From Clostridia bacterium (GTDB lineage Bacteria > Bacillota_A > Clostridia > Christensenellales > CAG-138), in contig JAFZJT010000249.1 of the NCBI GenBank assembly GCA_017553815.1, positions 1 through 34,921 on the forward strand: DNA of 34,921 nucleotides, given 5' to 3'. Both the position numbers and the translations under genes were made by a program. This document shows, piece after piece, positions 1-34,921 of this stretch; within the stretch, counting starts at the first letter, position 1, and every line of letters begins with the position of its first letter. A model generated the notes under the pieces. That model saw only the letters and a program-made list of their open reading frames with translations, made no database searches and was not told where the DNA came from.

Positions 1-1
1 C

Positions 2-973
2 TGTGAGTGCGGCGAGAAGCCATCCTTTGCTCCGGGCGAGCAGTTTGAGTACTCCAACACCGGCTACTGCCTGCTGGCACAGATCGTGGAGACCGTTGCA
101 GGCGTTCCCTTTGAGGACTTTCTGCGGGACAACATTTTCGAACCTGCCGGGATGCACGCGACGCGTGTCTACCACCGCCGGATGGAAAAGATCACGGTTC
201 CGAATCTGGCCTGGGGGCTGTCGCTGCCGTTGGGCTCCGACCGCTACACGCTCCCGGATGACCTGCCAGGGGAGAGCGCGGCCGTTACCTGCGACGGCGC
301 GAACGGGGACGGGCTGGTGCACTCCAACATCTTTGACCTGTTCCAATGGGACCGGGCACTGCGTGCGGAGAAGGTGCTTACGAAGGAGGAACAGATGCTG
401 ATGGCCACCCCCGGACGACTCAACAACGGGGAAATCGGCATCGACAAGGACGAGGACGATGATCCCGATTACGGCTACGGCTTCGGCTGGGACGTGCTGG
501 ATGATCCTGATTTCGGCCTGATCGTCTGCCACAGCGGCGGCTGGCCCGGTTATTATAACTGGTACGAACGCTTTGTGGACGCGGACCGCGTTTTGATCTG
601 GCTGCGCTGCCGCGACGCGCGGGACGAGCGGGCCTGGCAATCCTTTTCCAGGGGCTTGACGGCAATCACGAGGGACAGAGAACCGGAGAGAGTCCGCAGC
701 ATCGAAGAACTCGCCGTTCAGAACCCGGACAGGAGCGGCTGGGATGAGTTCTGCGGGAAATACGACTATGCCATCGGGGACTTCCGTATCGAAGAGATCT
801 TCCGGAAAGACGGCGAGATGTACGCGCTGGCAAACGACGACGACAGGGCAATTGAGCTGCGGCTCTACCCGTTGGGAGAGAAGACCTTTGGAATAAAAGA
901 CCTTGATGCAGACCTGACCCTGAGCGACGGCACGCTGACGCTGTATGGCGTGACTGGTAAGAAAACAGAATAG
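2..973 (+). CDS. Serine hydrolase of the beta-lactamase / class C PBP-like family, 5' partial
   Basis: The reading frame is open from the left edge, so the start and the N-terminal SxxK motif lie outside the window. The first visible residues include a PGEQFEYSNTGY stretch, the Y-S-N motif of class C beta-lactamases, D-alanyl-D-alanine carboxypeptidases and related esterases. Further on, CHSGGWPGY matches the H/K-x-G third active-site motif region. The remaining roughly 100 residues look like the beta-rich C-terminal domain often attached to such hydrolases. Members cleave beta-lactams, D-amino peptides or esters; the substrate cannot be told from this fragment, and the signal peptide, if any, is not visible. 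The gene ends in TAG, followed by a short GC-rich inverted repeat (983-989 with 999-1005) without a clear T-tract. The family assignment is firm; the exact enzyme is not. Confidence 0.85.
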   Translation, partial: CECGEKPSFAPGEQFEYSNTGYCLLAQIVETVAGVPFEDFLRDNIFEPAGMHATRVYHRRMEKITVPNLAWGLSLPLGSDRYTLPDDLPGESAAVTCDGANGDGLVHSNIFDLFQWDRALRAEKVLTKEEQMLMATPGRLNNGEIGIDKDEDDDPDYGYGFGWDVLDDPDFGLIVCHSGGWPGYYNWYERFVDADRVLIWLRCRDARDERAWQSFSRGLTAITRDREPERVRSIEELAVQNPDRSGWDEFCGKYDYAIGDFRIEEIFRKDGEMYALANDDDRAIELRLYPLGEKTFGIKDLDADLTLSDGTLTLYGVTGKKTE

Positions 974-1396
974 GATTCTTGTAGGGGAGGGTGAGCTACT
1001 CCCCTGCGGCATTATCGCAAGGAAGCTCCTGTATACCAGCCCCGTTGATGTATTCGAACGTATGCCACAGGCTCCCGATTGCCACACCTTGTTATATCCT
1101 GTTGTGAGTTAATCTTGCCCTTGCTTTTGCCCTTATGAGCGGCGCGGGCGTTATAGAAACGGTGTAACATTTCATAAAGGGATTCGGTGAGCAGATTACA
1201 TAAAATCCTTTGTTTTCAGCGGTTTCAGAAGATTTCATTCAAGTCCTGTAATCACCGGCGAATGTCTATGATTTCGGGGATTTCAAATTCCCGTTTGCCA
1301 TAGCGCAACAATAATATTTCGTAATGAAATGAGGATCGGTCGCGCAAGGGAGCATCGGCGCTGCCGACAAATCCTGTTCAAGAAGAGGGAAAGCGA
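974..1396. other. Gene-free stretch with a possible decayed coding fragment
   Basis: There is no convincing gene in these 423 bases. A 7-bp inverted repeat, AGGGGAG/CTCCCCT (983-989 and 999-1005), follows the hydrolase stop. On the minus strand two short open stretches look coding-like: one of about 65 codons over roughly 1010-1215 (containing SLYEMLHRFYNARAAHKG) and one ending near 1247 with RYGKREFEIPEIIDIRR before a stop. Neither has a start with a ribosome binding site, and I do not recognise a family. They may be remnants of a mobile-element gene, but this is only an impression. Just before the next gene, AGAGGGA at 1384-1390 is that gene's ribosome binding site. Confidence 0.4.
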
Positions 1397-2266
1397 ATGA
1401 AAGGTAAGTTTTTTGCAATAGAAGAAGTCAAGGCGTTTGAGCTTATCGAGCGCACGAGCAAAATGATGCCCGCGCACAGGGGCATCGACAGGCGCTGCTT
1501 TATAGTTGGTGAATACGCGGTGCTGTCCACGTCAAGATTGAAGCTGAGAAACGTTGACGTGCGCGATGACGAGCTTTCGCATCTAAACGATATCATCGAA
1601 AAGCTCCTGCTTCTTGAGTGCGAGGGCGTGAACGTTGTGCCGATACTCGGCTATTGCTATGACCCCGACTCGATGGACGGCGAGGGCTTTTTGATCGAGC
1701 GCCGCGCAAGGGGCGCGGAGATGTACGACGATGCGATCATCTGCAAATTCGAGGCTTGGACGCAGGATAATGACGAGGTTTATCTTAAAAGCGATACCGA
1801 TGCCGCCGAGTACATAACGAACAGAACGCGCGTTCTTGCGCTTGCTCCGCAGGCGCATTACGATAAATTCATCGCCGATATGCTGGAGATCATGAAGCGC
1901 GATATCCTTATCGACTTCATGGGAAAGAGCAATTTTTTCTATGACAGTGAGGCGGGTTTTCAGTTCATAGACCTTGATACGCATACGGACAGCCATTACG
2001 GGCTTTGCGAAGACACGATCTCGAACGAGGAGGTTGCCGCCATCGGCGGCTTTGCTCCCTGCCATTTTGCGGAGGGAACTGCGGCTTTTGCGCCGATCGC
2101 GCTCGTTCCGAGCGCCCTTGCCGAGCTTGGCGAAGCGCGCCTTGCCGCGCTTGCCGAAAGCAACAGCCTTATCTTTGAAAAATGCCTTGCCGCATTGAGA
2201 GCAAACGGCGTTTCGGATGCGGTTTTGGATAAAACGCTTCAAAGGCTGAAGGTTTTCGGGCGGTAA
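1397..2266 (+). CDS. Unrecognised 289-aa protein with kinase-like (APH/choline-kinase-like) features
   Basis: I do not recognise a named family. The protein has no signal peptide or membrane segment. Its middle part reads like the hinge of a phosphotransferase fold: a strand VVPILGYCYDPDS, then GEGFLIERRARGAEMY (residues about 80-110). Residues 169-194 (ILIDFMGKSNFFYD, then GFQFIDLD) resemble the catalytic-loop and metal-binding D segments of protein-kinase-like enzymes. Aligned on N179, the usual catalytic Asp position falls on F174, with D173 one residue early, so activity is uncertain. A closely related copy forms the C-terminal part of the GNAT fusion gene at 2835-4238, with the same motifs. 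The start is ATG with AGAGGGA six bases upstream. A GNAT gene follows after 31 bases, so an operon is likely. The kinase-fold reading is inference. Confidence 0.75.
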   Translation: MKGKFFAIEEVKAFELIERTSKMMPAHRGIDRRCFIVGEYAVLSTSRLKLRNVDVRDDELSHLNDIIEKLLLLECEGVNVVPILGYCYDPDSMDGEGFLIERRARGAEMYDDAIICKFEAWTQDNDEVYLKSDTDAAEYITNRTRVLALAPQAHYDKFIADMLEIMKRDILIDFMGKSNFFYDSEAGFQFIDLDTHTDSHYGLCEDTISNEEVAAIGGFAPCHFAEGTAAFAPIALVPSALAELGEARLAALAESNSLIFEKCLAALRANGVSDAVLDKTLQRLKVFGR

Positions 2267-2297
2267 ACTTAAAACGTCCGCGCATATCGGAGGTGCG

Positions 2298-2768
2298 ATG
2301 AAAAAAACCGTTAAAATAAAGCGAATAGAGGATTCAAGCGAGCTCGAGCTGATGACAACTTGGATGCACGCCTGGTGGGGCAAGCGTGAAAACTACACCC
2401 GCGAAGCTGTTCGCTGCTGCATGGAGCACAGCTTGAAGCGCGAGGGGCTGCCGCAGACATACGGGCTCTACCTTGACGGGCGGCTGATCGGGATGTATCA
2501 ATTCACCTGCGCCGATCTCTTCGTTCGACCGGATATCTACCCTTGGCTTGCAAACGTTTATATAGACGAAGCGCACCGCTCCAAGGGATACGGACGGCTG
2601 CTGCTTGGTTCGGTTCAAAAGAGCGCCGCCGAATCGGGCTTGGCCGAGCTCTATCTTTTTACCGAGCACGGCGGGCTTTATGAAAAATTCGGCTGGGAGT
2701 TTATTGAGAGCATAGACACCCATCTTGAGCCGAGGATGCAGAGGCTTTACAGGCTCAAGGTTCGGTAA
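2298..2768 (+). CDS. GNAT family N-acetyltransferase
   Basis: The 156-residue length is normal for a single-domain GNAT enzyme, which transfers acetyl from acetyl-CoA to an amine. The acetyl-CoA pyrophosphate-binding motif A is clear as ANVYIDEAHRSKGYGRLLL (about residues 86-104; R/Q-x-x-G-x-G/A form), preceded by the strand GLYLDGRLIGMYQF. The late segment ELYLFTEHGGLYEKFGWEF matches motif B, with the typical FYEK-GF ending. The start is ATG with CGGAGGT seven bases upstream. The gene lies between the kinase-like gene and the GNAT-kinase-like fusion on the same strand, so it likely belongs to the same transcript. The acceptor substrate cannot be inferred; modification of a small molecule, an antibiotic or a protein N-terminus are all possible. 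Confidence 0.88.
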   Translation: MKKTVKIKRIEDSSELELMTTWMHAWWGKRENYTREAVRCCMEHSLKREGLPQTYGLYLDGRLIGMYQFTCADLFVRPDIYPWLANVYIDEAHRSKGYGRLLLGSVQKSAAESGLAELYLFTEHGGLYEKFGWEFIESIDTHLEPRMQRLYRLKVR

Positions 2769-2834
2769 AGCGGCGTGGCTGCGACAAATAATTACTGTGG
2801 GAAAATGACGGCAAAAGAACGGAGGGTGCGGAGA

Positions 2835-4238
2835 ATGGACGGTATGAAGCTTATCTCGCCGACGATGGAATACGATGAGAGCATACAGGCCTATCGAAGG
2901 GAATTTCTTGAATGCGGCGATTCGATGGACGGCACGAGCAGGCTCCGGCGTTTTGACAATACTAAGGATTGGCTCGATTATCTGGATTCGAACGGTTCCC
3001 TGCCCGCTTCCCAGTACGTTTTCGTTCGCGAAGAGGACGGCAAGATCGTTGGAATGCTGGATATTCGGCTTTCAACCAATGATTTTCTCGAACGCTTCGC
3101 GGGTTACGTCGGCTACTCCGTTTGCCCGAGCGAAAGGCGCAAGGGCTATGCAACACAGATGCTCGGCATGGCGCTTCCGATCATGAAGCGCCTCGGGATG
3201 GAGAACGTGCTTATCACCTGCTATGAGGGAAACGAAGCCAGCCGCAAAACCATCATCAATAACGGAGGCGTATATGAATCGACCGTGTATTGGCAGGAGC
3301 GCGATGCAAATCTTGAAAGATACCGGATCGATCTGAGCGGGATCAGGCCGAATAAACAGCGAAAAACTATGTGCGGCAAGTTTTTTGCAATAGAAAGAGA
3401 AAAAGCGCTCGAGCTTATCGAGCGCACGGAGCGTATGATTCCTGCGCACAGAGGCATCGACAGGCGCGCTTATCTTATCGACGATCACGCCGTTTTGGCA
3501 ACCTCGAGATTGAAGCTTAGAAACGTTGACGTGCGCGACGACGAGCTGCGTTATCTTGACGAGCTGATATTAGAGCTTGTCCGGCTGCACGGGGAGGACG
3601 TAAACGTCGTTCCGATCCTTGGATATTGTTACGATCCCGACTCCTCCGACGGAGAGGGCTTTTTGATCCAGCGCCGCGCGAAAGGGGCTGAGATGTATGA
3701 CGACGCGATCATCTGCAAATACGAAGTCTGGACGCAGGCAAACGATGAGATCTATCTCGAAAGCAGCGCCGACACCGTGGAATACATAGTTTCGCGCACC
3801 CGCGCTTTGGCCGAAGCTCCGCAGGAGCATTACAACAAATTCATTGCCGATATAATGGCTATCGTGAAGAGCGAAATTCTTATAGACTTCATGGGAAAGA
3901 GCAACTTCTTCTATGACGAGGAGGAAGGCTTTCAGTTCATCGACCTTGACTCTCATACCGATTCTTACTACGGCTTGAGCGAAAGCAGCGTATCCGTCGA
4001 AGAATTGGCGGCCTTGGGAGGCTTTGTACCCTGTCACTTCGCGGAGGGAACGAAGCGCTTCGCCCCGGCTGCGCTCGCTTCCGACGCCGTTCGCGAGCTT
4101 GGCTCTGCGCGCCTTGCCCTGCTCGCCGAGAGCAATCTGCAGGTCTTTGATAAATGCCTTGCTGCTATGAAGGCAAACGGCCTTTCGGACGAGATTCTGA
4201 ATAAAACCGTTTCAAGCATAAAGGTCTTCGGGCAGTAA
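2835..4238 (+). CDS. Fusion: GNAT acetyltransferase domain + kinase-like domain
   Basis: I start this gene at ATG 2835, which has GGAGGGTGCGGAG just upstream. The frame is open further upstream to GTG 2775, but that start would overlap poor initiation signals. Residues about 1-165 are a GNAT domain of the RimJ/RimL-like type, with motif A as VGYSVCPSERRKGYATQML and a late NEASRKTIINNGG segment. After a short linker, residues about 179-467 are a full-length paralogue of the protein at 1397-2266: GKFFAIE start, MIPAHRGIDRR, VVPILGYCYDPDS, ILIDFMGKSNFFYD and FQFIDLD are shared. The internal ATG at 3369 has no visible ribosome binding site, so one fused polypeptide is more likely than two. A terminator hairpin follows 45 bases after the stop. 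The two joined activities suggest a shared substrate, but none can be named. Confidence 0.82.
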   Translation: MDGMKLISPTMEYDESIQAYRREFLECGDSMDGTSRLRRFDNTKDWLDYLDSNGSLPASQYVFVREEDGKIVGMLDIRLSTNDFLERFAGYVGYSVCPSERRKGYATQMLGMALPIMKRLGMENVLITCYEGNEASRKTIINNGGVYESTVYWQERDANLERYRIDLSGIRPNKQRKTMCGKFFAIEREKALELIERTERMIPAHRGIDRRAYLIDDHAVLATSRLKLRNVDVRDDELRYLDELILELVRLHGEDVNVVPILGYCYDPDSSDGEGFLIQRRAKGAEMYDDAIICKYEVWTQANDEIYLESSADTVEYIVSRTRALAEAPQEHYNKFIADIMAIVKSEILIDFMGKSNFFYDEEEGFQFIDLDSHTDSYYGLSESSVSVEELAALGGFVPCHFAEGTKRFAPAALASDAVRELGSARLALLAESNLQVFDKCLAAMKANGLSDEILNKTVSSIKVFGQ

Positions 4239-4283
4239 GCTGCCGACCCGCATAAATGCTTTTCCGAGAAAACCGCATAAAGC

Positions 4284-4319
4284 AGCCGACCGCTCAAAAG
4301 CTGATGCGGTCGGCTTTTA
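4284..4319. terminator. Rho-independent terminator, possibly bidirectional
   Basis: A perfect 9-bp stem, GCCGACCGC (4285-4293) with GCGGTCGGC (4306-4314), is extended by an A-T pair and followed by TTTTA on the plus strand. It ends the kinase-like/GNAT cluster. On the other strand it faces the NYN gene that ends at 4353, so it can serve both. Confidence 0.85.
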
Positions 4320-4352
4320 TATGTCAAGTTGTTTTGGAGCGTTTTGCCCCCG

Positions 4353-5123
4353 TCAGTTGTCATTCAACCCGTCCATGCGGATCCTGTCCCAATTCGGAAC
4401 GAGCACGCGGAGATTCTCCTTGCCCTGTTTTATCTCCTTTTGGTGGATATAGTCGTTTGCAACGAGCTTCAAAAGCGCGGATTTGACGGTCTCCTTGGGG
4501 ATATTGTTTGCCTTGGCAACGCTGTCGATGATATCCCAATAGGTTTGAGGGGTCTTGCGGTTGCCCTGCTTCTGGAAATGCTTTATTATCAGCGCCGCCT
4601 GACTGTCCTCTATCTCCTTGCGGCTCGGCAGAAGCACGAAATTGTTTGCAACCATCTGAAGGCGCTTGCTGAAGGTCGAATCCACGCCGTAGACCACAAC
4701 GTTTTTCCGGCATTTCTGAATGAGATATTTTATCACCGATTGGAAGTGTCCGTCGCCTGTAAAGATGACGTAGGTGCCGATATCCTCGCGGTCGGTGACG
4801 CTCTGATAGATATAGTCGAGCATCACGAAATCGGTCATATCCTTTTTGCTCTTCTGATTTGCGGTGCCGGTCTCGATGATCGTATTGGTGATCGACCTTA
4901 GCCTTGCAAGCTCCTCCCCGATAGCCGGAGAGCTGAAATCCGCGAATACCATTATATCCACGATATTGTACTGGTTTTCAAGCGCCTTTCGCCACGCGGA
5001 GAGGTTCGGGCGCATCGAGTAATTGTTTTTATATGAATAAAACCAGTATTCGTAATCCACAAAGACGAGTGCTTTATTAATATTGCTCTTGGTTTTGAAA
5101 ATATTAAGCACTTTGTCCTCCAT
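4353..5123 (-). CDS. NYN domain (LabA/DUF88-like, PIN-fold) protein with C-terminal winged-helix region
   Basis: This 256-residue cytoplasmic protein has an NYN/PIN-like RNase fold: ALVFVDYEYW with D23, KKDMTDFVMLDYIYQ with D95 and D98, and IFTGDGHFQ with D124. These acidic residues sit where the family binds metal for phosphodiester cleavage of RNA. Residues about 170-245 (SQAALIIKHFQKQG to NWDRIRM) look like a small winged-helix domain that could bind nucleic acid. The start is ATG with GGAAAG close upstream. It lies 74 bases downstream of yebC on the same strand, separated by a strong hairpin without a T-tract. Its RNA target is unknown. The family call is confident; the nuclease role is inferred from the family. 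Confidence 0.87.
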   Translation of the reverse strand: MEDKVLNIFKTKSNINKALVFVDYEYWFYSYKNNYSMRPNLSAWRKALENQYNIVDIMVFADFSSPAIGEELARLRSITNTIIETGTANQKSKKDMTDFVMLDYIYQSVTDREDIGTYVIFTGDGHFQSVIKYLIQKCRKNVVVYGVDSTFSKRLQMVANNFVLLPSRKEIEDSQAALIIKHFQKQGNRKTPQTYWDIIDSVAKANNIPKETVKSALLKLVANDYIHQKEIKQGKENLRVLVPNWDRIRMDGLNDN

Positions 5124-5137
5124 GAAGCTTTCCGCAG

Positions 5138-5180
5138 CGCGCTTCGGGCGGCGGCATAGTTTCAGCCGCCCGAACGCGCG
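5138..5180. repeat. Strong GC-rich hairpin between yebC and the NYN gene
   Basis: TTCGGGCGGC (5143-5152) pairs perfectly with GCCGCCCGAA (5165-5174). The stem continues with CGCGC/GCGCG after a one-base bulge, to 5138 and 5180. On the minus (transcribed) strand no T-run follows, so it is not a standard terminator. It could be an RNA stabiliser, an attenuating hairpin or a repeat-family member. Confidence 0.6.
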
Positions 5181-5197
5181 TTAAAATTTCGGAAAAC

Positions 5198-5944
5198 TCA
5201 GTCCTCTTCCTCGACCTCGGGAAGTATCGCATTGTGGAATACCTCCTGAACGTCATCGTTGTCCTCAAACATCTCGAGCATGCGCTCGATCTTGGCGATC
5301 GTCTCCTCGTCGGAAACGTCCACGGTGTTCGAAGGGATCATTTCGTTTTCGGCGGAGAGGAAGCTGTAGCCCGCGTTCTCGAGCGCTTCGCGCACGGCGG
5401 AGAAATCGTTGGGTGCGGTGAACACCTCGAAAACATCGTCCGCCGCGGTGAAATCCTCGGCTCCCGCGTCGAGCGCCTGCATCATCAGCTCGTCTTCATC
5501 GATGGAAGCGCTGCGCTCGATAACGATATGACCCTTGCGGTCGAACATCCAGCTGACGCAACCGGAGTTGCCCATGCCGTTGCCGTACTTATCGAAGAGA
5601 TGGCGGATCTCCGCCGCGGTGCGGTTCTTGTTGTCGGTCAGAACTTCGACGATGACCGCAACGCCGCCGGGACCGTAGCCCTCGTAGCTGCCGCTCTCGT
5701 AGTTGATGGAGCCGAGCTCTCCCGCCGCCTTCTTGATGGAACGGGTGATGTTGTCGTTCGGCATATTGTTTGCCTTAGCCTTGGCGATAACGTCGCGAAG
5801 CGTGGAGTTGTTTGCGGGGTCGCCGCCGCCCTCTTTAACCGCGATGGCGATCTCTCTGCCTATCTTGGTGAAGATCTTGCCGCGCTGGGAGTCGGTCTTT
5901 TCCTTCTTGTTTTTAATGTTTGCCCATTTGGAATGTCCGGACAT
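5198..5944 (-). CDS. yebC: YebC/PmpR family regulator (TACO1 homologue)
   Basis: The protein starts [16 protein letters not shown], the hallmark N-terminus of this family, and at 248 residues has the usual length. [19 protein letters not shown] and [10 protein letters not shown] are family segments, and the C-terminal region is very acidic. Bacterial members are described as DNA-binding regulators or, more recently, as factors that help ribosomes through difficult sequences, related to mitochondrial TACO1. The ATG start has a textbook GGAGGTATTTT spacing. It sits between the sortase gene upstream (91-base gap) and the NYN gene downstream, all on the minus strand. Identity is secure; the molecular role in this organism is not shown by the sequence. 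Confidence 0.95.
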
Positions 5945-6035
5945 AAAATACCTCCTGTATTCGATTAGGTTTTCTTATTGTATTTTGATTTATAAGCTTT
6001 GTGTCGGGCTTGCTGCGCCTTGCGGCAGCTTTAGG

Positions 6036-7115
6036 TTACGGAGCCCTTGTGGGATCGGGCGGAGCGCTCGTAGGTCCTTCGGTGTTTCTCGCCTCGGGCG
6101 TCTGCTCCGGCTCCGGCGTTACCTCGATATTTGGCGTTGCCTCTGGCGGCTGAGTGGCAGGCGGTTGGGTCGGCATGGGATCGACGTAGACCGGGTAGCA
6201 GATCGCGAAGACGCGGTGCGCCGAGGTGCCATAGTAGGAGCTGTAATCGTCCTTGCAGGTAATCAAAGTCAGCCTTCTTGAACCGCCGGTGTTCATGATC
6301 TCGCTCGGAACGTTGTTAAACATATGTTCCTCGATCCTGCCAACGACGTAGTAGGCAAACTGCCCGTTCTGCATCTCGACTATTACGCTGTCGCCTATTT
6401 TAAGATTGTCCCTGACGATCTTGAAGTAGCCGAACTTGCCCTTATGCCTTATATGCCCCGCGATAAGCGTGTTGCCTCCGCGCACGGGGTCGCCGCCGTA
6501 CATAAACCAGCCGGCGATGTAGGCGGACTGCACGACCGCCATCTGCCCGTATTGGTTGTAGCCCACGGGCTGAACGGGGCAAACGGGGCATTCCGATTCA
6601 TAGCCTACGAAATAAAGATTCTTCGGCTCGTACGGATTATAGGGCGTCGGCTCCGGGTCGCCGTAAACGGGCTTGGGCGGCGTGTAGTTGTCGCCCGGGA
6701 TCGGGGTCGTCGGGGGCTGCGTCACACCGGGCACCGCGGTCGGCATCGGCGGCTTCGTGCTCTCGGGATCCTTGGGGTTCCAGTAGCCGTTGAGAATGAT
6801 CCATTCCGTCCACGCGTCCTCGTCCGTATATCCCCACGGAAGCGGCGTTGTATCAGGATCCGCTGTCGGAAGCGGCGGCATGGTGGGCGCAGGAATCGGG
6901 GTTTCGTTGTTCACGACCTCGTTGTACTTTTCTTCGATTTTATTGCTGCAGCTCTTGATCCACAGCGTTTGATCATTGATGATGATGTAGATGCCCGCAA
7001 GTATCAGCACGGCGGACACCGCGTAGAGTATCCTGTTGAAGCGCTTGTTTTTCTTTCTTCGCGCTTCCCTCTCCTCGGGCGTGAGGCTCGAGAGGTCAAC
7101 CTTTTGTTTTTTCAT
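6036..7115 (-). CDS. Sortase with long proline-rich stalk and tail
   Basis: This 359-residue membrane-anchored transpeptidase has one N-terminal helix (about residues 30-48) after a Lys/Arg-rich cytoplasmic end, giving a type II topology. Residues about 72-165 are a Pro/Thr-rich stalk. The sortase core follows, with catalytic His221 (TLIAGHIRHKG), Cys287 (LTLITCKDD) and Arg301 (SAHRVFAICYPV). Sortases cleave LPxTG-like motifs and attach proteins to the wall or build pili. The tail after residue 310 is again Pro/Thr/Glu-rich, which is unusual for a sortase. The subclass is not certain; class D- or E/F-like housekeeping types are candidates. No pilin or LPxTG gene lies next to it, but the protein at 21268-23880 carries a VPPTGD signal. 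A strong promoter is visible at 7205-7233. Confidence 0.9.
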   Translation of the reverse strand: MKKQKVDLSSLTPEEREARRKKNKRFNRILYAVSAVLILAGIYIIINDQTLWIKSCSNKIEEKYNEVVNNETPIPAPTMPPLPTADPDTTPLPWGYTDEDAWTEWIILNGYWNPKDPESTKPPMPTAVPGVTQPPTTPIPGDNYTPPKPVYGDPEPTPYNPYEPKNLYFVGYESECPVCPVQPVGYNQYGQMAVVQSAYIAGWFMYGGDPVRGGNTLIAGHIRHKGKFGYFKIVRDNLKIGDSVIVEMQNGQFAYYVVGRIEEHMFNNVPSEIMNTGGSRRLTLITCKDDYSSYYGTSAHRVFAICYPVYVDPMPTQPPATQPPEATPNIEVTPEPEQTPEARNTEGPTSAPPDPTRAP

Positions 7116-7204
7116 CCGTTATTTCACCTTCCTTTTTCAACGAACCCGGCGGACGCGCTGCACTCCCTTCTTCAATACTGCAGAAACCGCCCATTGAACA
7201 ATTA

Positions 7205-7233
7205 ATTATATCAGATTTATCGCCGTTTGGCAA
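7205..7233 (-). promoter_or_regulatory. Sigma-A promoter for the sortase-yebC group
   Basis: On the minus strand the -35 is TTGCCA (7233-7228) and the -10 is TATAAT (7210-7205), with a 17-nt spacer. It directs transcription into the sortase gene starting at 7115. Its -35 touches the -35 of the divergent argS promoter. Confidence 0.8.
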
Positions 7234-7262
7234 TTGTGCTTTAAAAGTTTTTATGCTATAAT
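7234..7262 (+). promoter_or_regulatory. Sigma-A promoter for argS
   Basis: The -35 is TTGTGC (7234-7239) and the -10 is TATAAT (7257-7262), with a 17-nt spacer. The leader to the argS ATG is only about 35 bases, with AGGAGG at 7290-7295, so there is no room for a T-box. Confidence 0.82.
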
Positions 7263-7302
7263 ATAATGAGTATTGTTTTTATACTCCTTAGGAGGTTTTA
7301 TC

Positions 7303-9015
7303 ATGGATTTTAAAGCGAGCCTCTGCGCCGCTCTCTCGAGCGCTTCGAGCCTTCCCGTTGATCAGATCGAGGAGATGCTCGAAACTCCCCCCAACCCCGA
7401 GATAGGCGATTTTGCCCTGCCCTGCTTCAAGTTGGCTAAGACCATGAAAAAGGCGCCCGCCGCCATCGCCGCGGAGATCGGCGAAAAGCTCGGCGGTATC
7501 GAGGGCTTCTCCAAGATCGAACCCGTGGGCGGATATCTCAATTTTTTCACTGACCGTTCCTCCTTTGCAAAAACCGTTGTTGAGCGCGTGCTCCGCGTCG
7601 GCGATAAATACGGTTCAAGCGATGAAGGCGCGGGCAGGAACGTTTGCGTGGAGTATTCCTCCATCAATATCGCAAAGCCCTTCGGCATCCACCATATCAC
7701 CACCACGGTGCTCGGTCATTCATTAAAACGAATCTACGACCATCTTGGTTTCAAAACCGTGAGCATAAATCATCTGGGCGACTGGGGAACGCAGTTCGGC
7801 AAGATGATAGTTGCATACAACCGCTGGGGCGACCGCGAGAGGATCGAGAACGGCGACTCCATGCGCGAGCTCGTTGCGCTGTACGTTAAATTCCACGAGG
7901 AGGCCGAAAAGGAGCCCTCGCTGAACGACGAGGCGCGCGCCGCGTTCCACCGCATCGAGATGCACGAGCCCGCTGATTGGGAGCTTTTCCAGTGGTTCAA
8001 GGACGTGACCCTCAAGGACGTTGCCCGCGTTTACGATCTGCTCGGAGTGGATTTCGACAGCTACAACGGCGAATCCTTCTATGAGGACAAGATGCCCGCG
8101 ATAATCAAGGAGCTGCACGACAAGGGCGTTTCAAAGGTTGACAACGGCATGACCATAGTTGACCTTTCAGAATACGACATGCCCCCCTGCATCATCTTAA
8201 AGAGCGACGGCAGCACCATCTACGCAACGCGCGATATCGCGGCGGCGAAGTATAGAAAGGAGACCTACGATTTCTATAAATCGCTGTACGTGGTCGCATA
8301 TCAGCAGAACCTGCATTTCAGGCAGTTCTTCAAGGTGCTCGAGCTGATGGGCTATGAATGGGCGAAGGACTGCGTTCATGTCAATTTCGGCATGATAAGC
8401 ATGGAGGACGCCACCTTCTCAACGAGGAAGGGCAACGCGATCTACCTTGAGGACGTTTTAAACACCGCGATAGAGAAGACGCTTGCAATAATCGAGGAGA
8501 AGAGCCCGAATCTTGAAAACAAGGCCGAGGTCGCCCGCCAGGTCGGCGTTGGCGCGCTCGTTTTCAGCGTGCTGTACAACAACCGCATCAAGGACTACAC
8601 CTTCAGCTGGGATAAATCGCTGAATTTCGACGGCGAGACGGGCCCCTACGCGCAGTACACCTACGCGAGAAGCTGTTCGGTTTTAAGAAAGGCCGCCGAC
8701 TCTGGCGATGCGCTCGATTTTTCAAGCGGCGTGGATTACGCCGTGCTCTCGGATGAAGCGAGCGGCAATCTTTTACGCGCTATAGACACGCTGCCCGAGG
8801 CGATAGCGCAGGCGGCGGAGAAGTACGAGCCCTATATCATCTCAAGAAAGGTAATAGAGATCTGCTCCTGCTTCAATAAATTCTATTACGATAACCGTAT
8901 TATGGACGAGGATACCGGCGTTCGCAATGCGCGTCTTGCGCTCACCGAGGCCGCAAGAACCGCCATCAAGGTGGGTCTGTTCCTTGTGGGACTTGAGGCG
9001 CCGGAGAGGATGTAG
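7303..9015 (+). CDS. argS: Arginyl-tRNA synthetase
   Basis: ArgRS charges tRNA-Arg with arginine using ATP. The 570-residue protein has the N-terminal Add-1 domain (ETPPNPEIGDFALPCFKLAK), the family segment SINHLGDWGTQFGKMIVAY, the KMSKS-equivalent FSTRKGNAIYLEDVL and the DALR-type C-terminal anticodon-binding region (TGPYAQYTYARSCSVLRKA onward). I start at ATG 7303, seven bases after AGGAGG, rather than at an in-frame codon at 7273. The class I HIGH signature is altered: after NIAKPF the sequence reads GIHH (residues 128-131) where HIGH is expected. No internal stop or frameshift is seen, and as the only argS here it is presumably functional. A promoter lies immediately upstream, and no terminator is evident after the stop. 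Confidence 0.96.
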   Translation: MDFKASLCAALSSASSLPVDQIEEMLETPPNPEIGDFALPCFKLAKTMKKAPAAIAAEIGEKLGGIEGFSKIEPVGGYLNFFTDRSSFAKTVVERVLRVGDKYGSSDEGAGRNVCVEYSSINIAKPFGIHHITTTVLGHSLKRIYDHLGFKTVSINHLGDWGTQFGKMIVAYNRWGDRERIENGDSMRELVALYVKFHEEAEKEPSLNDEARAAFHRIEMHEPADWELFQWFKDVTLKDVARVYDLLGVDFDSYNGESFYEDKMPAIIKELHDKGVSKVDNGMTIVDLSEYDMPPCIILKSDGSTIYATRDIAAAKYRKETYDFYKSLYVVAYQQNLHFRQFFKVLELMGYEWAKDCVHVNFGMISMEDATFSTRKGNAIYLEDVLNTAIEKTLAIIEEKSPNLENKAEVARQVGVGALVFSVLYNNRIKDYTFSWDKSLNFDGETGPYAQYTYARSCSVLRKAADSGDALDFSSGVDYAVLSDEASGNLLRAIDTLPEAIAQAAEKYEPYIISRKVIEICSCFNKFYYDNRIMDEDTGVRNARLALTEAARTAIKVGLFLVGLEAPERM

Positions 9016-9054
9016 GGCGATATGCATTGCGGAATTAAGAATGCGGAGTTAAGA

Positions 9055-9147
9055 CGCAAAGCGACTTAGGCAAGTGCGCTTAATACGCAAAGCTACTTCG
9101 GCAAGTGCCGTTAAAGCGCAAAGCAGCTTCGGCAAGTGCCGCGACCA
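9055..9147. repeat. Three tandem 31-bp imperfect repeats downstream of argS
   Basis: CGCAAAGC begins units at 9055, 9086 and 9117, a period of exactly 31. Each unit continues as a variant of A/TACTTCGGCAAGTGCCG, and a partial CGCAAAGCGCGCC recurs at about 9158. Each unit holds a small GGCA-AG-TGCC palindrome. The 349 bases between argS and prfB otherwise hold a short direct repeat (TGCGGAATTAAGA/TGCGGAGTTAAGA, about 9028-9054) and no gene. Confidence 0.75.
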
Positions 9148-9363
9148 ACGGGAGCCGCGCAAAGCGCGCCGCGATAGGCTCGGAAACTCGATGAATGGAG
9201 CCGGAGTTGTCGCTCCCGCGAGAATGATTCGCGGCATTGGATACCGTTAGCGGTTTCCTGCAAAAAGCTTGAGTACATACGGTTTGAATAAAACGAAAAC
9301 CGTATATCCCGAGCAGTAATATTAAAAAGCTAATAATTATATAAATTTTGAAAGGAAAAATCA

Positions 9364-10465
9364 ATGGTTCTATTGGAAGAATATCGCCAGCAGCTGGCGG
9401 CGACCATTGCAGCCCTCAAGCAGGCGGGTGAATCCCTTTGACCTCCCGGGGCTGACCAAGGAAAAGCAGGAGCTTGAAGCCAAGATGGGCGAAGAGGGCT
9501 TCTGGAACGACATTGATGCGGCGAATAAGGTCAATATCCGCGTCAAGGCCATCGACAACAAGCTAAACAAGTATAACGGGCTTCTCTCCGCCGCCGATGA
9601 TATCGAAACGCTCTTCGATATGGCGGAGGAGGAGGACGACCAGGCAACCGCCGACGAAGCGATCGCGGAGCTCGAGGATTTCCTCAAAAAGGCCGAGGAT
9701 TTCCGCATTGCAACGCTTCTGCGCGGGCCCTACGACAGCGCGAACGCCGTACTGAGCCTGCACGCTGGCGCGGGCGGCACCGAGGCGCAGGACTGGGTCA
9801 GCATGCTCTACCGCATGTATACCCGCTACGCGGACCGTGCGGGCTTCACCGTTAAGGAGCTCGATCTTTTGGACGGCGACGAAGCGGGCATCAAGTCCGT
9901 CACATTCGAGTGCCAGGGCGACAATGCCTACGGCTATCTCAAGGCGGAGAAGGGCGTTCATCGCCTCGTTCGCATATCCCCGTTCGATTCCTCCGGAAGA
10001 AGGCATACGTCGTTTGCATCGCTGGACGTTACGCCGATATTCGAGGATGACGACAACTCCATCGAGATTCGACCCGAGGATATCAGGGTCGACACCTACC
10101 GCTCCGGAGGCGCGGGCGGTCAGAACGTAAACAAAGTCTCATCCGCAGTTCGCATAACGCATCTTGCGACGGGCATAGTGGTCCAGTGCCAGAATGAGCG
10201 CAGCCAGCTTCAGAATAAGGAAGTGGCGATGCGCATACTCAAGGGTAAGCTCGTTGAGATCAAGGAGCGCGAGCGTATGGAGCAGATGGCGGATATCAAG
10301 GGCGAGATGAAGAAGATAGAGTGGGGCAGCCAGATAAGGAGCTACGTTTTCCAGCCCTACACGATGGTCAAGGACCACCGCACCGGTGAGGAAACGGGCA
10401 ATATCCAGGCGGTCATGGACGGCGATCTGGATGCGTTTATCCACTCGTTCCTGATGAAGTCCTAA
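9364..10465 (+). CDS. prfB: Peptide chain release factor 2, expressed by programmed +1 frameshift
   Basis: RF2 terminates translation at UGA and UAA. Translation starts at ATG 9364 after AAAGGA and reads 25 codons to CTT, where an in-frame TGA follows (9439-9441). Shifting by +1 at CTT-T gives GAC CTC CCG, and the frame then stays open to 10465, for about 366 residues. The stop-codon tripeptide SPF is present (VRISPFDSSGRR), and the catalytic GGQ is at residues 251-253 (SGGAGGQNVNK). The length matches the family. The frameshift makes RF2 regulate its own synthesis: low RF2 slows termination at TGA and favours shifting. A dispersed-type repeat and two hairpins follow the stop. Confidence 0.97.
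9421..9442 (+). promoter_or_regulatory. prfB programmed +1 frameshift site
   Basis: CTT (9436-9438) is followed by the in-frame TGA (9439-9441) and a C, the conserved CTTTGAC slippery site. An internal Shine-Dalgarno-like AGGCGGG lies upstream at 9422-9428. In E. coli the SD-like element sits somewhat closer to the slip site, so the stimulating strength here may differ. Confidence 0.93.
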
Positions 10466-10466
10466 G

Positions 10467-10535
10467 CCTTCTCCTTGAGGAGAAGGTGGCTGAGCCGCCG
10501 CAGCGCGGCGCGAAGACGGATGAGGTGGACACCTG
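10467..10535. repeat. Dispersed-type intergenic repeat after prfB
   Basis: Two bases after the prfB stop, CCTTCTCC (10467-10474) and GGAGAAGG (10479-10486) form an 8-bp stem with a TTGA loop. A GC-rich GAGCCGCCGCAGCGCGGCGC block and GACGGATGAGGTGG follow. This resembles a repeat layout I know from intergenic regions of many Clostridia. No second copy occurs in this window. Confidence 0.55.
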
Positions 10536-10614
10536 CACAAATCCCGCAAGGGATTTGAATCAGATTTGATCCCCCGCCACTCGCCGTGTGGGCCACTCGC
10601 CGTGGAGGCTTCTG

Positions 10615-10647
10615 GGAAAAATGCTTCGGCTTGCTCCGCATTTTTCC
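10615..10647. terminator. Terminator-like hairpin 1 upstream of ybaB
   Basis: A perfect 10-bp stem, GGAAAAATGC (10615-10624) with GCATTTTTCC (10638-10647), encloses a 13-nt loop. Because the arms are A-rich and T-rich it can act in either direction. Confidence 0.65.
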
Positions 10648-10682
10648 TTCTCTTTTCACCACTCACCGGAGGGGCGTTTGGG

Positions 10683-10717
10683 GAGAAAAACACTGCGACC
10701 GGCTCCGTGTTTTTCTC
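10683..10717. terminator. Terminator-like hairpin 2 upstream of ybaB
   Basis: A perfect 11-bp stem, GAGAAAAACAC (10683-10693) with GTGTTTTTCTC (10707-10717), also has a 13-nt loop. It ends in TCTTAAAA, only 40 bases before the ybaB start. It shares its design and the CGGCT-CC loop end with hairpin 1. Confidence 0.65.
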
Positions 10718-10756
10718 TCTTAAAATAGAACATCATTCCATTTGGAGGTAAATATC

Positions 10757-11104
10757 ATGGGTAAATACAACGGTTTCCGCCCCGGCGGCGGCAATATGCA
10801 GGATCTTATGCGGCAGGCGCAGAAGATGCAGGAGAACGTTCAGAAGGTTCAGGAGGAGGTCGGCAACGCCGAGTTCGAGACCAGTGTCGGAGGCGGCGCG
10901 GTCAAGGTCGTTATCAACGGCAGGAAGGAGTTCAAATCCATCGAGATCAGCCCCGCCGCCGTCGATCCGGACGATATCGAGATGCTTCAGGATCTCATTC
11001 TCTCCGCCGTCAACGAGGCGATCCGCACCGCGGACGAAACGATGGAGCAGGAGATGGAGAAGGTCACCGGCGGCCTCGGCGGTCTTGGCGGCTTCGGCTT
11101 CTGA
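10757..11104 (+). CDS. ybaB: YbaB/EbfC family nucleoid-associated protein
   Basis: This small DNA-binding protein of 115 residues is of the normal size and sits next to recR, as in many bacteria. Recognisable parts are [20 protein letters not shown] (the coiled-coil arm), [20 protein letters not shown] (the sheet) and [11 protein letters not shown]. It has a Gly-rich C-terminus. Members form tweezer-like dimers that bind DNA and influence expression or repair. The start is ATG 10757 after TGGAGGT; an in-frame ATG at 10742 lies before that ribosome binding site and is rejected. The recR gene begins 29 bases downstream. Confidence 0.94.
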
Positions 11105-11133
11105 TGCTTAAAAGCTCTTAGTTCCAATTAAAA

Positions 11134-11721
11134 ATGGAAGCTCTTGATAATCTTATAACAAAGCTTAACAGGCTGCCGGGCGTTGGTATCAAAAGCGCCC
11201 AGCGGCTTGCTTTCCATATCCTTTCGATGAGCGAAGAGGATGCTCGCGCGCTTTCGGATTCCATAACCGAGGCTAAGACCCGCGTTCACCACTGCCCCGT
11301 TTGCGGCAATTTCACCGAAAACGAGCTTTGCTCGGTCTGCTCGGACGCAAAGCGCACGGGCGAGCTTATCTGCGTGGTCGAGACCGCGCGCGACGTTATC
11401 TTTATGGAGCGCATACACGAGTTTCGCGGCAAATACCACGTGCTCGGCGGCGTGCTCTCCCCCATGGACGGCATAGGTCCCGACGAGCTTCGCATAAAGG
11501 AGCTTCTTTCGCGCATCGAAAGCGAGGGCGTGAAGGAGCTGATACTCGCAACCAATCCCGACGTTGAGGGCGAGGCGACCGCAAGCTATCTTGTAAAGCT
11601 CATCAAGCCCCTCGGCGTTCGCGTTTCAAGGATCGCGCACGGCATACCCATCGGCGGAAATATTGAGTACGTCGATGACGTTACGCTTGCAAAGTCGATT
11701 GAGAATCGAATGGAAATGTGA
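11134..11721 (+). CDS. recR: Recombination protein RecR
   Basis: RecR works with RecO and RecF to load RecA at gaps during recombinational repair. The 195-residue protein has the expected order: helix-hairpin-helix (LNRLPGVGIKSAQRLAFHIL, residues about 11-30), a four-cysteine zinc finger (Cys54, 57, 66, 69 in HHCPVCGNF and CSVC), a Toprim domain starting near residue 78 (ELICVVE) with ATNPDVEGEATA, and the C-terminal RIAHGIPIGGNIEYVD segment. No clear Shine-Dalgarno precedes the ATG (upstream is CTTAGTTCCAATTAAAA), so translation may depend on coupling to ybaB 29 bases upstream. Identity is certain. Confidence 0.96.
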   Translation: MEALDNLITKLNRLPGVGIKSAQRLAFHILSMSEEDARALSDSITEAKTRVHHCPVCGNFTENELCSVCSDAKRTGELICVVETARDVIFMERIHEFRGKYHVLGGVLSPMDGIGPDELRIKELLSRIESEGVKELILATNPDVEGEATASYLVKLIKPLGVRVSRIAHGIPIGGNIEYVDDVTLAKSIENRMEM

Positions 11722-11756
11722 ACCTTCTCTCTTAAAAAGTAATAAGGAGTTTATCA

Positions 11757-12287
11757 GTGTCCTCATACAACCCCGGAAACGCCAAGTTTACGTACAAAAA
11801 GTACTACCCCATCCGCAAGCTTATCTTCACGAAGTTTAAGGAGAGGTTCAAGAGCGATATGCTTATAAACTCTGCCGCGCAGGTGCTTCTACACGGCGAC
11901 ACTCAGCCCGCGATCGTTTGCTCGACCGAGCCCCTGCTCATTGCGGCATATTCGGACGCGATGGACGCGGTCGTGATGCTCAAGTTCCCCTCGGAGCTCA
12001 TCCCCATGTACGATTTAAAGATAGGCACGCGGCTTGTGAGCTCCACCGCTTATAATAAGGCAAAGGGCGAGCCCGCCGCCGACATCATCCTCGGCGAGGG
12101 CTATACGGGTGAGTTCATCGATTTCTACCCGATAGTTCAGCTTTTTATCGCGGGGGACGACGAAAAGATCAAGCAGCGCAACGAGCTGTTCTCCGAGGAG
12201 GAGTGGGCAAAGGTCGAGCGGCTCGCAGTAGAGTATTTGAGCGAGCACCCCGATAAAATGCGCGACGGATTCTTTTATTTCAGATAA
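11757..12287 (+). CDS. Unrecognised 176-aa cytoplasmic protein
   Basis: I do not recognise this protein. It starts with GTG at 11757, backed by AAGGAG nine bases upstream. It has no signal peptide or membrane helix. The N-terminal third is rich in Lys, Tyr and Phe (KFTYKKYYPIRKLIFTKFKE). The middle has several hydrophobic strands (AIVCSTEPLLIAAYSDAMDA, then VVMLKFP), and the C-terminus is acidic and helical (FSEEEWAKVERLAVEYLSEH). Composition and codon use match the neighbours, so it looks like a resident gene. It follows recR by 35 bases with no terminator between, and a strong terminator follows it, so it is probably the last gene of the ybaB-recR transcript. Confidence 0.8.
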   Translation: MSSYNPGNAKFTYKKYYPIRKLIFTKFKERFKSDMLINSAAQVLLHGDTQPAIVCSTEPLLIAAYSDAMDAVVMLKFPSELIPMYDLKIGTRLVSSTAYNKAKGEPAADIILGEGYTGEFIDFYPIVQLFIAGDDEKIKQRNELFSEEEWAKVERLAVEYLSEHPDKMRDGFFYFR

Positions 12288-12317
12288 GAAGGCGTTATGC
12301 CGAAACCGATTCAACAC

Positions 12318-12350
12318 GAAAACGACCGCTGTTTTGCATCGGTCGTTTTC
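12318..12350. terminator. Bidirectional terminator between convergent genes
   Basis: A perfect 11-bp stem, GAAAACGACCG (12318-12328) with CGGTCGTTTTC (12340-12350), is followed by TATTAT. The arms carry A- and T-runs at their outer ends, so it can stop transcripts of the 11757-12287 gene and of the 12378-12629 gene. Confidence 0.85.
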
Positions 12351-12377
12351 TATTATCGCATTGGATCGTCGCCGTTT

Positions 12378-12629
12378 TCAAATCCTTATCCGCACCCTGT
12401 CGCCGTCCGCGGATTCGATATTCACAAGGTCGAAATGCCCGTTTTGGCGAACGTATTTCTTTATCGCCTTGGCGAGCTTTTGCGCGGTCTCCTCGCTGAT
12501 CACGGGCGCATCATCGGTCTTTGCGTTTTTATTGACCATGCGCCACACCCACTTCCATCCTATCGCGGAGGTGGGCACGGCAATGACTATCGGCAGCTTC
12601 ATATCATCCGATTTAACGTAGATACGCAT
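12378..12629 (-). CDS. Small partner protein sharing the C-terminal domain of the adjacent HTH regulator
   Basis: This 83-residue protein is unnamed. Its ATG begins immediately after the TAA stop of the upstream HTH gene, so the two are translationally coupled. It starts MRIYVKSDD, then KLPIVIAVPTSAIGWKWV, and ends FDLVNIESADGDRVRIRI. The same strand pattern appears in the HTH protein after its DNA-binding domain (LRIYVDSSD, RVNLPVPLIRVL, LVTVDSAEGDHVRIVVE), so the two share a domain by duplication. No membrane segment or enzyme motif is seen. It may modify or sense together with the HTH protein, for example by mixed oligomers, but that is inference. Confidence 0.8.
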   Translation of the reverse strand: MRIYVKSDDMKLPIVIAVPTSAIGWKWVWRMVNKNAKTDDAPVISEETAQKLAKAIKKYVRQNGHFDLVNIESADGDRVRIRI

Positions 12630-13118
12630 TTACTCCACCACTATGCGAACGTGGTCGCCTTCCGCGCTGTCCACGGTGACGAGCTCGCCCAGTATACCCT
12701 GTTCAACGAGCTTGAATATCTGCTTGAAATCGATGCCCTGCGCCCATTTATTGCCAGCGAGCAGATTCTGAGTGCCGTCGCTTTCAACGAGCACCCGAAT
12801 CAGCGGCACGGGCAGATTGACTCTGATCCTGTCGTTGTCGGAGCTGTCCACGTATATCCTCAGCGTCAGCTTGTCGATATCGAGCTGTTTTGTGTCCGCA
12901 AGCACCACCGCGTCCTTCCTCACCCTGCCCATGAGCTCGTCAAGCGAAACGTCGAATATCTCCGAGAGTTTCAAAAGCGTGTCGATATCTGGCGAAGTCA
13001 GATCGTTTTCCCATTTGGACACCGCCTGCGCAGAGATGTTCAGCTTATCGGCGATATTGTCCTGCGTCATGCCGCGTTCCTTGCGAATGGATGCAAGCCT
13101 TGTTCCGAAAGTTTCCAT
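12630..13118 (-). CDS. XRE/Cro-type helix-turn-helix regulator with C-terminal beta domain
   Basis: Residues 1-62 form a classical HTH_3 domain (RLASIRKERGMTQDNIADKL, SAQAVSKWENDLTSPDIDTL, IFDVSLDELMG). Residues about 84-162 hold the domain also found alone in the downstream 83-residue protein, ending VDSAEGDHVRIVVE. The protein is cytoplasmic and probably represses its own operon. A candidate promoter (13165-13193) and a short inverted repeat, CCGAC-n6-GTCGG, on the minus strand near 13137-13156 lie between it and the restriction-modification remnant; the repeat could be an operator. The ATG start is preceded by AGAGAGG about ten bases upstream. Its target genes are not apparent beyond the partner gene. 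Confidence 0.9.
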   Translation of the reverse strand: METFGTRLASIRKERGMTQDNIADKLNISAQAVSKWENDLTSPDIDTLLKLSEIFDVSLDELMGRVRKDAVVLADTKQLDIDKLTLRIYVDSSDNDRIRVNLPVPLIRVLVESDGTQNLLAGNKWAQGIDFKQIFKLVEQGILGELVTVDSAEGDHVRIVVE

Positions 13119-13164
13119 AATTTTTGCCTCTCTTTCCGCCGACTCTCCCGTCGGCTATGGCATG

Positions 13165-13193
13165 AGTATAGCTGTTTTATTGCCCGTTATGAA
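13165..13193 (-). promoter_or_regulatory. Candidate promoter for the HTH gene pair
   Basis: On the minus strand the -35 is TTCATA (13193-13188, four of six consensus bases) and the -10 is TATACT (13170-13165), with a 17-nt spacer. The start codon is about 40 bases downstream. Confidence 0.55.
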
Positions 13194-13210
13194 GCGTCCG
13201 TTCGTTGATA

Positions 13211-13771
13211 TTATAACCCAAAAGTTGATTTTTCGCTAACCTGTTTGTTGAGTTGGCGGATTTTTGATGCTATAGCTTGTATTAAGGAAACACACACAGT
13301 ATTTCCGGCTTGCTTGTATTTACTTGCAGGCGGAATATCATTGGGAAAAGAAAAGCTATCGGGGAAAGATTGAAGCGCAAGGCACTCTTCGGGTGTAATT
13401 CGTCTTATTCCAAAATTATCTTTTACAATCGGAACGCGATCATGCCATGTTCCCATATTGGCTTTAAGCGTAAAAGCTATCCCGTCCTTGCTCGCTTGAA
13501 TACCGTAGTCCGAAAAACGATACAGTTGATCGGCATCTTTAATAAATGAATTGAGGCGTTCATACTTTGTGGTTCCGGGGGAATAGTAGTATTCATCGGG
13601 AGCTTTTTGCGTTCGATCGATAACATCTGTAATTCGTTTCTTGAGTTCTTGCTTTTCAGGAAACATAAATGCGGCACATTCGGCTTCATCATGAAAAGCA
13701 ACGATATAAGTCCTCGTACGATGCTGAGGGATTCCGTAACCGCAAGCATCGGCAACGAGGTATCTTACACG
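13211..13771 (-). pseudogene. C5 cytosine DNA methyltransferase, 5'-truncated remnant
   Basis: The open frame runs for 186 codons from 13771, just after an in-frame TAA (13774-13772), with no start codon that could give a whole enzyme. It begins YLVADACGYGIPQHRTRTYI, which is motif VIII (Q-x-R-x-R) of Dcm-type enzymes. It then passes through a target-recognition-like region and ends with motifs IX-X (RRITPEECLALQSFPDSF, then AGNTVCVSLIQAIASKI). Missing are motif I (SAM binding), motif IV (PCQ catalytic Cys) and motif VI (ENV). An intact enzyme would be roughly 320-400 residues, so it cannot methylate DNA. An internal ATG at 13666 would make an even shorter piece. The HNH endonuclease gene ends nine bases upstream of the remnant, which suggests a recombination junction. 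Confidence 0.85.
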
Positions 13772-13779
13772 TTAATTCG

Positions 13780-14550
13780 CTACTTCCAATGCTCAAATAT
13801 CATATCATTATGGTATTCCAAATACATTTTTGATGGTGCAAACTTTTGTGGAATAGTGATTTTTTTATTCTCAAAGCGTTTAAAATACATATCAACTGTT
13901 TCGCCATTGCAAACATCTGACACGTCAGAAGAAATGTGTATCTTGCAATCTGGAGTTACAGTAATAAACCCTTTATCAAAAGCTTTATCGTGAAGTGCAT
14001 TAAGGCATAGGCCGTTGCATGGGTTAGTTTTTTCAAATTCGGTACTGTCAACCCAAGGCTTTATATGGCTAGCTATCAGCAGTATCGTATTATTCAAACC
14101 AGTTATGCAACATGAATCAGCATAAGCCGAAAGCACAGCACTTCTAAAAAAGCGTTGATTGACCCTCTGTTTAACAGTTGCAGTTCTTATCATCCCATAA
14201 GGGATATTTTCTATTTCAGAGCCATCATCGACACTCTTTCCTTGGAGGTTGGCAATAATGCGTTCACTTTCAAACGCAAGCTCATCCCAGTTCCCGCAGA
14301 ATTCATCCCATATTTCTTTATCTAGCTTACTTGCGTTGGTTAGGCCCACAATTCCTTGCCTGCTAAGCGACTCGTCAAAACTGCCAAAATTACCGATTTT
14401 CATATTAACCGAACTTGGACTTCTGTCAATCAAATTAGCGATTCTAATAACGTCTGGGTGATTCTTTGAAGAACGCTGAAAAGGAATTTTGCAGTATAGA
14501 TTGAATACTACTATTTCTTCTTCCCTTGTCCAAGCACGTCTATTATTCAT
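13780..14550 (-). CDS. HNH restriction endonuclease-like protein
   Basis: This 256-residue protein carries an HNH domain in its second half: YADSCCITGL, then LLIASHIKPWVDS (the A-H-I-x-P-W core) and NPCNGLCLNALHDKAFDKGF (N and H of the motif). This arrangement is typical of HNH_2-type restriction enzymes that accompany C5 methyltransferases. The N-terminal half (WTREEEIVVFNLYCKIPFQR, then RSPSSVNMKIGNF) is the helical domain seen in the same enzymes. It appears complete, with ATG after GGAGGG. It lies between the truncated vsr and the truncated methyltransferase, in AT-richer sequence than the flanking chromosome. Without a working methyltransferase here, the cell either has another protecting enzyme or this nuclease is inactive, silent or non-toxic. 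Confidence 0.85.
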   Translation of the reverse strand: MNNRRAWTREEEIVVFNLYCKIPFQRSSKNHPDVIRIANLIDRSPSSVNMKIGNFGSFDESLSRQGIVGLTNASKLDKEIWDEFCGNWDELAFESERIIANLQGKSVDDGSEIENIPYGMIRTATVKQRVNQRFFRSAVLSAYADSCCITGLNNTILLIASHIKPWVDSTEFEKTNPCNGLCLNALHDKAFDKGFITVTPDCKIHISSDVSDVCNGETVDMYFKRFENKKITIPQKFAPSKMYLEYHNDMIFEHWK

Positions 14551-14605
14551 AACTCCCTCCGTTCCCTTTACAATCAGTCAAATACAGTTTGTCTAATTGA
14601 GTCAA

Positions 14606-14899
14606 CTAATTCTGTTTGGCCATATTACGCTCAATCTTCGGCAGCCAAAAATCACGGTTGCTCTTGAAATCGTTTTTTCGCTCTTCCCAATTATAGCCGT
14701 GCCAAAACTCGCTGTCGCAGAAAACCGCTATCTTCTTGCCAACAAAAGCAATATCCGGATGACCGATGATCCTGTTGACATTCTTTCGATAGCGCAACCC
14801 GCGTTGCCAAAGCTCCCTGCGGAGCATGAGCTCGATCTTAGAATCCTTGTTATGCACCTGTTTCATATTGTAGGTGATTTGTTCGGGCGTTTTATTCAT
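14606..14899 (-). pseudogene. vsr: Very-short-patch repair endonuclease (Vsr), C-terminally truncated
   Basis: Vsr nicks DNA at T:G mismatches made by deamination of 5-methylcytosine. The sequence has the family layout: TPEQITYNMKQVHNKDSKIE, LWQRGLRYRKNVNRIIGHPD, the catalytic Asp in HPDIAFVGKKIAVF, the FWHGYNW histidine segment and SNRDFWLPKIERNM. It stops right after NMAKQN, where family members continue for another 30-50 residues (an R-D-R-x-V-N helix and a VLRFWEHEI-like strand). I start at ATG 14899 because family members begin just before TPEQ; ATG 14914 is also possible. The in-frame ATG at 14965 lies upstream of the -10 of a good promoter and is unlikely to be used. The truncation suggests an inactive enzyme. 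Confidence 0.8.
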
Positions 14900-14936
14900 T
14901 GCATCGATCAACATTCGTATTGTTTCAAACAAATGA

Positions 14937-14965
14937 ATTATAACACAATTCGCCGCGCAGAACAA
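14937..14965 (-). promoter_or_regulatory. Promoter of the vsr-HNH-methyltransferase remnant
   Basis: On the minus strand the -35 is TTGTTC (14965-14960) and the -10 is TATAAT (14942-14937), with a 17-nt spacer. Transcription should begin near 14930, which places the real vsr start at 14914 or 14899. Confidence 0.72.
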
Positions 14966-14991
14966 TACAAACCCAAGTAATAATTATCCTG

Positions 14992-15032
14992 AAAAAGCCG
15001 ATGAAGATCGGTAAAACGACTTCATCGGCTTT
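14992..15032 (-). terminator. Terminator of the ABC transporter gene
   Basis: A perfect 13-bp stem, AAAGCCGATGAAG (14994-15006) with CTTCATCGGCTTT (15020-15032), is followed on the minus strand by TTTTTC. It lies 20 bases after the ABC transporter stop. Confidence 0.9.
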
Positions 15033-15051
15033 AGCTTGCTATTGCATATTT

Positions 15052-16929
15052 TTACTCGTGATTGATATAGTCGGTATCCTCGGTCTCGGTCGGAATAAAC
15101 TCCTCCCTGCCCACGAGCGCCTTGCTGAACTGCGTTTCGTAGAGCTCGGTATAGGTGCCGCCGCGCTTGACTAGGTCCGCATGTACGCCGCGCTCGACTA
15201 TCTCGCCGTCCTTGACTACCAGGATCTCATCCGCCGCGAGTATGGTGGAGAGCCTGTGAGCGATGAGGATGCTGGTTCGCTCCTTGATTATCGGGTCGAT
15301 CGCGTCCTGGATCTTCTGCTCCGAGATGGAGTCGAGCGCGCTGGTCGCCTCGTCGAAAATGAGCAGAGCGGGGTTCTTTAGAAGCACTCGCGCGATCGAT
15401 ATGCGCTGCTTTTCGCCGCCCGAGAGCTTGAGGCCGCGGTTGCCGACTATCGCGCCGAGGCCGAGCTCCTGCTTTTCGATGAAGTCGTAGATATTCGCCT
15501 TTTTGCAGGCTTCGATAAGCTCGTCGTCGGTCGCATCGGGCTTTGCGTAAAGCAAATTATCCCTTATCGTGCCGTTGAAAAGATAGGTTTCCTGGCTGAC
15601 TATGCCGATATTCGAGCGCAGATGCTCAAGATCCTGCTCGCGCACGTCCACGCCGTCGAAGATAACGCTGCCGCCCTGCACGTCGTACAGTCGCGGGATA
15701 AGGTTTATCATCGTGCTTTTGCCGCTGCCGGAGGGCCCGACTATCGCAACGCTCCTGCCGCTTTCGAGCGTGAAGCTGATATTTTTAAGGATCTGCCGCT
15801 CACTGTCGTACGAAAAATCGACGTTTTTAAACTCCACGCTGCCCGTATTCTTCGCGGGGATAACGGGGTTTTCGGGCTGTTCTATCTCGATGGGCATGTC
15901 GTAATACTCAAATATCCTCGTGAACAGCGCCATCGAGCGGATCCATTCGACCTGGATATTCAGAAGCGAGTTCACGGGGCCGTACATCCTTCCGAGCAGC
16001 GCCACGAGCACCGAGATATCGCCGACGGTGAGCTTTGAATCGTATTTCATCATCATTATGCCGCCCACGAGGTACAGAAGCATCGGGCCGATGCTTGAAA
16101 ACGTGGTGATAACGACCATGAACCAGCGGCCCGCCATGCTCTCCTTGAGGTTCAATCGGATCATCCTGCCGTTTACCTTCTCATAGCGCGCGTATTCCTG
16201 CTCCTCCTTGCCGAAGAGCTTGACGAGGAGCTGTCCGCTGACCGAGAGAGTTTCGTTCAAAATGCCGTTCATCTCGTCGCTGCATTCCTGCGATTCCTGC
16301 GTCAGCTTCCATCTGGTTTTGCCCGCCATGCGCGTTGGGATGACAAAGAGCGGGATCACGAGCATGCCGACTATCGCAAGGATCGGGTTCTGGCGAAACA
16401 TTATGATTATCGCCGCAACGAGCGTTATCGTGTTTGAAAGAATGGATGTGAAGGTGTTTGTCACCACGCGCTCCACGCCCGAGATATCGCTCGTCATCCT
16501 CGTTATGATATCGCCCTGATTGCTCGAGGTGAAGAAGCGCTGGCTCATCTTCTGAAGATGGCGATACATCTTATTACGCATATCGTAGGAGATATGCTGC
16601 GCTATCCAGTTGTTCAGATAGCTTTCGCCCACTTTTATCAGGTTCGAGCCGAGTGTAACGCCGAGCGAAACAAGTATCAAGGTTATCAGAAGCTTCATAT
16701 TGCGCCCGATAAGACCGTCGTCGATTATCTTACCTGTCAGGACGGAGGGCAACAGCCCGAGCACCGATGAAACGACGATCAAAACCAGCACCAACGCCAT
16801 CTGCTTCCAGTACGGCTTCAAATATGATAGAATCCTTTTTATAAGCGGCCATGTGACCTTGGGGCGGTTCTTCTTTTCCTCCTCGGTCAGAAAGCCGCCG
16901 CCTCTGCCGAATCCTCCGGGACCTCTCAT
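15052..16929 (-). CDS. ABC transporter, fused permease and ATPase (exporter type)
   Basis: This 625-residue half-transporter has an ABC exporter membrane domain (about residues 30-340; strong helices near 43-63, 80-98, 160-200 and 270-295) followed by the ATPase. Walker A is VGPSGSGKST (397-406), the Q-loop is VSQET, the signature is LSGGEKQR (502-509), Walker B with the catalytic Glu is ALLIFDEATSALD (521-533), and the switch His is IAHRLS. The N-terminus is Gly/Arg-rich (RGPGGFGRGGG), a feature often seen in one partner of heterodimeric multidrug/lipid exporters, but no partner gene is adjacent, so it may homodimerise. Substrate unknown. The ATG follows AAGGAAATC; a terminator follows the stop. 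msrA lies 99 bases upstream on the same strand. Confidence 0.93.
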   Translation of the reverse strand: MRGPGGFGRGGGFLTEEEKKNRPKVTWPLIKRILSYLKPYWKQMALVLVLIVVSSVLGLLPSVLTGKIIDDGLIGRNMKLLITLILVSLGVTLGSNLIKVGESYLNNWIAQHISYDMRNKMYRHLQKMSQRFFTSSNQGDIITRMTSDISGVERVVTNTFTSILSNTITLVAAIIIMFRQNPILAIVGMLVIPLFVIPTRMAGKTRWKLTQESQECSDEMNGILNETLSVSGQLLVKLFGKEEQEYARYEKVNGRMIRLNLKESMAGRWFMVVITTFSSIGPMLLYLVGGIMMMKYDSKLTVGDISVLVALLGRMYGPVNSLLNIQVEWIRSMALFTRIFEYYDMPIEIEQPENPVIPAKNTGSVEFKNVDFSYDSERQILKNISFTLESGRSVAIVGPSGSGKSTMINLIPRLYDVQGGSVIFDGVDVREQDLEHLRSNIGIVSQETYLFNGTIRDNLLYAKPDATDDELIEACKKANIYDFIEKQELGLGAIVGNRGLKLSGGEKQRISIARVLLKNPALLIFDEATSALDSISEQKIQDAIDPIIKERTSILIAHRLSTILAADEILVVKDGEIVERGVHADLVKRGGTYTELYETQFSKALVGREEFIPTETEDTDYINHE

Positions 16930-16969
16930 GCTTTGATTTCCTTTCAGTTAATAGTGAATAGTTGAGGAT

Positions 16970-16988
16970 GAAATCCCGAGGGGATTTC
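16970..16988. repeat. Small hairpin between msrA and the ABC transporter
   Basis: GAAATCCC (16970-16977) and GGGATTTC (16981-16988) form an 8-bp stem with a 3-nt loop. It is followed on the plus side by a second small inverted repeat, CGGAT/ATCCG (about 16991-17003). No T-tract follows on the minus strand, so read-through from msrA is possible. Confidence 0.5.
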
Positions 16989-17028
16989 TTCGGATTTTAT
17001 CCGATTTAGATCCTATTCTCTCGCGTTT

Positions 17029-17523
17029 TTATCTTATCTCAAGCTCGAACATCGCCTTGGGGATATGGCAATAGCCCGAGGGGTTCTTCTCAAGATATTT
17101 TTGATGGTATTCCTCGGCGGTGCAAAAATCGGAAAGGGGAAGCACCTCCACCGCGAGCGGCGCGCCGATGCGGATGCGCTCAAGCTCGCAATAGCGCTTG
17201 ATGCGCGGCTCGAGAGTGGGGGCGGTGTAATAGATGCCGGTTCGGTACTGTATCCCCTCGTCGCCGCCCTGCTTATTGACCGAGAGCGGGTCTATCACCA
17301 TGAAATAATAGCCGAGCAGCTTTTCGATGGATATTTTCTCGTCGTCAAAGTCGATCTTAACGGTCTCCGCATGCCCGCTCGAGGCGCAGACCTGCTCGTA
17401 GCTGACCTCGTTTGAACCGCCGTTTGCATAGCCCGCTTCGGTTTTGATAACGCCCGCAAACTGATCGAAGAAGCGCTGAACGCCCCAGAAGCAACCGCCC
17501 GCAAAATAGATGGTTTTCTGCAT
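17029..17523 (-). CDS. msrA: Peptide methionine sulfoxide reductase A
   Basis: MsrA reduces the S-form of methionine sulfoxide in proteins back to methionine, taking electrons from thioredoxin. The 164-residue protein has the catalytic GGCFWG motif with Cys11, the ETVKIDFD strand, and a C-terminal GYCHI with Cys152 that could resolve the disulfide. It has no signal peptide, so it acts in the cytoplasm. No fused MsrB domain is present. The ATG is preceded by GGAGTGAAAG, and a good promoter lies at 17590-17618. It is divergent from the exported-thioredoxin gene group beginning at 17800, an association worth noting because both concern thiol redox repair. Confidence 0.96.
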   Translation of the reverse strand: MQKTIYFAGGCFWGVQRFFDQFAGVIKTEAGYANGGSNEVSYEQVCASSGHAETVKIDFDDEKISIEKLLGYYFMVIDPLSVNKQGGDEGIQYRTGIYYTAPTLEPRIKRYCELERIRIGAPLAVEVLPLSDFCTAEEYHQKYLEKNPSGYCHIPKAMFELEIR

Positions 17524-17589
17524 ATTCTTTCACTCCGTCTTTACGAAAATTTTGGACTCACAATGGCAAACGCCCGTCCCGCACCTTTG

Positions 17590-17618
17590 ATTTTAGCACA
17601 AATATATTCATAATGCAA
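17590..17618 (-). promoter_or_regulatory. Promoter of msrA
   Basis: On the minus strand the -35 is TTGCAT (17618-17613) and the -10 is TAAAAT (17595-17590), with a 17-nt spacer and a leader of about 60 bases. Confidence 0.75.
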
Positions 17619-17679
17619 TCACTTAAAAAAAGATGCTCAAAAGACACAAAATGTTTATCGAAAAAATGAGCTTTTCCGC

Positions 17680-17708
17680 TTGCGTTAGCCGGGGGGATCT
17701 GATATAAT
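17680..17708 (+). promoter_or_regulatory. Promoter of the envelope thiol-redox gene group
   Basis: The -35 is TTGCGT (17680-17685) and the -10 is TATAAT (17703-17708), with a 17-nt spacer. The leader to ATG 17800 is about 85 bases; I see no clear riboswitch in it. Confidence 0.78.
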
Positions 17709-17799
17709 GATAAGCGGATGAGAATGGGCGTTTTGGGGGCTCTCCCAAGGTTCTTTAAGCGCTTTCCTCCAATAGAAAATTGCCGAAAGGAAAACAGCC

Positions 17800-18984
17800 A
17801 TGAAAAAATTCATCTCCCTCATGCTTGCAGCTATTCTCGCAGTAAGCGCCTTCTCCTTCGCTTCCGCGAAGACTGTTCCCGAAGACACCCGCGCCGGCTT
17901 TGGCATGAGCATCATGGGCTTCAGCACCACCGACCTCGAGGGCAACCCCGCGGACAGCTCCCTTCTCGACAACGCAGAGATTCATTTCATCAACTACTGG
18001 GCAACCTGGTGCGGCCCCTGCGTAAACGAAATGCCGCACATCAACCAGCTCTATCAGTATACCCTCGATAATCCCGACTACGGCGTACAGGTGCTCGGCG
18101 TTATCTCCGAGAGCAACGGCTGCACCCCCCAAACCGCGCTCGCATTCCTCAAGCAGCGCGGCTACGATTGGCTCAACATGCGCAAGGACAATGTGCTCGG
18201 CGCAGTGTTCAACACCTGCCCCTATGTTCCCCAGACGCTTATCGTGACCCGTGAGGGACGCGTTCTCGACCATATCGTCGGCTCCTTCCCGAGCTATGCG
18301 ATGCTCAAGGAATACGTTGATATGTGGCTCGACGCCTACCATAACCATATGGACGAGACCTGCACCGTTACCTTCAAGAACCTTGCCAACGACGAGGTCC
18401 TTGCGACCATCGAGGTTCCCTTCGGCGGCGTTATCGAAATGCCCGAAGCGCCCGCTATCGAGGGCTACACCTTCAACGGCTGGCAGATCGATCCCGAGAG
18501 CAATACCTACGATCTTGACGAGAATATCCTCGCAACCTATTACGACCCCTACTATCTGCTCGCTATGGGCGACTGCACCATCTACGGCACCTACAACGTT
18601 CAGAGGTTCCTCGTTCGCTTCTACGACAGCATCACCAACAACCTCATCGGTCAGTCCATGGTCGATTACGGTCAGGCAGCGACCGCGCCCAATCCCCCCG
18701 AGCATGAGGGCTACGTTTTCATCGGCTGGGATCAGGATTTCAGCTTCGTTACCGGCAACATGAACGTATACACCGTTTATCAGCAGGGCACCAGCCCCTT
18801 CGTTCCCGGCGATATGGACGGTAACGGCATGGTTTCCACCGCGGACGCGATCACCATCCTGCACATGGCCATGGGCCTTCAGGAGATCACCGACGCTAAC
18901 CTTCCCGTTGCGGATATGAGCGGCAACGGCTCCGTCGGCATGGAAGACGCGATCATGGCTCTGCGCACCGCGCTCGGTCTGTAA
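17800..18984 (+). CDS. Secreted TlpA-like thioredoxin with two InlB-type repeats and a C-terminal dockerin
   Basis: Residues 1-23 are a signal peptide (MKKFISLMLAAILAVSAF, cleaved near ASA-K). Residues about 35-180 are a TlpA/ResA-like thioredoxin fold with the active site WCGPC (70-74) and the cis-Pro segment TCPYVPQTLIV (139-149). Two Listeria-Bacteroides (InlB B-type) repeats follow (about 188-265 and 270-328; EGYTFNGW and EGYVFIGW). Residues 336-394 are a type I dockerin-like pair of calcium loops, DMDGNGMVSTAD (338-349) and DMSGNGSVGMED (372-383), each followed by a helix. The enzyme should act outside the membrane as a thiol-disulfide reductase, and the dockerin could tether it to a cohesin protein. 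ATG after AAAGGAAAA. It heads a group with a second TlpA protein, a CXXC protein and a membrane Fe-S protein. Confidence 0.92.
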   Translation: MKKFISLMLAAILAVSAFSFASAKTVPEDTRAGFGMSIMGFSTTDLEGNPADSSLLDNAEIHFINYWATWCGPCVNEMPHINQLYQYTLDNPDYGVQVLGVISESNGCTPQTALAFLKQRGYDWLNMRKDNVLGAVFNTCPYVPQTLIVTREGRVLDHIVGSFPSYAMLKEYVDMWLDAYHNHMDETCTVTFKNLANDEVLATIEVPFGGVIEMPEAPAIEGYTFNGWQIDPESNTYDLDENILATYYDPYYLLAMGDCTIYGTYNVQRFLVRFYDSITNNLIGQSMVDYGQAATAPNPPEHEGYVFIGWDQDFSFVTGNMNVYTVYQQGTSPFVPGDMDGNGMVSTADAITILHMAMGLQEITDANLPVADMSGNGSVGMEDAIMALRTALGL

Positions 18985-19044
18985 TCAATTTCAATAACCC
19001 TTTTCAACATATAAAACTTTTGTATCAATTCGAAAGGACGAACT

Positions 19045-19965
19045 ATGCTTCTCAAGAAAACCATCGGCATTACGCTCTGCATACTGCTTGCGTTCACGCT
19101 GATCTTAACGGGCTGTGCGCACCCCTGGAGGATCGCGCTCAACCCCAATCCGACCACCGCGGATCCCGGGCTCGTCACAGGCAAGCCTGCGGATACCGAT
19201 GAACCCGCGACCGATGCACCGACGGACGAGCCGACCGAAGAGCCCACGGAGCAACCCTCCGAGGAACCCAACGACGAGCCGACCGAGCAGCCCACGGATG
19301 AGCCCGAGGAGACTGTCGCACCCGAGACCGAGCAGCCCACCGGCAGCGAGCCTCCCGAGACCGGCAGCACGACCAACCCTCCCGCGAACACCACCGCGCC
19401 CTCGGTAACGAACACTCCCACCGCGGCAACGCCCACTCTGGCAAACACTCCGACCCCTGCGCCGAATCCGACGCCGACCCCCAAGCCCACGCCGACGCCC
19501 ACGCCCGTGCCGACTCCGACGCCCGCGCCCACGCCTTCGCCGGATATCCCGAACTTCTCCTCGAAGGCGATAAACGGCAGTCAGGCGACGTATGACAACA
19601 GCTTCCTCTACGCAAACAGGCTGACTATGGTCAACGTGTGGTCCACGACCTGCGGCCCCTGCATCGCGGAGATGCCGCATTTCCCGTCGCTTGAGGCGCG
19701 CTACGGCTCGAGGGGCTTCAAGATCCTGAGCGTGCTCGGCGATTCCGAGACCCCCGGCGCGATCCCCACCGCGCTTAGCATCATCAGCGGAATGAACTTC
19801 AATATCCCCGTTATCAGAAACAATGCTTCCGTTGCGGCGGCATTCCCCGCTGCGGCGTATCCGATGACCTATTTTATCGACTCCTACGGACGCATCCTGC
19901 AGAGAGTACCCGCCGCAAACTCTTTTGAAGGCTGGTGCCAGATCATTGACGGTCTGCTCCCCTGA
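19045..19965 (+). CDS. TlpA-like thioredoxin lipoprotein with long Pro/Thr/Glu-rich linker
   Basis: The signal peptide ends in the lipobox LTGC with Cys24, so the protein is lipid-anchored on the outer face of the membrane. Residues about 35-165 are a low-complexity linker, first Glu-Pro-Thr-rich (DEPTEEPTEQPSEEP) and then Pro-Thr-rich (PTPTPKPTPTPTP). It holds the C-terminal thioredoxin fold well away from the membrane. The active site is TTCGPC (Cys203 and Cys206), with a cis-Pro region AAAYPMTYFID and VVRN/GDSET-type strands. It lacks the InlB repeats and dockerin of the preceding gene. ATG after AAAGGA; 60 bases after the preceding gene and 15 before the CXXC gene. It is likely a thiol-disulfide reductase; its substrate is unknown. 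Confidence 0.93.
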   Translation: MLLKKTIGITLCILLAFTLILTGCAHPWRIALNPNPTTADPGLVTGKPADTDEPATDAPTDEPTEEPTEQPSEEPNDEPTEQPTDEPEETVAPETEQPTGSEPPETGSTTNPPANTTAPSVTNTPTAATPTLANTPTPAPNPTPTPKPTPTPTPVPTPTPAPTPSPDIPNFSSKAINGSQATYDNSFLYANRLTMVNVWSTTCGPCIAEMPHFPSLEARYGSRGFKILSVLGDSETPGAIPTALSIISGMNFNIPVIRNNASVAAAFPAAAYPMTYFIDSYGRILQRVPAANSFEGWCQIIDGLLP

Positions 19966-19980
19966 CGGAAAGGATTAACT

Positions 19981-20172
19981 ATGGCAAATATGAAAGAAAC
20001 TGTTGTTAAGAAGGATTGTCCGCTCGATCGCGGTGCGCTTAGGTATATCGTTCCCGCCGTCATAATGGCGATCGGCGCAGGCTTCCTTATCTACGGCATC
20101 TTTGACGGCGAGATAAACGCCGTGTTCTCAAAGGCTATCGCGCTCTGCCGCGAATGTGTGGGGATAGGCTGA
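19981..20172 (+). CDS. CD1871A-type small membrane protein with CXXC motif
   Basis: This 63-residue protein has one membrane helix (about residues 22-41, IVPAVIMAIGAGFLIYGI) and a C-terminal tail with CRECVGIG (Cys56 and Cys59). A further Cys13 lies before the helix. The charge pattern (VVKKD...R before the helix) predicts N-in, C-out, which puts the CXXC pair on the outer face near the exported thioredoxins. The size, the helix plus C-terminal CxxC and the neighbourhood match the family I know as CD1871A-type CXXC proteins of Clostridia, whose role is not established. ATG after AAAGGA. Its TGA stop overlaps the next gene's ATG by one base (TGATG), so the two are translationally coupled. A relay of electrons or thiol exchange is inference. 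Confidence 0.82.
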   Translation: MANMKETVVKKDCPLDRGALRYIVPAVIMAIGAGFLIYGIFDGEINAVFSKAIALCRECVGIG

Positions 20173-21203
20173 TGGAAGTAAAAGCAAACAGCAAACCCAG
20201 GAAGACCATCATGCAGATTCGCAAGGCGGTTGAACGCAGAAGGTTCGCGATTCAGGCGGCGTTCAGCATTCTTACGAACAGCTACATCATCGGCTTCATC
20301 AAGGGAACCATCTATCAGGGCAAGCTAAAGCAGATCTGCGTTCCCGGAATGAACTGCTACTCCTGCCCCGGCGCGCTGGGCTCATGTCCCATCGGTGCTC
20401 TTCAGGCGGTGTTCAATCAGGGCAACTATGAAAAGGGCTGGTTCGACACAAAGTCCGGAACCTTTATCGCGCCTCCGCTCTATTACTTCGCGTTCTATGT
20501 GGTCGGCTTTCTTATGCTGATAGGCGCACTCTGCGGAAGGCTTGTATGCGGTTTCCTCTGCCCCTTCGGACTTATTCAGGATCTCATCTATAAGATATTC
20601 CCGAAGAAGCTGCAAAAGCTGAGGCTGAAAACGCGCACCTTCCCGGGCGACAAGCCGCTCAGGTACCTCAAGTACGTGTTCCTCGTGGTGTTCGTTATCA
20701 TCCTTCCCCTTTTCTACGAGGCAAACCCGTTCTTCTGCAAGTACATCTGCCCCTCCGGAATGCTTATCGGCGGCATACCGCTTATGACCTTCGGTTCCCT
20801 CTTCGGAAATCTCGGTCAGGGCACCGGCACGGGCATAACGAGCTGGGCCGAGGCGGGGCATCTTACGATCCTAAAGCTCTCGATCATGACCGTTCTGCTC
20901 GTTGCCTCCATCTTCATCTATCGCCCGTTCTGCAAATACGTTTGCCCGCTCGGCGCGATATACTCGTTCTTCAACCGCATCTCGCTGTATCGCTACAGCG
21001 TGGATGAAGCAAAATGCACCAACTGCGGCGCGTGCCGTCACGCCTGCCGCATGGGTGTGGACATCACCAAGACCCCGAACAGCCTCGAGTGCATCCGCTG
21101 CGGCGATTGCAAGGCGGCATGCCCGCATCAGGCGATCTGCGCGGGCTTCGGAAAGAAAAAGACAACAAGCGCCGCCGACACGAGCGCGGATAAGGTTGCA
21201 TAA
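20172..21203 (+). CDS. NapH-like membrane 4Fe-4S protein
   Basis: This 343-residue protein has several membrane helices (about 27-45, 103-123, 168-183, 196-212 and 233-251). Cys-Pro motifs of the NapH/RnfC-like membrane ferredoxin type are present: CYSCPGALGSCP (62-73), CGFLCP (126-131), CKYICP (189-194) and CKYVCP (254-259). Two [4Fe-4S] ferredoxin motifs follow, CTNCGACRHAC (282-292) and CIRCGDCKAAC (307-317) with CPH. Such proteins move electrons between the cytoplasm or quinone pool and the envelope. The coupled start at ATG 20172 is preferred over an in-frame ATG at 20154. Together with the CXXC protein and the exported TlpA proteins, it could drive reduction outside the membrane. It is not a standard CcdA/DsbD, which would be the usual electron source. 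Confidence 0.9.
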   Translation: MEVKANSKPRKTIMQIRKAVERRRFAIQAAFSILTNSYIIGFIKGTIYQGKLKQICVPGMNCYSCPGALGSCPIGALQAVFNQGNYEKGWFDTKSGTFIAPPLYYFAFYVVGFLMLIGALCGRLVCGFLCPFGLIQDLIYKIFPKKLQKLRLKTRTFPGDKPLRYLKYVFLVVFVIILPLFYEANPFFCKYICPSGMLIGGIPLMTFGSLFGNLGQGTGTGITSWAEAGHLTILKLSIMTVLLVASIFIYRPFCKYVCPLGAIYSFFNRISLYRYSVDEAKCTNCGACRHACRMGVDITKTPNSLECIRCGDCKAACPHQAICAGFGKKKTTSAADTSADKVA

Positions 21204-21224
21204 ATCCGATGCTTGTGTTATAAT
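21196..21224 (+). promoter_or_regulatory. Promoter of the large surface-protein gene
   Basis: The -35 is TTGCAT (21196-21201) and the -10 is TATAAT (21219-21224), with a 17-nt spacer. The -35 overlaps the end of the Fe-S protein gene. AAGGAG at 21251-21256 is the ribosome binding site of the next gene. Confidence 0.82.
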
Positions 21225-21267
21225 GGCACTTGCATATCTTAAATCTAAGCAAGGAGTAACCAAAACC

Positions 21268-23880
21268 ATGAAAAAAATCATTTCTCTGCTTATCGCCGTC
21301 GCGATGATCGCCGTTCTCGGCGTTCCCGCGCTTGCAAGCGAGCAGCTCCCCATCTTCGGCACCGAATTCGTTCGTGTTGAAAACGAACCCACCGTTGAGT
21401 ACGACGAGTGGGAGATCCCCTACAACGTCTGGACTCCCGTGGCGGAGAACACCGCCATCGCGGTCGGCGATACCGTCACTATGGTTCTCACCTATGCGGT
21501 TCCCGCAGAGGTAGAGGGCTATGACGCGCGCCTCGTCGGCAGCATTGAGTATCTGACCGAGATCGAGGGCATCGACGAGATCGAACTCGTTGAGGCCTAC
21601 GGCTGCGATCCCCGTCTCAACTGCGACTATGAGATCGGCATCTGCGTCCCCGTTCCCGGCGAATACGCCAACATCGAGCACGACGGCACGACCCTAAAGG
21701 TCATGGCCGAGCTCGGCAGCAATGTCACCGTCGTCGTTCGCGGCACCGCGACCGCCGACCACGTTATCGGCAGCATGAATGTTACCATCGGTCAGCGCAG
21801 CTTCCCCGCTTATTTCTACGAGAAGGTCGTCGACAAGACCGGCGAGGGCAGCTACAACGTGCATTGGTCCGACTTCACCGCGGTTCAGAAGCGCTCGGTC
21901 GAGTGCCGCCCCGACAATATCTTCGTCGGTCTGAACAACCACTACTACCGCATGGCAGCAGGGCGCGGCGCTTCCGCCTTCATCCCCGTTGACGAGAACT
22001 TCGAGGATTGCGGCGACGCCATCGATAACGGCAGCGAGCTTTTCGCGACCCTCTCCGATATCTTCGAGACCGTGCATGCGGAATTCGGCATCGACTATAA
22101 TCAGGTAAGCTTCACCGATGAGGACTTCATCGGCAGCGGCGAGCACTACAGCTTCGAGTATCCCTACGACTTCGGCGCAAACGGCGACGCTGAGCCCACC
22201 GAGGAACCCGCTCCCGCAGACCCGACCGAGGAGCCCGCTCCCGCCGATCCCACCGATGAGCCCGCGCCTGCCGATCCCACCGAGGAGCCCGCACCCGCGG
22301 AGCCCACTGCTGCGCCTCACTACGGCGCCGACATCAACAACGGCGAAGTGCGCGTTGTTCTCAGCACCGATAAGGAAGTATACGAAGGCAGCGATCCCAT
22401 CGTTGTTACCGTTTCCGCAACCTGCGTTGGCGACGCCAACGTAACCGATATGCTTATCGTCATCGACCCCGTCGCCGGTTACGAACTGCAGGCGGGCAGC
22501 TCCCTTCAGGGACGCTTTGGCACCAGTGCGGGCGGAGAAACCGTTCATTTTTCCGCAACATTTATTCCCAATGACGGCGGCATCGTTCCTCCCACCGGCG
22601 ATAACACCATCGGCATGATTGCCGCGATCGTCATCACCCTCGGCATCGCTGCATTCGGTTTTGCTGCGATCTCCGGCAGAAAGAACCGCCGCTTTACCGC
22701 CACGATGCTTCTCGCCGTTATGATTCTCTCCGCTGCAGCAGGTCTTGGCGCGGTCATGGCCGATACCCTTGGCGCAGGCTCCCCTGTTCTTCTCAACAAG
22801 ACCGTTTCCGCACGCGGCGCTTCCACCAACATTTCCGCAACCGTTCATTACAGCGTTGCTGAACCCACCTTTGGCAGCGTAAACGGCCGAGTATTCGGCG
22901 GCATCGAGAACCCTGTTGTGCTTGAGAACGCAACCGTTACCGCATACAGCACGGATGCTCCAAACACCGTGGCTGCCTCTGTAACCACCGATGCAAACGG
23001 CTATTACGCTTTGAGTCTTGTGAGTGGAAGCTACAGGCTCGTTGCAGAGCATGAAGGCTACCTGCCCTGCACCGTTTACGACGTAAATGTACGTGAAGAT
23101 GAGATGGTCTATGTTCAGAACATTTATCTCATCCCCATCGAGCAGGAAGGTCAGTACTTCGATATCTATGGCATTGTTCGCAATGCGCTGACCAATCAGC
23201 CCATCGAGGGCGTTTCCGTCAAGCTCAGGTATGGATGGAATACCTACTCCGGTTCCATCGCTTCCGATATGGCAGGCGAGCCCGCAGTGACCTCCACCGA
23301 TGAAAACGGCGCTTATACCCTCAACAACCTTGCCGGCTACTACACCGCCGAGTTCAGCAAGGAAGGCTTCGTTACCGGCTATGTGAACGTGTTTGCAGCC
23401 GAGAATCAGGGCTCCCAGGATGCCGTTCTCACCCCCATCCTTTCTAACAACGAATACCGCATCGTTCTTACCTGGGGCGAAAATCCCCGCGATATCGATT
23501 CCCATGTTGAAGGCAAGCTCACGAACGGCAGCAACTTCCACGTCTACTTTTCCCACAAGAATCAGATGGACGGCGATGTGCTCGTTTGCTCGCTCGACGT
23601 TGATGATACAACGAGCTACGGTCCCGAGACCATCACGCTCAACCCCACTGTGACGGATCCGTATTACTACTACGTCCATCACTATGCGGGCAGCGGCAGC
23701 ATCTCCGATACCTCCAACGCTATCGTTAAGGTCTACTGCGGCGATGCCCTCATCCACACCTTCAACGTGCCTGCCAATCAGGGTGACGGCAAATATTGGA
23801 ACGTATTCGCGCTTGTCGACGGCGAGATCGTTGTAAGAAACACCATCACCTCTTCCCCCGATACCGGCTACGCCAACTGA
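21268..23880 (+). CDS. Large secreted two-part surface protein with an internal sortase-like signal
   Basis: I start this 870-residue protein at ATG 21268 after AAGGAG; residues 1-24 are a signal peptide (KKIISLLIAVAMIAVLG, ALAS). Residues 25-310 are an unrecognised exported region. Four PTEEPAPAD-like repeats span 22192-22305. A beta-domain (about residues 355-435, like DUF11/Big-type modules) precedes VPPTGD (440-445). A helix and RKNRR (471-475) follow at once, the exact layout of a wall-sorting signal. The chain then continues with MLLAVMILSAAAGLGAVMA (480-498), which looks like a second signal peptide or membrane segment. Two carboxypeptidase-regulatory-like domains follow (GSVNGRVFGG... 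and YGIVRNALTNQPIEGVSVKL), then a YfaP/DUF2135-like domain (LTWGENPRDIDSHVEG). No terminal sorting signal is seen. Function unknown; two formerly separate genes may be fused. Confidence 0.9.
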   Translation: MKKIISLLIAVAMIAVLGVPALASEQLPIFGTEFVRVENEPTVEYDEWEIPYNVWTPVAENTAIAVGDTVTMVLTYAVPAEVEGYDARLVGSIEYLTEIEGIDEIELVEAYGCDPRLNCDYEIGICVPVPGEYANIEHDGTTLKVMAELGSNVTVVVRGTATADHVIGSMNVTIGQRSFPAYFYEKVVDKTGEGSYNVHWSDFTAVQKRSVECRPDNIFVGLNNHYYRMAAGRGASAFIPVDENFEDCGDAIDNGSELFATLSDIFETVHAEFGIDYNQVSFTDEDFIGSGEHYSFEYPYDFGANGDAEPTEEPAPADPTEEPAPADPTDEPAPADPTEEPAPAEPTAAPHYGADINNGEVRVVLSTDKEVYEGSDPIVVTVSATCVGDANVTDMLIVIDPVAGYELQAGSSLQGRFGTSAGGETVHFSATFIPNDGGIVPPTGDNTIGMIAAIVITLGIAAFGFAAISGRKNRRFTATMLLAVMILSAAAGLGAVMADTLGAGSPVLLNKTVSARGASTNISATVHYSVAEPTFGSVNGRVFGGIENPVVLENATVTAYSTDAPNTVAASVTTDANGYYALSLVSGSYRLVAEHEGYLPCTVYDVNVREDEMVYVQNIYLIPIEQEGQYFDIYGIVRNALTNQPIEGVSVKLRYGWNTYSGSIASDMAGEPAVTSTDENGAYTLNNLAGYYTAEFSKEGFVTGYVNVFAAENQGSQDAVLTPILSNNEYRIVLTWGENPRDIDSHVEGKLTNGSNFHVYFSHKNQMDGDVLVCSLDVDDTTSYGPETITLNPTVTDPYYYYVHHYAGSGSISDTSNAIVKVYCGDALIHTFNVPANQGDGKYWNVFALVDGEIVVRNTITSSPDTGYAN

Positions 23881-23901
23881 TAAATCCATCATAGCATAGC
23901 T

Positions 23902-23947
23902 AAAACGGTCGCTCGAAACGCCCTGCGGCGGATCGCTCGGCCGTTTT
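23902..23947. terminator. Bidirectional terminator between the surface protein and manC-like genes
   Basis: AAAACGGTCG (23902-23911) pairs with CGGCCGTTTT (23938-23947), with one T-G wobble, and is followed by TTCAT. The A-runs and T-runs at the outer ends suit termination in both directions between convergent genes. Confidence 0.75.
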
Positions 23948-23951
23948 TCAT

Positions 23952-26402
23952 TTAATCCATATCCTTATCCTTCGCGGCGGCCGAGCCTTCATTCGGATCG
24001 CCGTTTTCGTTTGCCCCTTCGCGAAGCCTTCTGAGCTTTTTTTCGTAGATATCGCAGAGCTCCTCTGCGTATTCGCTGTTTAAGCTGCCCGCGACTATCC
24101 GAAACACCGCTCTTTCACTTCTTAGCGGCTTAACTATCACCCAGCCCGTGTCGCGGCGAAGCCGAAGTCCGTCCACCGAGGTTTGAAGCTCGCCCCGCGC
24201 GGCATCGAAGATCTCCCGTAGCATACGCCCGGTTTCGCGGCGGCTCGTTTCCACCTCTGCCGTTTTCGAGAAGACCTTTGGAAGCGCCTCCAAACGGCGA
24301 ACAAGGCTTCCGTCCGCGAAGAGCTCGCAGAGCGTGAGCACGGCGGCCTCGGGCAGATGCAAGCTTTTCTTAAACCCGCGCTTCACGGTTTCGCGCATCA
24401 GCTCGGGCGCCTCTTCCCTTGCATATACGGCGCGAACGCCCTTTTTCTCAAGATGCTCCTTGTATGCTTCATGCAGCGAGGCGGGCAGAACGAGGCTTGT
24501 TTCGCCCTTTTCGAGCGCATATTCGGCGAGCACCGCGAGGATGAGCTGCGCGTCCGCCGTCGTTTCGCCGACAGCCAGTGAGAGCATATCCCGCTCATCT
24601 ATGAGCACGCAGAGCGTGTTTTCATCGGAGGAAAGGCTCAGTTTATCGCGTTCGCGGCTCTCCTCCACGCACCAGCCGAGCCTCAATAGGAGCCTTGCGA
24701 GCGTCGAAGCGCGCTGCTTATCTGCGCTGATGCGCAGGGTCTTCACGTGCTCCATCAAAAGCTTTCGCTCAACTCCCTCCATGAGCCAATGCTCGAAGGC
24801 CTCCTCCATGCCGTTCATACCCGTGATAAGCCCGAGTTCCGCTCCGAGCCTCGGCTTTTTTTCGCCAAGCATGAACGCTGCTTTGAGGCTGCGCACGGTC
24901 TCGCCGTCCGCCTCGCAGCCGTTTTCATCGAGGAAAACCAGCTCCGCGCCGCGCTCACCGTCCGCGACGATATAGATGCCTCCCGTGAAGATGGCTCTTG
25001 AGACCGTGAACGCGAAGCAGGAGCTCGAGCACGGTGCGACCGAAGCGGCGTCCACGCCCTGCGAAACAACGCCCGAAAGCACCGCCTGCTTGAGCATCAC
25101 CGAAACGCTTTCGCCGTCCGTGCAGACGGCGAGCTTAGCGGGAAGCTTATCAAGGAGCAGGCTTGCATACGATGCGCCGAGCCTGAGCGCCGTTTCCGGG
25201 GTCAAAAGCCTTGCGGCGTTTCCGCGCACCCTGCCGCCGATGAACTCCGCGCGCCGCGCAGTTTCGCCCCAGATAAGGCTGTGCTCGATGCTGCCGCCCG
25301 TTTCCACCTGCTTTTGAGGCCATACCGCAGCGTTCGGCAAGAGCGTTGCCCCCGCGCCTATATGTGTTCCCGCGCCCACGATGCTTCCCGAAAACAGCAT
25401 CGCGCTGTGCTCGATCCATGCGTTTTCACAAACCACTGCCTCGCGAAGCTCGCTGTTTGCGCCTATATACGCCCTCTCAAGCACGATGCTCCGCTTTATG
25501 CTCGCGCCCTGCTCAACGACCGCGCCGCTTCCTATGACCGAATGCGATCCGATCACTGCGCCTTCAGCGATCAGCGCGCCGCTTCCGATATAGCAGGGCG
25601 GAATGAGCTTTACAGAAGGCGACAGCCTTGCGTTCGGCTCGATATAAACGCCGTTTTCGCATTGAGCAAGCGTTTTGAATGCGATCCTGCCGTCGAGCAT
25701 ATCCCTCTGCGCGCGGCGGTACTGATCGATATCGCCTATATCGCACCAGTAGGCCTCGCTTTTATAGCCGAAGAGCTTGAGTCCGTGCTCCATCATCAGC
25801 GGAAAAAGATCCTTTGAAAAATCGAAGGGCGTATCCCTTGGTATCAGCTCGAGCGCCTCTTTTGAAAGAACGTAGACGCCCGTGTTCGCATAGTCGCTGA
25901 ACACGCAGCTTGGCTCCGGCTTTTCGATAAAGCGCTCGATAAAGCCGTTTTCATCCGTAACCGCCACGCCGTACTCGCTCGGCTCCGCAACGCGCGTCAG
26001 GACGATCGAAGCCGCAGCGCCGCTCTTTTCGTGCGCGGAAACGAGCGCTGTAAGGTCGATATCGGTAAGCCCGTCGCCGCTTAGGATCAAAACGGCTTCA
26101 TCCTCGCCTCTTCCGCCCGCATCCAGCGCAAAGCGCACGCTGCCCGCCGTGCCGATATCCCTGCCCGGGTCGGAGAACGAGCAGGATATGCCCCATTCCT
26201 CCCCTCCGCCGATATGCGTTTTTATCGCTTCGCCCATGTATCTCAGCGTGAAGCACACCTCGTTAAAGCCGTGCTTTTTCAAAAGATCCATCGCTTGATC
26301 GATTATGGGTCTGTTCAAAAGCGGAGCCATCGGCTTGGGCATCGTACACGTCAGCGGACGCAGCCTTCTGCCCTCCCCTCCCGCCATGATGATCGCTTTC
26401 AT
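23952..26402 (-). CDS. Mannose-1-phosphate guanylyltransferase-like protein fused to a degenerate phosphomannomutase-like region
   Basis: Residues 1-235 are a nucleotidyltransferase: MAGGEGRRLRPLTCTMPKPM at the nucleotide site, LILSGDGLTDID, and WCDIGDIDQYRRA. Residues about 245-360 form a left-handed beta helix of hexapeptides (SIKRSIVLERAYIGANSELR). The rest (about 375-790) resembles phosphohexomutases but lacks the TASHNP serine loop: where GGIQITASHNP is expected it reads FTGGIYIVADGER. The metal loop is replaced by VLIDERDMLSLAV. This degenerate mutase half is also known from cyanobacterial and actinobacterial relatives, so it is family-typical rather than damage. It probably makes an activated sugar nucleotide (GDP-mannose or similar) for envelope glycans. 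A hairpin lies directly before the start codon, with the ribosome binding site AAAGG in its loop. Confidence 0.85.
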   Translation of the reverse strand: MKAIIMAGGEGRRLRPLTCTMPKPMAPLLNRPIIDQAMDLLKKHGFNEVCFTLRYMGEAIKTHIGGGEEWGISCSFSDPGRDIGTAGSVRFALDAGGRGEDEAVLILSGDGLTDIDLTALVSAHEKSGAAASIVLTRVAEPSEYGVAVTDENGFIERFIEKPEPSCVFSDYANTGVYVLSKEALELIPRDTPFDFSKDLFPLMMEHGLKLFGYKSEAYWCDIGDIDQYRRAQRDMLDGRIAFKTLAQCENGVYIEPNARLSPSVKLIPPCYIGSGALIAEGAVIGSHSVIGSGAVVEQGASIKRSIVLERAYIGANSELREAVVCENAWIEHSAMLFSGSIVGAGTHIGAGATLLPNAAVWPQKQVETGGSIEHSLIWGETARRAEFIGGRVRGNAARLLTPETALRLGASYASLLLDKLPAKLAVCTDGESVSVMLKQAVLSGVVSQGVDAASVAPCSSSCFAFTVSRAIFTGGIYIVADGERGAELVFLDENGCEADGETVRSLKAAFMLGEKKPRLGAELGLITGMNGMEEAFEHWLMEGVERKLLMEHVKTLRISADKQRASTLARLLLRLGWCVEESRERDKLSLSSDENTLCVLIDERDMLSLAVGETTADAQLILAVLAEYALEKGETSLVLPASLHEAYKEHLEKKGVRAVYAREEAPELMRETVKRGFKKSLHLPEAAVLTLCELFADGSLVRRLEALPKVFSKTAEVETSRRETGRMLREIFDAARGELQTSVDGLRLRRDTGWVIVKPLRSERAVFRIVAGSLNSEYAEELCDIYEKKLRRLREGANENGDPNEGSAAAKDKDMD

Positions 26403-26443
26403 AAAAAATAATACCGCCTTTCAGTATGAACTGCGGTATTATT
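26403..26443 (-). terminator. Terminator between the wall hydrolase and the manC-like gene
   Basis: AATAATACCGC (26407-26417) and GCGGTATTATT (26433-26443) form a perfect 11-bp stem. On the minus strand it is followed by TTTTTT directly before the ATG of the manC-like gene. The loop contains GAAAG, so the only visible ribosome binding site of that gene overlaps the hairpin. Confidence 0.85.
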
Positions 26444-26479
26444 CTCTTCAGTTATCGGAAAAAATATCCGTTGAAATAT

Positions 26480-28381
26480 TTACCTGTCGAGCGCGATAGG
26501 AGCGTCGCCGCCCGGGTTCACATCGTAGTAAATTATTCCGTAGTAATAGTTGTTTGCCTCGATCGTGCAGTAGTATTCGGTGAAATCATACCACGGTATG
26601 CCGCACCAAACAGCTCTGTAGAACAGCACCTTCGGGGGCAGCACGCTTCCGTTCGTTCTGAAAACATACTCCGCCGAGGCCTGCGCAACTGCGTTGGGCT
26701 GCGTGTTTTCAAACATGGAGAGCGGACGGTTTCCGAACTGGTTTTGCTGCAGCAGCACGCCCACGACGGTATCCGGGAAATGACCGGAGTGGTTCATAAC
26801 GCGGTTGTAGACGACACTTGCTATCGCGCGATAGCCGCGGTAGGTGCTGCCCGGACCCTCCATGTGGCAGAGCGCCGCAACGAGATGGATCTCGTAATCG
26901 GTGAACTGATGCCCGCCGGGGTTCGGCGCGGGAGTCGGTGTCGGGTTTGGCGTCGGGTTCGGCGCATGACCGAGCGTCAGATACTGCTTAACAATGTAGC
27001 CTGTCCTGTTGTTGTAGGTGCAGCGATACCACTTGCTATTCTGCGCGATAACGCGCACCTCGGTTCCGTAGGTCAGCACGGTGATAACGTCCGAATTCGT
27101 GTTCGGCGCTGTTCGGAAATTGACGCGCTGAATGTTGACGTATGCCGCCATGTTGTCGGTGTCGACGAAGGGATCGGGATCCGGCGTTGCTGTGGGCTTC
27201 GGCGTCTGCGTGGGAGCGGGCGTCGGCGTGGTCAGCGTTCCGAGGGTGACGTAGGGCTTTGCGATATAGCCCACCGTGCCGTTGCGGCGCACCTTGTACC
27301 ATTCGCCGGTCTGCGCGATAGCAGTTACGGCGGTGCCGTAGGGCAGGATATCGATTATCTCCGCGTCGGTCGATGGTGCTGAGCGGAAGTTGACGTATGC
27401 CCTGTTCGTGTAGCCCGACTCGTTGTTCATTGGAACGAATGGCTCGCTCGTGGGCTTCGGCGTGTGCGTTGGCGCGCTCGTCGGCGTTGCCGTCGGAGTA
27501 GGCGTCGGAGTCGGCGTGGGCGCACTCGTGGGAGCGGCAGTTTCGGGCGTTCCATATGTCAAAAACGGCTTTTTAACGAAGCCCTGCTTGCTACCGTGCG
27601 TTACCCTGTACCATTCGTCGGACTCGCCGTTGACGAGCACATTCGTGCCGTAAGTAAGCTCGTCCACGATGGCCGAATCGATCGAAGGCGCTTGCCGCAT
27701 ATTCACAAGCTCCCTGTTCGCATAAGCGTTTCTGTTTTCGACGGGCACAAACGGGTCGGGGGTCGGGTTCGCGGGCTGAACGGGTTCAGACTGCCCCTCC
27801 ACGGTCAGATAGGGCTTGGCGATATAGCCCCTTATGCCCTGATAGCGCACGCGGTACCAGTCGGGGCTCTCGCCCGTCACGTTTACCTCGGCGCCCTTGG
27901 TGAGCTCGGAGTAGATGACCGAATCAAGATCCGGCTTTGCTCTGAAATTAACGTAGGGAGCGTTGATTATGCCCGTCGCCCAATCTACGGGATAGAAGCC
28001 GTCCGCATCGGGAGTCGCATTCGGCTCCGCCGTGGGCACGTCGCCCCTCGGCGCAGCCGTGGGCTTGCCCGTGGGTTCCTCGATCGGCGGATCTGTCGGC
28101 GCTTCGCTCGGCACTTCTGTGGGAGCTTCGGTCGGTTCTTCGGTTGGTTCCTCAGTCGGCGCTTCGGTGGGCTCGTCGGTCGGAACGAAGGTTATGATCG
28201 GTGTTTCGATCGCAATGTCGGTCGGTTTTGGCGTTTCCGCCTGCGCGTACTGAGTTGGCGCCGGGGTGTCGGCTGTGTCTGTCGAGGTGCGCTCATTTGC
28301 GCAGCCCGAAAGGGTCGATACCGCTATCGCCGCCGCCAGAACTGCGGATGCGAGGCGCATTTTTGTTTCTGATAAACTCAA
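26480..28381 (-). CDS. Lipoprotein cell-wall hydrolase: four bacterial SH3 domains and a SleB/CwlJ-type catalytic domain
   Basis: Translation probably starts with TTG at 28381 (AAAGGAGG, then eight bases); ATG 28360 is the alternative. The lipobox STLSGC puts Cys27 on the membrane outer face. A Pro/Thr/Glu linker (about 38-125) leads to four SH3_3 domains (about 140-193, 222-276, 327-380, 416-470), each with VNFR-type starts and WYRV or similar cores, separated by Pro-Thr linkers. The C-terminal domain (about 493-633) is of the SleB/CwlJ Hydrolase_2 type, with the likely catalytic Glu508 in LCHMEGP and AIASVVYNRVMN, HFPDTVVGVLLQQNQF. Such enzymes cut the peptidoglycan glycan strand; SleB/CwlJ act in spore germination, but many homologues work in growing cells. 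It lies 63 bases after hslU and is followed by a strong terminator. Confidence 0.92.
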   Translation of the reverse strand: MSLSETKMRLASAVLAAAIAVSTLSGCANERTSTDTADTPAPTQYAQAETPKPTDIAIETPIITFVPTDEPTEAPTEEPTEEPTEAPTEVPSEAPTDPPIEEPTGKPTAAPRGDVPTAEPNATPDADGFYPVDWATGIINAPYVNFRAKPDLDSVIYSELTKGAEVNVTGESPDWYRVRYQGIRGYIAKPYLTVEGQSEPVQPANPTPDPFVPVENRNAYANRELVNMRQAPSIDSAIVDELTYGTNVLVNGESDEWYRVTHGSKQGFVKKPFLTYGTPETAAPTSAPTPTPTPTPTATPTSAPTHTPKPTSEPFVPMNNESGYTNRAYVNFRSAPSTDAEIIDILPYGTAVTAIAQTGEWYKVRRNGTVGYIAKPYVTLGTLTTPTPAPTQTPKPTATPDPDPFVDTDNMAAYVNIQRVNFRTAPNTNSDVITVLTYGTEVRVIAQNSKWYRCTYNNRTGYIVKQYLTLGHAPNPTPNPTPTPAPNPGGHQFTDYEIHLVAALCHMEGPGSTYRGYRAIASVVYNRVMNHSGHFPDTVVGVLLQQNQFGNRPLSMFENTQPNAVAQASAEYVFRTNGSVLPPKVLFYRAVWCGIPWYDFTEYYCTIEANNYYYGIIYYDVNPGGDAPIALDR

Positions 28382-28444
28382 GGCATTATCCTCCTTTTCC
28401 TCTTCACCCGAATTTCCGTACGCTTCGGGCGGATCCGTTTGGGA

Positions 28445-29845
28445 TCAGATAATGTATTTATTTATGTTCTCCGCAGAGCTTCCTTCAATATGCTCCCTAA
28501 CATATTTTTCATCTATCTCCACGGTGATCATCGGATGGGTGCCCGTTGCGTTGAACGAGATATCGTCAAGCAGCGTTTCGACGATGGTATGCAGCCTCCT
28601 CGCGCCGATATTCTCGGTCGTTTCGTTCGCGTGGAAGCACGCTTCGGCAATCTTTTCGAGCGCGTCCTCGGTGAACTCGATATGGATGCTGTCCGTCTCC
28701 AAAAGGGCTGTGTACTGCTTGATTATCGCGTTTTCGGGCGCTGTGAGTATGCTCTTATAGTCCTCAAGGGTGAGCGCGTTGAGCTTTACGGTTATCGGGA
28801 ACCTGCCCTGAAGCTCGGGGATGAGGTCGTTCAGCTTGGAAATATGGAAGGCGCCCGCCGCGATAAACAGCATATAGTTCGTTTTAACGGGGCCGTATTT
28901 CGTGTTCACAACGCTACCCTCGACTATCGGAAGGATATCCCTCTGAACGCCCTCCCTTGAAACGTCGGGGCCGTGCCCGCCGCCGTTCGCGGCTATCTTG
29001 TCTATCTCGTCGATGAAGATGATGCCGTCCTGCTCCGCCTTTTCAATGGCCTCGCGGATGACCTCGTCCATATCGATGAGCTTATCGGCCTCCTCGTTTT
29101 CGAGGATGCGGCGCGCTTCCTTGACCGTGACCTTCCTGCGCTTGGTCTTCCTTGGAAGAAGGCCGCCGAACATCTCGTTTAGGTTCATGTCGATGCCCAT
29201 CGCGAGCATCTGGTCGTTGCCGCCCGTCGGGTTCTCAACGACGTCTATCTCTATGATATCGTCCTCGTGTTTCCCCTCGGAAAGCTCCTTCATGAGCTTT
29301 TCGCGCTTGGTGCGCCGCCTCTGCTTCTCCTCTTCCGAAACGGGGGTCATCTGCTGGCTCTGCTCTGGAGCAAACGCGCCGAAGAGCTTTTGAAGGCTCG
29401 TGAGCTGCTCGTTTTCGATGGGCTTTCCCGCGCCGTGCATACCCGCGAGGATATCCACTATGCGCTGCTCCGCAGCGGCAGTAGCTGCCACGCGCACCTT
29501 CTCCTGCCATTTGGATTTGACAAGGCGTATCGAAGCTTCCACAAGGTCGCGCACCATCGAGTCCACATCGCGGCCAACGTAGCCAACCTCGGTGAACTTG
29601 GTTGCCTCCACCTTAACAAAGGGCGCGTCCACGAGCTTTGCAAGCCTTCTTGCTATCTCGGTCTTACCCACGCCCGTGGGGCCCATCATGATGATGTTCT
29701 TGGGGATAATCTCCTCCTTGAGCTCCTCTGGAAGGCGGCTTCTTCTATATCTATTACGAAGCGCTATCGCTACGGTGCGCTTTGCGTCGTCCTGACCGAT
29801 TATGTATTTGTCGAGCGCCTCGACTATCTGTTTTGGAGTAAGCAT
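28445..29845 (-). CDS. hslU: ATP-dependent protease ATPase subunit HslU
   Basis: HslU is the AAA+ unfoldase that feeds substrates to HslV (also called ClpYQ). The 466-residue protein begins MLTPKQIVEALDKYIIGQDD, has Walker A GPTGVGKTE, the pore-loop region TEVGYVGRDVDSMVRDLVEA, an I-domain (about 105-235), Walker B GIIFIDEIDKIA, and the arginine/sensor segments near IGARRLHTIVE. The C-terminus ends NKYII, the short tail that docks into HslV. I start at ATG 29845, which has AAGGAA just upstream and follows the hslV stop by 8 bases. An in-frame upstream ATG at 29896 lies inside hslV and is rejected. It is the last gene of the housekeeping operon before the wall hydrolase. Confidence 0.97.
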   Translation of the reverse strand: MLTPKQIVEALDKYIIGQDDAKRTVAIALRNRYRRSRLPEELKEEIIPKNIIMMGPTGVGKTEIARRLAKLVDAPFVKVEATKFTEVGYVGRDVDSMVRDLVEASIRLVKSKWQEKVRVAATAAAEQRIVDILAGMHGAGKPIENEQLTSLQKLFGAFAPEQSQQMTPVSEEEKQRRRTKREKLMKELSEGKHEDDIIEIDVVENPTGGNDQMLAMGIDMNLNEMFGGLLPRKTKRRKVTVKEARRILENEEADKLIDMDEVIREAIEKAEQDGIIFIDEIDKIAANGGGHGPDVSREGVQRDILPIVEGSVVNTKYGPVKTNYMLFIAAGAFHISKLNDLIPELQGRFPITVKLNALTLEDYKSILTAPENAIIKQYTALLETDSIHIEFTEDALEKIAEACFHANETTENIGARRLHTIVETLLDDISFNATGTHPMITVEIDEKYVREHIEGSSAENINKYII

Positions 29846-29853
29846 ATTTTTCC

Positions 29854-30387
29854 TTAGACCTCCTCCACCGTGATATTTGAATTGGTGTAGACGCATATCT
29901 CGGAGGCGATGAGAAGGCTCTTTTGCGCGATTTCTGCCGCCGAAAGCTCGGTGTTTTCCTTCAGCGCCCTTGCCGCGGCGAGCGCGTACATCCCGCCGCT
30001 ACCTATCGCGGCAACGCCGTCGTCTGGCTCGATAACCTCGCCGGTGCCCGAAACTATCAATAGGTCGGTCTCGTTCGCGCAAATGAGAAGCGCCTCGAGC
30101 TTGCGCATGACCTTGTCGTTTCGCCAATCCTGCGCAAGATCCACCGCGGCGCGCCTTAGGCTACCGCCGTGGAAGGTGAGCTTGCCCTCGAAGCGGTCGC
30201 AGAGCGTGAACGCGTCCGCAACGCCGCCCGCGAAGCCGACCACGACCTTATCGTTATAGATTCGGCGAACCTTCTTCGCCGAATGCTTCATAACCGTGCT
30301 TTCGCCGAGCGTTACCTGCCCGTCGCCCGCAACGGCGGTTTTGCCGTTCTTTTGAACGGCCACTATGGTTGTGCCTCTTATTTCCAT
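29854..30387 (-). CDS. hslV: ATP-dependent protease proteolytic subunit HslV
   Basis: HslV is the proteasome-like peptidase of the HslUV complex. The 177-residue protein begins [11 protein letters not shown]; autocatalytic removal of five residues would expose Thr6 as the N-terminal nucleophile, followed by the conserved TTI. The segments [26 protein letters not shown] and [16 protein letters not shown] match the family, including the Gly-rich chamber loop. Its start overlaps the end of trmFO by 10 bases and its stop lies 8 bases before hslU, so all three are transcribed and translated together. The frame is complete with no oddities. Confidence 0.97.
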
Positions 30388-31697
30388 ATTCTGTCCTCAA
30401 AAATCAATTCATCGATTTCATTTAGCGCCCTCTCGGAGATAAGCGAGTATCTTTTAAGCTTATCCCTCGGCGCGTTCTCAAGGCTCTGCATGATGCCGAA
30501 ATTTATATTCATCGGCTGGAACGAGCCTCCGTTATATTCGCTCACATAGTGCGCAAGCGCGCCTATGGCGGTTTTTCTTGAAAGATCGATGCGCTCAAGC
30601 CCCTTGAGCTTTCGCGCAAGGCAGAGCCCCGCGTAAAACCCGCTTGCCGCGCTCTCGATATAGCCCTCAACGCCCGTTATCTGCCCCGCGAAGAACACGC
30701 CGGGCTTTTCCCGAAGCTCGTATTCGCTCGTCAGGTGCTTGGGCGATCGGAGATAAGAATTGCGGTGCATAACGCCGTAGCGCATGAACTCCGCGTTTTC
30801 AAGCCCCGGGATCATGCCGAACACGCGGCGTTGCTCGGGGAACTTGAGATTGGTTTGAAAGCCGACGATATTATAGAGCGTTCCCTCGGCGTTGTCCTGC
30901 CGAAGCTGGACCACGGCGAACGGCTTTTTCCCGTCGCTCGCGGTGAGGTCGGTTAGCCCCACGGGCTTCATCGGCCCGAATGCAAGCGTTTGCTCGCCCC
31001 TTCGCGCCATGACTTCAACGGGCATACAGCCCTCGAAAACGCTTTTATCCTCAAAGCCGTGGAGCGGCGCGGTCTCGGCCGTCGCCAGCGCGCGAACGAA
31101 GGTGAAGTATTCAAGCGCCGTCATCGGGCAGTTCAGATAGTCGCTTCCTCGGTCGTATCTCGACGCCCTCTTCACCTTGCTCATATCGAGCGAATCGAGC
31201 GAAACTATCGGCGCCGCCGCGTCAAAAAAGTGCAGACTGTCGCCAAGAAGCGCCTCGATGCTTTGCATGAGTTCGCCGTCTGTAAGCGGCCCCGTTGCGA
31301 TGATGACTGGCGCATCGGGAACGCTTGTGACCTCCTCGGAAACAAGCTCTATATTCGGATCGCTCTTTATGCGCTCCGTCACCATTTCGGAAAAGCCTTC
31401 CCTATCCACGGCAAGTGCGCCGCCGGCGGGAACGCGGGTCGCGTCCGCGCATTCCATAACGAGCGAGCCGAGCCGACGAAGCTCCTCCTTCAGAAGCCCC
31501 ACGGCGTTGTCGAGCTTATCCGAGCGCAGGGAATTGGAGCACACCAGCTCGCAAAGGTCGTTTGACTTATGCGCTGGAGTATGCTTTTCGGGCTTCATCT
31601 CATAGAGCCGAACCCTTATCCCCATCCTCGAGAGCGTGTGCGCGGCTTCACAGCCCGCGAGCCCCGCTCCGATGACGCTTGCGCCCAGCTTATCCAA
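30378..31697 (-). CDS. trmFO: Folate/FAD-dependent tRNA (uracil-5-)-methyltransferase TrmFO
   Basis: TrmFO makes 5-methyluridine at position 54 of tRNA using methylene-tetrahydrofolate and FAD. The FAD motif is [12 protein letters not shown] (8-19). Family segments include [27 protein letters not shown] with Cys53 and [13 protein letters not shown] with Cys224, two cysteines of the catalytic site, and [17 protein letters not shown]. Its length of 439 residues is normal. The start is TTG at 31697, since the topA end carries AGGAGG and the TTG follows TGA-T directly; no ATG would give a full N-terminus. The gene lies between topA and hslV. Confidence 0.96.
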
Positions 31698-31698
31698 A

Positions 31699-33816
31699 TC
31701 AATCCTCCTGCTCCTGCTGTTCCTGCTTTTTGCCTTCGCCGCGCTTGATATAGCCGCAGTCCTTATCCTCGCAGGCGACGTATCTTCCGTTTACCCTTAT
31801 CTTTTGAACGAGCATCTTGCCGCACTTGGGGCAGGCTTCGCCCGTGGGTCTGTCCCATGAAACGTAGTCGCAATCGGGATAGCGCTCACAGCCGTAGAAT
31901 GCCTTGCCCTTCTTGCCCGTGCGCTTTATGATATCCGCGCCGCATTTGGGGCATTTTACGCCTATCTTATCGAGTATCGCCTTGGTATTCTTGCAGGTGG
32001 GATAGTTCGGGCAGGCGAGAAATCTGCCGAAGCGCCCTTCCTTATAGACCATCATCGCGCCGCATTTATCGCAGGGGATATCCGAGACCTCGGGCTTTAT
32101 CTCAACGCGCTCAACGCTTTCAAACGCCTTGTCGAGCGACTCCTTGAAGGGGGTGTAGAAATCCCCGATGATGTTCTGCCAGCGCTCCTTGCCCTCTTCG
32201 ACAGAGTCAAGGCGCGATTCCATCCCCGCGGTGAACTTAACGTCCACAATGCGAGCGAAATTGTCCTCCATGAGCTTGTTCACGATGAAGCCGAGCTCCG
32301 TAGGAACGAGCTGTTTCTTTTCTTTTTCAACATAGCCTCGCTCGATTATGGTTGAGATGGTCGGCGAATAGGTGCTCGGACGTCCGATGCCGAGCTCCTC
32401 GAGCGTTTTAACGAGCGAAGCCTCGGTGTAGCGCGGCGGGGGCTCGGTGAAGTTCTGCTTGGGGGTGATTCCGACGTATTTCGGATGGTCGCCCTCGCTC
32501 ATCGCGGGAAGATTCGCGCTTCCCTCGTCCTCGGCGTCCTCGTCCGCGCTCTTATACACGGCGGTGAAGCCGTCGAAGAGCGTTCTCGAGCCCGTGGTGC
32601 GGTAGGAGCAGACCTCGGGGGTCTCGGTATCGATATTCACCGTGGTGGTCTCCACGAGCGCCTCGCTCATCTGGCTTGCAAGGAAGCGCTCATAAATGAG
32701 CTTATAGAGCTTATACTGACCCGGCTCGAGCGAATCCTTTATCGAAGCGGGAGTCAGATACATGTCGGTTGGCCTTATCGCCTCGTGCGCATCCTGCGCG
32801 CCCGTTCTGCCCTTATAGAAATTCGGCTTTTCGGGAACGTATTTATCGCCGTACTGCACCGCGATATACTCCCTCGCGGCCTGCTGCGCCTCAGTCGAGA
32901 TGCGAACGGAGTCGGTTCGCATATAGGTTATGAGACCGATGCTGCCCTTGCCCTTGATATTGATGCCCTCGTAGAGCTGTTGGGCGCAGAGCATGGTGCG
33001 CTTGGGGGGCATGCTCGCCCTGTTGGACGCGTCCTGGAGCATGGAGCTGGTCGTATAGGGCGCGGGGGCATGGCGAAGCTTCTTGGCGGTCTTAACGCCG
33101 CTCACGACATAGCTTGCACCCTCGCTGAGAGCAACGACGCGCTTTGCCTCCTCCTCGCTCTTGAGCTCGGTCTTTTTGCCGTTCATGCCGTAGAACTTCG
33201 CCTCGAAATTATGCCTTCCGTGGTGGAGCTTGACGGCGATCGTCCAATACTCCTTCGGAATGAAGTCCTGTATCTCGCGCTCGCGGTCGCAGATTATCTT
33301 GGTGGTAACGCTCTGCACCCTGCCCGCGGAGAGACCCTTTTTGACCTTTACCCAAAGAAGGGGGCTCAGCTTGTAGCCGAGAAGACGGTCGAGCACGCGC
33401 CTTGCCTGCTGCGCGTCAACAAGACTCAAGTCGATGCTTCTTGGCGATTTGATCGATTTTTGGATAACATTTTTGGTTATCTCGTTGAAAACAACGCGGC
33501 ATTTCGCGGCGGGGTCGAGCTTGAGCATATTCGCAAGATGCCACGAGATCGCCTCGCCCTCTCGGTCGGGGTCGGTTGCGAGATACACATGGGAGGCGGA
33601 TTTTGCCTCTCTGCGTATTTTTTCGATAACGTCGCCCCTGCCGCGCAGGGTGATGTACTTGGGCTCGAAATCGGCGTCCACGTCAACGCCGAGCTGACTC
33701 TTGGGAAGGTCGCGCACATGACCGTTGGACGCGATGACCTTATATTTTGAGCCGAGATACTTTTCGATCGTCTTTGCCTTTGACGGGGACTCAACGATTA
33801 TCAGATTCTCTGCCAT
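31699..33816 (-). CDS. topA: DNA topoisomerase I
   Basis: This 705-residue type IA enzyme relaxes negative supercoils. The Toprim domain starts [19 protein letters not shown] with acidic residues in [16 protein letters not shown] (80-95). The active-site Tyr298 is in [10 protein letters not shown]. Three C-terminal zinc-finger modules follow ([20 protein letters not shown] to [16 protein letters not shown] to CERYPDC; CPKCGKM to CEDKDC), then a Lys/Gln/Glu tail. ATG after AGGAGG (CCTCCT on the plus strand at about 33823). dprA lies 82 bases upstream and trmFO one base downstream. Confidence 0.98.
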
Positions 33817-33898
33817 ATTTCCTCCTATGTGAACCGCTCGCGGTTGTTCGCCCGCAGCGGAAAATCTCTTGTTTTACTTTATTCTCGGCAAAATCGGT

Positions 33899-34921
33899 CT
33901 ATTCAGCCGAATAGACTCTGCACGGTAACTGCTTTATTAAACCCGAAAATTCCAATTCTGTCAAGTGCAGGATCAGCTTTTCTTGCGGAATTTCTGTTTT
34001 TTCCAGGAGTTCGTCGATGCTTTTTTCGCCCAAAAGGAGCGTTTCGTATACGATGCGGACATCTCCCGAGAGCGTTTTCGCCGCGCTCGCCGCTCCGTTT
34101 GAAACGGTGTGGCTTTCCGCTCTTTCGCGCGCAAGACCGAGCATCTCCACGAGATCCTCCGCGCCGTATACGGGCTGTGCCCAGCCCTTTTTGAGCATAT
34201 CGTTCGTGCCGCAGTTGAGCTGCTCTGTTATCCTGCACGGCACAGCGTACACATCCCTTCCCTGCTCGAGGGCACAGGAAACGGTTATCATCGTTCCGCT
34301 CTTTTTGCCCGCTTCGATCACAAGAAGCGCGGGCGAGATGCCGCTTATTATGCGGTTTCGCATCGGGAAGGAATACTGCGTTGCCTTCGTTCTCGGAAGA
34401 TACTCGCTCAAAATAACGCCGCGCTCGAGTATTTTTTCAAGGGTCTTCTGCGTGTTGTCGCTCTTACTGACGAGCACGCCCTGACCGAGCACCGCCGCCG
34501 TCGGATAAGGCGAGCGCTCTGACTTGAGCGCGCCCTCATGGGCATAGCTGTCGCACCCGTAGGCAAGACCCGAGATGACCGTCGCTCCGTTTTCCGAAAG
34601 CGTTCTTCCCATCATATCCGCCACGGTGCGCCCGTAGTCCGAGCAGCGCCGCGTTCCGACCGCCGAAACTGGCGAAGCTATCGGGCTTTCCGCCATCGCG
34701 CCGCGCGCATAGAGCACATATGGCGGATCGGGTATATTCAAAAGAAGGGGCGGATAGAGAGGATCGGTCTTGGTTATCGCACGGATTTCGTCCCTTTCAA
34801 GACCCGCGATAAAGTCCTCAAGATAGCTTTCATTTGCGCAAAGAGCGATCCTGCGCCTTTTTTCCATGCCGAGATTGCCGTAATCGGCGCTGCCGTCGAG
34901 CACCCGCGCATGGGTCTCGCA
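33899..34921 (-). CDS. dprA: DNA processing protein DprA, 5' partial
   Basis: DprA binds incoming single-stranded DNA and loads RecA during natural transformation, but it is widely conserved in non-competent bacteria. The frame is open to the right edge, so the true start and part of the N-terminal SAM-like domain lie outside the window. Visible parts are the SxVGTRR start of the Rossmann-like domain (AVGTRRCSDYGRTVADMMG), ISGLAYGCDSYAHEGAL, the GvilSEy segment and FPMRNRIISGISPALLVIEA, KSGTMITVSCALEQGRDVYA. A C-terminal winged-helix DprA domain (about the last 65 residues) follows an Ala/Ser linker. It begins the run dprA-topA-trmFO-hslV-hslU, all on the minus strand. Confidence 0.95.
   Translation of the reverse strand, partial: CETHARVLDGSADYGNLGMEKRRRIALCANESYLEDFIAGLERDEIRAITKTDPLYPPLLLNIPDPPYVLYARGAMAESPIASPVSAVGTRRCSDYGRTVADMMGRTLSENGATVISGLAYGCDSYAHEGALKSERSPYPTAAVLGQGVLVSKSDNTQKTLEKILERGVILSEYLPRTKATQYSFPMRNRIISGISPALLVIEAGKKSGTMITVSCALEQGRDVYAVPCRITEQLNCGTNDMLKKGWAQPVYGAEDLVEMLGLARERAESHTVSNGAASAAKTLSGDVRIVYETLLLGEKSIDELLEKTEIPQEKLILHLTELEFSGLIKQLPCRVYSAE

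Follow-up and report, generated by a model that had tools for sequence, protein, structure and literature searches.

An internal sorting signal paired with a signal-peptide-like helix in a Clostridia protein: a candidate self-splitting surface anchor

Results

The window, the whole stretch of 34,921 nucleotides analysed from a Clostridia bacterium, carries a single unbroken open reading frame of 870 codons on its forward strand (ATG at 21268 to 23880), preceded by a Shine-Dalgarno-like AAGGAG. The encoded protein of 870 amino acids begins with a putative signal peptide (residues 1-23; 21268-21336; hydrophobic window 4-22, cleavage placed by eye between ALA and S), followed by an N-terminal domain (residues 24-310; 21337-22197), a PADPTEEPA linker encoded by a 27-bp tandem repeat of 4.4 copies (22188-22307) and predicted Ig-like (DUF11/NEW3-like) strands A-E (residues 351-436; 22318-22575), which are modelled by AF2 with pLDDT 92-96 (residue blocks 361-430) and have structure matches. 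A membrane hairpin comes next. It consists of the sorting motif VPPTGD (residues 440-445; 22585-22602), its TGD conserved in alignment A3, with an expected sortase cut between T443 and G444; TM1 (about residues 450-468; 22615-22671), assigned from hydrophobicity and helical in the AF2 model; the cationic loop RKNRR (residues 471-475; 22678-22692), seen in the sequence and in alignment A3; and TM2, an internal signal-peptide-like segment (about residues 477-498; 22696-22761), for which the conserved A(-1) and [AV]xA indicate an expected signal peptidase I cut between A498 and D499. Strands F-G (residues 507-530; 22786-22857; pLDDT 93-95 for residues 511-530) complete the Ig-like domain in the model, and the remainder is cargo (22876-23880), comprising two CarboxypepD_reg domains recognized by Pfam and a C-terminal domain that is conserved among homologues and has no Pfam name. 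All of these features lie on the forward strand.

The initial annotation had read VPPTGD, a hydrophobic helix, RKNRR and a second hydrophobic helix in this protein, and all four are present at those residues, in a frame that runs across the hairpin region with neither a frameshift nor a stop. The sortase gene that it placed in the same window also exists, at 6036-7115 on the reverse strand (359 amino acids; PF04203, E 7e-12). Its naming of the exported C-terminal domains held in part: CarboxypepD_reg has two Pfam matches within the C-terminal 370 residues, whereas the YfaP-like label finds no support, since the last ~145 residues, a stretch conserved among relatives, match no Pfam or NCBIfam entry. 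What it appears to have overlooked is that the Ig-like domain before the hairpin is, in the models, completed by strands after it. The 395 residues beyond R475 put the sorting signal away from the C-terminus, so that the protein is not filed as a canonical sortase substrate; the signal, though internal, may function like a canonical one. TM2 in turn has the layout of a signal peptide, with a positive n-region, a hydrophobic core and an AxA-type site (RKNRR, MLLAVMILSAAAG and VMA before D, the last being V496-M-A498 before D499), and this segment starts near residue 471 rather than at the N-terminus.

Several observations concern the genus-specific N-terminal domain and its surroundings. Three cysteines (C113, C119 and C126; window 21604-21645) are identical in 10/10 sequences of the domain, and genes for a NapH-like ferredoxin protein, a redoxin and a methionine sulfoxide reductase lie nearby; the domain may be a wall-anchored redox protein. 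The window also encodes a redoxin-like protein (17800-18984, forward strand) that has Flg_new repeats and matches dockerin weakly, with a second redoxin nearby (19045-19965).

The segment running from VPPTGD through TM1, RKNRR and TM2 to VMA before D is part of a conserved module. This module opens with Ig-like strands A-E and a linker; the PxTGD sorting signal, a cationic loop and a signal-peptide-like helix with AxA at its end come next, and Ig strands F-G close it. Relatives are arranged as a signal peptide, Ig-like strands, a linker often rich in Ser/Thr/Gly/Pro, PxTGD, TM1, a KKKSGKK-like loop, a LLSLFLCVAMVG-like helix, an end resembling STKAYA followed by E, and a two-strand segment with the rough consensus ISVSxTVxVDGxxLxIxAxVxYD. 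Among the best 120 of 214 matches in the homologue search, 18 proteins besides P0002 have the same internal layout (P0003, P0004, P0005, P0010, P0012, P0013, P0014, P0015, P0018, P0020, P0030, P0044, P0052, P0056, P0059, P0067, P0070 and P0098; the layout of P0052 and the second helix of P0010 were assigned by eye). A hairpin is present in 38/38 proteins matched by P0122, in a search that scored residues 1-246 of P0122 only. The cargos behind the module vary and include subtilase, thermolysin M4, VWA, lipase, GH16, LRR and CarboxypepD_reg plus an unnamed tail. One subtilase cluster, P0140, comprises 2105 member sequences, and one module-bearing relative, P0155, is labelled Coriobacteriia by its source. 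P0002 differs from the window protein only by S420I and comprises 2 member sequences on 4 contigs; this near-identity argues against a local assembly error, yet one of these contigs may be the window's own.

Two complete hairpins are found in each of two open reading frames, one of 1246 residues (L036:287-4027, reverse strand, genome G334) and one of 1203 (L037:318-3929, forward strand, genome G423). They apparently encode three-piece exported precursors, an arrangement not easily put down to accident. No Pfam family matches the L036 protein above its cut-off. Elsewhere, tandem paralogues of a distant hairpin protein are found at L039:8399-14784 (forward strand) and L040:6709-13063 (reverse strand), and in both genomes a long protein with a C-terminal sorting signal is encoded near them.

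The positions expected for two proteases are among the best-conserved of the hairpin, along with a Leu in the TM2 core. In 54 non-redundant internal hairpins (<85% identity), TG precedes TM1 in 51/54 and [AV]xA follows TM2 in 50/54; at <50% identity both motifs occur in 31/34. Random windows of the same length in the same proteins have TG in 16% and [AV]xA in 23%, and the hairpin layout is far above chance. Ordinary N-in membrane segments have [AV]xA in 9/31, a small control that still contains some hairpins. Of 66 hairpins, an ungapped rule had kept 56 (TG 53, [AV]xA 52), among them near-duplicates such as P0140/P0141; the sets of 54 and 34 come from a gapped recount. Eleven rows of the ungapped count came from loci picked beforehand for T[G/S], namely the L035-L041 rows, and without them TG is found in 42/45 and [AV]xA in 41/45; P0052 lies outside the hairpin filter.

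Alignments give the same picture by position. In alignment A2 (19 rows), the T and one TM2 Leu are invariant and the G and A(-1) are conserved in at least 90%. Alignment A3 (48 rows) keeps near-duplicates, for example P0030/P0138, P0139/P0143 and P0140/P0141/P0145, and is built without P0052, P0153, P0155-P0160 and the locus proteins; here T is found in 47/48, G in 46/48, D in 41/48, the TM2 Leu in 46/48 and A(-1) in 44/48, so the TGD of the motif is indeed conserved in homologues. The four remaining rows at A(-1) (the window protein, P0003, P0056 and P0161) have [AV]xA displaced by 1-2 residues, the window's own A being two columns off. Across 48 sequences, T and A(-1) are separated by 51-61 residues and A(-1) and strand F by 6-13, and the linker from strand E to T spans 11-117. 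A distant lineage has eight columns that are identical in 11/11 sequences, and P127, T129, G130 and A187 belong to them.

Judged by sequence, TM1 resembles a sorting signal and TM2 a signal peptide. The NCBIfam model LPXTG_anchor matches P0140 (1158 residues) at 190-221 with 17.5 bits against a cut-off of 15.9 (E 0.0048), and at least five genomes (G246, G248, G300, G316 and G357) have ordinary sorting signals at the C-terminus that the internal-hairpin model matches too. The signal-peptide-like N-terminus of P0078, a relative lacking the hairpin, can be aligned to TM2 of P0128 (18/41 positions; E 4e-4, one comparison). A home-made profile of N-terminal signal peptides, biased to the letters of the family, scored the TM2 site above TM1 in only 21/47 and so lends TM2 no support. 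P0079, a subtilase with a signal ending in lipobox-like LTGC, shares 53% identity with the P0030 cargo over 849 aligned columns, and by this likeness the module seems interchangeable with an N-terminal lipid anchor.

Strands F-G are predicted to complete the Ig-like domain begun by strands A-E. Two AF2 models, built for different lineages, place the post-hairpin strands in one Ig sandwich with the pre-hairpin strands; 95 residues of range 10-184 in the first and 93 residues of range 38-233 in the second align with the same TRAP-beta domain (residues 22-118 in the first case), and the last aligned residues of both fall in or just beyond the post-hairpin strands. Viewed above the level of single residues, both models draw the strands of the sandwich from both sides of the hairpin and not from one continuous stretch. 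Pfam has no match at the Ig-like domain of the window protein. Relatives match DUF11 (P0014, 27.4 bits against a cut-off of 24.6) and NPCBM_assoc (P0059, 27.7 against 24.4), and P0004, P0010, P0015 and the L040 protein match these families below the curated cut-offs. Inspection by eye gave no support for an isopeptide link between the halves: strands F-G have no conserved Lys, Asn, Asp or Glu. Four relatives (P0072, P0076, P0078 and P0085) have a hydrophobic loop in place of the hairpin between Ig strands E and F and lack the TG motif there; they form a natural control group for the split-domain idea.

The internal layout recurs within one chain in many proteins. The N-domain (residues 1 to about 345), by contrast, has an open reading frame of its own, with an ordinary C-terminal sorting signal, in 9/11 genomes of the related genus. 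The window's fusion of N-domain and module is therefore probably recent. The nine orthologues end in VPxTG in 8/9 (exactly VPPTG in two) and in PPHTG in one. The window's VPPTG (440-444) is an LPXTG-like pentapeptide of the kind seen in these C-terminal signals, and since the sister genes end in VPxTG the internal motif is the genus's own. Likewise, the internal VPDTG of an interrupted hairpin gene in G433 equals the VPDTG of a C-terminal signal in the same genome. The counter-examples are G413 and G387, where a neighbouring C-terminal VGTG differs from internal PVTG and PITG. The G433 gene (L071:1-1592) lies in pieces in different frames, split by a stop, and is thus a pseudogene or an assembly fault.

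In the window, the module replaces the ordinary sorting-signal ending of the sister genes, with the junction in or near the 27-bp repeat (22188-22307). The gene neighbourhood is kept in G002 by eye (redoxin-like, NapH-like, N-domain gene and nucleotidyltransferase). P0003 has the same second half (87% identity, 62% of query) behind a different N-domain and a linker resembling PADPTEEPA; L001 and L002 have such a linker too, ahead of their ordinary sorting signal. The repeat linker is likely a point of domain shuffling. GC3 is 0.79 in the N-domain and 0.63-0.68 after the linker, with 0.70-0.79 measured in neighbouring genes, a drop that fits shuffling without proving it. A search for the C-terminal half in the sister genomes G001 and G002, run without a positive control, came back empty.

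Genome searches with the short model A2, whose matches are not all true hairpins, matched 15/391 genomes of the class, 6/40 in the family of G334 and 4/67 in the order of G425. At least five of the 15 class matches are the ordinary C-terminal signals listed above, and the open reading frame scan, which covered 12 of the 15 (G048, G316 and G327 being outside it), found an internal hairpin only in G334 and G387. Within the family of G334, a hairpin was seen in five of the six matching genomes, G396 being the sixth, and in the order of G425 the A2 search missed G423, whose scan shows hairpins. By these matches the module is patchily distributed, and A2 searches have limited power. A plasmid search with P0122 matched 23 records, none covering 80% of the query, and the five records listed match residues 234-389 only. 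The region search returned 38 matches for P0122 and 4 for P0013, the low number for the latter probably reflecting its low-complexity linker. Sortase genes are present in 15/15 genomes checked, 5 of which have a hairpin seen in the scan; sortases are common in these genomes, and the count is thus weak evidence.

Discussion

We propose, with a probability of about 0.5, that the gene encodes a single precursor with a self-splitting surface anchor, in which both cuts are made and the products are joined by a split Ig domain. Module anatomy and conservation are observed, the split Ig fold is predicted by modelling, and we infer both cuts, the wall attachment and the lasting association. The precursor would be exported via its N-terminal signal peptide, and the internal hairpin would insert with both halves outside and RKNRR inside. 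Sortase would then cut between T443 and G444 and join the N-terminal product (N-domain, linker and Ig strands A-E) to the cell wall, while signal peptidase I would cut between A498 and D499 and free the C-terminal product (strands F-G and cargo) from the membrane. The two products would stay clipped together through the split Ig domain, since strands F-G are predicted to complete it, and the net outcome would be an N-terminal, non-covalent display of cargo on the wall.

Four other explanations were weighed. The hairpin may remain intact and anchor the split Ig domain, with both halves, to the membrane, which we consider unlikely: the hairpin, its cationic loop lying inside, is well formed as an out-in-out element, an Ig fold can form without cleavage and a few members lack TG or [AV]xA, but an uncut hairpin leaves unexplained why TG-D and AxA rank among its best-conserved positions, why the motif matches the C-terminal VPxTG of the genus and why TM2 of one member resembles the N-terminal signal peptide of a relative. 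Two cuts with independent products, the N-terminal piece on the wall and the C-terminal piece secreted and lost in the style of a viral polyprotein, would draw on the same TG and [AV]xA evidence and would make three products of the double-hairpin frames; this is distinctly improbable, as rows long enough to show it retain strands A-E before the hairpin and the two later strands after it, and the models put pre- and post-hairpin strands together.

We regard as no more probable a cut by sortase alone, which would send the N-terminal half to the wall and leave the C-terminal half held in the membrane by TM2. The conserved TG and the poor signal-peptide profile score of TM2 agree with it; against it stand A(-1) in 44/48 and [AV]xA in 50/54, compared with 9/31 in the small set of ordinary N-in segments that includes some hairpins. 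This bears on the two-helix hairpin suggested in the initial annotation, with a wall-anchored N-terminal half cut loose and a C-terminal half staying in the membrane: the hairpin is favoured over a lost stop codon, and membrane retention of the C-terminal half is less likely because the putative signal peptidase I site right after TM2 is conserved almost like TG. The other suggestion made there, that loss of a stop codon or chimeric assembly fused two neighbouring genes, agrees with the separate N-domain frame in 9/11 genus genomes and is rejected as scarcely credible, since the hairpin lies inside the module away from the N-domain junction, its order recurs in many proteins with TG, cationic loop and AxA conserved at fixed spacing, the same half stands behind another N-domain in P0003, P0002 repeats the window protein with one difference and the layout occurs twice inside one frame in two genomes.

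The precursor with two cuts and a split Ig domain suggests a broader reading, which we hold more tentatively: across Bacillota and in at least one Coriobacteriia assembly, the module may be a widespread display device in which a wall-fixed receptor takes up cargo that plugs in by two strands, leaving many enzymes N-terminally anchored. Proteases, VWA proteins and a lipase are among the carriers of the module. Provided that it works as we propose, cargo would be anchored by its N-terminus, beyond what sortase alone or an ordinary C-terminal sorting signal provides. The module would also represent a naturally occurring precursor in bacteria that two distinct membrane proteases process, and a naturally split domain assembling during export, and the two-hairpin frames would be true bacterial polyproteins yielding three exported chains. 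Among the papers listed from the open-licence full-text literature, none was found to describe a sorting signal inside a protein with an internal signal peptide behind it. Searches for sorting signals commonly look at the C-terminus (one survey took motifs only from the final 50 residues; PMC8286594), and proteins built like the window protein would thus be missed.

Among known systems, the first half of the hairpin resembles an LPXTG-type sorting signal, with VPPTG-D, a hydrophobic helix and positive residues, and with a motif of the same family as the orthologues' C-terminal signals; it differs in lying mid-chain, with 395 residues after RKNRR that start with a second hydrophobic segment. 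The pre-hairpin stretch resembles DUF11 (PF01345) and NPCBM_assoc (PF10633), which match it weakly to moderately in some relatives, and the predicted fold of the split domain resembles TRAP-beta and transglutaminase barrels, but the module's domain is split by a membrane hairpin. Sortase reportedly cut an internal sorting signal engineered into the SEB-CWS-BlaZ fusions of Navarre and Schneewind, so that the N-terminal part was anchored, and the C-terminal part, without a second export signal, is said to have been kept in the cytoplasm; that construct, unlike the window gene, was artificial. GAIN and SEA domains are cut inside one domain and leave two associated chains, the cut being self-cleavage, whereas the module would need two membrane proteases and the loss of a 51-61-residue hairpin between the sites. 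LtaS is not known to have a sorting signal; the module, in contrast, pairs a signal-peptidase-like site with one at fixed spacing. In both, an internal helix has the site on its outer side: the Staphylococcus aureus signal peptidase SpsB cuts the enzyme LtaS between Ala217 and Ser218, a position that separates the transmembrane domains from the extracellular part, and reportedly inactivates it (PMC11898559). On that account, LtaS provides a precedent for signal peptidase I acting beyond internal membrane segments.
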